Below, piece after piece: positions 1 through 64,000 of a DNA stretch of 64,000 bases (its first letter is position 1; each line of letters starts with the position of its first letter). This DNA comes from Anabaena sp. FACHB-1237 (lineage in GTDB: Bacteria; Cyanobacteriota; Cyanobacteriia; Cyanobacteriales; Nostocaceae): assembly GCF_014696225.1 (NCBI RefSeq), contig NZ_JACJPV010000005.1, forward strand, positions 1 to 64,000, in the 5' to 3' direction. A program made the position numbers and the translations under genes. The notes under the pieces were generated by a model, which worked only from the letters and a program-made list of their open reading frames with translations, did not search any database and had not been told where the DNA came from.

Positions 1-688
1 TGTAGATGTCTATGTTGCATTGTGCTGTCGAGAGTTTAGTAATTTCTCTCATTCTCCCATACCGATTACTAGACGACCCTTATTTATCAATGCACTATTT
101 TTTTATTCTGTCAATGCGTAAGTCCTAGTAACTATTTTCACAGAACTATATTCTAAGTCTATAATCATAAAAATAAGGTTCGCCTTGAAAACCAGTAAAG
201 CTGTTTACCTGATTGTTGCTGATTGTACAGATGGTAAAATTAGGTGAAAAAGCGGTTTTTCTCAATAAAAAACTCAGATGTTGGTGCAAAATACTAACAA
301 GGATGTGAATAATCTAACACCTGTAGTTAATTTTGCAGATGGTACTGGTGGGGATGGGAAGTTCTTCAAACCTAGCCTTTCATCGGCCAGTAACGTCTCA
401 CGGTTAATGATCGGTAAATTCAGGAGTGCATAATTAAGATTGTTCCGTTTGGGCAAATTGGTACAGGGATAAATTATGAGATTGTTGGGTAGTGAGAAGT
501 TGTAGCAGGGACCTCCACTGCACAAGTAGGTGACAATCTCGTTATTTCCGGGTTGGTTATTTGCCAATGCTAGGTAGTGATACAACTATTTAGCTCCACC
601 AGGAAAAAAATATGAACACCTGTAAGCATTTTTGCATCCAAAGAACCAGATAAAAAAGTAATGTTTTGACCAAAGGTCGGTTCACTGC
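1..688. other. Gene-poor left edge
   Basis: No intact gene is convincing here. A decayed plus-strand coding fragment at 278-573 is listed separately. An open frame on the minus strand (274-585) covers the same DNA but has no recognisable domain. The remainder is AT-rich sequence without a repeat I recognise. Confidence 0.5.
278..573 (+). pseudogene. Possible decayed coding fragment, unknown family
   Basis: The plus strand reads as protein-like sequence in two consecutive frames. The first runs from an ATG at 278 to a TAA at 431-433 and contains NFADGTGGDGKFFKPSL. The next frame continues from about 430 with KIVPFGQIGTGINYEIVG, then two adjacent stops at 490-495, then VAGTSTAQVGDNLVISGLV. This is what a gene with a frameshift and stop codons would look like. 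I do not recognise the family, and the overlapping minus-strand frame of 103 codons cannot be excluded as the real product. Confidence 0.25.
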
Positions 689-3004
689 ATGGAATTTTCA
701 ATCGCTACACTATTGGCCAATTTTACAGATGATAAATTGGTAGCACCTAAAGTTTTGGAAAAAAAACTGGGTTGCGAAGATGAGGAAAATTTAGAGAAAT
801 TACAAATTGCTTTAGATGTCCTCGAAAAAATCGGTATTTTGGTCAAGGAACGAGGTAAGTACCGTCGGATCACTGAAGAGGGGTTAATTGAAGCCAAGTT
901 ACGCTGTTCTAGTAAGGGCTTCTGTTTTGCAATTCAGGATACTGAAGGTTCAGAAGATATTTATATTCGTGAAAGTCATCTCAGTAATGCGTGGAATGGC
1001 GATCGCGTTTTAGTTAAGGTTCTCAAGGAAGGTAGTCGTCGTCGTTCTCCTGAAGGAGAGGTAAAGTTGATTATGGAACGTTCTAATCATACTTTACTGG
1101 CGAGAATTAAACAGGCTGAAGACGGCTTTCAAGCCGTTCCTTTGGATGATCGTCTGCTATTTGAGTTAAAATTACAAATCAATAGTATGGATTTAACTCA
1201 GGCTATAGATCATCTAGCTCATGTGGAAATTCTCCGCTATCCTTTAGCACAATATCCTCCTCTAGGACGGGTTGTGCAAATTTTGGGGAGCGATGCAGAG
1301 GCAGCCGCAGATATAGATTTAGTAACTTGTAAACATGATCTTGCACGTAATTTTTCGGCTAATGTGTTAGAAGCAGCACAACAATTACCCAAAAAATTAC
1401 TCAAGTCTGATTTAAAAAATCGTCTGGATCTAAGAGATATATTCACATTTACGATTCAGATGAGGAATAATGATAATTATGTAGTAGAGAATGCTTTTAG
1501 TTTAAGAAAATCTACTGATAATTGGCAGTTGATTTTTCACATTACGGATGTTGCTCATTATATCCAAGCTGATGAGTTGTTAGATAGGGAGGCTCTAAAA
1601 CGCGGTAAAACTGCTTATTTGGGGGAAGTGGTGTTACCAATGTTACCAGAAATAGTGGGAGAACGGGCTTCTTTGGTGCCTGGAAGCGATCGCCTAGCTT
1701 TATCTTTTATAATTACCATTAATCCCCAATCAGGAATAGTAGCGGAGTGGGAAATTCAACCCAGTGTGGTGAATGTGGATACTACTATTAGTGATAGTGA
1801 CGTGGAAGCTATTCTCAAGGGTGAACCTCATGGAGTTATCAGTGATATAGCTGAGATAGTGAAAGATTTAGCAATAATTAGTACCGCTTTGACTCAAATT
1901 CGTTTACAAAGGGGAGGAGTACAATTAAACCTACCTGTAAATAATAATCCCTATTATGATGAGGGGATAATGGGGGCTGTAGTTATGAATAATCACCAGC
2001 AACCGCAGCGATCGCTAATTACCGAAATCGTGTTATTAGTTAATGAACTAATGGCTAAACACCTCAGTGCTTTGGGAGTTCCCAGTATTTGGCGGGTACA
2101 GGGTATCCCTGATACAGAAGACCTTCAGGAAATGCTCAAATTAGCAGTTAATTTGGGTGTAGAATTAGGGATGGATCCAGAATTGGAAATACAACCTTTG
2201 GATTATCAAGATTTGACTACGGCTTTTGCTGAGTCTTCCTCAGAACAGGTTTTGACATATTTACTACAAGATACTCTTAAACCCTGTGTGTACAGCACTA
2301 CTCTAGCTCCTCATTTTGGTTTAGCATTACCCCAGTATTTGCATATTACTGCACCTCTGCGGCGTTATCCTGATATGATTTTACAACGGGTATATCATCA
2401 TCTCTTAGAATATGGACGCGATCGCCGTAATACTCGCGTTAAAGAGCGTGTTAATTTGCGTCATTCTGCCTCTCACCAAGAAATTAACTGGAATATATTA
2501 CCTTCAGAATTACAGCAAGAAATACAAAGTGATTTGAATAGGGTTATTGTTCAGATTAATGATCGGGAGAAAGAAGTTAGAGATGCTGAATCAGATTTAG
2601 CAGGATTACAAAAAGCATCATTAATGAAAAAGCGAATCACAGAGGTATTTTCTGGAGTAATTACTGGTGTACAGTCTTATGGATTTTTTGTAGAAATAGA
2701 AGTACCTGTAGAGTCAAGTAATGAAGGAGACGTAAAGCAAACATTAAGGGTTGAAGGTTTGGTTCACGTAAGTTCATTAAAAGATGACTGGTATGAGTAC
2801 CGGGCTAGACAACAGGCCTTATTTGGCAGAAAAAACCGAGCTTCCTATAGGTTAGGCGATCGCGTATTTGTGCAGGTTAAAAGTGTGGACTATTACCGTC
2901 AACAAATAGATTTAATCATTGTAGGACCTGATGGAAAACCTAAAAGTTCAACAATGAATAGTTCTGCAGAAGATACTAAAGAATCATTTAACCTAGAAGA
3001 ATAG
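689..3004 (+). CDS. RNase II/RNase R-like protein with degenerate catalytic motif
   Basis: A 771-residue member of the RNase II/R (VacB) family, which degrades RNA 3' to 5'. The N-terminus resembles the winged-helix/cold-shock part. The RNB core spans about residues 245-570: HITDVAHYI, LDREALKRGKTAYL, LPMLPE and APLRRYPD are all conserved. An S1 domain follows (about 635-755, with GVITGVQSYGFFVEI). The segment that normally carries the Mg-binding aspartates (form TID-x6-DFDDA) reads TIQMRNNDNYVVENAF at residues 255-270, so the canonical aspartates appear lost. Cyanobacteria have a second RNase II-like protein, Zam, and this could be that type. Start is the ATG at 689; no clear Shine-Dalgarno. 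ubiX follows on the same strand after an R1 element. Family assignment is sure; activity is doubtful. Confidence 0.85.
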   Translation: MEFSIATLLANFTDDKLVAPKVLEKKLGCEDEENLEKLQIALDVLEKIGILVKERGKYRRITEEGLIEAKLRCSSKGFCFAIQDTEGSEDIYIRESHLSNAWNGDRVLVKVLKEGSRRRSPEGEVKLIMERSNHTLLARIKQAEDGFQAVPLDDRLLFELKLQINSMDLTQAIDHLAHVEILRYPLAQYPPLGRVVQILGSDAEAAADIDLVTCKHDLARNFSANVLEAAQQLPKKLLKSDLKNRLDLRDIFTFTIQMRNNDNYVVENAFSLRKSTDNWQLIFHITDVAHYIQADELLDREALKRGKTAYLGEVVLPMLPEIVGERASLVPGSDRLALSFIITINPQSGIVAEWEIQPSVVNVDTTISDSDVEAILKGEPHGVISDIAEIVKDLAIISTALTQIRLQRGGVQLNLPVNNNPYYDEGIMGAVVMNNHQQPQRSLITEIVLLVNELMAKHLSALGVPSIWRVQGIPDTEDLQEMLKLAVNLGVELGMDPELEIQPLDYQDLTTAFAESSSEQVLTYLLQDTLKPCVYSTTLAPHFGLALPQYLHITAPLRRYPDMILQRVYHHLLEYGRDRRNTRVKERVNLRHSASHQEINWNILPSELQQEIQSDLNRVIVQINDREKEVRDAESDLAGLQKASLMKKRITEVFSGVITGVQSYGFFVEIEVPVESSNEGDVKQTLRVEGLVHVSSLKDDWYEYRARQQALFGRKNRASYRLGDRVFVQVKSVDYYRQQIDLIIVGPDGKPKSSTMNSSAEDTKESFNLEE

Positions 3005-3394
3005 GAGTTAGGACTTCAAAAATTCAGCAGGGGTTTAGCATGGTTCATTGGTGTCAAATATGGCTTACGCCACGCCATGCTATGCTATAATCTACAAGAT
3101 ACTTCTGTTAGAATAGCTAAAGTTTACTAAAGTAAACTAAATACAGCAGTTTCCGTTATTATGAGGTACAGAAGTTAATGGTAAAACCTTTGTAACACAG
3201 GCATCTTGCTGTGTTCATAGTGTACCTCATGTAGATGGAATATGCTGTAATTTAAAAAGTATACAATACAACCTCATATTATCATAAAAAACGGTAAAAA
3301 CCGATTGTGACAGTTGAGGGTGCGGAAGATAGGTTAGACTAAGAATTCATTCCCAGTGGGGCTGTTTTACTCCCAACTCACTATAATTGTAATT
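3005..3394. other. Intergenic region with R1 element
   Basis: Between the RNase-like gene and ubiX. It holds one R1 copy (3142-3249) and, near 3301-3330, a short sequence (ACCGATTGTGACA then GAGGGTGCGGAA) that recurs at about 38358-38384 as an arm of an inverted-repeat element. A TATAAT-like hexamer lies at about 3381, close to the ubiX start. Confidence 0.5.
3142..3249 (+). repeat. R1 MITE-like palindromic element
   Basis: A 108-bp dispersed element with inverted ends TACAGCA/TGCTGTA, inner arms GAGGTACA/TGTACCTC and a central CACAGGCATCTTGCTGTG hairpin. Other copies lie at 4816, 9999, 28612, 36479, 38036, 56357 and 59419. Confidence 0.85.
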
Positions 3395-4006
3395 GTGCTT
3401 AACCAAAAAAAACCCTTAATTATCGGCGTAACAGGTGCATCTGGACTTATTTACGCAGTTCGCAGCCTTAAATACTTACTTACAGCCGATTATCATGTCG
3501 AATTAGTAGCTTCTAAATCCACTTACATCGTTTGGCAAGCAGAGCAAAATATCCGAATGCCGCCAGAACCAGATAAACAAGAACAATTTTGGCGACAACA
3601 AGCGGATGTTCCTACATCGGGAATATTGCGTTGTCATGCTTGGAGTAATGTAGGTGCGGGTATTGCTAGTGGTTCTTTCCGTACTTTGGGGATGATTATT
3701 ATTCCCTGTAGTATGAGTACAGTAGCAAAATTAGCCGGAGGATTAAGTTCAGATTTATTAGAGCGAGCGGCCGATGTACAATTAAAAGAAGGACGTAAAC
3801 TAGTCATAGTCCCTAGAGAAACCCCTTTTAGTTTAATTCACTTACGTAATTTAACCACTTTAGCTGAAGCAGGTGCTAGAATAGTTCCCGCTATTCCTGC
3901 TTGGTATCATAACCCGCAAACTATAGAAGATTTAGTTGATTTTGTAGTTGTGCGAACTTTAGATCAATTAGATATTGATTGTACCGCAATTAAACGGTGG
4001 GAATAA
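3395..4006 (+). CDS. ubiX: Flavin prenyltransferase UbiX
   Basis: UbiX joins dimethylallyl phosphate to FMN to make prenylated FMN, the cofactor of UbiD-type decarboxylases; in cyanobacteria this serves quinone synthesis. Visible family signatures are GVTGASG at the N-terminus, IASGSFRTLGMIIIPCSM, LLERAADVQLKEGRKLVIVPRETP, and the C-terminal PAWYHNPQTIEDLVDF-V-R-LDQL. The frame is open upstream to a GTG at 3356, but the GTG at 3395 gives the family's usual length (203 residues) and begins just before the nucleotide-binding strand, so I prefer it. A TATAAT-like hexamer lies about 10 bases upstream. The stop codon is the first base triplet of a heptamer repeat. No ubiD is in the window. Confidence 0.9.
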   Translation: MLNQKKPLIIGVTGASGLIYAVRSLKYLLTADYHVELVASKSTYIVWQAEQNIRMPPEPDKQEQFWRQQADVPTSGILRCHAWSNVGAGIASGSFRTLGMIIIPCSMSTVAKLAGGLSSDLLERAADVQLKEGRKLVIVPRETPFSLIHLRNLTTLAEAGARIVPAIPAWYHNPQTIEDLVDFVVVRTLDQLDIDCTAIKRWE

Positions 4007-4051
4007 TTGGTAATTGGTAATTGGTAATTGGTAATTGGTAATTGGTAATTA
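4004..4051 (+). repeat. STRR, heptamer TAATTGG x6
   Basis: Six perfect copies of TAATTGG followed by a partial copy. The first three bases are the ubiX stop codon. Short tandemly repeated repetitive sequences of this kind are typical of heterocystous cyanobacteria. Confidence 0.9.
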
Positions 4052-4126
4052 GGTAAAATATAGTTATATTCTGGTTATACAACTCCTAATTTTCAAAACC
4101 CTACACTCCGCACTATTCAGACTCCT

Positions 4127-4759
4127 ATGAACTTATTCCGTTCCATTATTTTATTTACATTATTGGGGGGATTAATTATCTTTCTCTTCCAAAATTTATC
4201 TCCTAGTTTAGCTTTGGTGTTTTTAGGAATGCGAAGTAAACAATTACCTCTAGGTGTATGGATTTTATTTAGTTTAACTGCTGGTATAATTACATCTTTG
4301 GTAATTACTAATTTACTCAAATTGACTACTTTTAATAATATCCAAGCATCCCAAACTAAAGTTACTCCAACTCGTGCATCTTCTGAGAAAAGTGCGAGAA
4401 CATCTAGCAATTTTACATCTTCTGTAAATCAAGAAGAAGATAATTTTGATGATTGGGAAAATAGGGATGATGAGGAAGAATGGGAAATAAAAGATAATTA
4501 TAGAACATCCGGTAGAACATTAAGAACATCCGCAGATGAACCTCGTTCTAGTTCTGTCTATTCTTACAGTTCTCAATCTCCAGAAAATACTGGTGTGGGA
4601 AAAACAGAAATGATTTATGATGCTAATTATCGTGTGATTATTCCTCCTGCTGATCAAAGAATTAGTGATATTAATAATCAAGATGATGAGGATGATTGGA
4701 GCTTTTTTGAAGATGATGAAAATGATGATTTTGATGATGTAAAAAGTCGTAAATCTTGA
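4127..4759 (+). CDS. LapA-domain membrane protein with acidic tail
   Basis: A 210-residue protein. Residues 1-70 contain two hydrophobic segments (about 5-25 and 42-62) separated by a short charged loop, in the arrangement of the LapA/DUF1049 family of inner-membrane proteins linked to envelope assembly. The remaining 140 residues look disordered and strongly acidic, with repeated DD and EE runs at about 105-125 and at the end (DDENDDFDD). It follows ubiX by 120 bp and precedes aroK. The function of the cyanobacterial members is not known to me; the membrane topology is clear, the family call is probable. Confidence 0.75.
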   Translation: MNLFRSIILFTLLGGLIIFLFQNLSPSLALVFLGMRSKQLPLGVWILFSLTAGIITSLVITNLLKLTTFNNIQASQTKVTPTRASSEKSARTSSNFTSSVNQEEDNFDDWENRDDEEEWEIKDNYRTSGRTLRTSADEPRSSSVYSYSSQSPENTGVGKTEMIYDANYRVIIPPADQRISDINNQDDEDDWSFFEDDENDDFDDVKSRKS

Positions 4760-4781
4760 ATATGATATATTAAAAATATTA

Positions 4782-4808
4782 AAAATCTTGAAAATCTTGA
4801 AAATCTTG
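4782..4808 (+). repeat. Nonamer AAAATCTTG x3
   Basis: Three direct copies of AAAATCTTG just behind the LapA-like gene, derived from sequence similar to the last codons of that gene. Confidence 0.7.
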
Positions 4809-4815
4809 AAAAACT

Positions 4816-4898
4816 TACAGCAATTTCCATTATTATGATGAAGTACAGAAGTTAATGATCAAACCCTTGTAACACAGGCATCTTGCTGTGTTCATAGT
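4816..4898 (+). repeat. R1 element, right end lost
   Basis: Matches R1 from its TACAGCA left end up to the central hairpin and TTCATAGT, then stops. It abuts AAGCAAGATGCTTGCA, the core palindrome of the R2 family, so the junction looks like a recombinant or an imprecise deletion. It lies directly upstream of aroK. Confidence 0.75.
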
Positions 4899-4951
4899 AA
4901 GCAAGATGCTTGCACCACAGTAATTTTAGTTTAGCTACACATCAGCTTACC

Positions 4952-4988
4952 TGCTATAATTACTATTTTTTACATGATATTCAGGAGG
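4952..4988 (+). promoter_or_regulatory. Putative aroK extended -10 and Shine-Dalgarno
   Basis: TGCTATAAT (4952-4960) fits an extended -10 box; no good -35 is visible. AGGAGG at 4983-4988 is a strong ribosome-binding site five bases before the GTG at 4994 and decides the aroK start against the in-frame TTG at 4910. Confidence 0.55.
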
Positions 4989-4993
4989 AAGTG

Positions 4994-5542
4994 GTGAATA
5001 ATTTGTTAAAAGGAGTGAATCTTTACTTAATTGGGATGATGGGATGTGGAAAAACTACGGTAGGAAATTTATTAGCGTCCGAGTTGGGTTATAGGTTTAT
5101 AGATACGGATGATATTATAGTTAAAGCTGCTGGTAAGTCTATTAATCAGATATTTACAGAAGATGGCGAAAAGGAGTTTAGAAAACTAGAAAGTAATGTT
5201 CTATCTCAAGTCTGTGCTTATACAAAATTGGTGATAGCAACAGGAGGGGGAATTGTGATGCAAAAAGAAAATTGGAGTTATTTGCATCATGGTGTCATAG
5301 TATGGTTAAATGCACCTATAGAGGTATTGTATGAGAGATTAATAGAAGATAAAACTAGACCTTTATTACAAGATACTGATCTTAAAGAAAAATTGCGATC
5401 GCTTTTATCTGAACGTCATGGAGTTTACGCTCAAGCAGATTTACATATTACTATTAATGCTCAACAAACACCAGCAGAAATTACTCAGCATATATTAGAA
5501 GTAATTCCCGGTATTCTCAGAAGTGAAAATAGCCAAAATTAG
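4994..5542 (+). CDS. aroK: Shikimate kinase
   Basis: Phosphorylates shikimate at the 3-hydroxyl with ATP in the chorismate pathway. At 182 residues it is the usual family length. The P-loop is GMMGCGKTT near the N-terminus; the shikimate-binding DTDD follows, then EKEFRKLESNVL, the ATGGG glycine loop and the LID arginine in TRPLL. The frame stays open upstream to a TTG at 4910, but AGGAGG at 4983-4988 points to the GTG at 4994, and the product then begins NNLLKGVNLYLIGMMG as expected for cyanobacterial AroK. The 28 extra codons of the longer form would be made largely of repeat DNA. argB follows 78 bp downstream. Confidence 0.93.
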   Translation: MNNLLKGVNLYLIGMMGCGKTTVGNLLASELGYRFIDTDDIIVKAAGKSINQIFTEDGEKEFRKLESNVLSQVCAYTKLVIATGGGIVMQKENWSYLHHGVIVWLNAPIEVLYERLIEDKTRPLLQDTDLKEKLRSLLSERHGVYAQADLHITINAQQTPAEITQHILEVIPGILRSENSQN

Positions 5543-5620
5543 AAAATTAATAATTGCAAAACTTAGGAAAATTGGCAGATAACAGCCTAAACTAGATCAC
5601 TAAGTAATTAAATCAAAACA

Positions 5621-6514
5621 ATGGTTAACGACATAGAATATATCAGGCAAGCAGAAGCTAACCGCGTAGAAATCCTAAGCGAAGCATTACCATACATTCA
5701 ACAATTTGCAGGCCGTACCGTAGTTGTAAAATATGGTGGTGCGGCCATGAAAGATAGTAACCTCAAAGATAAAGTCATCCGTGACATAGTATTTTTATCT
5801 TGTGTAGGGATGAGACCAATTTTAGTACATGGTGGCGGACCAGAAATTAATAGTTGGTTAAATAAACTAGGAATAGAAGCACAATTTAAGAATGGTTTGC
5901 GTGTCACGGATGCACCAACTATGGATGTAGTTGAGATGGTTTTAGTTGGTCGTGTGAATAAAGAAATTGTGTCACTAATTAGCCAAGCTGGAGGTAAAGC
6001 GGTTGGTTTATGTGGAAAAGATGGTAATTTAATTAAAGCGCGTCCCCAAGGAGATGAAGGAATAGGTTTTGTGGGAGATGTGTGTAATGTGGATATTAAA
6101 ATATTAGAAACTCTGGCTAGTAATGGATATATTCCCGTAGTTTCTAGTGTAGCAGCCGATGAAACAGGACAAGCATATAATATTAATGCGGATACAGTAG
6201 CAGGAGAAATTGCTGCGGCCTTGGGAGCAGAAAAGTTAATTTTACTGACAGATACCAGAGGGATTTTAACAGATTATAAAGATCAATCCACCTTAATTCC
6301 GAAAGTGGATATTCGAGAAGCAAGGGAATTGATTAGTGATGGTATAGTTAGTGGTGGTATGATTCCTAAAGTAAATTGTTGTGTGCGATCGCTGGCTCAA
6401 GGAGTAAAAGCAGCGCATATTATTGATGGCCGCATACCTCACGCTTTACTGTTAGAAATTTTTACAGATGTTGGTATTGGAACTATGATTTTAGGTTCTC
6501 AATTGAGAGAATAG
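5621..6514 (+). CDS. argB: Acetylglutamate kinase
   Basis: Catalyses the committed phosphorylation of N-acetylglutamate in arginine synthesis. It is 297 residues long, with the amino-acid-kinase fold signatures [10 protein letters not shown] (about 34-43), [10 protein letters not shown], the [25 protein letters not shown] segment split over about 188-213, and SGGMIPK with the catalytic lysine. Cyanobacterial ArgB is feedback-inhibited by arginine and activated by binding the PII protein GlnB; this is known of the family and not shown here. It starts at an ATG 78 bp behind aroK on the same strand, so co-transcription is possible. Confidence 0.96.
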
Positions 6515-6557
6515 GAGTTAGGAGATCAAGGAGTCAGGAGAAAGAATAAAGAATTTC

Positions 6558-6613
6558 ACACTCCGCACTCCGCACTCCGCAATTGTCAATTATCAATCAT
6601 CAATCATCAATTA
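6558..6613 (+). repeat. STRR stretch: CACTCCG x3 and TCAATCA-type repeats
   Basis: Three copies of CACTCCG (6558-6578) are followed by degenerate ATTATCAATCATCAATCA repeats up to the next start codon. Both motifs recur elsewhere in the window (for example inside 23990-24020 and at 33851-33899). Confidence 0.8.
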
Positions 6614-6622
6614 TTAACTACC

Positions 6623-7141
6623 ATGACAGACAGTTTAGAAATTGCGAAAACTCGTTATGAACAAGGAAAAATTGCTTTTGAAAATGGCCAATATAAACAA
6701 GCAGTAGAAACCTTAAAAATAGCTAGTAGTTTAGTAGTAAAAAATAGCAAATTACAAGGAGAAATTGATATTTGGTTAGTCAATGCTTTAGAAGCTGCGG
6801 GACATTCAGAAGAGGCGATCGCGTTGTGTCAAGAACTTACCCGTCATCCTCACTATGAAACTCGTCATCAAGCTAAACGTTTAGTTTATATCTTAAAAGC
6901 GCCAAAACTGAAACGGCCAAAAGAATGGATGACAGAAATTCCTGATTTATCCACAATGAAAGATAATGAATCACAAAGATTTGTTAATTCTACACCTCGA
7001 AAATCTACTTCTGCTAAAAAAACACCCGAAAAAGAATATATTGATCTGAGTACCATAAATACCAAAGATAATAGTTTTGTTTGGGTAGCTTTAACTGCGG
7101 TTGTGGGAATAATTTCCTATTTAGTTTGGATGAGTTATTAG
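6623..7141 (+). CDS. Tail-anchored TPR-like protein
   Basis: A 172-residue protein. The first 95 residues form two to three helical TPR-like hairpins (YEQGKIAFENGQYKQAVETL, then WLVNALEAAGHSEEAIALCQEL). A linker rich in K, T and P follows, and then a single hydrophobic segment at the very C-terminus (about 150-170, VWVALTAVVGIISYLVWMSY), so it is probably a tail-anchored membrane protein exposed to the cytoplasm. It sits between argB and a DUF3153 lipoprotein, both on the same strand. Partner and function are unknown; a scaffold role is inferred from TPRs only. Confidence 0.75.
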   Translation: MTDSLEIAKTRYEQGKIAFENGQYKQAVETLKIASSLVVKNSKLQGEIDIWLVNALEAAGHSEEAIALCQELTRHPHYETRHQAKRLVYILKAPKLKRPKEWMTEIPDLSTMKDNESQRFVNSTPRKSTSAKKTPEKEYIDLSTINTKDNSFVWVALTAVVGIISYLVWMSY

Positions 7142-7205
7142 CTAATTTTAGCTAATATTGTCAATTCATATTAACTACATAAAAATTTCACAAAGGAATG
7201 AAATT

Positions 7206-7979
7206 ATGAATGTCACTTTCACATTACCAAAATTCCAAATAAAACTGCAAATAATTAAGATAATTATATTAGTATTTCTATCAATATTTTGCCTATCTGG
7301 TTGTGTACAGTATGACTTAGGAGTAAACTTTAATCATACTAATAATGGTGAGATCATTCAACATATTAAACTAGGGGATAAAATCAGTATTTTTGGCAGT
7401 GATTATATTTCAGAATGGTTAAGAACCTTAGAAAATAGAGCGCGAAAATTATCAGGTTCAGTGACAAGAATTTCTTCATCAGAAATAATTGTCAAAATTC
7501 CTTTTACTAATGGTAAAGAATTAGAGCAAAATTTCACAGCATTCTTAAATACCCACACATCAGAGGATAAAGAAGGTACAGAATTATCTAGCATTAATAC
7601 AAAATTAGTAGTAGAGGAAAAAAACTTAATTCTAGTATCCAGAAATCATTTAACTTATGATTTAGACTTACGTTCTTTAGCCATAGTAAACACAAAAGCT
7701 AATAATTCTCTAGTGAATTTAGACTTTAGTTTACAAGTTCCCTGGGGCTTAAAAAATCTCACTAAAAATAGTGAAACTCTTCCAGCAGATAAACAAAAAC
7801 AAAATCTTGTTGTTTGGACTATTAAACCAGGAGAAATGAATCATATAGAAGCAGTATTTTGGCTACCAAACTTCTTAGGAATTGGAACATTGTTAATTGT
7901 TTTATTTGTGTGGCTTGGCTTATATTTGCGATATACAATCTTACCGAAACCTGATTTAGAAAGCAGTCAAATAGTCTAA
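7206..7979 (+). CDS. DUF3153-type lipoprotein
   Basis: About 257 residues. The N-terminus has a basic stretch and a hydrophobic core ending in the lipobox LSGC, so the protein should be lipidated and exported. The body is a beta-rich domain resembling DUF3153 of cyanobacteria. A second hydrophobic segment near the C-terminus (FLGIGTLLIVLFVWLGLYL) anchors it again, followed by a short basic tail. Start: the frame extends to a TTG at 7158, but AAAGGA at 7192-7197 lies eight bases before the ATG at 7206, which also places the signal peptide correctly. It lies 64 bp behind the TPR gene. Function unknown. Confidence 0.8.
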   Translation: MNVTFTLPKFQIKLQIIKIIILVFLSIFCLSGCVQYDLGVNFNHTNNGEIIQHIKLGDKISIFGSDYISEWLRTLENRARKLSGSVTRISSSEIIVKIPFTNGKELEQNFTAFLNTHTSEDKEGTELSSINTKLVVEEKNLILVSRNHLTYDLDLRSLAIVNTKANNSLVNLDFSLQVPWGLKNLTKNSETLPADKQKQNLVVWTIKPGEMNHIEAVFWLPNFLGIGTLLIVLFVWLGLYLRYTILPKPDLESSQIV

Positions 7980-8069
7980 AAGTAGTGTCAGCATCTTGAT
8001 CTTGCTTGCATTGCTGATATACATTAATTTACATCCCTTATCTACATTAAACACACAACAACATATACC

Positions 8070-8675
8070 GTGAAATATTGTCAACAAAAAACCGACGTTT
8101 TCCACTATAATTACCTCAATGACCTATGGGGAGAAATTAATTCCTGTCCTTACTTTGCTATTAACAACCTTAACCGAGATTTTGTCAACACAAAAGGATT
8201 TTCTGTAGTATTTCAACGGGGAGGAATTACCCAAGTAGAACAAAAATTTCCCTTTTTTAAGCCTTATTTAGATGTGGCTTTATTACCCAATTGTAACGCA
8301 TTTTACCTCAATCCTTTATTATTAAAAGAAGGATCTCGTGTTGATCCACATATAGATCGTTCTCTACGTTCCTATTGTAAAACCGTCCAACCTCCTGCTT
8401 TTGTCAGTGTTCTTTATGTGCGTATTCCTGAAAATATGCAAGGAGGAGAATTAGTTTTAAAATCACAAAAACGTCAATTGGGACAAATTAAACCACAGAC
8501 TAATACTTTACTTTATTTTCAAGGTGATTTAACACATTCTGTTAATGCTGTAAAAACTCCAGGAAGTCGTTTAAGTTTAGTTTGTGAACAATATATTTTA
8601 GATGAAGATGAACTGGAAGAAATACCACAATTTATATTAGAATCAAGAGTAAATCAAACAACTAAAAAACGATGA
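8070..8675 (+). CDS. 2-oxoglutarate/Fe(II)-dependent oxygenase
   Basis: A 201-residue member of the prolyl-4-hydroxylase-like 2OG-Fe(II) superfamily. The iron ligands are visible as HID (in PHIDRS, about residue 93) and the distal histidine in LTHSVNA (about 155). The 2-oxoglutarate-binding arginine follows in GSRLSLV. The substrate cannot be told; bacterial members hydroxylate proteins or small molecules. Translation starts at a GTG at 8070 without an obvious Shine-Dalgarno. It stands alone: 90 bp of spacer before it and a terminator-like hairpin (8686-8718) behind. Confidence 0.85.
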   Translation: MKYCQQKTDVFHYNYLNDLWGEINSCPYFAINNLNRDFVNTKGFSVVFQRGGITQVEQKFPFFKPYLDVALLPNCNAFYLNPLLLKEGSRVDPHIDRSLRSYCKTVQPPAFVSVLYVRIPENMQGGELVLKSQKRQLGQIKPQTNTLLYFQGDLTHSVNAVKTPGSRLSLVCEQYILDEDELEEIPQFILESRVNQTTKKR

Positions 8676-8685
8676 TATACTCAAT

Positions 8686-8718
8686 AGATCCCCGACTTAT
8701 TTCAGAAGTCTGGGATCT
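8686..8718. terminator. 33-bp hairpin, family H1
   Basis: AGATCCCCGACTT/AAGTCTGGGATCT palindrome 10 bp behind the oxygenase gene. One of about a dozen related hairpins in the window, most at gene 3' ends; no T-tract here, so terminator function is inferred from position. Confidence 0.6.
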
Positions 8719-8784
8719 GAATTTGAATTTGCCCAAAATTCCCTAATCCGCTAAACTCAAAAATACTGCATTCTTGATCATCTT

Positions 8785-9990
8785 ATGTCTGACTCCCAAA
8801 AAACCGCTCAAGTAAGTGCTGCTGTTGCAAAACTTTACGATACCTACCCCTTTCCTCCTGAACCTATCCTGGATGAACCACCTCCAGGTTATAATTGGCG
8901 CTGGAATTGGTTAGCAGCTTACAATTTCTGTACTGGTAGAAAACCTGGAAAACAAGATATTCGCATCCTTGACGCTGGTTGTGGTTCAGGAGTCAGTACA
9001 GAATATTTAGTACATCTTAACCCCTACGCTCAGGTTGTAGCTATAGATATTAGTGCTGGAACCTTGGAAGTTGCCAAAAAACGCTGTCAAAGTTCCGGTG
9101 CTAATCGTGTAGAATTTCATCATCTCAGTTTATATGATATTGAACAAATACCAGGACAATTCGATTTAATTAATTCCGTTGGTGTCCTTCATCATTTACC
9201 TGATCCCATTCGCGGTATTCAAGCATTAGCGAAAAAACTCGCTCCTGGTGGAATTATGCACATTTTTGTCTATGGAGAATTGGGTAGATGGGAAATACAA
9301 CTAATGCAGCAAGCGATCGCTCTCCTCCAAGGTGACAAACGTGGAGACTATCGGGATGGTGTGCAAATAGGCAGAAAAATCTTTGCTTCTTTACCACAAA
9401 ATAACCGTCTTGTCAAGAGAGAACAGGAAAGATGGTCATTAGAAAACCAACGGGATGAATGTTTTGCGGATATGTACGTACATCCCCAGGAATTTGATTA
9501 TAATATTGATACATTGTTTGAATTAATTGATGCTTCTGGATTGGACTTTGTAGGGTTTTCTAATCCTAGTTTTTGGCAACTGGAAACCTTACTAGAAAAA
9601 GCACCGGAGTTAATTGAACGAACGCAGGAATTAACGCAACGTCAACGGTACAGACTAGTAGAATTATTGAATCCTGATGTAGCACATTATGAGTTTTTCC
9701 TCAGTCGTCCTCCATTACCGAAAATGGACTGGTTAGCAGATAACAGTTTATTAATAGCAGTACCGGAACTTAACCCTTGCATAGATGGGTTTCCCAGTAA
9801 ATGTTTATTTAATTATGATTATCAAATCATCAATTTATCCACCACAGAAATAGAATTTTTGCAAGAATGTGATGGGGTTTTAACGGTATCTCAAATAATA
9901 GAAAAAATCACCACTACAGGAAATACAACATTAACAATTTCTGAAATTAGAAACCTGGTTAAACAACAAATAATAATGTTGACTCCATGA
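8785..9990 (+). CDS. Class I SAM-dependent methyltransferase
   Basis: A 401-residue protein. The Rossmann methyltransferase domain occupies about residues 15-190, with motif I LDAGCGSGVSTEYL, the acidic residue at the end of strand 2 (VVAIDIS), FDLINSVGVLHHL as motif IV and LAPGGIMHIFVYGELG behind it. The C-terminal 200 residues form an additional helical region ending in a winged-helix-like segment (LQECDGVLTVSQIIEKI). The acceptor substrate is unknown. It begins at an ATG at 8785 and is followed at 9 bp by an R1 element in reverse orientation, which may supply its transcript end. Confidence 0.88.
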   Translation: MSDSQKTAQVSAAVAKLYDTYPFPPEPILDEPPPGYNWRWNWLAAYNFCTGRKPGKQDIRILDAGCGSGVSTEYLVHLNPYAQVVAIDISAGTLEVAKKRCQSSGANRVEFHHLSLYDIEQIPGQFDLINSVGVLHHLPDPIRGIQALAKKLAPGGIMHIFVYGELGRWEIQLMQQAIALLQGDKRGDYRDGVQIGRKIFASLPQNNRLVKREQERWSLENQRDECFADMYVHPQEFDYNIDTLFELIDASGLDFVGFSNPSFWQLETLLEKAPELIERTQELTQRQRYRLVELLNPDVAHYEFFLSRPPLPKMDWLADNSLLIAVPELNPCIDGFPSKCLFNYDYQIINLSTTEIEFLQECDGVLTVSQIIEKITTTGNTTLTISEIRNLVKQQIIMLTP

Positions 9991-9998
9991 TAATGAAT

Positions 9999-10106
9999 TA
10001 CAGTACATTCCATCTACATGAGGTACACTATGAACACAGCAAGATTCCTGTGTTACAAGGGTTTTATCATTAACATCTGTACCTCATAATAACGGAAACT
10101 GCTGTA
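9999..10106 (-). repeat. R1 MITE-like palindromic element
   Basis: Full-length 108-bp R1 copy in reverse orientation, with TACAG and CTGCTGTA ends, 9 bp behind the methyltransferase stop codon. Confidence 0.85.
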
Positions 10107-10192
10107 TATTCCTGACTTCTGATATTATTTGATCATTTATTGATAGGCTAAAAAAAAGAAGTCAGGGATATTTCTGTTAAACTGTTCTATTA

Positions 10193-10429
10193 TTAAAAAG
10201 TTTCGAGAATGAGCATTTTCAATTGATTTGGATGACTCCTGAAAGTGAAAGATTTACCGCAACCCAAAATCTGCGCTTGAAATATTTGGATAAGCCTTTA
10301 ATTTGATTTACAGATTTATCATCAATGGCTGTCATGAAAGAATTAAAGATTAATCTAATTTTAAATGGTGATGACTATTTTAATCAGGTTGGGATGGGAT
10401 TTATTAAAGTTCCTAGTTTTTATACCTGA
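10193..10429 (+). pseudogene. PIN-domain (VapC-like) toxin remnant
   Basis: One frame reads the C-terminal part of a VapC-type PIN ribonuclease: EHFQLIWMTPESERFTATQN, LRLKYLDKP, then FTDLSSMAVMKELKIN, LNGDDYFNQVGMGFIKVP. An in-frame TGA interrupts it between KPLI and FTDLSS, exactly where intact relatives usually carry a serine codon. The N-terminal half and its first catalytic aspartate are missing, and no antitoxin gene lies upstream. It is therefore a truncated toxin gene with an extra nonsense mutation. Confidence 0.7.
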
Positions 10430-10564
10430 AATTACCAATATTCGGATTTTAACCCTAATTTCATTAAGTTTAATCAAAATAGCGATCGCATTTGGCAAGT
10501 TTTTGAAACTGAACTTCCCCCGTTCATTTGTACTACCTTGCATTATTAGCTTGATATTAGATGG

Positions 10565-11182
10565 TTATTGAGATGCCAGAATCTCTACTAAAATCCGCAA
10601 AAGCTCCTCTAAGTCAGCAGGAACACGGTATAAATCTAGGTCTTGAGTTATTATACGACCCTGAGGATCAAATTGCCCAAACTGCCAAATATTGCCGGTG
10701 GAAACAGCACCATGTAATATATTATTGTCTGATTCAATCCATTGATAAAGCGCGATTAATTCCACTGCTAACTGTAAAAAACCTTTTTCTAGGTCTTCAT
10801 TTTTAGCTTCTACAACCAGAAAAACCTGAGAATTTTCGATAAGGTAGTCCAAAGAACCTTTTAATTGATGGTTGACAACTATGGGATATTCAATATTCAG
10901 GGTGGCCTGTGTGTAGTGTAGCAGGTCTGTTAATACTGGAGCAATCAAAAATTCTCGACGTGCAATTTCACTGGTAAGACTCAGACGAGGCAATATTTCT
11001 TCAATGCGTGTTTTTAAGTCAGGTAGACGATCAAGATCATGAGTAGATTGTGGTAATTTTAAACTACGACGTTCTAAATTAACATTAAAATAAGCTAAAA
11101 TATCCTGTGGCGCAAAGTTCAGTTTAAAATAATCTGCAAATGTATAAGATTGTTCTGGATTGATAATATTTCTTTTTGGCAT
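10565..11182 (-). CDS. PD-(D/E)XK nuclease-like hypothetical protein
   Basis: A 205-residue cyanobacterial hypothetical. The middle has the pattern of a PD-(D/E)XK fold: an aspartate in GSLDYLI (D112), then a beta-strand ending in the E-x-K pair of VFLVVEAKNEDLEKG (E125, K127), then a helix with LAVELIAL, and a conserved GAVSTGNIWQF strand. The protein encoded at 52540-53142 has the same order of motifs ([32 protein letters not shown]), so the two are paralogues. There is no neighbouring methyltransferase or restriction subunit. A strong candidate promoter with a conserved leader lies about 130-180 bp upstream (11310-11361). Nuclease activity is inference only. Confidence 0.7.
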   Translation of the reverse strand: MPKRNIINPEQSYTFADYFKLNFAPQDILAYFNVNLERRSLKLPQSTHDLDRLPDLKTRIEEILPRLSLTSEIARREFLIAPVLTDLLHYTQATLNIEYPIVVNHQLKGSLDYLIENSQVFLVVEAKNEDLEKGFLQLAVELIALYQWIESDNNILHGAVSTGNIWQFGQFDPQGRIITQDLDLYRVPADLEELLRILVEILASQ

Positions 11183-11309
11183 TCTTGATATATCGTTAGT
11201 AACTATTTAACTTAAGTTACTAGTTATTTAGTTAAAGTTGCTAAAGTAATTCATAATGAAATCGCTATTTTTATTCTGTTCATCCTTAAATTCTGGATAT
11301 CTTGATTTA

Positions 11310-11361
11310 GATAGTTCTTCCTCGTCAATAGTACTATAACAAATCCAAAATTATTTGTCAA
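11310..11361 (-). promoter_or_regulatory. Promoter/leader cassette P1
   Basis: On the minus strand TTGACA (11356-11361) and TATAGT (11333-11338) are separated by exactly 17 bp. Six bases after the -10 begins GACGAGGAAGAACTATC. The same promoter spacing plus this start sequence occurs at 50774-50825 and 57061-57112. It points to the hypothetical gene starting at 11182. Confidence 0.65.
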
Positions 11362-11454
11362 GCCCCTAATTAATTTTTTGCTGGGGTTTTTTGAAGTACC
11401 AGTTATGGAAAATACTTAAGTTATGTAATTTATCTAAGTAAATCAACAGAAGCA

Positions 11455-11534
11455 GGTTGGGTTGGGGTACAAAACCCAACACTTAGCTTAATATTGATGG
11501 CAATATGTTGGGTTTAACTTCTTTTAACCCAACC
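11455..11534. repeat. Inverted repeat GGTTGGGTT...AACCCAACC
   Basis: Nested inverted repeats of a GTTGGGTT word over 80 bp; resembles the TTGGGTT-type small dispersed elements of cyanobacteria. No gene inside. Confidence 0.6.
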
Positions 11535-11549
11535 TACTAGCTAGGGAAA

Positions 11550-11618
11550 AATCCTTGATTTTTAACCTGCGTAGGCGGGTTTTGCCTGTGTAGACGCGAT
11601 TTCCAATCGCAGATTTTT
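11550..11618 (+). repeat. R5 dispersed repeat
   Basis: AAATCCTTGATTTTTAACC, then TGCGTAGGCGGGTTTTGCCT, then GTAGACGCGATTTCCAATCGC. The same sequence recurs in reverse at 26605-26671 and in part at 28502-28557. Confidence 0.75.
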
Positions 11619-11644
11619 GTGGTAATTTAGAGTTTACTAAATAT

Positions 11645-12103
11645 CTAAATATCGCCGCGAATTTCTTCTACTACACCATCACGCAGCACTATTTCCACTT
11701 GCATTTTACTAATTAAGTTATCTCCTACTTCAGCGCGAAAAACACTTTCCATCTGAAATTGGTTAACTTCTTGATCCAATTCCAATAGTTGCACTTGTTG
11801 GAGATTTTGCAACATTTGATTTTTTTGTTCTAATAGTTCACTTTTCTTTTGGTTTACCTGTAGTTGGATATTATCCATTTGTTGTAGTGTTTGAGGACCT
11901 GGTGGTTGTATACTCTGCTTTTGAATAGCACTTATCGCTCTTTGTCCTTCCATTTCTAATTGTTGCAGTTGTTGATCAATTTGATTGATTTGTGCTTGTA
12001 ACTGCTCTTGTACTTCATTTTTCCACAAGGTAGTGACTATAGCTTTGACGTTAACAGGACGTTTTAACAAGAGTTGTGGGCTATTTTGGTTAGATATATC
12101 CAT
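11645..12103 (-). CDS. YlqD-family protein
   Basis: A 152-residue protein matching the YlqD family: an N-terminal beta segment (LLLKRPVNVKAIVTTLWKNE), a long glutamine-rich coiled coil (about residues 35-120, with QLQAQINQIDQQLQQLEM), and a C-terminal beta segment (VGDNLISKMQVEIVLRDG-V-EIRG). The function of the family is unknown. It lies 82 bp behind the acyl-ACP synthetase gene on the same strand and may be co-transcribed with it. Confidence 0.85.
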   Translation of the reverse strand: MDISNQNSPQLLLKRPVNVKAIVTTLWKNEVQEQLQAQINQIDQQLQQLEMEGQRAISAIQKQSIQPPGPQTLQQMDNIQLQVNQKKSELLEQKNQMLQNLQQVQLLELDQEVNQFQMESVFRAEVGDNLISKMQVEIVLRDGVVEEIRGDI

Positions 12104-12185
12104 AAAGTTTGAGGTTTACTCTCTCTATATTTGGTGATTTTTGGCTTTTTTTTGATGTTTATGGAAAAAATACCCTTTTATAAGG

Positions 12186-14150
12186 CTATTTACTAAACAT
12201 TCGGTTAATGATATCAGAGTATTTATCCATGACGATATGACGACGAATTTTTAAGGTTTGTGTCATTAGGCCATTTTCTATGGAAAATTGCTCTTCTATA
12301 AGTTGAAATGGTCCTATTCTATCATCGGCTCGATATCCAGGGCGGTTTTGCACTTCTGAGTTTATTTCTTGCCTAAATAAGTCCTGGACTATTTTACTCT
12401 CTAAGTCAATTTTTTCACTAACTATGTTTTGAGTTTCTAGCCATTTTTGTAATGCTTCGATATTGGGTACTATTAATGCTCCTAAACTCCGTTGATCTTG
12501 TCCCACTAACATGATTTGATCAATGTAGGGCGATCGCAAACAAGCATCTTCAATAGGTTGAGGTTCTATATTCTCACCATTGGTTAAAACTATGGTATCT
12601 TTAGCTCTTCCCGTCAAGACTAAATCATTTTGTAGTGTTACCCAACCCAAATCTCCACTATCAAACCATCCTTTACTATCTATAGCTTTAGCTGTAGCTT
12701 CTGGATTTTGATAGTATCCTTGCATGATTTGGGGACCTTTGAGTAGGACTAAACCTCTTTCCCCTGGAGGTAATGGTTTTCTGGTTTCAGGATGGACTAT
12801 TTTTACTTCTGTTCCTGGTACGGGTTGTCCTGATGCTCCCAGTACATTTCGCCAAGGACGACGTGCATTTGTTACTGGTGCTGTCTCCGTAAGTCCATAT
12901 CCTTGTAAGATGTTAATACCAACGGCTTCAAAAAAAGTGTCTATATGTCGAGGTAATGCACCACCCCCACTGAGGACGTGCTTTATTCTTCCGCCGGTAG
13001 CTTCCCGCACTTTTTGATATACTATTTTTTCGCCGAGTTTGTGTAAGGGTAGGATAATTACCGCTTGTATTTGGCTGGTTATTTTTTCTATGGGAGAGGG
13101 ATTAGTTTTTTCTAATCTTAACCCTTTAGCGATTCCTTGTAGTCTCATATATTTGGTACTATTTCCCACAAGGAAGTTAATTAACTTTTGTTTAGTTGGA
13201 GGTTGATCTCTAAACTGCTTTTGTATTCCTTCGTAAATTGATTCCCACAAACGTGGAACAGCGATCATGTAATGGGGTTTATATTTTTTCAGGTCATTTT
13301 TAACTGAACGCAAATTAGTGTAAATCTGTGTACAACCTTGAGATAGTAAGTAATACTCGCCAGTACGTTCATAACTGTGCCATGTAGGTAAAATACTTAA
13401 AACCACTTCTCCCGGTGTAGGAGGAATTACTACCCCTAATGTAACAACTTGGTGTAATAAATTACGATGAGATAACATGACACCTTTAGGTTTTCCTGTG
13501 GTACCAGAGGTATATATTAGGGTTGCTAAATCTTCTAATTGTCTGGGTGCGGGTATAAAATTATGATTTGTGCCTATTTCTAAAAGTTGAGAAAAATTGA
13601 GAATTTGTAAACTGTCTTCTGGTGGTGTTTCATCAGATAGTAAAATTACAAATTGTATGGGTAAATCATTAAGACGTTCTCTTAATTTTTGCAATGTTTT
13701 AATATCTTCCACTACTAAAGCTGTACTACCACTATTAGCAATAATAAATAGTAATTCCTCTTTTTCAGCTTGGGAACTACGCACAGCGTTTACTGCACCT
13801 GCTGTCATAATACCTTGGTCAGCAATAAACCATCTAGGACTATTATCTGCTATTAAAGAAAGGCGATCGCCTGATTTCACACCTAATGATTGTAAACCAT
13901 TGGCAAATAATTGGATATTTTCTGCTAATTCTCGATAGGTAATTTTAATTTCTGGTTTAGTATGGGGACTATGTAAAGCGACAATATTAGCAAACTTCTG
14001 AGCAGCTAAAGGCCACACCTCTGATAAACTATGAACATGGGTATAATCAGCTAAATTTCTTAGTGCCTGTCTTTCCTGATCAGAAATATTACTTAAAAAA
14101 GACGCTAGAGTAGGATTTGCTTGAATCATAGTTTGATTAAAGTTATTCAA
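12186..14150 (-). CDS. aas: Long-chain acyl-ACP/acyl-CoA synthetase
   Basis: A 654-residue AMP-forming fatty-acid ligase. In cyanobacteria this enzyme (Aas) activates free fatty acids with ATP and loads them on acyl carrier protein, recycling membrane fatty acids. The AMP-binding signature YTSGTTGKPKG is at residues 213-223. The adenylate-binding GYGLTET lies near 425 and the hinge motif SGDLGW near 505. The C-terminal domain follows, with TGRAKDTIVL and NGENIEPQPIE. Length and the insertion after residue 320 fit the FadD15/Aas type. Whether ACP or CoA is the acceptor cannot be read from the sequence. An in-frame ATG seven codons further in is an alternative start. Confidence 0.9.
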   Translation of the reverse strand: MNNFNQTMIQANPTLASFLSNISDQERQALRNLADYTHVHSLSEVWPLAAQKFANIVALHSPHTKPEIKITYRELAENIQLFANGLQSLGVKSGDRLSLIADNSPRWFIADQGIMTAGAVNAVRSSQAEKEELLFIIANSGSTALVVEDIKTLQKLRERLNDLPIQFVILLSDETPPEDSLQILNFSQLLEIGTNHNFIPAPRQLEDLATLIYTSGTTGKPKGVMLSHRNLLHQVVTLGVVIPPTPGEVVLSILPTWHSYERTGEYYLLSQGCTQIYTNLRSVKNDLKKYKPHYMIAVPRLWESIYEGIQKQFRDQPPTKQKLINFLVGNSTKYMRLQGIAKGLRLEKTNPSPIEKITSQIQAVIILPLHKLGEKIVYQKVREATGGRIKHVLSGGGALPRHIDTFFEAVGINILQGYGLTETAPVTNARRPWRNVLGASGQPVPGTEVKIVHPETRKPLPPGERGLVLLKGPQIMQGYYQNPEATAKAIDSKGWFDSGDLGWVTLQNDLVLTGRAKDTIVLTNGENIEPQPIEDACLRSPYIDQIMLVGQDQRSLGALIVPNIEALQKWLETQNIVSEKIDLESKIVQDLFRQEINSEVQNRPGYRADDRIGPFQLIEEQFSIENGLMTQTLKIRRHIVMDKYSDIINRMFSK

Positions 14151-14468
14151 GTGGTTTGTGTGTGATCATCAGAACCCGTAAAAAAGAAGTCAATGGTTTT
14201 GATCATGATTATCTAGTATAATTTATTGATGAAAATATTAAATGTGACACTTGTGTAAGTTAACTGCCTAATTTCTCACAAAAGTCTACCGTTTTTATCA
14301 AGATTTTTTGCTCCTATTTATAAAAACTTATGCTAAACTGATTTTATATAAAGTAAAACCTATGGTTTAAGCTAGTTTAATGACCAGCTTGAGTCATAAA
14401 TGGGTGAGATTTTACCACCTTAACTTTATTAATTGTAATTTATGTGGGGGTGATTCCCAATAAGTTCG
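14151..14468. other. Intergenic, nothing recognised
   Basis: Divergent spacer between aas and a small membrane-peptide gene. AT-rich; it must hold the aas promoter, but no convincing -35/-10 pair, repeat or RNA gene was found. Confidence 0.4.
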
Positions 14469-14708
14469 ATGGAAGTATTATTAATTACTGTGATTAACGT
14501 TGCTGCTTGTATAACTTTGCCTAAACTATTATCTGTATTTTTAAGTCGTAAATCCCCCAATTGTCAAACTTCTAAAAAAGATTCTTCGTTAGCAGCAGCG
14601 AAAAACAAACTTACCAGTTTTCCGTACTGTACAGTTTACAATATAACTGGTACTCAATATTGTAAATTCAGACCGCGTTTTTGCGATCAATGTTCTCCCA
14701 ATAGTTGA
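14469..14708 (+). CDS. Small membrane protein with Cys-rich tail
   Basis: A 79-residue frame beginning with one hydrophobic helix (MEVLLITVINVAACITLPKL) followed by LLSVFLSRKSPN. The C-terminal 30 residues contain four cysteines (Y-C-TVYN, Q-Y-C-KF, RF-C-DQ-C). The N-terminal third matches the 35-residue peptide encoded at 15372-15479 (pattern V-ITLPKLLS-FLSRKS against V-LALPRLLS-AFARKS), which supports both as real genes. No strong Shine-Dalgarno is visible. Function unknown. Confidence 0.5.
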   Translation: MEVLLITVINVAACITLPKLLSVFLSRKSPNCQTSKKDSSLAAAKNKLTSFPYCTVYNITGTQYCKFRPRFCDQCSPNS

Positions 14709-15371
14709 TAGGAGTTAGGAGAACTGATAGAATGCCCAAGTCATCATTGCTCTAGCTGTTTTGTTCCTTAATTTCCGTTTCTTTTTGACAACCATTTGGG
14801 AAGTCTCAAAAGTAGGAAGTACAATCACATCATAGTTTTTAGCTAGATAGGAGCAAACTTGTTTATGGCACTCAGAACGGAGGTTTTTAATCTTAGTTCT
14901 GAGTCTTTCCATTGCTAGTCTTAGCTTGTATCTAAGTCGTTTGAATTTGTGTCCAATACTTAGATCATGTTTTGATTTAAGTTTATCAAGATGTGAGCAA
15001 AGTTTGGCTATTTTGCTGAAATCTCCACACTCTACTTTTTGTGTAATAGGGAAGACCAGTCATCCCTTTTTCCTGCTGATAACGTGCATTAAAGTTTGAT
15101 TTAAACGATTTAAACTTGTGTAGCCAATAATTTTATACAGTTATTACATACAGTTATTACTACAATATCATATTCTCACAGCTAAACAAAGCATCCCTTC
15201 ACCTAATTCCTTAACATTTCTTAACATTTGTACATAAATCTAAACATCATTTTCATTTATATCAATGACAAGAAATTCAAAAAATGGATTTTGTACAATT
15301 GTGGTCTTTTTAATGGAAACTAAAGATCATAACAAAAAAACCATAGCAAATTTCAGCAGTGAGAATAATTT
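14709..15371. other. Region with TnpB remnant
   Basis: Holds the decayed transposase fragment at 14715-15059. From 15060 to 15371 the DNA is AT-rich with a short direct repeat of ATACAGTTATTAC near 15135-15160 and no gene. Confidence 0.5.
14715..15059 (-). pseudogene. TnpB (IS200/IS605 OrfB) fragment
   Basis: The minus strand reads the central part of a TnpB protein without its ends: ECGDFSKIAKLCSHLDKLKS, then HKFKRLRYKLRLAMERLR, then KIKNLRSECHKQVCSYLAKN and VIVLPTFETSQMVVKK, ending KTARAMMTWAFYQF-S-stop. The RuvC-like aspartate region, zinc finger and C-terminus are absent, and an in-frame TGA bounds it at 15060-15062. The tail stops just behind the small membrane-protein gene. No TnpA gene or element ends were found nearby. 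Confidence 0.8.
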
Positions 15372-15479
15372 ATGACTTTAATTGATTGTGTATTCTTAAC
15401 CATTGTTAGCACTGTTATTTGTTTAGCTTTACCCAGGTTATTATCCATAGCTTTTGCTAGAAAATCAACTCTTAACTAA
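15372..15479 (+). CDS. 35-residue membrane peptide
   Basis: A short frame, ATG at 15372 to TAA at 15477-15479, encoding MTLIDCVFLTIVSTVICLAL followed by PRLLSIAFARKSTLN. It is a single predicted membrane helix with a basic tail. Its similarity to the N-terminus of the protein at 14469-14708 is the main reason to call it. A TnpB remnant lies between the two copies. Function unknown. Confidence 0.45.
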   Translation: MTLIDCVFLTIVSTVICLALPRLLSIAFARKSTLN

Positions 15480-15509
15480 CTTTTAACTAATCTTAATTGA
15501 GATAATTAG

Positions 15510-17678
15510 TTAAGCCTTCTTCTTATCTCTTTTCCATCTGGCTTTCACTAACCGAATTTCCTCATAAGTGAAACTTTCGCCTAAATTTTCCCGAATTGGC
15601 GTTAGGGGAATATCCCCTAAAACCTCTAAAATTTGCCAGATTTTTTTCTGGCGTTCTAAAGGTATTAAATTATTTAAGTCTATGGGTTGATTTTTCTCAA
15701 TTAAGTTCTCTATATGATTAACAATTGTACTAGGTTTAAGATGGCGATCGCGGGCGATTTCTTCTATACTAAAACCTTGTTTATATAATTCAAATGTAGT
15801 AATTTCCGTATCAGTGGGAAACTCTACAGAAGAATAATTTAACTGATAATTAGCAGGAATTTGGGAATTTTTATCTTTGACATAATCTTGAATTTCTGCT
15901 AAAAATCTTTCACCATATTGTGATAATTTATGACTACCAACTCCTGACAATTCACCAAATTCTTCTAGGGTTTTAGGCTGCATTTGTGCCATTAATTTTA
16001 AAGTAGAATCTTGAAAGATCATGTAAGGTGGTACATTTTGTTCATCTGCTATTTGTTTGCGCAGCGATCGCAGTCTATAATTAAGAATTTCAGCTTCCGC
16101 AGCTTTACTACTATTATTCTCATCCCAATTAGTTTTTTGTACCACAGGAACAGCAATAGAAACCGTTCTTTGTTTTCGCATTACTTCCCAACTTAAAGCA
16201 TTAAGTTTTAACACAGAATAACCATCAGCAGTTTGTTCTAATAAACCTTGATGTAATAATGATCTGCCTAAAAGTCGCCATTCATCCACAGATTTTTCCT
16301 TACCTATACCATAGGTAGAAAGTTGATCATGACGGTTGAGAATAATTTTTTGATTTTTCGCTCCACGTAACACATCAATAATGTATGATATGCCATATCT
16401 TTCCTTACATCGTGCCACACAAGATAGAAATTTCATCGCGTCAATAGTGCAATCTTGTACAGGTTTAGGATAAAGACAATTATCACAATTACCACAATTT
16501 CCCGGAAATCTTTCGCCAAAATAACCTAATTGAATTGTTCTCCGACAATCTGTACCTTCAGCATAATCTATCACTTGACGTAATTGTTGTTTAGCGATTA
16601 ATTGTTCTTGAGGATCGGGTTTTTGTCCAATAATAAATTCAATAGTTTTCACATCACCATAATTTAAAAATAGTGTACAACGGGAAGGTTCACCATCTCT
16701 ACCAGCAAGTCCAGATTCTTGATAATAACTTTCTAAATTTTTAGGTAAATCATAATGAACTACAAATCTCACATCGGGTTTATTAATTCCCATTCCAAAG
16801 GCAATTGTTGCTACCATAATTCGCACATCATCCCGAATAAACCGAGTTTGATTTTTTGACCTTTCATCATCACTTAAACCAGCATGATAAGGTAAAGCAG
16901 AGATTTTATCATTTTGTAATTTAAAAGTTAATTCATCTACTTTTTTACGAGTTAAACAATAAATAATACCTGAACCTTGATGTTCTCTCACTATTTCTAA
17001 TAAATCATTATAGGGACGTTTACTTTTAGTTTTTACTTCATAATAAAGATTTTGCCGATTAAAACTAGCTAGATGAACTGCCGGATCTTTTAATCCTAAT
17101 TGTCTAATTATATCAGCCTTGACTCTATCCGTTGCGGTGGCTGTTAAAGCAATAGTAGAAACTTGAGGAAACCGCCTTTTTAATAACATTAATTGGCGAT
17201 ATTCTGGACGGAAATCATGACCCCATTCCGAGACACAATGGGCTTCATCAATAGCAAAGTTAGCAATTCCTATTTTTTCTTTAACTACGTCTAAAAGAGG
17301 TAAAAATCTGTCACTAATTAATCTTTCTGGAGCGACATATAATAACTTTATCTTACCATTCATGATCGCTTCTTCACGAGTGCGAACTTGATAAGTATTG
17401 AGACTACTATTCAGAAAAGTGGCAGGAATATTATTATTTCTTAATGCTTCTACCTGGTCTTGCATTAAGGCAATTAAAGGTGATACAACTACAGTTAAAC
17501 CCTGTTTTAATAGTGCTGGTAATTGAAAACATAGAGATTTGCCACCTCCTGTGGGCATAATTACCATTAAATCACGATTTGCTAAGGCATCTTCAATAAT
17601 TTCTCGTTGGCCAGGACGAAAATGATCATAACCAAAGTGATATTTGAGGTGTTTTTCCAGGTCGGGATACTGAAGCAT
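15510..17678 (-). CDS. recQ: ATP-dependent DNA helicase RecQ
   Basis: A 722-residue 3'-5' helicase of recombination and repair. Motif I PTGGGKSLC lies at about 42-50, the DEAH box DEAHCVSEWGHDFRPEY at 144-160, motif IV/V around FGMGINKPDVR at 294-304, and the RecQ zinc-binding cysteines in CRRTIQLGYFGERF and CGNCDNC. An RQC winged-helix region, an HRDC-like region (TLEEFGELSGVGSHKL-YGERFL) and a C-terminal helix-turn-helix segment follow. Motif VI reads QESGLAGRDG: the first arginine of the usual GRAGRDG is leucine 324 (codon CTT at 16707-16709, one base from CGT). That position contacts ATP in RecQ helicases, so activity may be reduced, or the base may be an error. Confidence 0.93.
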   Translation of the reverse strand: MLQYPDLEKHLKYHFGYDHFRPGQREIIEDALANRDLMVIMPTGGGKSLCFQLPALLKQGLTVVVSPLIALMQDQVEALRNNNIPATFLNSSLNTYQVRTREEAIMNGKIKLLYVAPERLISDRFLPLLDVVKEKIGIANFAIDEAHCVSEWGHDFRPEYRQLMLLKRRFPQVSTIALTATATDRVKADIIRQLGLKDPAVHLASFNRQNLYYEVKTKSKRPYNDLLEIVREHQGSGIIYCLTRKKVDELTFKLQNDKISALPYHAGLSDDERSKNQTRFIRDDVRIMVATIAFGMGINKPDVRFVVHYDLPKNLESYYQESGLAGRDGEPSRCTLFLNYGDVKTIEFIIGQKPDPQEQLIAKQQLRQVIDYAEGTDCRRTIQLGYFGERFPGNCGNCDNCLYPKPVQDCTIDAMKFLSCVARCKERYGISYIIDVLRGAKNQKIILNRHDQLSTYGIGKEKSVDEWRLLGRSLLHQGLLEQTADGYSVLKLNALSWEVMRKQRTVSIAVPVVQKTNWDENNSSKAAEAEILNYRLRSLRKQIADEQNVPPYMIFQDSTLKLMAQMQPKTLEEFGELSGVGSHKLSQYGERFLAEIQDYVKDKNSQIPANYQLNYSSVEFPTDTEITTFELYKQGFSIEEIARDRHLKPSTIVNHIENLIEKNQPIDLNNLIPLERQKKIWQILEVLGDIPLTPIRENLGESFTYEEIRLVKARWKRDKKKA

Positions 17679-17984
17679 GGTAAATGACTATAATTTTCCT
17701 GTCTATGTAGTTTATCATTAAGGTATGGCAATGATAACTCATTTTAGGTAATATGTCGTTATTATAAATATTAGCCTCAAGAATTGGCTAATATTTTTGA
17801 TGATTATTTATCAAAATTACCAGGGAGTAAAGATTAGTTTGACTAATATTTGACTCATAAAATATTCAAGATATATATTCAAGATACCGGACTTCTTAAA
17901 GAAGTCCGGTATCTGTCACCTTGAATACTAATAATTGCACTTGTCTATTTATTTAATAGTGGTGGATATATATTATTGTAGTAA
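17679..17984. other. Intergenic with H1 hairpin
   Basis: Spacer between the recQ start and the ftn2 3' end (both minus strand). It contains an H1 hairpin at 17882-17914 and otherwise AT-rich DNA. Confidence 0.5.
17882..17914. terminator. 33-bp hairpin, family H1
   Basis: AGATACCGGACTTC/GAAGTCCGGTATCT perfect palindrome with a 5-base loop, 70 bp beyond the ftn2 stop codon. Confidence 0.6.
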
Positions 17985-20219
17985 TTAATCTACATTACTT
18001 TGAACAACGGACATACCTTGAATAATCCAACTATCTCCTTCACGAATTAAATCATAACGCACCCGTAAATTCTCATCGCTGTTTCTCTGCTTCACACCAT
18101 TTTCATAAAACTCTGTTGATTCTCTTACTTTCGCTTCTACAATTACATTATCTGCACTTTTCTGATTTAATGACTCTACCTCCACACTATGTTCATAAAC
18201 ACGATAGCTATTATTTGCTGCTTCTTCCTTTACTACCCCTTGCCATTTAGTCAAGACTTGCCCCGTTAATATTTTACCTAAACCAGAAGTATCATGATTC
18301 TGTCCTAATGCTTGCGCTTTTGTATTTAACCAGCTTCTCACTACTTGCGTTGCTATTTCATTAGTCAATTCCCTATTTCTCGGTTTCGCTTGAGTGCGAG
18401 GATAAGGTATGTCTATCACAGGTTTATCTAGTGATATTTGCAACTGCTGTCCTTTTAAGTCTACACCAGAAAATAACGTATTTTTAGCCCATCCAAAAGT
18501 TGTGGACAGTAATAATACTGTGACTAATACTCCTGTTAAAAATAAAAATACTATCCATGCTAACCGAGTTTTTGCGTCCAACCTCTGTAACAACCTGTTA
18601 CTACTTTTCCCATAGGCTAAAATAAGTTCTTTACCTTTCTGTAAAAAAGATTTGCGCCGACTGCGGGGACGATGCGCTTTCCCTGTACCTAGTGGGTGTG
18701 ATTTAGTTGTAGGATGATAATAGTTGGTTCTATGATTTACCTTGACTCGCTGAGAAGGTTTTACAGGAATTTCTGAAGTAGTAGATGTATTTTGGTGATG
18801 ATATTCAAATTGTCGTTGATAATGGGGTTCTAAGTTGGTTTGATTACTTCTTTGATAATTGTAATGAGCATAACTCACATCAGGCTGTGGAAAAGACTGA
18901 TGATTAATTACAGACCATTCATCAGTATTTTGGGCATCTGTGGGTAGCGATTCCAAATATGCTTGTACCTGTTGATCTGCAAAATAATCTTTTAAAGCTG
19001 CTTTTTGTTTAACTAAATCTCGAAAATGGGGAAATACTTCCTGTTGTAACCATTGTTCAGTATATAAACACAATCCTGGCAATAAATCAGGCGCGTCCTG
19101 GGATTTTTCCCGAATCACAGCTAAAGCCTCGTATTCTTGACTTAATTCTAAAACACGAGTGGCTTCTTCTGTTTGCCCTAATAATAAAGCACAAAGTGAC
19201 TGCTCCAAATGAACATCTTGACGTTTACCCAACCGTGTTAATAGTTGTTTGGCTTGGCGAATTAATGCTGGTTGACGCTGGACAAAACCCCTAGCAATTA
19301 AAGCATAAACAGCTAAATAGGTGGCTACAGGTGATGGACGTTTACTTTCAGACTCGAATATCTTATGTTGTTCTGCAACAGTTAAATAATGGCGAATTTG
19401 CTGAATAAAGCGGAGAAAATCATCTATATTTAATCCAGAATGATCATTATCCGTACCGTCAATACCACCACGATCTTGAAGAATACTTTGTAATAATTCT
19501 AAACCCTGACTGCGTTCAGCGGTTTGTGTAGTGGGTAATGCTAATAATTCTAAGATGCGATAGGGACGCAGTTTATAAATATCTGCTGTCATTTCTGCTC
19601 TCACAGTGGGGAATAAAGTTTCTTTAGCTAGTAATTCTTCGCCGGTTTCTAAAGATATAGCGGCATTTTCATAGTGTCCTTGTTGCCATTGTTCTCGTCC
19701 TAATTCCAGACAGGCTAACGCTACTGTCAGTATAATATCTGGTAAATCATGATGTTTTTCCAGTTCCCGGACACTGTGATGATGCCCAGTTTTTACGGGG
19801 ACAGAACTAGGTTTTTTAGCCAGATAAGGACGACCTAGTTGTAATACTAACTCATATTCGCCCAACTCCTGGAGAATTAGTAAAGCGCCAACTAATTGAT
19901 CACGAGTAATTTGGATAGTGAGATTGTTAGTGTCCTGATCTGGGGGATGATCAGGATGGGGTTGGTAAATATAAGATAGATAAATTTGATCATAACTTTT
20001 TCGTTGTTGATGATCTGATAATACTCGATAGGCCTTTTCAATAAGCTGTTTACGTGAGTTTATAGCCGCAGACGAATATTCCCGTCTGGGCAATTGGACA
20101 ATGCGATCGCTATAAGCCTGATGCAATTGTTCCTCACTGGCTGCCAACGGTAATCCTAAAATTCGGTAGTAATCGAGAGCAATTCGCACAGCCGACTTCC
20201 CCTGTACTGCGATAGACAT
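17985..20219 (-). CDS. ftn2: Cell division protein Ftn2/ZipN (ARC6 homologue)
   Basis: A 744-residue protein that tethers the FtsZ ring to the inner membrane in cyanobacteria; the plant chloroplast homologue is ARC6. The N-terminus is a J-like domain (DYYRILGLPLAASEEQLHQA, residues 17-36; KAYRVLSDHQQRKSYD). A helical region follows (about 90-430), then a Q/H-rich linker and one membrane helix at about 575-597 (LAWIVFLFLTGVLVTVLLLS). The extracytoplasmic C-terminal IMS/ARC6-like domain (about 640-744) contains VVRSWLNTKAQALG and ENLRVRYDLIREGDSWII. Length and order match the family. It is a single-gene unit. Confidence 0.92.
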   Translation of the reverse strand: MSIAVQGKSAVRIALDYYRILGLPLAASEEQLHQAYSDRIVQLPRREYSSAAINSRKQLIEKAYRVLSDHQQRKSYDQIYLSYIYQPHPDHPPDQDTNNLTIQITRDQLVGALLILQELGEYELVLQLGRPYLAKKPSSVPVKTGHHHSVRELEKHHDLPDIILTVALACLELGREQWQQGHYENAAISLETGEELLAKETLFPTVRAEMTADIYKLRPYRILELLALPTTQTAERSQGLELLQSILQDRGGIDGTDNDHSGLNIDDFLRFIQQIRHYLTVAEQHKIFESESKRPSPVATYLAVYALIARGFVQRQPALIRQAKQLLTRLGKRQDVHLEQSLCALLLGQTEEATRVLELSQEYEALAVIREKSQDAPDLLPGLCLYTEQWLQQEVFPHFRDLVKQKAALKDYFADQQVQAYLESLPTDAQNTDEWSVINHQSFPQPDVSYAHYNYQRSNQTNLEPHYQRQFEYHHQNTSTTSEIPVKPSQRVKVNHRTNYYHPTTKSHPLGTGKAHRPRSRRKSFLQKGKELILAYGKSSNRLLQRLDAKTRLAWIVFLFLTGVLVTVLLLSTTFGWAKNTLFSGVDLKGQQLQISLDKPVIDIPYPRTQAKPRNRELTNEIATQVVRSWLNTKAQALGQNHDTSGLGKILTGQVLTKWQGVVKEEAANNSYRVYEHSVEVESLNQKSADNVIVEAKVRESTEFYENGVKQRNSDENLRVRYDLIREGDSWIIQGMSVVQSNVD

Positions 20220-20488
20220 AATATTACCTAAACAATTCCAGGTTTGTAAACCGTGCCATATTTATGTTTGAGTTGCCACTGTACCATATTTGTAAATACT
20301 AGTAAATAGTGGTGTAAACAGTAGTATATTTATAGCTCAATTGTGGTTAATCTCTGACAGAAATCCACATTTATTAACATGGCTCTAGTTGACGGTTTTT
20401 CACCTAATTTACTTTTTTTTAATCATTGAATCTTATGCAAGTTGATTTTTAGTTGCATATCCTAAAGATAAATAACTACGAAAATAAC

Positions 20489-21400
20489 ATGATTCATCAG
20501 GAAAATCAATCAATAACTCTGAAAATTGCTGTAGTTGGCGATGTTCATGATCAATGGGAAGAAGCAGATGGTTTAGCACTAAAGCATCTAGGTGTAGATT
20601 TGGTGCTGTTTGTGGGGGATTTTGGTAATGAATCAGTATCAGTGGTTCGAGCGATCGCTGCTTTAGATATTCCTAAAGCAGCCGTGATGGGTAATCATGA
20701 TGCTTGGTATACTGCTACCGAATGGGGAAGAAAAAAAGCACCCTATGATAAAACTAAGGAGGATCGAGTACAACAACAATTAGATTTATTAGGTAAATCT
20801 CATGTGGGCTATGGTAAACTAGACTTTCCGGAATGGAATTTAACGGTAGTGGGAGGTCGTCCTTTTACCTGGGGTGGCCATGAATGGAGATTTGCGGATA
20901 TTTGTCAAGAAAGATTCGCTGTAGGATCTTTAGAAGAGTCCGCTATGAGAATCTTTGAAAATGTCAAAAACGCCCAAGGTGACTATATTATCTTTTTAGG
21001 ACATAATGGACCTAGTGGTTTAGGCGAGCGACCAGAAGACCCCTGTGGCAAAGATTGGCCTCCCGTTGGTGGAGATTATGGCGATCCAGATTTAGCTGAA
21101 GCAATATCACTAAGTATCAATGCGTGCCGAAGAATTTCCCTGGTCACTTTTGGACACATGCACCGTCATTTACGCAACACTAAAAGCATTCAAAGACGGG
21201 CTGTATTTAGAAGTCCAGAAGGCATAATCTACTTAAATGCGGCTAATGTACCGCGTATTGTGGAACAAAACGGTGTAAAATTGAGGAATTTTTCCTTAGT
21301 CTTATTAGAAGATGGTCAAGTTACCCAAATATCTTTAGTATGGGTAGATAAGGACTTACAAATAGTCACGGAAGAGCTATTTTATAGATTTTTAAATTAA
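20489..21400 (+). CDS. TIGR04168-type metallophosphoesterase
   Basis: About 303 residues of the calcineurin-like phosphoesterase superfamily, of the cyanobacterial/plant TIGR04168 type. Metal-ligand motifs are GDVHDQW near the N-terminus, FVGDFGNE, MGNHDAW, then LGHNGP and GHMHRHLR. The frame extends to a TTG at 20453, but the ATG at 20489 begins just before the conserved core (SITLKIAVVGDVHD), so I prefer it. The substrate is unknown. An H1 hairpin starts directly at its stop codon. Confidence 0.87.
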   Translation: MIHQENQSITLKIAVVGDVHDQWEEADGLALKHLGVDLVLFVGDFGNESVSVVRAIAALDIPKAAVMGNHDAWYTATEWGRKKAPYDKTKEDRVQQQLDLLGKSHVGYGKLDFPEWNLTVVGGRPFTWGGHEWRFADICQERFAVGSLEESAMRIFENVKNAQGDYIIFLGHNGPSGLGERPEDPCGKDWPPVGGDYGDPDLAEAISLSINACRRISLVTFGHMHRHLRNTKSIQRRAVFRSPEGIIYLNAANVPRIVEQNGVKLRNFSLVLLEDGQVTQISLVWVDKDLQIVTEELFYRFLN

Positions 21401-21433
21401 AGATCCCCGACTTCTTCAAGAAGTCGGGGATCT
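21401..21433. terminator. 33-bp hairpin, family H1
   Basis: AGATCCCCGACTTC/GAAGTCGGGGATCT perfect stem immediately behind the metallophosphoesterase stop. From 21436 a partial element begins (ACTTATGCAAGTGTCACACC) that matches one arm of the element at 35719-35841. Confidence 0.65.
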
Positions 21434-21523
21434 GACTTATGCAAGTGTCACACCAAAAATCTGTTGTAGGGTGCGGTTCTGTGATAAAGAAATTATAAAG
21501 ATTATCAATTTTCTCCTTGAGTG

Positions 21524-21552
21524 GTGACAACCACATAAAGATATGCTATGAT
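21524..21552 (+). promoter_or_regulatory. Putative tRNA-Ser promoter
   Basis: GTGACA and TATGAT separated by 17 bp, about 50 bp upstream of the tRNA 5' end. Confidence 0.55.
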
Positions 21553-21602
21553 ATTATCCGTAGGTTTATGTACTGACAGGTAATTCCATAATTAACTGAC
21601 GT

Positions 21603-21687
21603 GGAGAGGTGGCAGAGTGGTCGAATGCGTCCGACTTGAAATCGGATGAGGCTAAAACCTCCGGGGGTTCGAATCCCCCCCTCTCCG
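21603..21687 (+). tRNA. tRNA-Ser (anticodon UGA)
   Basis: The acceptor stem GGAGAGG pairs with CCTCTCC. The anticodon stem-loop is TCCGA-CTTGAAA-TCGGA with anticodon TGA. A long variable arm (GAGGCTAAAACCTC) typical of serine tRNA and the T arm GGGGG-TTCGAAT-CCCCC are present. The discriminator is G and CCA is not encoded. It ends six bases before the stop codon of pyrE on the opposite strand. Confidence 0.96.
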
Positions 21688-21693
21688 TTGCTT

Positions 21694-22302
21694 TCAACTA
21701 CGCTGATAATGTTGTTGTAAGTCAGTAATTGTGAACAAAGCCTGAAATTTTAACCCCACAGATTCATATAATTCACCTCCCCCTTGCAGTCTGTCAATAA
21801 GGGAAATTACCATGTCTACTTCATAACCTGCATCTTTTAAGCGTTTTACAGCTTTTAGTGCTGATTGTCCTGTGGTAACAACATCTTCTAAAACGACTAT
21901 TTTCGCACCTGGGGCTAAAGTTGGACCTTCAATATAAGCCATTGTACCATGACCTTTAGCTTCTTTACGAATAATCAATGCAGGAAGAGGGCGATTTTCA
22001 TATACCGATACTACACTCACAGCAGAAACAATAGGATCCGCGCCTAAAGTTAAACCTGCCACAGCTTGAGTATTTTCTGGTAACATTGGTAATAATAATC
22101 TTGCTAAAGCTGTAGCACCTTGAGGATCAAGAGTGACTTGTTTACCATTAATATAATAGGAACTACTTTGACCAGAAGAGAGAATAAAATCGCCTTCTTG
22201 ATAAGCAACTTGACAAAATAAATCTAGTAATTTTTGGCGTAAAGTAATTAAATCACTATTAATTGCCCAAATATTGGAAGGTGTAGAAGTAAAATCAGAC
22301 AT
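21694..22302 (-). CDS. pyrE: Orotate phosphoribosyltransferase
   Basis: Converts orotate and PRPP to OMP in pyrimidine synthesis. About 202 residues from the ATG at 22302. The substrate loop region SSGQSSSYYINGKQVTLDPQ lies near the N-terminus, the conserved RKEAKGHGTM loop near the middle, and the PRPP-binding motif VVLEDVVTTGQSALKAV behind it. The frame is open for 33 more codons upstream to 22401, but that extension is cysteine-rich and not family-like. pyrB is elsewhere in the window (30843), so the pathway genes are not clustered. It converges on the tRNA-Ser gene. Confidence 0.93.
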   Translation of the reverse strand: MSDFTSTPSNIWAINSDLITLRQKLLDLFCQVAYQEGDFILSSGQSSSYYINGKQVTLDPQGATALARLLLPMLPENTQAVAGLTLGADPIVSAVSVVSVYENRPLPALIIRKEAKGHGTMAYIEGPTLAPGAKIVVLEDVVTTGQSALKAVKRLKDAGYEVDMVISLIDRLQGGGELYESVGLKFQALFTITDLQQHYQRS

Positions 22303-22767
22303 GAGAAAAACGTTACTGTGATTACTGGGATAATTATGACACAAATTGCATTGTTTTAAAACCAACTGGGTTTCCGTACATTCTATGGAGTTCAACCACA
22401 AGTCAAACTCGATTCTAGACTAAGCTAATGTGCAGCACTCACTGTATAATTAAAAAACCTGAAGTTACAGTAGCACAAGCATCTTGCTTGTATTAATTAT
22501 TCAAGTTAAAGGCACAACAGCTTATTAACCTTTGCTTTTAATGGTGTACCATAAAACCAACGCAAGAGCCATAAATAGCAACTAGGGTGTTATGTTGGTT
22601 GTATATAAATGTATAGGTTATCACTGTCATGTCCTCATTTATTGATAATTATAAAGATTGATAAAGACTCAAAATCATTTATTAACATAAAATATAACAA
22701 AATACTATTGATAGTTAAGTTATAATGAAGAATAAAGAATTTGAGCCTCTACCAAAGATTGTATACT
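22303..22767. other. Intergenic with R2 element
   Basis: Between pyrE and manC (both minus strand). It contains one full R2 copy; the rest is AT-rich with no recognised signal. Confidence 0.5.
22421..22524 (+). repeat. R2 MITE-like element
   Basis: A 104-bp element with imperfect ends TAAGCTAATGTGC/GCACAACAGCTTA, flanked by TA, and a central AAGCATCTTGCTTG palindrome. Other copies: 28649, 35424, 50917, 56885 (truncated), 60529, 61496 (expanded), 63568 (degenerate), 63748. Confidence 0.85.
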
Positions 22768-23832
22768 TTATAATAGATTAGTAAATCTACTATCAGTTTG
22801 CAGGATTTTTAACACTTGTTTAATATCCTGAGTGCGGTGTTTATTAACTACCAGGGTGACATGGCGATCGCGCACAATTACCACATCTTCTAAACCAATG
22901 GTGACAATAACATCATCTGGATCAGAAGCATAAACGATAGCACCTTGAGTATCTAAATTTATATGGGTAGCCAATTCTACATTAGCTTGATCTTCCTGTT
23001 TGAGCAAGCGCTCAATAGCATTCCAATCACCAAGATCATCCCATGCAAAGGAAACTGGTAAAACATAAGCTAAACTAGTTTTTTCCATGAGTGCATAATC
23101 TATACTTTTTTTAGGTAATTGGGGATAAATATCCACACCAAATTGTTCTAAAGGTGTAATAATTTCTGGAGCATGGAGGTAGAGTTGTTCTAACACTACA
23201 CCAGCACGAAAGACGAACATCCCAGCATTCCAGCTAAAACGTCCCGTTGATAAAAAAGTAGTGGCGGTTTCCCGATCCGGCTTTTCAGTAAAACGGTGGA
23301 CATGATAGGCTGGTAAGTCATTAAAAACACCAATGTTTTCGCCTTGTTCAATATAACCATAACCAGTGGAGGGAAAATTCGGTTTGATCCCCAAAGTGAC
23401 AATTGCTGGTTTGCTAGTAGCTAAAGCGATCGCAGCATGGATAGTATTTACAAATACATCTTGATCCGCGATCCAATGATCAGCAGGAAAGAAACCAATA
23501 ATAGCATCATCACCATAACGCTTTTTAATTTCCAAAGTAGTCCAAGCGACGGCCGCTGCGGTATCTCTTCCCTGGGGTTCGATTAATAAATTAGATTCTG
23601 GTAAATTAGGAAGTTGTTCTTGTACACCTTGGGCGATCGCACTAGCGGTAACTACCCAAAGACGATCCCAGCCTCCAGCTAACTCTAATAATCTTGCGGC
23701 AGTGCCTTGAAGTAAACTATTAGGAGTACCATCAAGGCTTAAGAACTGTTTAGGGCGATTTAATCTACTTAGAGGCCAAAAACGTTCACCTTTACCGCCA
23801 GCGAGAATTACGGGAAAAAATAAATTATTCAT
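22768..23832 (-). CDS. manC: Mannose-1-phosphate guanylyltransferase
   Basis: Makes GDP-mannose from mannose 1-phosphate and GTP for polysaccharide synthesis. It is 354 residues, a single-domain type without the phosphomannose-isomerase half. The nucleotidyltransferase signature VILAGGKGERFWPLSR is at residues 8-23, RPKQFLSL follows, and PADHWI, GIKPNFPSTGYGYIE and FTEKPD are in order; F-WNAGMFVFR is further on. It is divergent from an LCP-type cell-wall gene, which fits a shared theme of envelope polymer synthesis, though co-regulation is inference. Confidence 0.93.
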   Translation of the reverse strand: MNNLFFPVILAGGKGERFWPLSRLNRPKQFLSLDGTPNSLLQGTAARLLELAGGWDRLWVVTASAIAQGVQEQLPNLPESNLLIEPQGRDTAAAVAWTTLEIKKRYGDDAIIGFFPADHWIADQDVFVNTIHAAIALATSKPAIVTLGIKPNFPSTGYGYIEQGENIGVFNDLPAYHVHRFTEKPDRETATTFLSTGRFSWNAGMFVFRAGVVLEQLYLHAPEIITPLEQFGVDIYPQLPKKSIDYALMEKTSLAYVLPVSFAWDDLGDWNAIERLLKQEDQANVELATHINLDTQGAIVYASDPDDVIVTIGLEDVVIVRDRHVTLVVNKHRTQDIKQVLKILQTDSRFTNLL

Positions 23833-23866
23833 ATTGTCACAGCTATCAACAACAATCTAGTGTATA

Positions 23867-23894
23867 GGGAGTTGGGAGTTGGGAGTTGGGAGTT
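23867..23894 (+). repeat. STRR, heptamer GGGAGTT x4
   Basis: Four perfect GGGAGTT copies in the spacer between manC and the LCP gene. Confidence 0.85.
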
Positions 23895-24084
23895 GGATAT
23901 AAGTGTTAATTTAACGTAAAAACCATAACCAGCTATGGGAATTAATTCCCTGTCTAATGGGAATGATAGCCTAACCATAGCGCCTCCCAACTTCGCACTT
24001 CGCACTCTTCTGACTCCCAGATTTATTTACGTGGTTAAGTGGGGAAAAATTGTGATTAAACCAGTTCCATTGTCCGATAATCCA

Positions 24085-25560
24085 ATGACAAATCAGCCAG
24101 TAGAAACAGAATTAGACGTTATACAAGATACTACATCAGAAAAGCCACTGCAAGCTCACAAGGTATATAGACCTGTAAAATCTGGAAAAACTCAACCACC
24201 AGTTAAAAAGCAACTTAATAATGCTGGTTCTGTGGTTGAATCAGTTGGATCTATCCCAGATGAATTGTATAAGCGATTAGGCTTGTCTATGCCTCAATGG
24301 TTATTGTGGCTGTTAACCATTGTTTTAGGAATCATCATCTCTGGGTTAATAGCATCAATTTTAGCATTGTGGACTCCTCTGTGGAGTAATTTAGATCAGC
24401 CTAAAGATGAGGATTTTACAGCTAATAATAAGGATCAGCCTAAATTAACCAGCGATGTATGGACTAAATTCTCTCAGTATAAACTCTCAAAACCCATGAA
24501 TATTTTAGTCATGGGTATTGAACCAGTTAAAGGTGCTGTAGATGGTTCATTAGAGAGCTTTAGTGGTAGTAGTGATACAATGATGTTAGTGAGAGTAAAT
24601 CCCAGCGATAAATCTATCCGCCTACTCTCAATACCCAGAGGAACGATGATCGCTATTCCTGAACAGGGATTAAATAAAGTATCAGAAGCTAATGCTAAAG
24701 GTGGACCTGTATTAGCCGCAAGAGTTGTTAGTCGTAGTTTAAGCAACGCACCTATAGATAGATATATTCGCATTTCTACTGGTAGTTTCCGACAGCTAGT
24801 TAATTTATTGGGGGGAGTAGATGTATTTGTACCCCAAGCTATGAATTATCAAGATACTAGTAGCGGGTTCAATATGAATTTGGTAAGTGGTTGGCAGACT
24901 TTAAACGGAGAACAAGCGGAAGCGTTTGCTCGTTACACAGAAGGATTTATGGGAGACTTACCTAGAGTGCAACGACAGCAAACACTAATCACTGCTTTAA
25001 TGCAACGATTAAGCAATCCTTCTGTACTCAACAGATTACCTCAATTAACTCGCATTATGCGAAAATATTTCGATACCAACTTAAAAACGGAAGAAATTAT
25101 GGCTTTAGCTAATTTTTCCTTGACTGTGGAAAGGGAGAAATTTCAAATGGCCATGTTACCTGGGACATTTAGCAAATTTAGCCAAGATCCTAACAGTTAT
25201 TGGTTAAATTTGACAGGTCAACAAAGTTTACTTAATGATTATGCAGGTGTAAATGTACCCAGCTTGCAGGAAGATGTTAGACCTGTGTTAATTCGCAAAG
25301 TTGCTATACAAAATGGTACTAATAGACCTGAATTAACAGAAAAGGTTATTGCTTATTTAAAAGAAAAGGGATTTACAAACGTTTATGCAGTTGCCCCTTG
25401 GTCAGATAATCAACGTCAAACTCAGATTATTGTGCAAAAAGGAACTAGAGAAATAGGTCAAGAAATGCAAAAGGTTTTAGGATTAGGACAAGTTGAACTT
25501 TCTACTACCGGCGATTTAGAATCAGAGATAACCATTCGCATTGGTAAAGATTGGCAGTAG
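24085..25560 (+). CDS. LytR-CpsA-Psr (LCP) family protein
   Basis: LCP proteins transfer lipid-linked polymers to peptidoglycan outside the membrane. From the ATG at 24085 the product is about 491 residues. A cytoplasmic K/P-rich segment is followed by a membrane helix (LLWLLTIVLGIIISGLIASI). The LCP core spans about 120-290, with NILVMGIEP, GSSDTMMLVRVNP, LLSIPRGTM and LPRVQRQQTLI. A C-terminal LytR_C-like domain (IRKVAIQNGTNRPEL onward) ends the protein. The frame stays open to an ATG at 23935, but the extra 50 codons are built from STRR-like DNA (CTTCGCACTTCGCACTC). A GTG at 24052 is the other plausible start. Confidence 0.87.
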   Translation: MTNQPVETELDVIQDTTSEKPLQAHKVYRPVKSGKTQPPVKKQLNNAGSVVESVGSIPDELYKRLGLSMPQWLLWLLTIVLGIIISGLIASILALWTPLWSNLDQPKDEDFTANNKDQPKLTSDVWTKFSQYKLSKPMNILVMGIEPVKGAVDGSLESFSGSSDTMMLVRVNPSDKSIRLLSIPRGTMIAIPEQGLNKVSEANAKGGPVLAARVVSRSLSNAPIDRYIRISTGSFRQLVNLLGGVDVFVPQAMNYQDTSSGFNMNLVSGWQTLNGEQAEAFARYTEGFMGDLPRVQRQQTLITALMQRLSNPSVLNRLPQLTRIMRKYFDTNLKTEEIMALANFSLTVEREKFQMAMLPGTFSKFSQDPNSYWLNLTGQQSLLNDYAGVNVPSLQEDVRPVLIRKVAIQNGTNRPELTEKVIAYLKEKGFTNVYAVAPWSDNQRQTQIIVQKGTREIGQEMQKVLGLGQVELSTTGDLESEITIRIGKDWQ

Positions 25561-25571
25561 TAAAACATAAC

Positions 25572-25597
25572 TAGGGGTAATTTATGAATTACCTCTA
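25572..25597. terminator. Hairpin, family H2
   Basis: TAGGGGTAATTTATGAATTACCTCTA palindrome 11 bp behind the LCP gene; related hairpins lie behind the genes ending at 36307 and 40114. Confidence 0.6.
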
Positions 25598-25687
25598 CGG
25601 AAGAATAAGGATTTTAGCTACATCTTGTCTAAGTCTTGAGTTTTTTAAATTTGTTTAGTTTACTATTGATGACAAATAAACAAAGTT

Positions 25688-26176
25688 ATGTACAAAACTT
25701 TATTATTTACTTTTGTTTTATCGGGATTTATTCTCATCTTTCATGTTCAAGCTGCTTTTGCACAAGTTAATACCATTAACTATAGCAATATGAACTTAGA
25801 AAACCGTGACTTTTCTCATATTGATTTAGTTGGTAGCACCTTTGTGGCCGCAGAAATGCGAGGAGCGAATTTTCAAGGATCTAATTTAACTAATGCCATA
25901 TTAACAAAGGCTGTATTATTAAGAGCTAATTTAGAAGGGGCAAATTTAACAGATGCTTTAGTTGATCGTGTCACCTTAGATAGCGCTAATCTTAGAAATG
26001 CTAATTTCACAGGTGCAACTTTAACACGCAGTCGCTTTTATGATGCTGATGTTACTGGTGCTGATTTTACAGATGCACTAATTGATCGCTATCAAGTTAC
26101 ACTACTTTGTAAAACGGCCGATGGTGTTAATCCTATTACTGGTGTTTCCACTAGAGAAAGTTTAGGTTGTCGGTGA
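25688..26176 (+). CDS. Secreted pentapeptide-repeat protein
   Basis: A 162-residue protein. The first 26 residues are a signal peptide (hydrophobic [17 protein letters not shown], cleavage near AAFA-Q). Residues 35-140 are pentapeptide repeats of the A(D/N)LXX type ([28 protein letters not shown]), which fold into a right-handed quadrilateral beta helix. A short tail with two cysteines (LLCKTADG and SLGCR) follows. Similar small proteins occur in the cyanobacterial thylakoid lumen or periplasm; the role is unknown. Confidence 0.85.
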
Positions 26177-26204
26177 TTTAGAATCACAAATAACCATTTG
26201 TTTG

Positions 26205-26269
26205 GTAGGGTACGTCAGACAGTATAAATCATGTGAATAACCAAATTGTTGATATCTGACGCACCCTAC
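26205..26269. repeat. Inverted repeat GTAGGGTACGTCAGAC...CTGACGCACCCTAC
   Basis: A 65-bp element with 16-bp near-perfect inverted arms around an AT-rich loop. The arm (CTGACGCACCCTAC) is also the inner arm of the elements at 53233, 56476 and 60637. Confidence 0.7.
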
Positions 26270-26604
26270 AACTGTGGACTAGATAGTGCCGACACTTCTA
26301 GGATAAAGCAAGAAGAAAAAGCAAACTTTTGTTAGCATTAGTTAGCTTTTTTGTATCGCCAATTTACCTGTATAATTTTCTAGTTCAGATAGAATTTCTG
26401 GGATCTGCATGATTATAAAACTTTAACTTTTATTAAGTTGCGTTAATATCTATTCCATTGCAGATGCATATATGATAGTAAAGACTATTAGAAATTTATT
26501 AAAAATTTATCTGGTCAATTGTTCACTATTTTACTTTATATAGTAACCTCAAATAGTGGTAATATGCAAAGTATCACTTTTTCATAAGAGGATGTTTGGA
26601 AAGG

Positions 26605-26671
26605 CAATTGGAAATCGCGTCTACACAGGCAAAACCTGCCTACGTAGGTTAAAAATCCTTGTTTTTTCCTT
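26605..26671 (-). repeat. R5 dispersed repeat
   Basis: Reverse-orientation copy of the 11550 repeat: GGAAATCGCGTCTACACAGG, then CAAAACCTGCCTACGTAGG and TTAAAAATCCTTG. Confidence 0.75.
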
Positions 26672-26825
26672 AGTCCACGCAGGTGGTCACTGATCCTGTA
26701 CAGTAGCGAATTATATTCGCCCTATACTTTTAAAACATCATCTAAGTGATAATCTAAGTGATAAGTTTAAATATTAACCTATTATTTGTATTAATTAACT
26801 ACTTACTTCAATAAACTTAAAGTTT

Positions 26826-28430
26826 GTGACACAAAAAGATCAAAAACCAACCCGTTCTTTTGCTGGTATTGCTGGTATTGTGGCAGTCGCCACATTTATT
26901 AGTAAAATATTTGGGTTAATTAGACAACAAACCATCGCAGCTGCTTTTGGTGTTGGTGCGGCCGCAACTGCTTATAGTTATGCTTATATTATTCCCGGTT
27001 TTCTATTAATATTATTAGGTGGGGTAAATGGACCATTACATAGTGCCATTATCAGTGTTTTAGCTAAGAATAAAAAAGAAGATGCTGCACCAATTGTAGA
27101 AACTGTAACTACTTTAGTAGGAGGAATACTATTAATATTAACAGTTGCCCAATATTTTGCTGCTGATATTATAGTTGATCTGGTGGGTCGTGGTTTACAA
27201 GCAAGTACAAGAGCGATCGCTATTCAACAAATTAAAATTATGTCACCGATGGCCTTATTTGCTGGTTTAATTGGTATTGGTTTTGGGACATTAAATGCAG
27301 CAAATCAATATTGGTTATTATCAATTAGTCCTTTATTATCTAGTATAACTGTTGTGATTGGTATTGCATTTTTAGGACTGCAATATGGCAGGGAAATTAT
27401 TAAACCAGAATTTGCCTTTATTGGTGGTATGGTGTTAGCTTGGGGGACACTAGCCGGAGCAATTTTACAATGGATTGTACAATTAATTGTACAATGGCGT
27501 TTAGGATTAGGTAAATTAAAACTGCGGTTTAATTTCAAATCTCCACCAGTACAAGAAGTAATTAGAATTATGACACCTGCCACAATTTCCTCGGGAATGA
27601 TGCCGATAAATGTAGCTACAGACCTTTATTTTGCTAGTCCTATTCCCGGTGCCGCCGCAGGTTTTAACTATGCCAATTTATTAGTACAAACTCCATTAGG
27701 CATCATTTCTAATATTATTCTATTGCCCTTATTACCCATATTTGCTAAACTATCAGCACCAGAAAATTGGCTAGATTTAAAATTACGTATTCGTCAAGGT
27801 TTACTACTAACTGCTGTCACTATGTTACCTTTGGGAGCATTAATGATAGCCTTAGCAGTACCCATAGTACAAATAGTTTATCAACGGGGAGCATTTAATC
27901 AAGAAGCAACTTCCTTAGTATCATCATTATTAATGGTTTATGGTGTAGGAATGTTTGTCTATTTAGCCAGAGATATTTTAGTTAGAGTATTTTATGCCTT
28001 AGGAGATGGAGAAACACCTTTTAAAATTAGTACCTTTAATATATTTTTAAATGGTGTTTTAGATTTAATTTTTGTGCAACCTTTTGGTGCCCAGGGTTTA
28101 ATATTAGCTACAGTGGGAGTTAATTTAAGTTCCACAATTATGTTGTTATATTTACTCAATCGTAAATTAAATGGTATTCCTTGGCAAGAATGGAGTAAAC
28201 CAATTTTAGGGTTATTAGGTGGTAGTATCATTAGTGGTGGAGTTAGTTATGCAGTGTTAATGGCTTCTCAACAAATTCTCGGTACACAAGGTTTAATAAA
28301 TTTATTAATAGAATTATCTATTTCTGGAGTTTTTGGTATAGGAGTATTTGCATTGTTTAGCACTAAGATGAATATTCCTGAAATTAATGATTTTGTGCTG
28401 AAAATGCGCCAGAAAATTTGGAAAAGATAG
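26826..28430 (+). CDS. murJ: Lipid II flippase MurJ
   Basis: A 534-residue polytopic membrane protein of the MOP superfamily that moves lipid II across the inner membrane for peptidoglycan synthesis. It shows about 14 hydrophobic segments. The N-terminal signature is ATFISKIFGLIRQQTIAAAFG-GAAATAYSYA (residues about 18-48), followed by LLGGVNGPLHSAIISVL. The central cation-like groove residues are in NVATDLYFAS, and VQIVYQRGAFNQEAT and LARDILVRVFYALGDGETPF are typical MurJ motifs. The start is a GTG. It is a single gene flanked by repeat-rich spacers. Confidence 0.93.
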   Translation: MTQKDQKPTRSFAGIAGIVAVATFISKIFGLIRQQTIAAAFGVGAAATAYSYAYIIPGFLLILLGGVNGPLHSAIISVLAKNKKEDAAPIVETVTTLVGGILLILTVAQYFAADIIVDLVGRGLQASTRAIAIQQIKIMSPMALFAGLIGIGFGTLNAANQYWLLSISPLLSSITVVIGIAFLGLQYGREIIKPEFAFIGGMVLAWGTLAGAILQWIVQLIVQWRLGLGKLKLRFNFKSPPVQEVIRIMTPATISSGMMPINVATDLYFASPIPGAAAGFNYANLLVQTPLGIISNIILLPLLPIFAKLSAPENWLDLKLRIRQGLLLTAVTMLPLGALMIALAVPIVQIVYQRGAFNQEATSLVSSLLMVYGVGMFVYLARDILVRVFYALGDGETPFKISTFNIFLNGVLDLIFVQPFGAQGLILATVGVNLSSTIMLLYLLNRKLNGIPWQEWSKPILGLLGGSIISGGVSYAVLMASQQILGTQGLINLLIELSISGVFGIGVFALFSTKMNIPEINDFVLKMRQKIWKR

Positions 28431-28501
28431 CAGGTATAATTGATCATTGATAGCTGAATACACAAAGGATTTTTTGACTAATTAAAAACTAAGAACTTTT
28501 T

Positions 28502-28557
28502 AACATAAATAGGCAAGTTTTGCCCGTGTAGATGCGATTTCCCATCGCCGATTTTTG
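28502..28557 (+). repeat. R5 repeat, partial
   Basis: GGCAAGTTTTGCCCGTGTAG, then ATGCGATTTCCCATCGC; the left third of R5 is missing or diverged. Confidence 0.6.
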
Positions 28558-28611
28558 TTACTACTTACGCAAGTGTCACAGTAAAAAATCTGTTTATTTG
28601 CAAGCAAGATT

Positions 28612-28816
28612 TACAGCAGTTTCCCTTATTATGAGGTACAGATATTAATAAGCTAATGTGCAGCACTCACTGTATAATTAAAAAACGTGAAGTTACAGTA
28701 GCACAAGCATCTTGCTTGTATTAATTATTCAAGTTAAAGGCACAACAGCTTAACCCTTGTAACACAGGCATCTTGCTGTGTTGATAGTATACCTCATGTA
28801 GATGGAATGTGCTGTA
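28612..28816 (+). repeat. R1 element interrupted by R2
   Basis: R1 left part (TACAGCAGTTTCCCTTATTA to AGATATTAA) and right part (ACCCTTGTAACACAGG to GTGCTGTA) flank an R2 copy. Confidence 0.85.
28649..28752 (+). mobile_element. R2 MITE-like element inserted in R1
   Basis: Full-length 104-bp R2 bounded by TA on both sides within R1 sequence, as expected for TA-target insertion (Tc1/mariner/IS630-type MITE). Confidence 0.8.
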
Positions 28817-29114
28817 TACTGTCTGACGTGGTTGGTGAGCTTGTCGAACCACACCCTAGGAATCTGCCAGTTGCGTAAGTCTTGTTTGTAATAATTTAGA
28901 CCTTGCAACTATCCTCTAACTACGGAATCCCCACTCCCGACTCCTGATAAATAAAATACTTGTGTATTTCACCACGTGGGATTAAACTAGTAATTAGCTA
29001 GTTCTAGGATCTTCAACACTGGGCTGAAATACCTAGAATTATGTCTTGACAAACTTATTCATGTTGAGTTCTGAAGATTTTTTATGGACAACAGTCCAAC
29101 TGATGGTAGTAGTA

Positions 29115-29172
29115 TCCTCCTCTAAGCTGGTGAGATGAGATAATCTCCTGGCGCGGAGGAGATTTTAGGAGG
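29115..29172 (+). promoter_or_regulatory. mgtE leader with anti-Shine-Dalgarno
   Basis: TCCTCCTC at 29115-29122 can pair either with GGAGGAGA (29155-29162) or with the true ribosome-binding site AGGAGG (29167-29172), nine bases before the mgtE ATG. These pairings exclude each other, so translation could be switched. It does not match the M-box (ykoK) consensus I know. Regulation is inferred. Confidence 0.4.
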
Positions 29173-29181
29173 TATAGGATA

Positions 29182-30534
29182 ATGCTTACACAAGATATTT
29201 GCAATTCTTTAATTGGGGTTACTGATTTAAACCAACTTAAATTGGATTTGAACAGTCTACAACCTGTGGACGTAGGTGAATATATTAGTAATTTACCAGA
29301 ACAAGAAAGAGCGATCGCTTTTCGTCTATTAAATAAGTCCCAAGCTATAGATGTATTTGAATATTTACCTACAGATATTCAGGAAGAATTAATTAATTCT
29401 CTCCACGATATTCAAGTGGTTCAATTAGTAGAAGAAATGAGTCCCGATGAAAGGGCGGAATTATTTGATGAGTTACCCGCAGGAGTAGTTAAACGACTAT
29501 TACAACAACTTAGTTCTGAACAAAGACAAGCCACAGCCACAATTTTGGGTTATCCAGAAGGAACTGCTGGCCGGGTAATGACTACAGAATATGTGAGGTT
29601 AAGACAAGGGTTAACTGTAGGAGAAGCATTAAGCAAAATTCGTCGTCAAGATGAAGATAAAGAAACAATTTATTATGCTTATGTTACGGACGATAATCGT
29701 AAATTAGTTAGTGTTGTATCCTTACGTCAATTATTATTTACCTTCCCTGATGTTTTAATTAAAGATATCGCTAGTGGCCATGTCATTAAGGTAAAAACCG
29801 AAACTTCTCAGGAAGAGGTGGCTAGAATTATGCAGCGTTATGATTTAATTGCTATTCCTGTGGTAGATAGGGAAGAAAGACTAGTGGGAATTATTACTAT
29901 TGATGACGTTGTAGATATTTTAGAAGAAGAGGCCACCGAAGATATTCAAAAATTAGCAGGGGTAAGTGGTGATGAAGAAGCCCTATCTTCGCCATTATTA
30001 ACAATTCGTAACCGTTTACCCTGGTTATTGGGGATTATGGCATTATATATTGGTGCTGCTAGTGCCATCGCCCCCTTTCAACAAGTAATTGCCGCCGTAC
30101 CAGTATTAGCCGTAATTATGCCCATATTTTCTAACACGGGTGGTACTGTGGGTATTCAAGCCTTAACGGTGACTATTCGCGGTTTAGGAGTGGGAGAAGT
30201 TACTCCAGAAGACACCAGTAAAATTCTCCGTAAGGAACTATTAGCTGGTTTTGGTACAGCTTTAGCATTGGGTACAACAATGATGTTACTATCCTTAATC
30301 TGGGCTAAACCTCAAGAAAGATGGGTAGCTGTAGTTGCTGGTATGGTTATGGCTACTAATACCTTAGTAGCTGTAACATTGGGAACATTATTACCTATGG
30401 GATTGAAAAAGTTCAAGTTAGATCCTGCTTTAATGAGTGGACCGTTAGTAACTACGATGTTAGATACTATTGGATTTTTAACATTCTTAAGTATGATTTC
30501 TCTTGCTTTGAAGGTATTTCATTTTCCTAGTTAA
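29182..30534 (+). CDS. mgtE: Magnesium transporter MgtE
   Basis: A 450-residue Mg2+ channel. The cytoplasmic N domain (about 30-130) shows the repeated superhelical pattern VVQLVEEMSPDERAELFDEL. Two CBS domains follow (about 135-255; ATGR-MTTEYVRLRQGLTVGE, then IPVVDREERLVGIITIDD). The pore domain has five membrane helices, with the conserved PIFSNTGGTVGIQALTV-T-RGL segment, MVMATNTLVAVTLGTLLP and the last helix with LVTTMLDTIGFLTF carrying the aspartate of the ion path. The ribosome-binding site AGGAGG is strong. The upstream leader may regulate translation. Confidence 0.95.
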   Translation: MLTQDICNSLIGVTDLNQLKLDLNSLQPVDVGEYISNLPEQERAIAFRLLNKSQAIDVFEYLPTDIQEELINSLHDIQVVQLVEEMSPDERAELFDELPAGVVKRLLQQLSSEQRQATATILGYPEGTAGRVMTTEYVRLRQGLTVGEALSKIRRQDEDKETIYYAYVTDDNRKLVSVVSLRQLLFTFPDVLIKDIASGHVIKVKTETSQEEVARIMQRYDLIAIPVVDREERLVGIITIDDVVDILEEEATEDIQKLAGVSGDEEALSSPLLTIRNRLPWLLGIMALYIGAASAIAPFQQVIAAVPVLAVIMPIFSNTGGTVGIQALTVTIRGLGVGEVTPEDTSKILRKELLAGFGTALALGTTMMLLSLIWAKPQERWVAVVAGMVMATNTLVAVTLGTLLPMGLKKFKLDPALMSGPLVTTMLDTIGFLTFLSMISLALKVFHFPS

Positions 30535-30842
30535 TTTGTTGATTGATCATTGGTGATTAGTAACATATAATTATTAACTAACAATTATTAATTAAAAATT
30601 ATTAATCATCTCCAATAGACATTTGGTGGAAATCAATATAAAAACGGTTATGTAATTTTCACCACAGGTCTAATAAATAAGATGGCCACAACAACATTTA
30701 TGCTCTTACAAAAACACGCAGTACACACCAAAATATGAACCAACTAATTGAGCTATTAACTATATAAAATGCTATTTGATATAAATTAGCATTAAAGTAC
30801 AACTACAAAAGTTCATTCAATATAATATAACAGTAAAATTTT
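30535..30842. other. Intergenic, nothing recognised
   Basis: AT-rich spacer between mgtE and pyrB with runs of ATTAATTA-like sequence and no clear promoter or repeat. Confidence 0.4.
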
Positions 30843-31844
30843 ATGCCTAATACTACTTGGAATCGTCATCATATTCTCTCATTATCTGATTTTACTACAT
30901 TTGAATATAATGCCGTTTTGCAAACTGCGGCCTCATTTCAAGAAGTGTTATCACGACGAACTAAAAAAGTACCAACTTTACAAGGGCAAGTGGTAGCAAA
31001 TTTATTTTTTGAACCTTCTACTCGCACTCGTAGTAGTTTTGAAATAGCAGCAAAAAGACTCAGTGCAGATACTTTGAATTTCGCTTCTTCCACATCTTCT
31101 ATGACAAAAGGAGAGACGATTTTAGATACCGCAAAAACTTATTTGGCCATGGGTACAGATATTATGGTAATACGCCATAAAGATGCAGGAGTACCCCAGG
31201 CGATCGCTCAAGAAATGGATAATTTAGGAGTTAAAGTTAGCGTATTAAATGCTGGAGATGGGCAACATGAACATCCATCCCAAGGGTTATTAGACTTATT
31301 CACAATTTGCAGTTTAATAGACCCAAATAATCCCAGAATTGAACTATTAAAAGGTAAAAAAATAGCCATAGTCGGTGATATTTTACATTCTCGTGTAGCC
31401 CGTTCTAACATTTGGAGTTTAACAGCTAGTGGCGCAGAAGTACATTTAGCCGCACCACCTACACTATTACCAAAATACTTTGCTGAATATCTAGGAGTAA
31501 CAAAAGGATATCAACGTTTATTTACTCATTGGCACATAGAACCAGCTTTAGAAAATGCGGACTTTGTGATGACATTAAGACTACAAAAAGAAAGAATGAC
31601 CTCTCATTTACTCCCCAGTTTAAGAGAATATCATCAATTATTTGGCCTTACCTATGATAGAATCAAAAAATGTCAACCTCATGTAAAAGTATTACATCCA
31701 GGACCCGTAAATAGAGGAGTGGAAATTAGTTCTGATTTAATGGACAATCCAGAAATTAGCTTAATACAAAATCAAGTAACTAGTGGTGTAGCAGTCAGAA
31801 TGGCGCTATTATATTTTATAGGTAGTGGTCGTCATTACTCGTAG
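30843..31844 (+). CDS. pyrB: Aspartate carbamoyltransferase catalytic subunit
   Basis: Joins carbamoyl phosphate and aspartate in pyrimidine synthesis. It is 333 residues. Carbamoyl-phosphate-binding [13 protein letters not shown] is at about 58-70, [11 protein letters not shown] follows, [12 protein letters not shown] is in the middle, and MTLRLQKER and [14 protein letters not shown] near the C-terminus bind aspartate. No regulatory subunit gene is nearby, in line with bacterial enzymes lacking PyrI. Its stop codon overlaps the start of a small hairpin (31843-31862). Confidence 0.95.
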
Positions 31845-31897
31845 TTGAGCTTTAGCTCAACTCTTAATTACTCTTAGTTGAGCTTTAGTTCAAATTC
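31843..31897. repeat. AGTTGAGCTTTAGCTCAACT palindrome, two copies
   Basis: A perfect 20-bp palindrome beginning in the pyrB stop codon, and a second imperfect copy at 31878-31897. Possible transcript end signal. Confidence 0.6.
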
Positions 31898-31928
31898 GTA
31901 ATTGGGCTTCATCCCAGGAGAAACATCA

Positions 31929-32768
31929 ATGAATCTATCTATTATTCATGAAATTACTCAAGATTTAGAACAGCATGAAAACTCAAAAAGAATTAAAAAA
32001 TTAATGTTTTATGCTTGTACAAATCAGTGGACAAATGATCAAAATCAGTTAGCACAATTAACATTACCACAATTAGTAGAACAACTATGGAATTTAAACC
32101 CCACAGTGGCAGATTTAAAATCCAACTTATCCAAAATTGCTAACACTCTCAGTAAGCCAAGTGAATATATCAACGTTGCCAATATTATTACCAGTAAAAT
32201 CGAAAAAATATATTTTTGTTTTAAAAATGAAGAACTACCACAAATAATATCTAATCAACTTCATCAAAAATATCAAGTAAAAAATAATAAATATAATATT
32301 TTTGATATACGTCAAAATATTATGCGTCTTACCAACCCCTTGAGAGCAAAAATAGTCTTATTTTACGCAGTATATGATCAGTTTCACTTTAAATCAGAAT
32401 ATTGGTCAAAATTAAGATTAGAAACACTAGATAGTTTGATCACCAAATTATTTGATTCCTGTGAAACATTCTCCCAAGTAGAATCTAAACTTAATAATAG
32501 TGTTTTATCCTTGGGTATAGATGAGGAGAATAAACAAGCGGCTAGTACAATTAGCAGATTTATGAAAAATTTGTATAGTGATGTTTATTGCACATCCGTT
32601 TATCAAAATTCCATGAGTTCCATAGAAATGCAGACATTAGTTAATTCAGATGATGAAATAGATAATCAAACCCAGCTAAATATTATTAATAATGTTCATG
32701 AATTTTATCCCCATGAACTTGATGATAATAACACCTGTCCAGCATTAAAACCACCTACCAGAAAATAA
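31929..32768 (+). CDS. Hypothetical protein with two internal repeats
   Basis: About 279 residues, no known family. Two segments of about 75 residues resemble each other: KRIKKLMFYACTNQW with LTLPQLVEQLWNL and LKSNLSKIANTL, and LRAKIVLFYAVYDQF with LRLETLDSLITKLF and VESKLNNSVLSL. Each ends in an I-kk-Y (KIEKIY, FMKNLY) and they are joined by a K/Y-rich linker, so the gene arose by internal duplication of a helical module. AGGAGA eleven bases before the ATG at 31929 supports that start against a TTG at 31902. It is followed 49 bp later by a pentapeptide-repeat gene. Confidence 0.7.
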   Translation: MNLSIIHEITQDLEQHENSKRIKKLMFYACTNQWTNDQNQLAQLTLPQLVEQLWNLNPTVADLKSNLSKIANTLSKPSEYINVANIITSKIEKIYFCFKNEELPQIISNQLHQKYQVKNNKYNIFDIRQNIMRLTNPLRAKIVLFYAVYDQFHFKSEYWSKLRLETLDSLITKLFDSCETFSQVESKLNNSVLSLGIDEENKQAASTISRFMKNLYSDVYCTSVYQNSMSSIEMQTLVNSDDEIDNQTQLNIINNVHEFYPHELDDNNTCPALKPPTRK

Positions 32769-32817
32769 ACTTATCAATTATCTCGCACCAAATCTCATTA
32801 TGGAAAACAGGAAAAAT

Positions 32818-33810
32818 ATGGATCCACAACGACTTTTAAGGCTATACGCACACGGAGAAACAAATTTTACAGGATTTAACCTCAATGGTATTAACCTTTT
32901 TGGTGCTGACTTAATTAAAGTAGTTTTTAAAGAAGCAAACTTAACTAGAGCTAATTTAGTATTGTCATATTTAAATCAAGCAGTATTAACCAAAGCAGAT
33001 TTGGAATCTGCTAATCTTAGTGGGTCTAATTTAAATTATGCCAATTTAATGAATGCTAACTTACATAATGCCGACTTTCATGGTGCAAGTTTACAAAATG
33101 CTGACTTACGCAATGCTAACTTAACCTTGGCTACCTTTATTGATGCTAACCTGATGAATAGTGATTTACGTGGGGTGGATCTCAGTGGAGCTAATCTTAG
33201 TGGTGCGTGTTTAGTAGGAGCTAATCTGAGAAAAGAAGCTAGAACGTATGTAGCTGTTATGCGTGGTGCAAATCTCAGTAGGGTAGATTTACGAAGTACA
33301 GATTTAACTGGTGCAGATTTAACTGGTGTAAATTTAAGTGGAGCTAATTTAACCAATGCTACATTACGAGAAGCTAATCTCACTGATGCTAATTTAAGTG
33401 AAGCAATTTTAAATAATACATCCTTAATAAGTAGTAACTTATCAGGTGCTAACTTAAAAGGTGCTAGTTTAATTAATTCTCAACTAGCAAAATCAAACTT
33501 TACTAAGGCTGACATGACAGATGTTAACCTACAAGGTGCAATTATGTCTTTAGTTAAATTGAACAAAGCCATAATGATTAGAGCAAACTTAAATGGTGCT
33601 AGACTAAATAAAGCAGATTTAACTAGAGCAGATTTATCTAATGCCAGTTTAATTGATGCTGATTTAGTAGAGACTTATCTGGCCAGGACAAATTTTAGTG
33701 ATGCTAATTTAACTAAAGCGAAACTAATTAGGGCAGATATTAGTGCTACAAATTTAGCTGGAGCAATTTTAGAGGAAGCTGTTATGCCAGATGGTACAAT
33801 TTATTATTAA
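32818..33810 (+). CDS. Pentapeptide-repeat protein
   Basis: About 330 residues, almost wholly A(N/D)LXX pentapeptide repeats from residue 15 to the end (ANLSGSNLNYANLMNANL, ADLTGVNLSGANLTNATL), so a long right-handed beta helix. A short interruption, RKEARTYVAVMRG, splits the helix near residue 145. No signal peptide, so probably cytoplasmic. The N-terminal MDPQRLLRLYAHGETNFTG is a common cap in cyanobacterial members. AGGA before the ATG at 32818 favours that start over the ATG at 32800. Function unknown. Confidence 0.88.
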   Translation: MDPQRLLRLYAHGETNFTGFNLNGINLFGADLIKVVFKEANLTRANLVLSYLNQAVLTKADLESANLSGSNLNYANLMNANLHNADFHGASLQNADLRNANLTLATFIDANLMNSDLRGVDLSGANLSGACLVGANLRKEARTYVAVMRGANLSRVDLRSTDLTGADLTGVNLSGANLTNATLREANLTDANLSEAILNNTSLISSNLSGANLKGASLINSQLAKSNFTKADMTDVNLQGAIMSLVKLNKAIMIRANLNGARLNKADLTRADLSNASLIDADLVETYLARTNFSDANLTKAKLIRADISATNLAGAILEEAVMPDGTIYY

Positions 33811-33850
33811 AGTAAAGGTTTAGCACTGGTAAACCCTTACAGGAGTCAGA

Positions 33851-33899
33851 ATTATCAATTATCAATTATCAATTATCAATTATCAATTATCAATTATAA
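33851..33899 (+). repeat. STRR, heptamer ATTATCA x6
   Basis: Six perfect ATTATCA copies and a degenerate seventh, ending two bases before the next start codon. Confidence 0.9.
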
Positions 33900-33901
33900 A
33901 A

Positions 33902-35413
33902 ATGTCACAAGAAAATCAACAGAAAAAAGTTATTATTGTTGGTGCTGGATGGGCAGGTTTAGGTGCTACTTACCACTTGGCAAAACAAGGTTATGATGTC
34001 ACACTTTTAGAAGCAGGAAAATATCCTGGAGGTTTGGTTGCAGGTTGGCAAACTAGCACTGGAAAGTCTGTGGAAGCTGGTATTCATGGTTTTTGGTATC
34101 CCTACAAAAATATATTTTCTCTTATTAATGAATTAAATATTAATCCTTTCACAAATTGGACTCGTTCAGCCCAATATTCTCCTGCTGGTTTGGAAGTGGA
34201 ATCTCCTATTTTTCAACAATTACCAAAATTACCCACTCCTTTAGGAACTTTTATATATACTCAATTTCAAAGATTACCATTAATTGATCGTTTAAGTGCC
34301 TTACCTTTACTATATTCTCTGATTGACTTTGATAATTCTGATGATGCTTGGCAACGTTATGATTTTATTACCGCTAGGGAATTATTTAAAACTTTTGGAG
34401 TGTCGCAAAGACTGTATAAGGAAGCATTTGAACCGATGTTATTGGTGGGATTATTTGCCCCTGGACAACAATGTTCTGCTGCGGCTACTTTAGGAATGTT
34501 ATACTATTTTATTCTGGCACATCAACCGGATTTTGATGTGGTTTGGTGTCGTGGTACTGTGGGGGAAAAAATCTTTCGTCCTTGGGTAGAAAAAATTACA
34601 TCTTTGGGTGGAAAGGTGTTAGCTAAACATAAAGTTACTGATGTAATTGTTGATGAAAATAACATTATTAAATCAGTGGTTTGTGAGGATCAAAAATTCG
34701 ATTGTGATGCGGTAATTTTTGCGGTTGGGGTTACGGGAATGAAGAAAATAGTGGCTAATAGTCCCACTTTACAACGACATCCACAATTTAGAAATTTACA
34801 TAATTTAGGGGCAATTGATGTGTTAGCTACGCGGTTATGGTTTGATAGAAAAATCCATATTCCTCGTCCTTCTAATGCTTGTTTTGGTTTTGATGATGCT
34901 ACGGGATGGACTTTTTTTGATTTGAATGCTTTACACGATGAATATCAACAGCAACAAGAAACGGTGGTAGAGGCGGATTTTTATCATGCTAATCAATTTT
35001 TGCATTTAGATGATCAGGAAGTTGTTAAGACTGTTCATGGTTATTTAGCTACTTGTATTCCTCAATTTAAACAAGCAAAGGTGGTAGATAGTAGTGTGAT
35101 TAGGTTAGGAAATGCTGTGACACATTTTGCCCCTGGTAGTTATCGTTATATGTTACGGGGAAATACGGTGTTTAAAAATTTGTTTATGAGTGGTGATTGG
35201 ATTATTAACCGTCATGGTTCATGGTCCCAAGAAAAGGCTTATGTGACTGGTTTGGAGGCTGCTAATTTGGCGATTTCTTATTTACAAATGGGTGATTTTG
35301 CTAATATTATTCCTGTGGAAGTTGATGAGGTTCATATTCAATTTGCTAGGAATATTAATCAATTGGGGCGTAATTTTAGTCAGTCTATTTTACCTAATTT
35401 TTGGTTGCCGTAG
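33902..35413 (+). CDS. Carotenoid-desaturase-like FAD oxidoreductase
   Basis: A 503-residue flavoprotein. The FAD-binding dinucleotide fold is at the N-terminus (VIIVGAGWAGLGATYHLAKQ, residues 10-29; E at the end of strand 2 in LLEAGKYPGGLV). The middle and the C-terminal GD motif (LFMSGDWI-RHGSWSQEKAYVTGLEAAN) match the phytoene/zeta-carotene desaturase and amine-oxidase superfamily. It is not the standard CrtP or CrtQ by the features I can see, so the substrate is open (a carotenoid or quinone-like lipid is likely). A heptamer repeat lies directly before its ATG and an R2 element 10 bp behind its stop. Confidence 0.82.
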   Translation: MSQENQQKKVIIVGAGWAGLGATYHLAKQGYDVTLLEAGKYPGGLVAGWQTSTGKSVEAGIHGFWYPYKNIFSLINELNINPFTNWTRSAQYSPAGLEVESPIFQQLPKLPTPLGTFIYTQFQRLPLIDRLSALPLLYSLIDFDNSDDAWQRYDFITARELFKTFGVSQRLYKEAFEPMLLVGLFAPGQQCSAAATLGMLYYFILAHQPDFDVVWCRGTVGEKIFRPWVEKITSLGGKVLAKHKVTDVIVDENNIIKSVVCEDQKFDCDAVIFAVGVTGMKKIVANSPTLQRHPQFRNLHNLGAIDVLATRLWFDRKIHIPRPSNACFGFDDATGWTFFDLNALHDEYQQQQETVVEADFYHANQFLHLDDQEVVKTVHGYLATCIPQFKQAKVVDSSVIRLGNAVTHFAPGSYRYMLRGNTVFKNLFMSGDWIINRHGSWSQEKAYVTGLEAANLAISYLQMGDFANIIPVEVDEVHIQFARNINQLGRNFSQSILPNFWLP

Positions 35414-35423
35414 TTGAATTTAA

Positions 35424-35527
35424 TAAGCTGTTGTGCTTTTAACTTGAATAATTAATACAAGCAAGATGCTTGTGCTACTGTAACTTTAGGTTTTTTAATT
35501 ATACAGTGAGTGCTGCACATTAGCTTA
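35424..35527 (-). repeat. R2 MITE-like element
   Basis: Full-length copy in reverse orientation with TAAGCTGTTGTGC and GCACATTAGCTTA ends, 10 bp behind the flavoprotein gene. Confidence 0.85.
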
Positions 35528-35577
35528 TCATGTTTTTCCATCTCCTTAAGGGTAAAATTTCAGCAAAAACTAAATAC

Positions 35578-35611
35578 AGATACCGGACTTTTCAAAAAAA
35601 GTCCGGTATCT
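35578..35611. repeat. Hairpin, family H1
   Basis: AGATACCGGACTTT/AAAGTCCGGTATCT stem with a short A-rich loop. Confidence 0.6.
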
Positions 35612-35718
35612 TCTATTTCTATTCCCTTGGAGGGAATAAGTTAGAAATTTGATTAATCATGAAAAAAATAAATCAGTAAAAAATGTTGATTTTTGCTACT
35701 ATTGTACCAGAATTATAC

Positions 35719-35841
35719 AGGACTTACCCAGTTGGCACATTGGTAGGGTGCATCAAATATCAACAATCTGTTTATTTGCAGGATTTATCCAGTGTGATGC
35801 ACCCTACAAGAGATTTTTGGTGTGAGACTTGTATAAGTCCT
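35719..35841. repeat. R3 MITE-like element, 123 bp
   Basis: Inverted ends AGGACTTACCCAG and TTGTATAAGTCCT, inner arms GTAGGGTGCATCA and TGATGCACCCTAC. A larger, interrupted relative lies at 28563-28880, a left half at 21436, and a short piece at 47357. Confidence 0.75.
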
Positions 35842-35872
35842 ATTATAGTTACTGAATAAACTACTAAAAATT

Positions 35873-36307
35873 ATGCCAAGAAAAGAACAAGGATGGGTAA
35901 CATTTCAAATATCAGAAGAAGAACGCAAGATATTAGAAGAATTTTGTGAAAATTCCCAACGTACTAAAACTGAAATATTGCGAGAATTAATACGAGGACT
36001 TAATAAGTATTCATCAGTGCCTACATCATTATCAACTTCCAAAGAAACAGTAAACAATAACACTCCTGAGTTGGAATTTGCGAGTTCTAAAAAACCTTTA
36101 AAAGTGAGTTCTCGCAATGTTCTCAAAGGAATTATTAAACGAGTAACCACTGGAACTATTAACACAGAAATAACTTTAGAAATAGTTCACAAAGTGGAAT
36201 TAACCTCCATAATTACCAAAGTTTCAGCGGAAGAATTAGAATTATTTGCAGGAACAGAAGCCTATGCTGTAATTAAATCTAATGATATAGTCATTGCTAA
36301 AGATTAG
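35873..36307 (+). CDS. Ribbon-helix-helix/Mop (TOBE) domain protein
   Basis: A 144-residue two-domain protein. Residues 1-45 fit a ribbon-helix-helix DNA-binding domain (beta strand GWVTFQIS, then EEERKILEEFCENSQ and KTEILRELIRGLNKY). After a Ser/Thr/Asn linker, residues 75-143 fit a molybdate-binding Mop/TOBE domain (SSRNVLKGIIKRVTTGTINT, EITLEIVHKVELTSIITKVS, then EELELFAGTEAYAVIKSNDI). It could be a molybdate-responsive regulator or a molybdate-storage-like protein. No modABC or molybdoenzyme gene is next to it. Domains are seen by pattern; function is inferred. Confidence 0.75.
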   Translation: MPRKEQGWVTFQISEEERKILEEFCENSQRTKTEILRELIRGLNKYSSVPTSLSTSKETVNNNTPELEFASSKKPLKVSSRNVLKGIIKRVTTGTINTEITLEIVHKVELTSIITKVSAEELELFAGTEAYAVIKSNDIVIAKD

Positions 36308-36395
36308 TTATTAGTTACAGGTTTGTTTTGTGGGTGCGTCAAAATTTAATTATCATAGGAGTTATGCAGAAAGTAATCAAAAATTCGATTCTTTG

Positions 36396-36423
36396 GTAGG
36401 GGTAATTCATCAATTACCCCTAC
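36396..36423. terminator. Hairpin, family H2
   Basis: GTAGGGGTAATTCATCAATTACCCCTAC, nearly perfect palindrome about 90 bp behind the RHH/Mop gene; same family as 25572 and 40123. Confidence 0.55.
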
Positions 36424-36478
36424 TTTCGTCATGTTTCGCGTAATTCCTTGATTAATTTCTACTGAAAAATTGGCTATT

Positions 36479-36586
36479 TACAGCACATTCCATCTACATG
36501 AGGTACACTATGAACACAGCAAGATGCCTGTTTTACAAGGGTTTTATCATTAACACCTGTACCTCATAATAACGGAAACTGCTGTA
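36479..36586 (-). repeat. R1 MITE-like element
   Basis: Full-length copy in reverse orientation, TACAGCACATTCC to GGAAACTGCTGTA. Confidence 0.85.
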
Positions 36587-36612
36587 ACACACCCTACAGA
36601 TATAATTTTAGC

Positions 36613-36894
36613 TTAAGATTCTACTTTTACTCCTTTCCAAAAAGCTATATATCCTTCAATATTTTTCGCTCTTTCTTTGGTGCTAGGATAATACCAAGCA
36701 GCATCTTTATTAATTTGTCCATTAACAGTGATAGTGTAATAACTAGCTACTCCTTTCCAAGAACAAGTAGTGTGAGTATCGCTTTCTTGAAAATACTCTT
36801 TGTTGATAGTATCCGCAGGAAAATAATGATTTCCTTCCACAACTACAGTGTTGTTACTTTCTGCTAAAACTGCACCATTCCAAATTGCTTTCAT
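36613..36894 (-). CDS. DUF427 protein
   Basis: A 93-residue protein of the DUF427 family, recognisable by KAIWNGAVLAESNNTVVVEG, HYFPADTINKEYF, CSWKGVASYYTITVNGQ and DAAWYYPSTKERAKNI-GYIAFWKGV. The family is small, cytoplasmic and of unknown function. The frame extends 23 codons upstream of the ATG at 36894 into the spacer; the shorter form matches the family start (MKAIWNG). It lies 37 bp behind another minus-strand gene. Confidence 0.88.
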   Translation of the reverse strand: MKAIWNGAVLAESNNTVVVEGNHYFPADTINKEYFQESDTHTTCSWKGVASYYTITVNGQINKDAAWYYPSTKERAKNIEGYIAFWKGVKVES

Positions 36895-36931
36895 AGTCAA
36901 AATTTCAAAAATGTTAATTTTTAATTGTGAT

Positions 36932-37291
36932 TTAATTATGATACATTTCTGCATCAATATCAACTAGTTTAAATCCCCAAGGTTTGATGGCTGCGATCGC
37001 AACTTCTCTACTTACACCTTCATAAATTTCCCACAGAGAGTTTTTATCCTTGGGATGCCCATCTCCCACATGGCCAGCCACCTTGATCACGGGTAAACCT
37101 CCTAAATAATGGCGTTCCATACCTTTAGGAAGCACCAGACGCACTTTATGACCGATAAATTTACATAACCCCGTTTCTGCTACAGATTCACGGATCAAGC
37201 AGATATCACCAGCAGTCCCCCAAGTAGTTGAGTAGATATGCAAGAATGATATACAGTCTTGTGGTTTAATCGCTCTTTTTAAAATTTGCAT
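36932..37291 (-). CDS. Hypothetical protein
   Basis: About 119 residues, family not recognised. The sequence is compact with alternating strands (HKVRLVLPKGMERHYLGGLP, VIKVAGHVGDGHPKDKNSLW) and ends in ISREVAIAAIKPWGF-like sequence followed by KLVDIDAEMYHN. No signal peptide or membrane helix. Start may be the ATG at 37291 or one four codons earlier at 37303. It probably shares a transcript with the DUF427 gene. Confidence 0.6.
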   Translation of the reverse strand: MQILKRAIKPQDCISFLHIYSTTWGTAGDICLIRESVAETGLCKFIGHKVRLVLPKGMERHYLGGLPVIKVAGHVGDGHPKDKNSLWEIYEGVSREVAIAAIKPWGFKLVDIDAEMYHN

Positions 37292-37461
37292 TATCCATAC
37301 CATTTATACTTGCTAATGAAATCATACCGCAGAAAATAGGGAATATCATATTAATTTATCATATTAGTTTATCATTGATTGATAAGAGCAAAAATAAATT
37401 CGGCATCTTTTGAGGTTTTTTTAACAGATAATTAGGAGATCATAATTATTACTAGTAACTA

Positions 37462-37494
37462 AAATCCAAAATAAATCCAAAATAAATCCAAAAT
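37462..37494 (+). repeat. Tandem repeat AAATCCAAAAT x3
   Basis: Three perfect 11-bp units just upstream of the DUF2809 gene. Confidence 0.8.
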
Positions 37495-37509
37495 AAATAT
37501 TATCAAATC

Positions 37510-37911
37510 ATGCCACTTTTGACAAACATTCAATTAAAGACGATTTTTTCTCTAGCAATTATCTTACCTATAGGATTATCATATAGTCGCTATCGTTTTT
37601 CTGTATCATGGTTAAATCAAGAAGTAGGGGGAATTTTTTATGAGATATTTTGGTGTTTATTAGCATTTTTATTTATTCCTACACGCAAAGCAGTTTGGCA
37701 AGTTCCAATATGGGTATTTGTGATTACTTGTTTAGTGGAATTTTTGCAATTATGGCACACACCATTTTTAAATTTCATCCGTTCATATTGGTGGGGAAAA
37801 ATGTTATTAGGTTCTGTATTTACTTGGGCAGATTTTCCTTATTATATGATGGGGAGTACATTAGGATGGTTATGGTTAAAGATGTTATTGTGGGGATATA
37901 AAGAAAAGTGA
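37510..37911 (+). CDS. DUF2809 membrane protein
   Basis: A 133-residue protein with about four membrane helices. The family signature is in the C-terminal half: VFVITCLVEFLQLWHTPFLN, F-IRSYWWGKMLLGSVFTW and DFPYYMMGSTLGWLWL. Function unknown. It is a single gene in a region of repeats. Confidence 0.82.
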   Translation: MPLLTNIQLKTIFSLAIILPIGLSYSRYRFSVSWLNQEVGGIFYEIFWCLLAFLFIPTRKAVWQVPIWVFVITCLVEFLQLWHTPFLNFIRSYWWGKMLLGSVFTWADFPYYMMGSTLGWLWLKMLLWGYKEK

Positions 37912-38035
37912 AGAAAAGATTCATATATTTTTTGATGTCACTGTAGTATATTTATAGTATATTTATTGATTGGCAGGATTTACATAGTCATCATTGAATT
38001 ACAATTCAACATCCTGTCAATCCTTCAATCCTGAA

Positions 38036-38142
38036 TACAGCACATTCCATCTACATGAGGTACACTATCAACAGGCAAGATGCCTGTGTTACAAGGGTTT
38101 GATCATTAACATCTGTACCTCATAATAACGGAAACTGCTGTA
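38036..38142 (-). repeat. R1 MITE-like element
   Basis: Nearly full-length reverse copy with a shortened central hairpin (AACAGGCAAGATGCCTGTG). Confidence 0.85.
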
Positions 38143-38183
38143 TCCTAATTAGTGACAATTAAAGTATAATATAATAACCCTGC

Positions 38184-38384
38184 TTCTGCACCCTAAACTG
38201 TCACACAACGAAAATTGGTCGTTTGGGGATTTGAGATTGGCGAACTGCTTGCAGCAGCACTTCGGTATCGCTACCTAAGATTTCGATCATTTTGTATAAA
38301 AGTTATCCTCAAAGTGGTTGAAAAATCCAATAGCGGAGCGTGGCGTTAGCCATAATTACCGATTGTGACACCGAGGGTGCAGAA
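38184..38384. mobile_element. Inverted-repeat element with possible transposase tail
   Basis: Ends TTCTGCACCCTAAACTGTCACA and TGTGACACCGAGGGTGCAGAA are inverted copies of each other. On the minus strand a short frame, MIEILGSDTEVLLQAVRQSQ then IPKRPIFVV-stop, could be the end of a transposase. The right arm also occurs alone at about 3301-3330. Probably an IS-derived remnant; family unknown. Confidence 0.45.
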
Positions 38385-38449
38385 TGTGAGTAATAAAGAC
38401 TATAATAAAAAGAGTATTAAAAGCAGCATTCCTACTATTTACTAAAGCC

Positions 38450-40114
38450 ATGAGTCTTTGTATTAATCCTAACTGCCAAAATCCAGATAATCCGAATAAT
38501 CGGGTAAATTGTGCTACCTGTCGTTCAGAGTTATTACTACAAGGGCGTTATCGGGTAATCAAAAAGTTAGGAAGCGGAGGTTTTGGTAATACCTTTGAAA
38601 TTGAGGAAGCCAGAACCAATACTCCTAAAGTTCTCAAAGTTTTAAATAACTATGACCCTAAAGCCATAGAATTATTCAAACAAGAAGCAGATGTTTTAAG
38701 TAAATTGAGTAAATTAAATCATCCTGGTATTCCTCAAGTAGAACCAGATGCTTATTTCATATATAAGCCCTATCAAAGTAACTATCCAATTTATTGTATA
38801 GTCATGGAAAAAATTGAGGGAATTAATTTACAAGAATATATGGAAATCCGTAATTATCGTCCCATTGATCAAACTTCAGCTATTGAATGGTTAAAGGATT
38901 TAATTAATATCCTAGATGCAGTACATGGTGAAAACTTTTTTCACAGAGATATTAAACCCCCTAACATTATGCTTAATAATAGTAGCCAATTGGTACTAAT
39001 TGATTTTGGTACAGTTAGGAAAAATACACGTACTGTGGTTAACCAACAAGGAGGAGTTACACAAATTAATTCTGCAGGTTATACACCGCCAGAACAACTC
39101 AATTTTAATGCTGTACCTCAATCTGATTTTTACGCTTTAGGCAGAACTTTTGTTTATTTACTTACAGGAAAATTTCCCCTTGATCCTGATATTTATGATA
39201 ATCAAAATGATCAGTTAAATTGGCGTAATCATGCTCCTGAAATATCACATAAGTTAGCAGATTTACTAGATGATATGATGCAGCGTTTATATAAAGATCG
39301 TCCTCAAAATACTCAGGAAATTTTACGACGTATTGCCGCTATTGAAGCTAATGTAAAGTCTACCAAAACTCCCAATCAACCGCCAAATTCTACCTCTCAA
39401 ACACTAAATAAGACAACACCAGTTACAGACAATTCATCTCCTGGATCAACTATGATTATGGAAAATAATCCAATTACACAAGATCCATCTTCTAGTTCAG
39501 ATACAAATATTATTCCAGAAAATAATAATATTCAAAATCAGGGTTTAAGTAAACAGTTAATAACAGGAATTCCTCTTACTCTCGCTATAATTACTACAAT
39601 TATTGCAATATTAATTATTGCAATATTCAGAGCAATTACAATTACACCAAGAGAAAATCTACTGACTTATGAAAATCAACAATATGGAATAAAAATAATT
39701 AAATATCCAGAATCTTGGAACAAAACAGAACCACAAAATCCACTGACAAAGGAATTTGTTAGTTTTATAGCACCTAAACAAAATCCTGAAGATAAATTTC
39801 AAGAAATGTTAACCATCGGTGTAGAAAATTTTAATGGTACACTAAATGAATTTGCTGATTCTAATATTAAAGACATTAAAAATACTATTTCAGCAGCAAA
39901 GATTCTTGAAACAAGTTCCACTACTTTGGCTGACGGAAAAGCTAAGAAAATAGTGTATATTGGTAAAAATGGCACAGATAATTTAAAGAATATGCAGATT
40001 GTCACATTAAAAGGCGATCGGGCTTATATAGTAACTTATACAGCAAAAACAGATGATTATGAGCAGTTTCTCCAAACAGTAGAAACAATGATTAAATCAT
40101 TAGATATCTTGTAA
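38450..40114 (+). CDS. Zinc-ribbon Ser/Thr kinase with exported C-terminal domain
   Basis: A 554-residue Hanks-type kinase. The N-terminus carries four cysteines (C4, C9, C21, C24) as a zinc ribbon, common in cyanobacterial kinases. The kinase domain spans about 33-295: glycine loop GSGGFGN at 41-47, lysine in VLKVLNN (K63), HRDIKPPNIML at 165-175, DFG at 185-187, and an APE-like TPPEQ. A disordered linker and one membrane helix (about 375-400) follow. The C-terminal domain (about 415-554: YGIKIIKYPESWNKTEP to ETMIKSLDIL) resembles PsbP/DUF1795 and is shared with the kinase at 51127. It is predicted to sense or bind something outside the membrane. Confidence 0.88.
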   Translation: MSLCINPNCQNPDNPNNRVNCATCRSELLLQGRYRVIKKLGSGGFGNTFEIEEARTNTPKVLKVLNNYDPKAIELFKQEADVLSKLSKLNHPGIPQVEPDAYFIYKPYQSNYPIYCIVMEKIEGINLQEYMEIRNYRPIDQTSAIEWLKDLINILDAVHGENFFHRDIKPPNIMLNNSSQLVLIDFGTVRKNTRTVVNQQGGVTQINSAGYTPPEQLNFNAVPQSDFYALGRTFVYLLTGKFPLDPDIYDNQNDQLNWRNHAPEISHKLADLLDDMMQRLYKDRPQNTQEILRRIAAIEANVKSTKTPNQPPNSTSQTLNKTTPVTDNSSPGSTMIMENNPITQDPSSSSDTNIIPENNNIQNQGLSKQLITGIPLTLAIITTIIAILIIAIFRAITITPRENLLTYENQQYGIKIIKYPESWNKTEPQNPLTKEFVSFIAPKQNPEDKFQEMLTIGVENFNGTLNEFADSNIKDIKNTISAAKILETSSTTLADGKAKKIVYIGKNGTDNLKNMQIVTLKGDRAYIVTYTAKTDDYEQFLQTVETMIKSLDIL

Positions 40115-40431
40115 AAATGATGGTAGGGACAATTCATGAATTGTCCTTAGGACAAGTTTCAACTTATGGAGATTTATGTCAGGTTTAGTGAATAAAGCCA
40201 AGACCTATATAAATCAAAGATTTGAGTATTTTTTGAGTTAAACAAGAGCAAGGCTTTTGAAAGTGAGGGTGGTAAAATAGAGCATTTTAAGTATGAAATA
40301 TCGAAAAATTTATTACTGATTTTGTTACCAAAATATAACCCAAACTGTGGCAAGAGTATCTCTTAATTTTTATCTCTGTTTACCTCTCTCCAGCACACGA
40401 TTTTTTCAGCAATCCCTGTCCCTATATAATT
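40115..40431. other. Convergent intergenic region
   Basis: Holds an H2 hairpin right behind the kinase gene (40123-40150). The remaining 280 bp show no gene or repeat I recognise. Confidence 0.5.
40123..40150. terminator. Hairpin, family H2
   Basis: GTAGGGACAATTCATGAATTGTCCTTAG-type palindrome eight bases behind the kinase stop codon; stem bases differ from 25572 and 36396 but pair. Confidence 0.55.
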
Positions 40432-41067
40432 TTAGTCCTTAGGACACTCTCTAACTTTGTTAGATACCCACCGACGACAAGATAAAAAACCTAATAAACC
40501 ACTGCCTTTTTCTGCACAATATCCTTTATCTGTTTCTGTTGCTTCTCGATTAACTTCTGAGACAGTAGAACTACTAGTCACAAAAGCAGAAAATTGTCCT
40601 CTTTCAATTACGGAATTTTCTTCTCTAATTTCATACTCAAAGTCATTGTTATCTCTTTTTACCACAAATACTCTATTGCGATGTTCAGTACCACTAGTTA
40701 TCTCAGTTGATTGGGATGATCTACCTTTGCTATAGTCGCGTTCCGTAAAGGGAAAATTATCAGGAGACATTCCTCTGCTAATATTTCTAATAATAACCTT
40801 TCTGCCCTTTTTTGGAGGTTCTGTGGATGACGTAAACCATGCTTTTACTTTACCTATATAAATTTGGGAACTAGGACATTCGCCTACATATCTATATAAA
40901 GGTAGGACTATTTGATTCAGTTGTGATTGTCCGTCAACTTCAAAACCCACTTCTGGTTGAGCAGAAGAAGACTGTCCCCACACTGGAAAAGACTCCATAA
41001 ATACTAATGGAGTTGAAAGTAGAAAGATTTTCATTAAATAAGATAGATAGCTAATTTTCTTGGACAT
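40432..41067 (-). CDS. Secreted hypothetical protein
   Basis: A 211-residue protein with an N-terminal signal peptide (MSKKISYLSYLMKIFLLSTP, cleavage near VWGQ-SSS). Four cysteines (two in GECPSS and KGYCAEK, two near the end in SCRRWV and RECPKD) could form disulfides. The middle is Ser/Thr/Arg-rich. I do not recognise a family. It is last in a run of four minus-strand genes (COP23, trypsin, trypsin-GUN4, this), 82 bp behind the GUN4 fusion, so it is probably part of the same exported set. Confidence 0.65.
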   Translation of the reverse strand: MSKKISYLSYLMKIFLLSTPLVFMESFPVWGQSSSAQPEVGFEVDGQSQLNQIVLPLYRYVGECPSSQIYIGKVKAWFTSSTEPPKKGRKVIIRNISRGMSPDNFPFTERDYSKGRSSQSTEITSGTEHRNRVFVVKRDNNDFEYEIREENSVIERGQFSAFVTSSSTVSEVNREATETDKGYCAEKGSGLLGFLSCRRWVSNKVRECPKD

Positions 41068-41149
41068 TTTTATACCTCAATAGATGAAAAAAATTGATTA
41101 AAAAAATGCAAATTATTGAATTGCGAGGGAATGGAATTATTATACTAAA

Positions 41150-42376
41150 CTATATCTTACAACTGTCCAAATAGGCAATAAATTTTCCCCAAATAGGACC
41201 ATCTAAAAATAATTTAGGAAGATGTCCAACAGGAGCATCTGTAGAATAGTTAATATCTTCATTAGGGATGTATCTACCACGATAACGCCAGCCTAATTCA
41301 GTAGCAAAGTCTGCAAAATTTTGGTTATTTGATTCAAATTTGCTCCCAAATAACTCTTTCCACTTCTGTAGTTGCACCGTAAAACCAAACCTCCCTTGAC
41401 TACTGGTTTTCCACATTTGACTTATCTTGCTTAAACTGGTGCAAGATAATCGAGAAATTCCCTTTTCATTAATTATATTAGAACTTTGACTCATAGCTAA
41501 CAATAGAGATTTTGTTTCTTGATCAGCTTCTTTCCAGCTACCTTGAAATAAAAATTCTTCCAATTTATCAGTATTGGTACTAGAATTTGCTATAGTATCT
41601 GTTGGTGAAATTATATCTACACTTACCCCAATTCTAGTTAATAATGGTAGAAAAATACTGCTGGAAATTCCTGAATTTCTTCCTGATTTTATAATAGCAA
41701 CATCCCTATTGATAAGATCAGGAATGATCTCAGTTGCTCTTTCACCTCTACCATGTATTGCTATAACTTGCTTGGCATCATTTAGAACTGCTCCTCCACT
41801 CATTCCTGGTAATGTAGGATTATCATAACTTAAATTATAGCCATCATTATTAATATAAGTTTTACCAATATTTTCTATTACTTTCCCGTCTCGGCAATCA
41901 TAAATAGATGATTTTATGGCTCCAGTTTTTACTGGATAACCAGCCACATAAACTTTTGTTCCTCTTTTTATTTTTTCAGAATTACTAAATTTAGCAACTT
42001 GATAATCTTCATCACTTGTAAATTCTAAAATAGCTAAATCAAGATTATTTGCTAGGGGTTTTACTGTTTCATAATTAAATTGATGTATTTGTTTATCTGC
42101 AGTCAATATTTCATATTTAAGTTTTGGATCATCAACAACATGATAAGCTGTAAGCACAGTGTAAACATTACCTTTTTTATTGATAATTACACCAGAACCT
42201 GGTTTTCGACTATTGATTAAAACAGTTATTTTTTCAGCGATTCTATCTACTTTAGTATTACTACATATTGCCTGAGCAACTTCCGACTGAATAAATGTGA
42301 TTAATACTCCACTGATTACTGTTAATATTTTATACTTAATCTTCATAATTGCTAGAATTGTGTATTCATAATTCAT
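41150..42376 (-). CDS. Secreted trypsin-like protease fused to GUN4
   Basis: A 408-residue two-domain protein. A signal peptide (about 1-36, ending EVAQA) leads into a trypsin-like domain with a full catalytic triad: H79 in LTAYHVV, D113 in NNLDLAIL and S193 in PGMSGGAVLN. Residues about 265-408 fit a GUN4 domain, the module that binds porphyrins in chlorophyll synthesis (EFLFQGSWKEADQETKSLLL, W-TSSQGRFGFTVQLQKW, ELGWRYRGRYIPN). AGGAAGG seven bases before the ATG at 42376 supports this start over the ATG at 42346. It is 72 bp behind another protease gene. A GUN4 domain outside the cytoplasm is unexpected; the ligand is unknown. Confidence 0.85.
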   Translation of the reverse strand: MNYEYTILAIMKIKYKILTVISGVLITFIQSEVAQAICSNTKVDRIAEKITVLINSRKPGSGVIINKKGNVYTVLTAYHVVDDPKLKYEILTADKQIHQFNYETVKPLANNLDLAILEFTSDEDYQVAKFSNSEKIKRGTKVYVAGYPVKTGAIKSSIYDCRDGKVIENIGKTYINNDGYNLSYDNPTLPGMSGGAVLNDAKQVIAIHGRGERATEIIPDLINRDVAIIKSGRNSGISSSIFLPLLTRIGVSVDIISPTDTIANSSTNTDKLEEFLFQGSWKEADQETKSLLLAMSQSSNIINEKGISRLSCTSLSKISQMWKTSSQGRFGFTVQLQKWKELFGSKFESNNQNFADFATELGWRYRGRYIPNEDINYSTDAPVGHLPKLFLDGPIWGKFIAYLDSCKI

Positions 42377-42448
42377 TTATTTGCCTTCCTCTGTCAAAAT
42401 CTGAGATAATAAATTTGGTGCAATGTGAAAACCAGCGTCTTCGGATAA

Positions 42449-43243
42449 CTATCTATGAAAATCTGAATTAGATATCTCGAATTTACCCATCATTTGCACT
42501 ACCTGATCTATTGGTATAGCCCAACTCAAACGTACAATTTCTTGATGTAACTTTTCCTCTGCTTGGGAACCATCAATAAACATAGAAGGAGCATCCCATA
42601 AAGGATAAGCGTGCATTCCATTTACACCTACAACCTCACCCTGCTTATTCAATAAAGCACCGCCACTCATCCCTTTTTCTAAACGATTTGTATATCCCAC
42701 TTGATAACCAGCTTCTAAGGCTTTTGATAACACCAAAGATACTGTACCACCAATGAATACAAAGCTGACTTGTTGACTTTCCTCCTCCATGGGAAAACCA
42801 GCCACAAATACCTCATCTCCTACTTTGGGAACATTACCAAAATTGGCCACAGAATACACTTTTTTAATACTCGAAAATTCCAATATTGCTAAATCATAAT
42901 TGTGAAAATTTATATTTTTTGGTACATCTGCTTGATAGATTTCTCCGTCTGGTGTTTGAATACGATAGGGTGGATTATCTGCTCGTAAAACATGGGCATT
43001 GGTTAATACTCTATAAACTGAATTTTGTTTATTCAGTAATATTCCTGAACCCAAAAACTCTGTTGATAATATCTTTACAGTAATTGCCATTGCTTTTTCC
43101 TGTAATTGTACTAGTGATAATTGAGTGGGCAGTTGTATAATATTGGATGGTTCAGTGTAAGTATTTATAGTTGCTACTGAACTTAAAACCAACATTGACA
43201 AACTGCCTATATAAGTAATAACTTTTAATACACGCCAATTCAT
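42449..43243 (-). CDS. Secreted trypsin-like serine protease
   Basis: A 264-residue protein with an N-terminal hydrophobic segment (about 8-27) that is a signal peptide or anchor. The trypsin-like domain has H84 in LTNAHVL, D117 in NYDLAIL and S193 in KGMSGGALLN; the oxyanion-loop arrangement matches the GUN4-fused neighbour and the protease at 53622, so the three are paralogues. There is no PDZ domain, unlike Deg/HtrA. It begins six bases behind the COP23 gene, so the two are almost certainly co-transcribed. Confidence 0.87.
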   Translation of the reverse strand: MNWRVLKVITYIGSLSMLVLSSVATINTYTEPSNIIQLPTQLSLVQLQEKAMAITVKILSTEFLGSGILLNKQNSVYRVLTNAHVLRADNPPYRIQTPDGEIYQADVPKNINFHNYDLAILEFSSIKKVYSVANFGNVPKVGDEVFVAGFPMEEESQQVSFVFIGGTVSLVLSKALEAGYQVGYTNRLEKGMSGGALLNKQGEVVGVNGMHAYPLWDAPSMFIDGSQAEEKLHQEIVRLSWAIPIDQVVQMMGKFEISNSDFHR

Positions 43244-43249
43244 GTTAAT

Positions 43250-43798
43250 TTAATCTGCTTCAACCGTAGCATTATCCAGATAAAGATCGAAATCAATATT
43301 GATTGCGTCATCTGCACTTTCATTGAGTACATTACCAGCAGCTAAACCCCGACGATCTAACAGTCTGCGTAAAGTCTCTCCAGGATTAACCCCACGTTTG
43401 AGGGTAAATAATAAATTCCTATCTGTACAAATAGTATTTTTCTTAATACCAGCACAAACAACTGGTTCACCTCTAAGCGTCCCAGTAGTAATATTTTTCA
43501 GAGTACGGTTATCATTACTGCGTTGAAATCTTCGTGATACCTCTTCACAACGTTTTTGAGCAGTCCAAGGTGGCGGAAAATAACTATTTGATGTCCAGTT
43601 AATTATGGTAACTTTCCTCCCATCTTGAGTACGGGCAAAGGTAACAGGTATCCCTTTACTTTTGCCACAGTAAAAATTTGTTCCTTGGCCGTTACTGGGT
43701 TGAACTAGGGTAGTAATTGTGGCTAATGTTGTTAGGGAAGCTAAAGTAACCGTTGTTGTTACTCTCAGCAAAATTTTACTAAAAATTTTTTCTTTCAT
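43250..43798 (-). CDS. COP23-type exported protein
   Basis: About 182 residues. A signal peptide (hydrophobic to about residue 30, ending NGQG) precedes the COP23 domain, named after a circadian-oscillating membrane protein of a unicellular cyanobacterium. Recognisable parts are FYCGKSKGIPVTFARTQDG, CEEVSRRFQRSNDNRTL, GEPVVCAG and NLLFTLKRGVNPGETLRRLL, with paired cysteines. The paralogue at 55804 shares them (FYCDRRGGEFFTFMRTEDR, CEEVSSRFQRSYDNGTL). ATG at 43798 is preferred; the frame also has a TTG nine bases earlier. It is first of a four-gene run with two proteases. Confidence 0.85.
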   Translation of the reverse strand: MKEKIFSKILLRVTTTVTLASLTTLATITTLVQPSNGQGTNFYCGKSKGIPVTFARTQDGRKVTIINWTSNSYFPPPWTAQKRCEEVSRRFQRSNDNRTLKNITTGTLRGEPVVCAGIKKNTICTDRNLLFTLKRGVNPGETLRRLLDRRGLAAGNVLNESADDAINIDFDLYLDNATVEAD

Positions 43799-44004
43799 AA
43801 ATAACAACCAAGCTAATAATGCTGGTATTTACGCTAATCTAAGATAGATATTATTTATCATACCACTATAATGGTGTTTTTTATGAGTATAAAGTTTTTG
43901 TAAAGTTAATAAAATTATATTTGCATAATTAATAAGTAAAACTAATGAATAGCCACAAATACTTTTAAATGTTTATAATTCACTCAAGTTCATAAAATCT
44001 CATA

Positions 44005-44037
44005 TTTATACTTTATTTATACTTTATTTATACTTTG
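44005..44037 (+). repeat. Tandem repeat TTTATACTTTA x3
   Basis: Three 11-bp units, the last with one change. Confidence 0.8.
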
Positions 44038-44099
44038 TGATCATTTAATTGATAGCTTACACAAGACAATGGATAGGTTATGACGTAAGTTAATTGACT

Positions 44100-44132
44100 A
44101 GATCCCCGACTTCTTTAAGAATTTGGGGATCT
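44100..44132. repeat. Hairpin, family H1
   Basis: AGATCCCCGACTTC and GAATTTGGGGATCT; the stem has two mismatches, so it may be a decaying copy. Confidence 0.55.
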
Positions 44133-44197
44133 CCTCCTAAGTCACTTTTTCATAAATACACTATGAGGTAATACCCGTATATTATGTCCAATTAATA

Positions 44198-44232
44198 TTT
44201 ATTTAAATTTAATTTAATTAAATTTAAATAAA
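44198..44232. repeat. AT-only palindrome
   Basis: TTTATTTAAATTTAA and TTAAATTTAAATAAA, a perfect 15-bp inverted repeat around five bases. Confidence 0.7.
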
Positions 44233-44480
44233 CATAATTATATTATGGGTAGATATTGTTAATTTTGTCAACAAGGAAATTTTGAGATTTTTATGAGGAC
44301 TTTTGTAACCATTTTTAAAGATATAACCGAAAATTAGACCATCGGAGTTGTATCTTATTGATGTTAATGAAGTCTTTGAGTATCTGATTAGTAGTGCAGG
44401 CATTTTACCTGCTAGAGTTAGACAAATTTCATAGACTAGATAGACTAAAAAATACTGTATTACTCAATCAATATATCACT

Positions 44481-45830
44481 ATGGCACAGAAAAAATTAGA
44501 ACCCAAACAAGACAGCAAAAAACAACCCAGTGGATGTGGATGTGCTAATATTCCTCTATCTTTAATTATCGTAATTATGGGATGTTGTTATTGGTTATTT
44601 ACCCAAAGAGATAATTTAAAAATTAGTCAATTTGTTTCTAATATTGTCTCTAATTTTTTAGCAGAAAATCCCCAATTGAATATTGGTAATATTCCTATTT
44701 TGCAACCTCAAGTTACTCCTACTTTACAACCTACTCCTTCTGTCATTTCTGTTAATAGTCAAAATGCAAATTCTCAAACTACCAACACTGCAACTACAAA
44801 GATCAAACCTTCTGTAATTCCTCCCTCTTCTCAACCAAGTTTATCAACTAGGCCTGATATTACTGCTAATCAAGAAAATACCATTAATAAAACACCACAG
44901 AAAAAAAGTAAATTAACTGCCAAAGTACCTGCAAATACTTGGGATAAAAAAGGCATTAAAGCTATTTATTTAAGTCGTTATCAAGTTACTAATAATGCTA
45001 GTGAAGCTACAATTCGTCAACGAGTACGCTATTTTCGTTCCCAAGGATTTAATACTATTATTCATGGTGTTTGGGGGAATGGTTGTACAATGTACAATAG
45101 TAAAGTTATGCAGCAAACTTTAGGTTTTAAAAGTTGTCCCAATAACTTTGAGGATCAATGGTTAGATTGGTTAATTGATGAAGCCCATAAACAGAAAATA
45201 GAAGTTCATGCTTATTTTGAAAAAGGGATTAAAATAGATAAAGACAGTCCTATTTTTGATTTAGCAATTGCGCGAAAATGGATAGTTCCAGGGATAGATA
45301 AAACCTATCCAGGAATAGAACATTATGTTTTAGATGTAGAAATTCCTGAAGTTGCTAATTTATTTAAAAATACTTTAGTGGAGTTTGTACAAAGATATCC
45401 TAAAATTGACGCTGTACAATGGGATGATTATTTAGGTTATCATGCTGATTTACCAGGAAAAGTAGATCGTACCACTAAACTAACAGCTTTTGTACAACAA
45501 ATGATTGGGGGAATGAAAAAAGCAAATCCCAATGTAAGTTTTGATATTTGTCATCATAATCCTTATTGGGCTAAAAGATATTTTGCTGCAGACTGGGAAA
45601 AATGGAATGTGGATAGAGTATTTATTCAAGTTTATAATGATGCTAATTTTCAGGAGGAATTAAATTATGTGAAAAATTATGATGGTATTGCTTTTAGTGA
45701 ACAGCAATTTTCACGGTTAAATGATGTGGTAAAAAATCCAGATGTTAAGAGTATTTTAGTGTTTCCTTTGTCGGGTAAACCGGAAGAAACTGCTTCTAAA
45801 TTAAATAGTTTACTGACAAATAGTAAATAG
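44481..45830 (+). CDS. Membrane-anchored glycosidase-like protein
   Basis: About 449 residues. A cytoplasmic K/Q-rich start and one membrane helix (about 25-42, ANIPLSLIIVIMGCCYWLF) are followed by a long Thr/Gln/Pro linker. The C-terminal TIM-barrel-like domain (about 170-449) resembles the family-10-like glycosyl hydrolase (GHL10) group: KGIKAIYLSRYQVT, FNTIIHGVWGNGC, VHAYFEKGIKI, YPKIDAVQWDDYLG, FDICHHNPYWA and VDRVFIQVYND. The acids in QWDD are candidate catalytic residues. The ATG at 44481 is chosen because the upstream 29 codons look non-coding. It probably acts in the periplasm on a glycan. Confidence 0.78.
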   Translation: MAQKKLEPKQDSKKQPSGCGCANIPLSLIIVIMGCCYWLFTQRDNLKISQFVSNIVSNFLAENPQLNIGNIPILQPQVTPTLQPTPSVISVNSQNANSQTTNTATTKIKPSVIPPSSQPSLSTRPDITANQENTINKTPQKKSKLTAKVPANTWDKKGIKAIYLSRYQVTNNASEATIRQRVRYFRSQGFNTIIHGVWGNGCTMYNSKVMQQTLGFKSCPNNFEDQWLDWLIDEAHKQKIEVHAYFEKGIKIDKDSPIFDLAIARKWIVPGIDKTYPGIEHYVLDVEIPEVANLFKNTLVEFVQRYPKIDAVQWDDYLGYHADLPGKVDRTTKLTAFVQQMIGGMKKANPNVSFDICHHNPYWAKRYFAADWEKWNVDRVFIQVYNDANFQEELNYVKNYDGIAFSEQQFSRLNDVVKNPDVKSILVFPLSGKPEETASKLNSLLTNSK

Positions 45831-45902
45831 CTGTCGGCTATCAGTAGTCAGCAGTCAGTTAATAAAGATGATCTTATGCTTCAGTTTGCATACTATACTT
45901 GT

Positions 45903-46181
45903 CTATTCAGACGCAATTTCTACACTAGCATTTTGTGGCACTAATTTCCGTTTTTGTACTATCATACCAGTAGGTTTCATGTAGGCGATCGCTTGTTTCC
46001 AAATAGTAGTTTGTCCACCCACATCATCTACTATACACATACAATTGTGATCTTGCCAAAAGATATTACCAATAATCACATCTCCTGTTAATAATTTGAT
46101 TTCAACTATTAATTTTTCTTTCTGACATTTTTGAATTTGTCGAATACTAGGTAAGGATGTATCAAAGTCATTACTCGCCAT
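45903..46181 (-). CDS. hfq: Cyanobacterial Hfq-like protein
   Basis: A 92-residue Sm-fold protein of the Hfq family. Sm1 reads EKLIVEIKLLTGDVIIGNIF-WQDHNCMCIVDD and Sm2 TTIWKQAIAYMKP. The classical Sm2 YKHA is replaced, as in other cyanobacterial Hfq, which in Synechocystis acts with the pilus motor in phototaxis. It is divergent from dapF with 244 bp between, and hfq and dapF are neighbours in other Nostocales as I recall. Confidence 0.88.
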   Translation of the reverse strand: MASNDFDTSLPSIRQIQKCQKEKLIVEIKLLTGDVIIGNIFWQDHNCMCIVDDVGGQTTIWKQAIAYMKPTGMIVQKRKLVPQNASVEIASE

Positions 46182-46425
46182 TGTTTTATTTCTTATAATT
46201 AGTATTGGTTAATTTATCTATTAGCTTTAGTGACGTTTTTATAGCCTAAATTTTTATGATACTTGATATTGGTAAAATTGGCAATTTTCCTCTCTGTGAT
46301 AATTTGTCAAACTTGAGATTTTTCACAGTGAAAAATATAATATTATTTCCGATCTGCTGATAGCTTGTAGCTGACGGCTGACTCCTCATCATGTAATATA
46401 TACTTAATAATTCATTTACAGCAAA

Positions 46426-47265
46426 ATGACTCTCGAATTTACAAAATATCACGGATTAGGTAACGATTTTATCCTCATTGACAATCGTTCTTCGCTTACA
46501 CCCATTTTAACACCACAAAAATCTATAGAATTGTGCGATCGCCATTTTGGAATCGGTGCTGATGGTGTAATTTTTGCACTCCCTGGTCAAAATGGTACTG
46601 ACTACTCCATGCGAATTTTTAACTCTGACGGTTCAGAACCAGAAATGTGTGGTAATGGTATTCGTTGTTTAGCCGCATTTCTCACGGAGTTGGAAGGAGT
46701 GAACCGCACTAAAGATAGTTATCGCATTCATACTTTAGCTGGAGTAATTACACCTCAACTGACAGATGATGGACAAATTAGAGTAGATATGGGTACACCC
46801 CGCTTATTAGCTATAGAAATACCTACTACATTAGCACCTGCTGAATTTCAAGTTATTAATCAACCTTTAGAAGTGGGTGATAAAACTTGGAATGTGACTT
46901 GTGTAAGTATGGGCAATCCTCATTGTATCACTTTTGTAGAAGATGTACATCAGATAGACTTAGAAAAAATTGGTCCACAATTTGAAAATCATCCAGTTTT
47001 TCCTAAACGTACTAACACGGAATTTATCCAAGTTATTAACCGCAACTATTTAAAAATGCGAGTTTGGGAAAGGGGGGCAGGTATTACCCTAGCTTGTGGT
47101 ACAGGTGCTTGTGCGTCCCTGGTTGCAGGAGTATTAAATGATAAGTGCGATCGCACAGCCACAATAGAATTACCCGGAGGATCTTTAGAAATAGAATGGT
47201 CACAAAGCGACGATAAAATCTACATGACAGGACCTGCAGAACGGGTATTCACAGGTAAGTATTAA
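46426..47265 (+). CDS. dapF: Diaminopimelate epimerase
   Basis: Interconverts LL- and meso-diaminopimelate for lysine and peptidoglycan. It is 279 residues. The two catalytic cysteines are in GNGIRC (with [15 protein letters not shown]) and in [13 protein letters not shown]. The N-terminal [17 protein letters not shown] and [14 protein letters not shown] are standard. Start is the ATG at 46426 ([10 protein letters not shown]). It is divergent from hfq. Confidence 0.96.
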
Positions 47266-47383
47266 ATTATACTAGTCACTTGTCATTTAAGCGATTGTCT
47301 ACAGAATTGTAGGCGATCTGCTTACGGTTAGCATCTGTAGTAACAGAATATTTGATAACTTACGCAAGTGTCAAGGTTGTGAT

Positions 47384-48130
47384 CTATTCATCTTTGATAA
47401 ACTCTAAATATCCCTTACTTAATTCTTCCACAGCTACATCATAAAATTGTTTACCATGTTCTGGTGTAGCTAAGTTAGGATTTGATCCCATTCTTCCATC
47501 AATGTAACGAGAACGAAAATCACTCGCACCATAAATTTTATGTCCCCTAGCAACTTCGGCAGATAATTCCACTTTTTTAATGGCCTGTGGATACATATAT
47601 TGAGTAACAGCAACTTCGCTAGGAGTAGCATGAGAACCTTCTTCATCTCCATACAATTCTTTGGCTAGTTTATAAACAGAACTACACATAAACCAATTTG
47701 CAATTTGACATTGTACTTTTTCATAATTAGCAATTTTTAAATCTTCTAAATAAGCGTAGGTTTCCGAAAATGCAGCTTTTAAAGTCGCAATATTTCCACC
47801 ATGTCCATTAATAAAATAAAACTTGGTAAACCCAGCTTTTACTAAACAAGTAATCTGTTCTTTTACTACTAATATTAAGGTACTAGGACGTAAACTAATT
47901 GTACCAGGAAAACCAGTATGATGTAAGGCCATACCAATATTAATGGTTGGCGCTACCATTGCTTGATTAATTTCTCCCACTCCTTTAGCGATCGCTTCTG
48001 CACAAATCGCATCTGTACCAATTAAACCACTCGGTCCATGTTGTTCTGTTGAACCAATGGGAATTATAATTCCTGGGGATTTTTTTAAATAAGTTTCTAC
48101 TTCTTGCCAAGTGCTTAAATGTAAGATCAT
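47384..48130 (-). CDS. Creatininase-family amidohydrolase
   Basis: A 248-residue protein of the creatininase/creatinine amidohydrolase superfamily. Metal-ligand motifs are IPIGSTEQHGPSGLIGTD (E, H and D), MALHHTGFPGTISL, FINGHGGNIATLKAA and GDEEGSHATPSEVA. Members remove the amide ring of creatinine or of riboflavin-pathway formamides; the cyanobacterial substrate is unknown to me. It converges with dapF. Confidence 0.87.
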   Translation of the reverse strand: MILHLSTWQEVETYLKKSPGIIIPIGSTEQHGPSGLIGTDAICAEAIAKGVGEINQAMVAPTINIGMALHHTGFPGTISLRPSTLILVVKEQITCLVKAGFTKFYFINGHGGNIATLKAAFSETYAYLEDLKIANYEKVQCQIANWFMCSSVYKLAKELYGDEEGSHATPSEVAVTQYMYPQAIKKVELSAEVARGHKIYGASDFRSRYIDGRMGSNPNLATPEHGKQFYDVAVEELSKGYLEFIKDE

Positions 48131-48177
48131 TTTCTATTTTTTACCATTAATTATTATTACGGTTCCGATCCTTCTCT

Positions 48178-48210
48178 AGATCCCGGACTTCTTTAAGAAG
48201 TCCGGGATCT
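48178..48210. terminator. 33-bp hairpin, family H1
   Basis: AGATCCCGGACTTC/GAAGTCCGGGATCT perfect stem between the DUF2839 gene's 3' end and the creatininase start (both minus strand). Confidence 0.6.
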
Positions 48211-48231
48211 TAGTCCTGGATCTTAAGCTCA

Positions 48232-48447
48232 TTATCCAGCAACTTGCCACCATCCAAAAGCCGGACCAATAAATCTAATTGTTACCCATATAACAACCAT
48301 TGTACCAATACCAATCCATGCTCCGCGAGTTGTCCAAGTTACAAATAATTGCGCCTGGGTTTTGGTGATGGGTAACCAAGGTAATATATTAGCTTCTTGA
48401 CCATACTTATCGCCAATAGTCTCTTTACGACGTTTTGCTTCACCCAT
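48232..48447 (-). CDS. DUF2839 small membrane protein
   Basis: A 71-residue cyanobacterial protein: the basic MGEAKRRKETIGDKYGQE start and one membrane helix (about 41-62, GAWIGIGTMVVIWVTIRFIG) are the DUF2839 pattern. Function unknown. It follows the ABC exporter genes on the same strand by 84 bp, which may put it in their transcript. Confidence 0.87.
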   Translation of the reverse strand: MGEAKRRKETIGDKYGQEANILPWLPITKTQAQLFVTWTTRGAWIGIGTMVVIWVTIRFIGPAFGWWQVAG

Positions 48448-48531
48448 AATTAGTTGTTTACTGTTATTTACTTGCTGTTTACGTTGATGTTAAGTTGCTA
48501 TATCGCCATTTTATATCATTTTTTGCGCCCA

Positions 48532-49299
48532 TTAAGATAACACTAATTGATGTAATTCATGGGGAGTTAAATGAGAATGTAAAACTTGTCCATCACGAAA
48601 CCAAACCACTCGTTTTGTTTGACGCGCAACTTCTGTTTCATGAGTCACTATCACTACAGTAATTCCACTAGTATTAAGTTCATTAAATAAGTCTAATACC
48701 TCTTGGGTAGTGTGAGAGTCCAACGCGCCAGTAGGTTCATCTGCTAATAATACCACAGGATGATTCACAATTGCACGAGCGATCGCTACTCTTTGTTGTT
48801 GTCCTCCTGATAATTGATTAGGTTTATTATTTAAACGATGTTCTAAACCAACTCTAATTAATGCTTCTTTAGCCCGATCTTTTCTTTCTCCAGGTTTAAT
48901 ACCAGCATAAACCATCGGTAACATCACATTTTCTAAAGCTGTTAATTGTGGTAATAAATGAAATTGTTGGAATACAAAACCTAGTTTTTTATTGCGAATA
49001 CGCGCCAATTCCACATCATTCATATTCGCCACATTTACCTGATCTAAATAATAACTACCAGCAGTAGGACGATCTAAACATCCGATAATATTCATCGCTG
49101 TAGATTTTCCCGATCCTGAAGGTCCCATAATGGCACAATATTCACCTTGTTTAATTGCTAAACTCACATCATTTAAAGCTCTAACTTCTGTTTCTCCACT
49201 ACCATAAACTTTACAAATATTTTCTATGTGAATAATTCCTGATTCTGACCTACCATCATCAATATTTGTATGATGATTATTTATCACGGTATTTGCCAT
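48532..49299 (-). CDS. MacB/LolD-type ABC transporter ATPase
   Basis: About 255 residues from the ATG at 49299. Walker A GPSGSGKST, Q-loop FQQFHLLPQ, signature LSGGQQQR, Walker B VVLLADEPTGALD and the switch histidine VTHE are present. The set is typical of the MacB/LolD/DevA class that powers substrate export from the membrane through a periplasmic adaptor. A TTG start 20 codons further upstream (49359) is also open. The gene follows its permease; no adaptor or TolC gene is adjacent. Substrate unknown. Confidence 0.92.
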   Translation of the reverse strand: MANTVINNHHTNIDDGRSESGIIHIENICKVYGSGETEVRALNDVSLAIKQGEYCAIMGPSGSGKSTAMNIIGCLDRPTAGSYYLDQVNVANMNDVELARIRNKKLGFVFQQFHLLPQLTALENVMLPMVYAGIKPGERKDRAKEALIRVGLEHRLNNKPNQLSGGQQQRVAIARAIVNHPVVLLADEPTGALDSHTTQEVLDLFNELNTSGITVVIVTHETEVARQTKRVVWFRDGQVLHSHLTPHELHQLVLS

Positions 49300-49396
49300 A
49301 TTTTTCACCAACTTTTCCTTACTATTAACATTTGTAAAATTGTCTAATTTATGTCTCAATCCCTTAGATAATTAATAATCTTCCAATTATCAATTA

Positions 49397-50614
49397 TTAG
49401 GCCGTTCTTAACGCTACCATTGGATCTAATTGAGCCGCACGACGCGCAGGAACAACACCAAAGAATAACCCAATACTACCAGAAACTCCCACGGCTAAAA
49501 TTACCGCACTTGAAGAAACTTTTGCTTCTAACGGTGTCAATATACTCACTAATAATACTCCACCTCCTCCTAACGCAATTCCCAAAACTCCACCAGCTAT
49601 AGAAAGAATTAGAGCTTCAATCATGAATTGTAATAAAATATCATTTTGCGTTGCCCCAATCGCTTTTCTTAAACCTATTTCTTGGGTTCTTTCTGTCACA
49701 GAAACTAACATAATATTCATAATTCCAATCCCACCCACTAGTAAAGAAATACTAGCGATCGCTGCCAACATTAGTGTTAATCCTCCCGTAATTGTACCAA
49801 TAATTTCTAAAATGGTTTTTTGAGTTCTCACTGTAAAATCATCTTCCCCAGTAATTTTATGACGTAATCTCAATAAATTAGTAATTTGAAATTCTGCTGC
49901 TTTAATACTCTTTTCATCTTGAGCAGACACGGAAATTAAAGATAGATCAATTCCATAGGGAGATGTTTTACCCACAATTCTACTAGACATAGTAGTTATA
50001 GGAATAAAAGCCACATCATCATTATTATTACCCAGAAATGTTCCCTTAGACACTGTAATACCAATTACTTGAAAAGCTACATTTTGAATGCGGATTTTTT
50101 TACCAATAGGATCTTCTTTATCAAATAATTTTCTCGCTAGTTCAGGACCTAATACCACCACTGCTTGATTGCGTTTCACATTCAAATCATCAAAAAATCT
50201 CCCTTTTTCTACTTCAAAACTACGCACAGTTAAATAATTGGGAGTAGTTCCTATAACTGAACTACTAGAGTTTTTATTGCGGTAGTTTATCGTTACTCTC
50301 GTGGTAATTTCAGGACTCACATCTTTAATTGATCTTACTTGTCTCAAGATCGCTTTTGCATCTTCCAAAACTAAAGTTTTTGGTTGAGAAATTACTCTAT
50401 TGCGTCCTTCTGGACTTCCAGGAACAATAAATAATACATTTGATCCTAAGGATTCAAATTGTTTACTAGCTAATTTTTGCCCCCCTTCCCCAATACCAAT
50501 CATCGCAATTACTGAAGCATTGCCAATTATAATTCCTAACATCGTTAAACTACTTCTCAACTTATTAGCTAATAATGTAGTAGTGGCCATTTTCACACTT
50601 TCTAAAATATCCAT
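49397..50614 (-). CDS. MacB/FtsX-type ABC transporter permease
   Basis: A 405-residue permease. It has one N-terminal membrane helix (about 20-42) with LRSSLTMLGIIIGNASVIAMI, a large periplasmic domain (about 45-270, MacB_PCD), and three C-terminal helices with LLVGGIGIMNIMLVSVTERT, QEIGLRKAIGATQNDILLQF and FFGVVPARRAAQLDPMVALR. This is the four-helix MacB architecture. The ATPase gene is 97 bp downstream. The pair resembles DevC-DevA of heterocyst glycolipid export but lacks a DevB-like adaptor here, so the substrate is open. Confidence 0.93.
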   Translation of the reverse strand: MDILESVKMATTTLLANKLRSSLTMLGIIIGNASVIAMIGIGEGGQKLASKQFESLGSNVLFIVPGSPEGRNRVISQPKTLVLEDAKAILRQVRSIKDVSPEITTRVTINYRNKNSSSSVIGTTPNYLTVRSFEVEKGRFFDDLNVKRNQAVVVLGPELARKLFDKEDPIGKKIRIQNVAFQVIGITVSKGTFLGNNNDDVAFIPITTMSSRIVGKTSPYGIDLSLISVSAQDEKSIKAAEFQITNLLRLRHKITGEDDFTVRTQKTILEIIGTITGGLTLMLAAIASISLLVGGIGIMNIMLVSVTERTQEIGLRKAIGATQNDILLQFMIEALILSIAGGVLGIALGGGGVLLVSILTPLEAKVSSSAVILAVGVSGSIGLFFGVVPARRAAQLDPMVALRTA

Positions 50615-50773
50615 ATTTTCCCAGGTACAAAAATTGATTTATTGTCTTAGATATCTTGTATAAATCAGGCTAGAAGCCTAATCTACTATAAACATAGTAA
50701 CACAAGCTGCGTAAAATCATGTAAACCTTCACTTACAAGCGCATAAAATAAGCGACGAAGTTATTTTCAGCTA

Positions 50774-50825
50774 TTGACATCGCCGAAAAAACCTGTTATC
50801 ATAGTCCTGACGAGGAAGAACTATC
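50774..50825 (+). promoter_or_regulatory. Promoter/leader cassette P2
   Basis: TTGACA (50774-50779) and TATCAT (50797-50802) with a 17-bp spacer, then AGTCCT and GACGAGGAAGAACTATC. Matches P1 (11310) and P3 (57061). The next plus-strand gene is the kinase about 300 bp away, beyond an R2 element. Confidence 0.65.
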
Positions 50826-50916
50826 TTGTCTGTATAAGCTAATTCAATCAAAATTAATAGCAAATAATCAGGTTTAATAAAATATAGCGTTTTATAATTT
50901 AATGAGGTACACTTAT

Positions 50917-51019
50917 AAGCTAATGTGCAGCACTCACTGTATAATTAAAAAACCTGAAGTTACAGTAGCACAAGCATCTTGCTTGTATTAATTATTCAAG
51001 TTAAAAGCACAACAGTTTA
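50917..51019 (+). repeat. R2 MITE-like element
   Basis: Nearly full-length copy; right end changed to AACAGTTTA. ATGAGGTACACT just upstream resembles an R1 arm, so this may be another insertion into R1 remains. Confidence 0.8.
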
Positions 51020-51126
51020 GCTAGTAAAATACCCAGCATACAAGAATTTTACCAGTGATATTTTTACCTTATTTATCTATATGCTATGTTAAAAATAGTT
51101 TAGGATAGATTAGAGGAGTGAAGACA

Positions 51127-52476
51127 GTGATCGGCAAAATCATTAAAAGACGTTATGAAATTATCAGTCTTTTAGGAAAAGGTACATTTGGTACTACTTA
51201 TTTAGCACAAGACAACGACTTACCGGGATATCGTTGCGTAGTTAAGCATTTTACCCCATCAAGCAAAAATCCAGAAGAATTAAACAAAGCTACAGAATTA
51301 TTTGCCAGAGAAGCTCAAACATTACAAAAGTTTCCCAAACATAATCAAATTCCCACACTTTTAGCTTATGTTCAAGAAGATCAGGATTTTTTCATCATTC
51401 AAGAATACATTGAAGGACATGATTTAACAGAAGAATTATCAAAACTTGCTGGTGTTACTATGCATGAAAATTCTGTAATTGAATTATTAATAGATATACT
51501 GGAAGTATTAGCAATAATTCATGAAAATAAAATTATTCATCGAGATTTAAAACCTAGTAATATTAGAAGAAGAACCAAAGATAATAAAATTGTCATTATT
51601 GACTTTGGTGCTGTTAAGCAAGTAGGAGATCCAGTACAAACAATTGTCGGTACTTTTGGATACATGGCACCGGAACAAATACGAAAAAAACCACAACTTA
51701 ATAGTGATATTTATTCCATAGGAATCATTGGCATTCAAGCATTAACAGGAATTGATGCTCTAAATTTAAAAGAAGATAGTGTCACAAGAAAAATAATTTG
51801 GCGAAATAGTAGCAAAGTCAGTCATAAATTGGCCAATATTTTAGATAAAATGGTTAGTTATGATCCCACAGAACGTTATGAAACAACACAAAAAGCATTA
51901 AAAGATCTAAAAGTATTAAAAAGTGGTGGTGATAAATTAAATGTATGGTGGATAATTGTAGTTAGTTTTTTACTAATTACAATTACAGGATTAGCAATAT
52001 TTTTGTTTATTAAACGTCCTGTTGCTGAGTGTGGAGGATCAACATTACCATATTCTCACCAAAAATATCTAGTAAATATCCCATATCCTGAATGTTGGAA
52101 CCGGGATGACTCGGAAGATCCTTACGGTAAAATAGTAACATTTATTCAACCTGATTTAAAAGCCAAGTTGATTATTCATGCTTTTGAATATTCACAGAAT
52201 TTAGATAATTATCAAATATCAGAAGTTGACGATTTAAAAACATCCTTAGATATGGCAGATATAATTAAAAAAAATGATGCTATTATTGCCAACAAACCAG
52301 GTAAAATGATCATTGTTACTGCTAAAGATGGTAATGAAAAAATCAAAAATATGTATTTACTAACTTTAAGAGGAAGTACCGCTTATCGCATTACCTACAC
52401 CGCATCAGAAAAAGACTATGATAGATTTTTACCAACGGTAGAATCAATGATAAAATCATTAGAAATTAATAAGTAA
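51127..52476 (+). CDS. Ser/Thr kinase with exported C-terminal domain
   Basis: About 449 residues from the GTG at 51127, which is spaced eight bases from AGAGGAG; a GTG at 51118 overlaps that site. The kinase domain starts at once (GKGTFGTTYLAQD, V-K-HF lysine, HRDLKPSNIRRR, IDFGAVK, MAPEQIRKKPQLNSDIYSIG). One membrane helix follows at about 275-297 (WWIIVVSFLLITITGLAIFL), then a C-terminal domain homologous to that of the kinase at 38450 (YLVNIPYPECWNRDDSEDP, NMYLLTLRGSTAYRITY, FLPTVESMIKSLEI). There is no zinc ribbon. Its substrate and signal are unknown. Confidence 0.88.
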   Translation: MIGKIIKRRYEIISLLGKGTFGTTYLAQDNDLPGYRCVVKHFTPSSKNPEELNKATELFAREAQTLQKFPKHNQIPTLLAYVQEDQDFFIIQEYIEGHDLTEELSKLAGVTMHENSVIELLIDILEVLAIIHENKIIHRDLKPSNIRRRTKDNKIVIIDFGAVKQVGDPVQTIVGTFGYMAPEQIRKKPQLNSDIYSIGIIGIQALTGIDALNLKEDSVTRKIIWRNSSKVSHKLANILDKMVSYDPTERYETTQKALKDLKVLKSGGDKLNVWWIIVVSFLLITITGLAIFLFIKRPVAECGGSTLPYSHQKYLVNIPYPECWNRDDSEDPYGKIVTFIQPDLKAKLIIHAFEYSQNLDNYQISEVDDLKTSLDMADIIKKNDAIIANKPGKMIIVTAKDGNEKIKNMYLLTLRGSTAYRITYTASEKDYDRFLPTVESMIKSLEINK

Positions 52477-52486
52477 GTTGAGAGTC

Positions 52487-52519
52487 AGATCCCCGATTTC
52501 TTACAGAAGTCGGGGATCT
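52487..52519. terminator. 33-bp hairpin, family H1
   Basis: AGATCCCCGATTTC/GAAGTCGGGGATCT stem (one G-T pair) between convergent genes, 10 bp behind the kinase stop. Confidence 0.6.
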
Positions 52520-52539
52520 TATGGGGATCTGATTGTCAA

Positions 52540-53142
52540 TTATTCCTGCTTAATCGCACTGATTAAAATTCCTAAAATCTTTTTCACATCCTTGATATAA
52601 TATTCAGTTAAATCAATAGAAATTATCTTATTTTCCAACTTTAAAAACTGCCAAATAGTACCGATAGTTACAGCACCATAAATAATCTTAATCGGATTTT
52701 GTTTTTGTTGATTAAACAGTTGGGCAGCCAGCATTTCCGCTATACATTGAGCTAAACCTGATTTTAAGTTCTCATTTTTACTTTCTACCAATGTAATTAC
52801 AGGTGCACGGATAAAAAGCTGTTCTTTAGAAAGACTAATCAGAAAATCACAAAAACCATTTAAACCTTGTTGGTTATCCACATTAAAATCTACTCCTGAA
52901 AATAGACTAATTTGATTATTTAATTTCCTTCTCACTTCTAATAAAATAGGGCTAATTATCATTTCCGAACGAGCTTTTTCTGTATTAATTGAATTTGCTA
53001 AATCAACATTTTCTTTCAAAATTATTGTTAATAAATCACTAGGTTCTTCTTCTGATACATCCGCAAATAATCCCGATACTTCATTTAATGTCAATTCAAA
53101 TTTTTGGATAATTTCACTTAATTTAAAATCACTATAAGCCAT
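52540..53142 (-). CDS. PD-(D/E)XK nuclease-like hypothetical protein
   Basis: A 200-residue paralogue of the protein at 10565. The fold core is visible as GFCDFLISL (D99), [14 protein letters not shown] (E120, K122), a helix [12 protein letters not shown] and [11 protein letters not shown]. The N-terminal helices differ. It converges with the kinase gene and has no restriction or modification gene next to it. A weak AAAGGT site precedes the ATG at 53142. Nuclease function is inferred from the motif order only. Confidence 0.7.
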
Positions 53143-53232
53143 TTTTTGTTACCTTTAATAATTTCTGTCTGAATCAGGATAAGCAAAATGTTAGGATGTA
53201 CAAGATGGATATTGACTGTGATTTTAACATAT

Positions 53233-53348
53233 TAACGTAAGTTGCCAGTTAGATGAAGTAGAGTGCATCATAATCTTAAAATTGGTGATTTTCACCTAAA
53301 TTATTCTGTCTGACGCACCCAAAAATTAATAACTAGCAACTTGGGTTA
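53233..53348. repeat. R4 MITE-like element
   Basis: Ends TAACGTAAGTTGCCAGTTA and TAACTAGCAACTTGGGTTA are inverted copies; the inside has GAGTGCATCA and TGACGCACC arms. Other copies at 56476 and 60637. Confidence 0.75.
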
Positions 53349-53359
53349 TTGTTTGTCAA

Positions 53360-53610
53360 AATCAGGATATCCAGGATTTTAAGATTTACAGGATTTTCAT
53401 CATCTCAAAATTGTCAAGATTATCCTTCACTACCCCTTGACAACTTTCTGAATTTACCCTATCATTAAATTATTGTGGAAATCTGTGCCGGCAGATATAG
53501 TCAAGTTATGAACAGGATCATAGAAACACAGATAGCAAACCTTCCCAAATACCCATCAACATTATACAAATAACCATCCTATACATCCTTAAATCCTGGG
53601 TATCCTGATT
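53360..53610. mobile_element. 251-bp inverted-repeat element
   Basis: Left end AATCAGGATATCCAGGATTT and right end AAATCCTGGGTATCCTGATT are inverted copies over about 26 bp. The interior has no open frame of note, so it is a non-autonomous element or the remains of one. Confidence 0.6.
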
Positions 53611-53621
53611 CTGAGAAAATA

Positions 53622-55550
53622 TTATTGTTTTAATTCTCTAGGTAAAGTAGATAGCAATTTCTTAGCATCTCTGATTATTTTATCACCCCAAAGATTCTTT
53701 TTGAGAAAGTTGACATCAGCAAAGTTTTTATTTAATTTTAACGCAGTCGCTGCTAATTGATAAGCTTGTTCTTTTTCTCTTTTAGTATATAAAGCCACAG
53801 CTAAAGCTAATATGGGTTCAGCTGATTTATTATCAATTTTCATGGCTTTTTGCCATTGTTTAATAGCTGTTTCTTTGTCTCCCTGTTCATATTTTATCAA
53901 GCCTATATTAATAACAGCACCTAAACTATTGGCATCTTTAGCAACCGCCTGATTATATTCAGATATTGCAGCTATGTAGTTTCCTTGTTGATGATAAACA
54001 ACTCCCCGGTTGAAGTAGGCATTGGCATATTTAGGATTAATATCAATAGCTTTGGTGAAATCTGCTATTGCTCCTTGGTTATCTCCTAAATCAGATTTAG
54101 CATTTCCCCGGTTGAAGTAGGCATCGGCATATTTAGGATTAATATCAATAGCTTTGGTGAAATCTGCTATTGCTCCTTGGTTATCTCCTAAATCAGATTT
54201 AGCATTTCCCCGGTTGTTGTAGGCTAGGGCATATTTAGGATTAATATCAATAGCTTTGGTGAAATCTGCTATTCCTCCTTGCTTATCTCCTAAATTATAT
54301 TTAGCAAGTCCCCGGTTGTTGTAGGCATTGGCATAGTTAGGATTAATATCAATAGCTTTGGTGAAATCTGCTATTGCTCCTTGCTTATCTCCTAAATCAG
54401 ATTTAGCAACTCCCCGGTTGTTGTAGGCTTGGGCAAGGTTAGGATCAATATCAATAGCTTTGGTGTAATCTGCTATTGCTCCTTGGTTATCTCCTAAATC
54501 AGATTTAGCAACTCCCCGGTTGTTGTAGGCATAGGCATAGTTAGGATCAATATCAATAGCTTTGGTGTAATCTGCTATTGCTCCTTGCTTATCTCCTAAA
54601 TTATATTTAGCAAGTCCCCGGTTGTTGTAGGCATAGGCATAGTTAGGATTAATATCAATAGCTTTGGTGTAATCTGCTATTGCTCCTTGCTTATCTCCTA
54701 AATCAGATTTAGCATTTCCCCGGTTGTTGTAGGCATCGGCATTGTTAGGATCAATATCAATAGCTTTGGTGAAATCTGCTATTGCTCCTTGGTTATCTCC
54801 TTTACTGTATTTATTATAAGCTACAGCAAAATAATCATCAGCTTTTAAACCTACTCCTGACGACTTAATACGCTGATCTGACGTAATTCGCACATAAGTA
54901 TTAATAGGAACACCAGCATATCTATCTGTGTTTCCTTGACTGTTTTCCTCTATTAATCCATTAATACCAATTAACTCACCCTGTTGATTTAAAACTGGTC
55001 CCCCACTCATCCCCTTTAAAATTTTATTAGTATAAATTAAATTATATCCACCATCTACGGTTACTTGGGTAGCATTAGCGTTAATTTGTCCATTCCGACA
55101 TTCAAACAAATAACTATTAATTGCACCAGTTTTAGCAGGAAACCCAGCAGTATAAACATTATCCCGACGTTTAGCGTTATCAGAATTACCAATTTTAGCC
55201 ACTTGATAACTCCTACTACTATTAAACTGCACCAGTGTTAAATCTATATTTGTTGCTAATTGCTTAATATTTTTAACATCTATTGGATAACGTTGCCCAT
55301 CAGGAGTGACAAGGGTATATTTTAAAGTTTTATCTGCAACGTTATGAAAAGAAGTGAGAATAGTATAAGTATTACCATCCCGTTTGATGATAGTTCCTGA
55401 ACCACCATTTCTATTTTCAATTAAAACGGTGATATTTTGGGCTATATCATCAACCTTTTGAGGACATGGTAAGTTTTGTCCTCTCGCTGGAGATGCCAGA
55501 GTGATAAATGTGAGAATAAATAAGCTAGAGATAGTATATTTGTACTTCAT
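53622..55550 (-). CDS. Secreted trypsin-like protease with TPR array
   Basis: A 642-residue protein. Signal peptide (about 1-24, ending SPARG), then a trypsin-like domain with H69 in LTSFHNV, D103 in NIDLTLV and S182 in KGMSGGPVLN, paralogous to the two proteases at 41-43 kb. From about residue 237 ten or more TPR repeats follow; the first eight are near-identical 34-residue units (NNRGNAKSDLGDKQGAIADY, TKAIDIDPN). At the DNA level these are 102-bp tandem repeats (about 54010-54830) with few differences, which shows recent expansion and a likelihood of copy-number change. The TPRs should bind partners in the periplasm. A COP23 gene lies upstream on the same strand. Confidence 0.9.
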   Translation of the reverse strand: MKYKYTISSLFILTFITLASPARGQNLPCPQKVDDIAQNITVLIENRNGGSGTIIKRDGNTYTILTSFHNVADKTLKYTLVTPDGQRYPIDVKNIKQLATNIDLTLVQFNSSRSYQVAKIGNSDNAKRRDNVYTAGFPAKTGAINSYLFECRNGQINANATQVTVDGGYNLIYTNKILKGMSGGPVLNQQGELIGINGLIEENSQGNTDRYAGVPINTYVRITSDQRIKSSGVGLKADDYFAVAYNKYSKGDNQGAIADFTKAIDIDPNNADAYNNRGNAKSDLGDKQGAIADYTKAIDINPNYAYAYNNRGLAKYNLGDKQGAIADYTKAIDIDPNYAYAYNNRGVAKSDLGDNQGAIADYTKAIDIDPNLAQAYNNRGVAKSDLGDKQGAIADFTKAIDINPNYANAYNNRGLAKYNLGDKQGGIADFTKAIDINPKYALAYNNRGNAKSDLGDNQGAIADFTKAIDINPKYADAYFNRGNAKSDLGDNQGAIADFTKAIDINPKYANAYFNRGVVYHQQGNYIAAISEYNQAVAKDANSLGAVINIGLIKYEQGDKETAIKQWQKAMKIDNKSAEPILALAVALYTKREKEQAYQLAATALKLNKNFADVNFLKKNLWGDKIIRDAKKLLSTLPRELKQ

Positions 55551-55672
55551 ATAGTTTTCATATTAGTTTATTCAAATATCTATTATAAAGACATTTATCT
55601 TTCTGAAGTTGTACTTAATTTCAAACCTGGGTTCTTTAACTGCTACAATGGGTAAAAATATACTTATGATTC

Positions 55673-55753
55673 AGATACCGGACTTCTCTAAGAAGTCCGG
55701 TATCTAACTACTCACTATTCAGATACCGGACTTCTCTAAGAAGTCCGGTATCT
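55673..55753. repeat. Two H1 hairpins and short direct repeats
   Basis: Two identical AGATACCGGACTTCTC/AAGAAGTCCGGTATCT hairpins (55673-55705, 55721-55753), followed by TAGTCCGCTATCTTAGT duplications to about 55795. They lie just behind the COP23 gene's 3' end. Confidence 0.7.
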
Positions 55754-55803
55754 TAGTTAGTCCGCTATCTTAGTTAGTCCGCTATCTTAGTTAAATAAGA
55801 TGT

Positions 55804-56319
55804 TTACTCGCTTTGTAAATTTTCCAAATATCTATTAAAGTCAAAATTTATATCATCTGAACCGTTAGCTGTAACATATTTACTATTACCTACAGCAACA
55901 GGATTAAATAATCTTTTACTAATATCTTTGGCTTGTGATTGTGTTGTTAAGGTAAATAATAAATTATTGTGATCGCAAGGTGTACCTATTTCTTTTGTAG
56001 CACAAATCACAGGTTGATTATTCAGTCTACCAACAACAATTTTGTTCAATGTACCATTATCGTAACTACGCTGAAATCTTGATGATACCTCTTCACAGCG
56101 ACTTTTGATATTATTATATGGTGGTGGAAAATCTGTAAGTGCAAATTGCATCACTTTGTATTTTCTTCTATCTTCAGTACGCATAAAAGTGAAAAATTCA
56201 CCCCCCCTTCTGTCACAATAAAAGGTGGTACTTTGACCATAAGTAGGTTTACTAATAGTAACAATGTTAGATAAAGCAGTCAGAGTCGCAACCATGAAAA
56301 CTTGTGTTAATTTTAACAT
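55804..56319 (-). CDS. COP23-type exported protein
   Basis: A 171-residue paralogue of the protein at 43250. Signal peptide (about 1-28, ending TYGQ), then the COP23 domain: TFYCDRRGGEFFTFMRTEDR, CEEVSSRFQRSYDNGTLNKI, QPVICATKEIGTPC, NLLFTLTTQSQAKDISKRL and the acidic end INFDFNRYLEN. The trypsin-TPR gene follows on the same strand after 253 bp and two H1 hairpins, so they share orientation but perhaps not a transcript. Confidence 0.85.
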   Translation of the reverse strand: MLKLTQVFMVATLTALSNIVTISKPTYGQSTTFYCDRRGGEFFTFMRTEDRRKYKVMQFALTDFPPPYNNIKSRCEEVSSRFQRSYDNGTLNKIVVGRLNNQPVICATKEIGTPCDHNNLLFTLTTQSQAKDISKRLFNPVAVGNSKYVTANGSDDINFDFNRYLENLQSE

Positions 56320-56356
56320 ATATCTTAAATCTCCTCATCGGATATGTTTAGTATAT

Positions 56357-56463
56357 TACAGCACATTTTTTCTCCAGGAAGTACAGGGATAACAGGCCAG
56401 ATGCCTGTGTGACAAGGGTTTGATCATTAACATCTGTACTTCATAATAATGGAAACTGTTGTA
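56357..56463 (-). repeat. R1 element, diverged
   Basis: TACAGCACATTTTTTCTCCAGG start and GGAAACTGTTGTA end; several arm bases differ from the other copies, so it is an older copy. Confidence 0.75.
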
Positions 56464-56475
56464 TCTTCTATGGTA

Positions 56476-56600
56476 ATAGTGTAAGTTGCCAGTTAGATGA
56501 AGTAGAGTGCATCATAATCTTAAAATTGGTGATTTTCACCTAAATTATTCTGTCTGACGCACCCTACAGACTATGGTAACACAAATTGCTAACTTAGTAA
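56476..56600. repeat. R4 MITE-like element
   Basis: Nearly identical to 53233 from GTAAGTTGCCAGTTAGATGA through TCTGTCTGACGCACC, then diverges and ends AAATTGCTAACTTAGTA. Confidence 0.7.
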
Positions 56601-56648
56601 TTCTTTCTATTATCCACAATTTATCACTTATTGATCCGTTGAATCACC

Positions 56649-56867
56649 TCAACTCTTCACATTATTTAACCAAACCTGCAAATCATGGACATTATTAAAA
56701 TCTAACAGTGCTTCACTTAAATCCTGTACAACTGATAACAATAAACCACAAATCAAAGAACGTTTTTCCTCCCCTATGTCTCCAAATTTCCTAGTTAATA
56801 GTCGGATAGTCAGGTTAATAGCTTCACCTATTTGGCCTTGTTCTCGTCCCTCTTCCTTAATCTGTAA
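56649..56867 (-). pseudogene. C-terminal fragment of a DUF4351/Rpn-type nuclease gene
   Basis: A 72-codon minus-strand frame bounded upstream by TAA: EEGREQGQIGEAINLTIRLL, TRKFGDIGEEKRSLICGLL, then VQDLSEALLDFNNVHDLQVW. This is the DUF4351 tail of Rpn-type (recombination-promoting nuclease) proteins. The nuclease domain is missing and an R2 fragment abuts the break. Confidence 0.7.
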
Positions 56868-56884
56868 TTATAGTAAAAATATAC

Positions 56885-56967
56885 TGAATAATTAGTACAA
56901 GCAAGATGCTTGTGATACTGTAACTTCGGGTTTTTTAATTATACAGTGAGTGCTGCACATTAGCTTA
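56885..56967 (-). repeat. R2 element, one end lost
   Basis: From TGAATAATTAGTACAAGC to GCACATTAGCTTA; about 20 bp of the other end is absent. Confidence 0.8.
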
Positions 56968-57060
56968 CTTTCTGATGCACCCTCAATATTTTACTTGGTT
57001 ACTTGTCTTCATGCTTTGTCACAAACCGCTTAAAATGAGCGCGAAAAGTTTTTTCACCCC

Positions 57061-57112
57061 TTGACAATTCCCAAGAAACCTGTTACCATAGTCTTGATGA
57101 TGAAGAACTATC
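57061..57112 (+). promoter_or_regulatory. Promoter/leader cassette P3
   Basis: TTGACA (57061-57066), 17-bp spacer, TACCAT (57084-57089), then AGTCTT and GATGATGAAGAACTATC. No plus-strand gene follows; a transcript would run antisense into the metK 3' end, so a short RNA is possible. Confidence 0.6.
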
Positions 57113-57202
57113 TTTATCGCATAAGCAAGACAAATCAAAAATAAACAAAAATAAATTTTACATAAGTTTTACACAATTTGACATAAAGCTAAAAAAACCA
57201 TT

Positions 57203-57232
57203 AAAAAAACCCCATCATCAAAGTAGATGGGG
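57203..57232 (-). terminator. metK intrinsic terminator
   Basis: On the minus strand CCCCATC-TACTTTGAT-GATGGGG followed by TTTTTTT, about 55 bp behind the metK stop codon. Confidence 0.85.
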
Positions 57233-57287
57233 AATTTACAAATACTTGCAGGTAATTTAAACCTGAAAAAGCATTTTTCAAATAGAA

Positions 57288-58526
57288 TTAGGAAATAGCT
57301 TGTTTAAGTAAATCCACCTTGTCAGTGCGTTCCCAAGGTAAATCTAAATCCATTCTTCCCAAGTGACCATAAGCTGCAACGTCCTGATAAAAACGTCCGC
57401 CTCTTTCACTAGGTAAGTTACGTAAATTGAACACATGAATAATGCCCGCTGGACGTAATTCAAAATGTTCTTTCACTAATTCTAGCAACCTTTCATCAGA
57501 AATCTTACCTGTACCAAAAGTATCTACAAAAACACTTACAGGGCGAGCTACACCAATAGCATAGCTTAACTGCACCTCACATTTTTCTGCCAAACCAGCA
57601 GCCACAATATTTTTAGCCGCATAGCGAGCAGCATAAGCAGCAGAACGATCTACCTTAGTAGGATCTTTGCCAGAGAAAGCACCACCACCATGACGGGAAT
57701 AACCGCCATAGGTATCTACAATGATTTTACGGCCTGTCAAACCAGAATCACCTTGAGGACCACCAATGACGAACTTACCAGTGGGGTTAACCAAAAAGCG
57801 AGTTTGTTCATCAGGCTTAACATCAATATCACTAAAGATGGGTTGTACTACAAGATCCCATAAATCAGCTTTGATTCTAGCTTGGATAGCAGCATCATCG
57901 CTAATATCGTCAATGGTAGCAGTATGTTGAGTAGAAATTAATATTGTATCAATTCCTACAGGTTTACCATCTTCATAAACCACAGTAACTTGAGTTTTGC
58001 CATCAGGACGTAAATAAGGTAAATCACCTGTTTTTCTCACTGCGGCTAATCTTCTGGCAATGCGATGAGCTAAACTAATAGGTAAAGGCATAAATTCGGG
58101 CGTTTCATTACAAGCGAAACCGAACATAATCCCTTGATCGCCTGCACCAATGCGGTCAAATGCTTCATCACTATCTTGTGCGCGAGTTTCTTGGGCGACA
58201 TTCACACCTTGGGCAATATCGGGTGATTGTTCATCTAAGGCGATTAAAACGCTGGCACTATTAGCTGAAAAACCGTTCACCGCGTCAGTATAGCCAATTT
58301 CTGCGATTTTTTTACGGGCTAAATTGACATAATTGATATTAGCCTTAGTGCTAATTTCTCCAGTAATTAATACTAAACCAGTATTAACTACTACTTCTGC
58401 CGCCACACGACTAGCAGGGTCTTCGGTCAGTAGTGCGTCAATAATAGTATCAGAAATTTGATCACAGATTTTATCTGGATGGCCTTCTGTAACTGACTCA
58501 GAAGTAAATAAATAGCGTCGAGACAA
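57288..58526 (-). CDS. metK: S-adenosylmethionine synthetase
   Basis: Makes SAM from methionine and ATP. It is 412 residues from a TTG at 58526. GGGAGGA lies eight to nine bases before this codon, and the product then begins [20 protein letters not shown] as in the family; the frame also runs to an ATG at 58592, 22 codons earlier. Other signatures are [15 protein letters not shown], the P-loop-like [20 protein letters not shown], and [19 protein letters not shown]. The TTG start is unusual but well supported. A strong terminator follows. Confidence 0.95.
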
Positions 58527-58799
58527 AGGAATTTCCTCCCGTGAGAATTTTTTCACCGATGTGGACTGGACATCAGCGACTAGTTTCTGCAATCATAACA
58601 AAACATAGAAAATTTTGTAACCTTTATTCTAGTTTAAATCTTGGTTTTCTCAGCTTAACCACTCAGCAACCTAGTAATTAATGGAGATATTTACACAATA
58701 TTTGGCAAAAATAAGCAAAATTAGTCATACAAGATACATAAATCATATACGAATTAGGACTTGTACTAGATACAATTAAAACTATGATAATTAAGTAGT

Positions 58800-58831
58800 A
58801 GATCCCCGACTTCTTCAAGAAATCGGGGATA
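58800..58831. terminator. 33-bp hairpin, family H1
   Basis: AGATCCCCGACTTC/GAAATCGGGGAT stem immediately behind the 3' end of the gene at 58837 (minus strand). Confidence 0.6.
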
Positions 58832-58836
58832 AAATG

Positions 58837-59394
58837 TTAATTATCATTTAAATAATCAATTGCTGCTGCTAATTTAGAAGGATAATTTCTCGCAAAGCCT
58901 TCAAACCATAAACCTTCAGTGGATAGAGGATCTAATTTTTTTAACCATTCCTGTGCTTGTTTTTCTAATTTTACTAATTCTTGGGCTTTAATTTCCGCTT
59001 GACGCTGTTTCTCCCTAGCAATTTCTGCTTGTTTTCTTAATTCTTCTTCCGCCTCTTTTTTAGCAATATCACCTTTAACTTGTGATAATAAATTATCCAT
59101 TAAAGGATCTGATTCATAAGATTTATCTGCACCACCAAAAATTGATATATTACCAATATTTACTGAGTTTATTGCAGAAGATTCAGCTTTAACTTGTGAT
59201 AATAAATTATCCATTAAAGAATCTGATTTATCTTCTCCACCAAAAATTGATATATCCTCAATATCCTCAATATTAGCAATATTAGGTATGGGGTTTATTG
59301 CTGGAGGTTGATTTTTTGGTTGTGGTTGTACTGGTGGTTTTGGTTGAGTATATTCATTTTTGAGATCATCTAATAATTTATCAATTTCATTCAT
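58837..59394 (-). CDS. Slr1339-like salt-stress-type hypothetical protein
   Basis: A 185-residue hydrophilic protein. The N-terminus MNEIDKLLDDLKNEYTQ is followed by a P/Q-rich linker, two copies of an ISIFGG-x-DKS...LMDNLLSQVK motif (about 48-68 and 82-105), a charged coiled coil (about 108-150, KKEAEEELRKQAEIAREKQR) and a conserved-looking end (LKKLDPLSTEGLWFEGFA, YPSKLAAAIDYL). It resembles the Slr1339 family named in cyanobacterial genomes for salt stress, from memory and with moderate confidence. GGAG precedes its ATG. It lies behind two vWA genes on the same strand and may function with them. Confidence 0.65.
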   Translation of the reverse strand: MNEIDKLLDDLKNEYTQPKPPVQPQPKNQPPAINPIPNIANIEDIEDISIFGGEDKSDSLMDNLLSQVKAESSAINSVNIGNISIFGGADKSYESDPLMDNLLSQVKGDIAKKEAEEELRKQAEIAREKQRQAEIKAQELVKLEKQAQEWLKKLDPLSTEGLWFEGFARNYPSKLAAAIDYLNDN

Positions 59395-59701
59395 AATAAT
59401 TACTCCTTCAATTATATATACAGCAGTTTCCGTTATTATAAGGTACAGATATTAATAATAAAACCCTAGTAACACAGGTATCTTGCTGTGTTCCCACTGT
59501 ACCTCATGTAGATGGAATGTGCTGTAACTATAACAGGATATAAAGTTTCAGGAATTACTGGTTTGGTTGATTTAGTTTTTTTAATTACAGTTTTCCAGGT
59601 AATTAAATCACATGAAAAACTGCAATCTCCTTGAAATCAAAAAAATCAAAAAAATCAAAATGCTGATTTTTGATTATTCAATGTATTAATGAATTTTATG
59701 T
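59395..59701. other. Intergenic with R1
   Basis: R1 at 59419-59526 starts 24 bp upstream of the Slr1339-like gene's ATG; the rest has short A-rich repeats (AAATCAAAA at 59634-59658). Confidence 0.5.
59419..59526 (+). repeat. R1 MITE-like element
   Basis: Full-length 108-bp copy, TACAGCAGTTTCC to GGAATGTGCTGTA, in the leader of the Slr1339-like gene. Confidence 0.85.
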
Positions 59702-60307
59702 TTAATCATTAATAGCATTGAGTAATACTTCTGATAAACTCATATCTTCCATATCATCCATTGTTACTGTATCACAAATATCAAACTTTGCGCCAGCACC
59801 TTGCAATTCATCATCTAAGACTTTTAAAAAGCGAGTAGCTTGGGGATCATTGCCAACTTGAATAAAGGAAATGGCTAATTCCTCATCTCGATCCATTTTG
59901 CGAGATGCTTCAATAATTACTTTCATCACAGCTTTACGATCATCAGGTTCACCATCAGTAACTACTAAAATTGTTTCACCATTTGGTTTAGTTTGTCCTG
60001 CGGCTTTCCTTTGAAAATAATCATCTGTAGCAACTTTTAAAACTCCTGCTAAGTCTGTACTTCCTGATGGATCATTTTCTTGAAAAATTTGTCCCACTTT
60101 GCCAGATGTGACATTATCATATTTTTTAAATCTTCCAGAAAATAAATAGACTGTGATACCATCAGGATCAAATTGTTCACATTTACTTGCTAACGCCAAA
60201 GTTGATTCTTGGGCTGCTACCCATCTACTTCTACCACCTTTTTGGTCAGGTGTTGACATACTACCACTTTTGTCAATGATTAAAGTATAATCGCGGTTTT
60301 CTAACAT
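59702..60307 (-). CDS. vWA-domain protein (TerY-like), copy 1
   Basis: A 201-residue single-domain von Willebrand A protein. The metal-ion-dependent adhesion site is complete: DKSGSMS (13-19), the threonine/serine in SGSTDLAG and the aspartate in VVTDGEPDD. It has no signal peptide or membrane helix, so it should be cytoplasmic, like TerY of tellurite/stress operons. GGAG nine bases before the ATG supports the start. It is about three-quarters identical by eye to the gene at 60776, a tandem duplication. No TerD, PP2C or MoxR gene is adjacent. Confidence 0.87.
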   Translation of the reverse strand: MLENRDYTLIIDKSGSMSTPDQKGGRSRWVAAQESTLALASKCEQFDPDGITVYLFSGRFKKYDNVTSGKVGQIFQENDPSGSTDLAGVLKVATDDYFQRKAAGQTKPNGETILVVTDGEPDDRKAVMKVIIEASRKMDRDEELAISFIQVGNDPQATRFLKVLDDELQGAGAKFDICDTVTMDDMEDMSLSEVLLNAIND

Positions 60308-60528
60308 GATTTAATTCTCCATTTTTTGATAATTAGGTCATCATTTTTCCATGATTATTTTATGATTATTTTATGATTATTACATCATACTTGTATATCA
60401 TTTGTATATCAAAAAATACCAGGGTCAAATATCAAATAGTAAATTATCAAATTATCAAATTACATTTGATTTTCTTACCAAACTAACTGTTACATCCGTC
60501 TAGTTTCTCCTGATAGCTAACTGCTAAT

Positions 60529-60632
60529 TAAGCTGTTGTGCCTTTAACTTGAATAATTAATACAAGCAAGATGCTTGTGCTACTGTAACGTCAGGTTGTT
60601 TAATTATACAGTGAGTGCTGCACATTAGCTTA
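60529..60632 (-). repeat. R2 MITE-like element
   Basis: Full-length 104-bp reverse copy with TAAGCTGTTGTGC and GCACATTAGCTTA ends. Confidence 0.85.
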
Positions 60633-60636
60633 CTAA

Positions 60637-60771
60637 TAACGTAAGTTGCCAGTTAAATAAAGTAAGGTGCGTCAGAATCTTAAAATTGGTAATTTCAACC
60701 TAAATTATTCTGTCTCACGCACCCTACAAACTACAAAATATCCGAAAATTAATAACTAGCGACTTGAGTTA
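60637..60771. repeat. R4 MITE-like element
   Basis: Ends TAACGTAAGTTGCCAGTTA and TAACTAGCGACTTGAGTTA; inner arms GGTGCGTCAGA and TCTCACGCACC. Confidence 0.75.
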
Positions 60772-60775
60772 ATAA

Positions 60776-61381
60776 TTAATCAGTAATTGCATTCATTAAA
60801 ACATCAGCCAAACTCATATCTTCTATTTCATCTAAGGTGACGGTATCACAAATATCGAATTTCGCACCTACACCTTGTAACTGATCATCTAAAGCTTTTA
60901 AGAATTTTCTAGCTTGAGGATCATTGCCTACTTGAATCACAGAAATGGCTAATTCTTCATCTCTTTCCATTTTTTGAGTAGCAGCAATAATGATTTCAAA
61001 TACCGCTTTACGATCATCAGGTTCACCATCGGTAACTACTAAAATTGTTTCACCATTTAGTTTAGTTTGTCCTGCACTTTTACGTTGAAAATAATTATTT
61101 ATGGCATCTTGTAATACACCTGCCAGGTTTGTAGTTCCTGCTGGATCATTTTCTTGAAATATTTGGGCAACTTTGGCAGATGTTACGTTATCGTAACGTC
61201 TAAATTTGCCAGAAAATAAGTAAACTGTAATGCCATCAGGATCAAATTGTTCACATTTTCTCGCTAAAGCAATTGTGGACTCTTGGGCTATTTCCCATCT
61301 ACTTCTACCCCCAACTTGGTCAGGTGTAGACATACTGCCACTTTTATCAATAATTACTGTGTAATCACGATCGCTCATCAT
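60776..61381 (-). CDS. vWA-domain protein (TerY-like), copy 2
   Basis: A 201-residue paralogue of the preceding vWA protein with the same intact metal site (DKSGSMS, AGTTNLAG, VVTDGEPDD). Differences cluster in the helices (for example RKMDRDEEL against QKMERDEEL) while the C-terminal KFDICDTVT is shared. AAGGGA lies before two consecutive ATGs; either could start. Gene order on the minus strand is copy 2, copy 1, Slr1339-like, metK. Confidence 0.87.
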   Translation of the reverse strand: MMSDRDYTVIIDKSGSMSTPDQVGGRSRWEIAQESTIALARKCEQFDPDGITVYLFSGKFRRYDNVTSAKVAQIFQENDPAGTTNLAGVLQDAINNYFQRKSAGQTKLNGETILVVTDGEPDDRKAVFEIIIAATQKMERDEELAISVIQVGNDPQARKFLKALDDQLQGVGAKFDICDTVTLDEIEDMSLADVLMNAITD

Positions 61382-62094
61382 AATTTCCCTTTTTTAATCT
61401 CATCACTTTCTATTGTAACCCGTGAATATGAGTATGGTACTAAAAATGACAAAAAAATTAAAGATTAAAAATTAAAAAAATGTTAAGAAACGTGATCAGC
61501 TGATGTGCAGCACTCACTGTATAACTAAAAAACCTAAAACTACAGTAGCACAAGCATCTTGCTTGCATTTATTATCCTAAAACTAATGTAGCACAAGCAT
61601 CTTGCTTGCATTTATTATCCTAAAACTAATGTAGCACAAGCATCTTGCTTGCATTCATTATCCTAAAACTAATGTAGCACAAGCATCTTGCTTGCATTTA
61701 TTATCCTAAAACTACAGTAGCACAAGCATCTTGCTTGCATTTATTATCCTAAAACTAATGTAGCACAAGCATCTTGCTTGCATTTATTATCCTAAAACTA
61801 CAGTAGCACAAGCATCTTGCTTGCATTCATTATCCTAAAACTACAGTAGCACAAGCATCTTGCTTGCATTCATTATCCAAATTAAAAGTACAACAACTTA
61901 GCTAACTGGAATTAAAAAAATCTTTACATAAACTTAGGGATTAAAGGATAATTATTACAAAAATTTATGATAATAATTAGAAAAATCAACGGATCAAAAA
62001 AATTGAGAGAAATTTGATAAAAATATTTATGATGATTTTTTCTTGAATTTATTAGATATTATCAAATTAAAGGCTTAAATCTAGGCACATCATT
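61382..62094. other. 710-bp spacer dominated by an expanded R2
   Basis: The expanded R2 array (61496-61900) is followed by about 190 bp of AT-rich DNA upstream of trxA without a clear promoter. Confidence 0.6.
61496..61900 (+). repeat. R2 element with eight 43-bp internal tandem units
   Basis: The outer parts are R2 (GCTGATGTGCAGCACTCACT at the left, ACAACAACTTA at the right). The centre is eight 43-bp units from 61533 to 61876. Each has CCTAAAACTA(AT/CA)GTAGC, then ACAAGCATCTTGCTTGCATT, then (T/C)ATTAT. The units carry the R2 central palindrome. Confidence 0.9.
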
Positions 62095-62421
62095 ATGTCT
62101 GTAACCAATGTCACTGAAGCCACATTTAAACAAGAAGTATTGGAAAGTGAAACCCCTGTTTTAGTTGATTTCTGGGCTCCTTGGTGTGGTCCTTGTAAAA
62201 TGTTATCACCTGTAGTTGAAGAAGTGGCTGCTGAATACGAAGGTCAAGTAAAAGTAGTCAAATTAAACACTGATCAAAATCCCACAGTAGCTAGTCATTA
62301 TGGTATTCGCAGTATTCCCACATTAATGGTATTTAAAGGAGGAAAACAAATTAATACTGTAGTTGGCGCTGTTCCTAAAACTACCTTAGCTAAAACTTTG
62401 GATCAATATATTTCTTCATAG
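62095..62421 (+). CDS. trxA: Thioredoxin
   Basis: A 108-residue thioredoxin of the m type. Active site WCGPC in [20 protein letters not shown] at about residue 33, cis-proline in [13 protein letters not shown], and the buried aspartate at the start of VLVDF. It reduces disulfides of target enzymes with electrons from ferredoxin- or NADPH-thioredoxin reductase. It is followed by a run of four hairpins that look like terminators. Confidence 0.96.
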
Positions 62422-62838
62422 CTTTTAGCTTTTAGCTATTAAGAACTAATTGAATATTTTATTGATAGATCATTTTCGATCTGATATCTCTAACTTGTTA
62501 ACCAAAATTGGAGATTTCAGATCCCGGACTTCTTGAAAAAGTTCGGGATCTTTTTGTTGAGTCAGATCCCGGACTTCTTGAAAAAGTTCGGGATCTTTTT
62601 GTTGAGTCAGATCCCGGACTTCTTGAAGAAGTTCGGGATCTTTTTGTTGAGTCAGATCCCGGACTTCTTGAAGAAGTCCGGGATCTTTTTGTTCATAACT
62701 AATTGAGAACTACTATATTTTGATTTTTGAGCAAATGAACCTGATCCGCAAATTCTTTGATAATTTACGAATATATACCTTGAAATTAAAACTAAATAAC
62801 GCTATTCTAACCATATCACTTAAATAAATGAACATAGC
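62422..62838. other. Spacer with tandem hairpins
   Basis: Contains the four-fold H1 array. The 140 bp between it and the nitroreductase gene show nothing recognised. Confidence 0.6.
62519..62690 (+). terminator. Four tandem H1 hairpins, each with a T-tract
   Basis: Four 45-bp units at 62519, 62564, 62609 and 62654. Each is AGATCCCGGACTTCTTGAA, then A/G-AAGTTCGGGATCT or AAGTCCGGGATCT, then TTTTTGTTGAGTC. Hairpin plus T-tract is a standard intrinsic terminator, here repeated four times behind trxA. An open frame through it is a repeat artefact. Confidence 0.75.
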
Positions 62839-63504
62839 ATGACAACTAATACCGAAATTCAAGCCTTGGATGTACCTACCGCGATTTTACAACGTCGTTC
62901 CATCAAAACCTTTAAACCAGATGCGATCGCCCCAGAATTACTCAAACAATTGATCGAATTAACTGTGGCTGCACCTAGTAGTTTTAATGTACAATCATGG
63001 CGGATTATTGTGGTACAAGATCAAGCCCAAAGAGAGGCTTTATGTGCGGCTTCTTGGAATCAAAAACAAATTAAAGAAGCACCTGTAACTTTTGTTTTTG
63101 CGGCCGATGCCAGTGCAGGAGAAAAAGATTTAACTCCTATTTTAGAACAAGGTGCAGCTACTGGTGCATGGAATGAAGGTACTGTTAATTATTTCAGAAA
63201 TGCCATTCCTAAATTTCAAGTTAGTTTAGGAGAAAAACGTCGGGAATATGCTATTAAAGATGCCATGATAGCGTCAACAAATTTAGTTTTAGCCGCAGAA
63301 AGTTTAGGTTTATCCACTTGTTTTATGAATGGTTGGATAGAAGATCAAGTAAAAGCGGTAATTGGTGCAGAAAATGATCCAGAATTAGCGATCGCTGTCT
63401 TAGTTCCCGTAGGATATGCAGCCGAACCTCGGTTAAACCCTGGACGTTTACCATTATCTACTAATGTTTTTGTAGATAAAATTAACACCTCCTATCAAGG
63501 TTAA
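62839..63504 (+). CDS. Nitroreductase-family protein
   Basis: A 221-residue FMN-binding nitroreductase-like protein. FMN-phosphate contacts are in ILQRRSIKTFKPD near the N-terminus and APSSFNVQSWRIIVV at about 45-60. The AMIASTNLVLAAESLGLSTC helix and the end VPVGYAAEPRLNPGRLPLS complete the pattern. Family members reduce nitro compounds, quinones or flavins with NAD(P)H; the physiological substrate cannot be told. A hairpin lies 18 bp behind it. Confidence 0.9.
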   Translation: MTTNTEIQALDVPTAILQRRSIKTFKPDAIAPELLKQLIELTVAAPSSFNVQSWRIIVVQDQAQREALCAASWNQKQIKEAPVTFVFAADASAGEKDLTPILEQGAATGAWNEGTVNYFRNAIPKFQVSLGEKRREYAIKDAMIASTNLVLAAESLGLSTCFMNGWIEDQVKAVIGAENDPELAIAVLVPVGYAAEPRLNPGRLPLSTNVFVDKINTSYQG

Positions 63505-63521
63505 TGGTAGATAATTATCTA

Positions 63522-63566
63522 TTTTGGTATGGTAAGGTAAACCAAAAACTTACCTCCATACCAAAA
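63522..63566. terminator. Putative nitroreductase terminator
   Basis: TTTTGGTATGG and GGTAA pair with TTACC and CCATACCAAAA around a short loop. Ends in A-rich rather than T-rich DNA on the plus strand. Confidence 0.55.
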
Positions 63567-63567
63567 C

Positions 63568-63638
63568 TAAGCCAATGTGTAGCACTCACTGTAAAACCAC
63601 AGTAACGCAAGCATCTTGCTTGCATTCATTATCCATAA
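63568..63638 (+). repeat. R2 element, degenerate
   Basis: TAAGCCAATGTGTAGCACTC start, middle deleted, core GCAAGCATCTTGCTTGCATT, right end lost. Confidence 0.7.
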
Positions 63639-63747
63639 CAAGTGACAGTTTCAGCTATTCGTCATCCCCAAAGTTTCTGATTTTTTAGACCCAAAATGCA
63701 CACTTTTGATGGTGTAGGAAAATCCTGGAACTTTCTTTTTGTGTGTT

Positions 63748-63851
63748 TAAGCTAATGTGCAGCACTCACTGTATAATTAAAAAACCTGAAGTTACAGTAG
63801 CACAAGCATCTTGCTTGTATTAATTATTCAAGTTAAAGGCACAACAGCTTA
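63748..63851 (+). repeat. R2 MITE-like element
   Basis: Full-length 104-bp copy, TAAGCTAATGTGC to GCACAACAGCTTA. Confidence 0.85.
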
Positions 63852-63905
63852 TCAACCTCAAACCTTTCATTCGTCAAGATTTGGGTTTTATTCAGCAAAC
63901 CCTAA

Positions 63906-64000
63906 TTAATCCATATCAGTTTCAATATTATTATTAAACCCCAACTCAGATAATGCAACTTTCGTTTCTTCAATCTTTTGCATAGCTATTTCTCCTTCTA
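63906..64000 (-). CDS. Partial or very short gene at window edge
   Basis: A minus-strand frame enters from the right edge and ends at a TAA (63906-63908). Its last residues read EGEIAMQKIEETKVALSELG and FNNNIETDMD. If the frame continues beyond the window it is the C-terminus of a larger protein. Alternatively AAGGAG eight bases before an ATG at 63983 would start a 25-residue peptide. The EGEIAMQKI part recalls the linker of Rpn/DUF4351-type proteins, but I would not name it. Confidence 0.35.
   Translation of the reverse strand, partial: EGEIAMQKIEETKVALSELGFNNNIETDMD

Follow-up and report, generated by a model that had tools for sequence, protein, structure and literature searches.

The genome of Anabaena sp. 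FACHB-1237 raises the question of what COP23 (PF14218), to date treated as a stand-alone protein without an assigned function (PMC11131595), is doing in immediate vicinity of genes for exported proteases. Two such gene clusters are found in the window, i.e. the whole stretch of 64,000 nucleotides analyzed here (contig NZ_JACJPV010000005.1, positions 1 to 64,000), and both are accompanied by a kinase gene (Table 1). We asked whether these arrangements are conserved and which mode of action of COP23 they point at.

Two COP23-protease clusters and their products

Module A was originally predicted to consist of genes for COP23, a trypsin (here T1), a trypsin-GUN4 protein (here T2) and a secreted hypothetical protein, and this order is indeed present, including a gap of only 6 bases between the COP23 and T1 genes. 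In module B, 253 bases separate the COP23 gene from that for the trypsin-TPR protein. Both COP23 proteins belong to PF14218, as they score 133.7 and 98.4 bits against a curated cut-off of 27 bits, and all three proteases of the window match Trypsin_2 with 74-75 bits. The triad motifs of T1 in module A read LTNAHVL, YDLAILEF and GMSGGAL. COP23 from the same module shares 79% identity with COP23 of family-mate L059, which has the same neighbours. Between kinase B and module B, a 200-residue hypothetical protein without convincing family match is encoded (52540-53142), and a gene for a vWA protein is situated outside module B at 59702.

Table 1. Genes of the two COP23 clusters in the window, their flanking kinases, and fusion proteins found at other loci. 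SP, signal peptide; TM, transmembrane segment.
Feature	Position	Strand	Basis
Kinase A: 4-Cys prefix, Ser/Thr kinase, TM, exported PsbP_2; convergent with module A	38450..40114	+	Pfam, NCBIfam
Module A, secreted hypothetical	40432..41067	-	no Pfam or NCBIfam match
Module A, second protease T2 (Trypsin_2) with C-terminal GUN4, exported	41150..42376	-	Pfam (Trypsin_2 74 bits, GUN4 88.2 bits); T2 lineage
Module A, first protease T1 (Trypsin_2), exported, H/D/S present, no PDZ	42449..43243	-	Pfam; T1 lineage in tree
Module A, COP23 (PF14218), exported	43250..43798	-	Pfam (133.7 bits); signal-peptide-like N-terminus
Kinase B: Ser/Thr kinase, TM, exported PsbP_2; convergent with module B	51118..52476	+	Pfam
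Module B, T2-type protease (Trypsin_2) with about 10 TPRs, exported; T1 absent	53622..55550	-	Pfam; T2 lineage in tree
Module B, COP23 (divergent), exported	55804..56319	-	Pfam (98.4 bits)
CHAT-TM-COP23-trypsin, one polypeptide	L118:5672-8191, Oscillatoria princeps RMCB-10		Pfam
SP-COP23-CHAT	L053; L057 and L058 laid out alike		Pfam
COP23 (N-terminal half)-T1	L147, L148		Pfam
TPR-CHAT-TM-PsbP_2, adjoining COP23	L181		Pfam
Trypsin-PsbP_2 lipoprotein, adjoining COP23	L125		Pfam
SP-trypsin-COP23	L264

Signal peptides had been predicted for all products. Direct inspection of the sequences agrees with this, since every protein from modules A and B starts with a hydrophobic N-terminus of that type; for trypsin-GUN4, the start compatible with a signal peptide is the internal MKIKYKILTVISG and not the first ATG of the open reading frame. 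When signal peptides and N-terminal anchors were called by stringent criteria, 101 of 141 COP23, 46 of 70 T1 and 45 of 60 T2 proteins scored positive, compared to one of 30 kinases. Inspected proteins that failed these criteria mostly have similar N-termini all the same.

The secreted hypothetical protein had been counted as part of the module. It has relatives in 21 of 148 sampled genomes (its own included), and the four of them that we examined reside neither beside COP23 nor beside trypsin or CHAT genes. We therefore dropped it from the module; it is probably a passenger outside the conserved unit.

Conservation of the COP23-protease neighbourhood

In the genome containing the window, eight of nine COP23 genes have a gene for an exported Trypsin_2 protein downstream in the same orientation, at a distance of no more than about 1.3 kb, and 13 of the 19 Trypsin_2 matches adjoin a COP23. 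The probability of finding a downstream trypsin by chance is about 1% or less per COP23 gene (our own arithmetic, with 19 matches in 4.65 Mb). Chance is excluded as the cause of COP23-trypsin linkage in this genome, and the same is true for the COP23-kinase linkage described below.

COP23 is present in 140 of the 148 sampled genomes of the order; in a sample of the whole phylum it scored above the cut-off solely in genomes of the same class. A trypsin gene is located downstream, within 2.5 kb, of 51 of the 77 COP23 domains in regions around high-scoring COP23 genes, and downstream of 45 of the 68 domains in 60 named loci retrieved by the COP23 motif alone. As high-scoring COP23 genes might be biased, we additionally took 64 COP23 genes, mostly from few-contig genomes, whatever their score. 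In this score-independent set a downstream trypsin was found for 33 genes, against about 1% expected, two more have a trypsin nearby, and 29 have no protease neighbour. When all loci are pooled, including those picked by score or by PsbP_2, 94 of 147 distinct COP23 domains have a downstream trypsin and a further 14 have one nearby. The count over cyanobacterial genomes proposed along with the original prediction thus came out in favor of a conserved neighbourhood; the outcome named there as a refutation, conservation no better than chance, was not observed.

In the clusters of the window we recognize copies of a unit widespread in cyanobacteria, which consists of COP23 and a fixed pair of exported proteases, often together with a transmembrane kinase. 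A search of the literature, largely outside subscription journals, returned no paper tying COP23 to a protease. The view that an undescribed envelope system for signalling and proteolysis, with a conserved COP23-protease neighbourhood, is encoded here is strongly supported. We see in these arrangements a first strong hint that COP23 acts together with proteases beyond the cell membrane.

COP23 genes without a protease group together on the COP23 tree and many fall into orphan clades. One conserved type, about 250-300 residues long and marked by a TVMYQP-like motif, occurs in most genomes (L044, L076, L152, L153, L158 and others) and is possibly the ancestral form. Another is a clade from smaller genomes of probably unicellular organisms. 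Unicellular nitrogen fixers may have their diel COP23 in a protease-free clade, and the same may apply to the original COP23 from Synechococcus RF-1. Given that many COP23 genes lack protease neighbours, COP23 can act without T1 and T2.

Two lineages of exported proteases

In a tree of trypsin domains, the COP23-adjacent protease T1 and the next one, T2, part along one branch, with a support of 98 in a smaller and 83 in a larger tree. Among 147 placements, 70 members of the T1 lineage directly follow COP23 and not one lies second, while 61 T2 members take position 2 and 14 take position 1, the latter in clusters without T1. All 18 open reading frames encoding two trypsins are ordered T1-T2. 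The notion that the module is present twice in the window needs amendment in this light: COP23 followed by trypsin-TPR was found as predicted, but the lone trypsin of module B, which is among the 14, belongs to the second-position lineage although it comes first, and module B is thus a module without T1. The stretch between its two genes (55630-55790) is occupied by a tandem repeat of the inverted-repeat unit GATACCGGACTTCTTAGAGAAGTCCGGTATCTGA. The repeat is possibly a mobile hairpin element and may mark the site at which T1 was lost.

The catalytic triad is kept in nearly all neighbour trypsins (H in 145, D in 146 and S in 146 of 148). C-terminal tails of at least 110 residues are present in 49 of 60 T2 and in 13 of 55 T1 proteins; TPRs were detected in 43 of 73 scanned tails, GUN4 and WD40 in others. 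The GUN4 domain from module A scores 88.2 bits against a Pfam cut-off of 29.2 and was matched to the solved tetrapyrrole-binding proteins 4ykb, 7e2r and 1z3x. It is divergent in sequence and tetrapyrrole binding is putative. Evolutionary distances of COP23 and T1 correlate (Mantel r 0.54, 0 of 2000 permutations), indicating that the pair is inherited as a unit. The correlation by itself does not prove binding; operon duplication alone suffices for co-inheritance.

T1 and T2 might be regarded as Deg/HtrA relatives that lack PDZ and dispose of exported proteins once these are damaged, with COP23 as a chaperone-like or substrate-delivering partner and kinases that regulate expression only. This would agree with the export of the products, with weak matches of T1 and T2 to HtrA/DegS profiles and with TPR and WD40 tails that could bring in substrates. 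However, the window proteases reach only 25-55 bits with HtrA models whose equivalog cut-offs amount to 416 and more, and Pfam and NCBIfam profiles yielded no PDZ match in them. Strongly scoring HtrA-type genes exist elsewhere in the same genome (C37, C1), away from COP23, and the constant linkage with receptor-like kinases as well as the CHAT fusions resemble signalling. We consider such a role in periplasmic quality control unlikely.

Kinases with an exported PsbP_2 domain

Each module had been noted to be flanked by a kinase gene with the same exported C-terminal domain. We identified this domain as PsbP_2 (PF18933), which follows the transmembrane segment at the C-terminus of kinase A (37.7 bits) and kinase B (28.2 bits; cut-off 27). 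Kinase A furthermore opens with a 4-Cys prefix domain (NF045510, 38450-38550) that is absent from kinase B. Only four PsbP_2 domains are encoded in the genome. All are C-terminal on kinases and all four genes are located at most 5 kb from a COP23 gene, while the genes for the remaining 38 kinases counted all lie farther away (Fisher p = 9e-6).

Our survey of PsbP_2 covered all 70 matches over 148 genomes together with 60 of the surrounding regions, and comprised 41 kinase-PsbP_2 loci. COP23 resides within 9 kb in 20 of these, about 24 times the expected 0.83, so that the kinases were correctly regarded as linked partners; half of the loci have no COP23 within that distance. The convergent arrangement seen in the window recurs in 15 of the 20 COP23-linked loci, and PsbP_2 also occurs near COP23 in ten loci of the score-independent COP23 set. 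In a survey of cyanobacterial kinases from 2007, PsbP_2 is not among the kinase domains listed (PMC2176072). A shared origin of COP23 and PsbP_2 was considered and rejected, as the two show no similarity (hhalign probability 0.5%).

Structure, expression and natural fusions of COP23

The AlphaFold model of COP23 (pLDDT 82.9, pTM 0.80) predicts a strand-strand-strand-helix unit that occurs twice; four cysteines are conserved. Foldseek retrieved nothing from the PDB at E <= 0.001, a second look with VIA-align gave a best Z of 4.0 over 50 residues, which is inside the common background, and the COP23 profile did not match any PDB sequence. As judged from the model, COP23 would have no recognised fold in the PDB, which in itself does not prove a new fold.

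High expression as well as diel or circadian oscillation have been reported for COP23 relatives, which are among the strongest diel-expressed genes in UCYN-A and, in a diatom endosymbiont, include the gene with the highest expression of all (PMC6315102, PMC11131595). Such a pattern would suit a consumable messenger, and in conjunction with the gene neighbourhood it could be taken to mean that COP23 is a protease substrate and that cleaved COP23 carries the message. Stable fusions of substrate and protease in several lineages and in both orders (Table 1) would then require self-cleavage, and among the readings weighed here we regard this one as the least probable.

In the protein from O. princeps, the layout suggests that COP23 and trypsin are placed across the membrane from CHAT, and it is possible that the protein constitutes an all-in-one transmembrane protease receptor. 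In a model of this fusion, the predicted trypsin part mostly has pLDDT values below 50 and an interface with COP23 is unreadable from it. A frame at L267:4492-5403 with a COP23 piece, a trypsin piece and TPR looks decayed and was left out of the list of fusions.

Since the fusion partners of COP23 comprise peptidases as unrelated as S1 trypsin and CHAT, an adaptor, scaffold or sensor is favored, and a substrate or classical inhibitor less so. Of the three roles originally offered, i.e. substrate, inhibitor or scaffold, the last is therefore the one we retain, while substrate and active-site inhibitor fit the fusions less well. COP23 could nevertheless serve as an inhibitor or pro-domain of T1 and T2 that is freed by a cue: it is a small, exported, disulfide-bearing domain, its gene is situated directly upstream of the protease gene, and it is N-terminal to the protease in the L118 and L147 fusions. 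Yet it also occurs C-terminal to a trypsin (L264), the fusion with CHAT, an unrelated cysteine-peptidase type, is ill-suited to a substrate-like S1 inhibitor, and many COP23 genes stand without a protease gene beside them. Inhibition appears rather improbable to us.

Proposed mechanism

The occurrence of COP23 in fusions with trypsins in both orders and with CHAT is best explained by an adaptor or sensor role, in which COP23 positions a peptidase or gates it. We therefore propose, at a probability of roughly one in two, that COP23 is a non-catalytic adaptor or sensor of the exported T1/T2 pair that signals to PsbP_2 kinases and, in some lineages, involves CHAT. The conserved order, the two lineages, triads, export signals, kinase linkage and fusions are the observations from which we infer binding, gating, direction of signalling and substrates. 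Bare T1 and tailed T2 would be the two active, exported proteases of trypsin type, and the TPR, GUN4 or WD40 tail of T2 would serve as an input or substrate-recruiting domain. The tails are of the same kinds as domains found on cyanobacterial kinases (PMC2176072), and T2 may thus carry input. COP23 would bind T1 and T2, or tether them to the membrane or envelope, and would gate protease activity upon an envelope or photosynthesis-related cue. Cleavage, or COP23 itself, would be read by the exported PsbP_2 domain of the adjacent transmembrane Ser/Thr kinase, whose phosphorylation of cytoplasmic targets is the likely route into the cytoplasm. In some lineages the caspase-like CHAT domain would fill a place in the same chain.

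More tentatively, COP23 may be an adaptor of new fold that defines an unrecognised class of extracytoplasmic protease-kinase complexes restricted to oxygenic cyanobacteria, in which it controls an ordered protease pair and signals to PsbP_2 kinases or CHAT. Kaur et al. suggested that GUN4 senses tetrapyrroles when attached to intracellular enzymes (PMC7159879). Extending that proposal, we regard the exported GUN4 as a possible extracytoplasmic sensor of these compounds. An envelope route from proteolysis to phosphorylation would likewise be added to cyanobacterial signalling, should the mechanism hold true. Although relatives of COP23 are strongly expressed and diel, the family is without known function, and its tie to proteases, kinases and CHAT renders control of the neighbouring protease by COP23 directly testable.

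Comparison with known systems

All parts of the module belong to known families; the combination and the putative protease-linked role of COP23 were not found in the literature searched, largely outside subscription journals. The proteins from Synechococcus RF-1 and UCYN-A are of the same family (PF14218) and likewise exported or membrane-associated, that of UCYN-A being abundant and diel. They have been described as stand-alone proteins, whereas the family is tied here to proteases by operon and fusion. With Deg/HtrA proteins (HhoA/HhoB/HtrA, DegS), T1 and T2 share export, the S1 serine protease fold and an intact triad, but they differ by the absence of PDZ, by scores far below the HtrA cut-offs, by the fixed T1-T2 pairing, by their TPR, GUN4 or WD40 tails and by having COP23 as a partner.

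The VMAP/Trypco NTP-dependent conflict systems (Kaur et al., 2020) also combine a trypsin with a dedicated partner and with GUN4, TPR, WD40, kinase and caspase-like parts. The COP23 module could accordingly be an exported branch of conflict or programmed-death systems of multicellular bacteria, directed against invaders or kin. Its parts list equals that of these systems (PMC7159879) and of DGR systems (PMC10907252), and up to 19-20 copies occur in some genomes. In contrast, the module products are exported, the partner is COP23, and Pfam and NCBIfam profiles detected no VMAP, MoxR, Trypco, EAD or STAND markers in the module genes; nor did the nine module and flanking proteins scanned contain a MoxR ATPase, vWA, VMAP or Trypco partner. 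Trypsins in effector position are nearly all inactive in those systems (PMC7159879), while COP23-linked trypsins have intact triads. Moreover, COP23 is present in most sampled Cyanobacteriales genomes, small ones too. A function in conflict is, in our opinion, quite improbable.

In DegS-type site-1 proteolysis and in receptor-like bacterial kinases (PknB/PASTA), an envelope protease or an exported sensor is likewise coupled to a cytoplasmic response. Unlike in these systems, protease and kinase are encoded together here, and the kinase sensor is PsbP_2 instead of PASTA.
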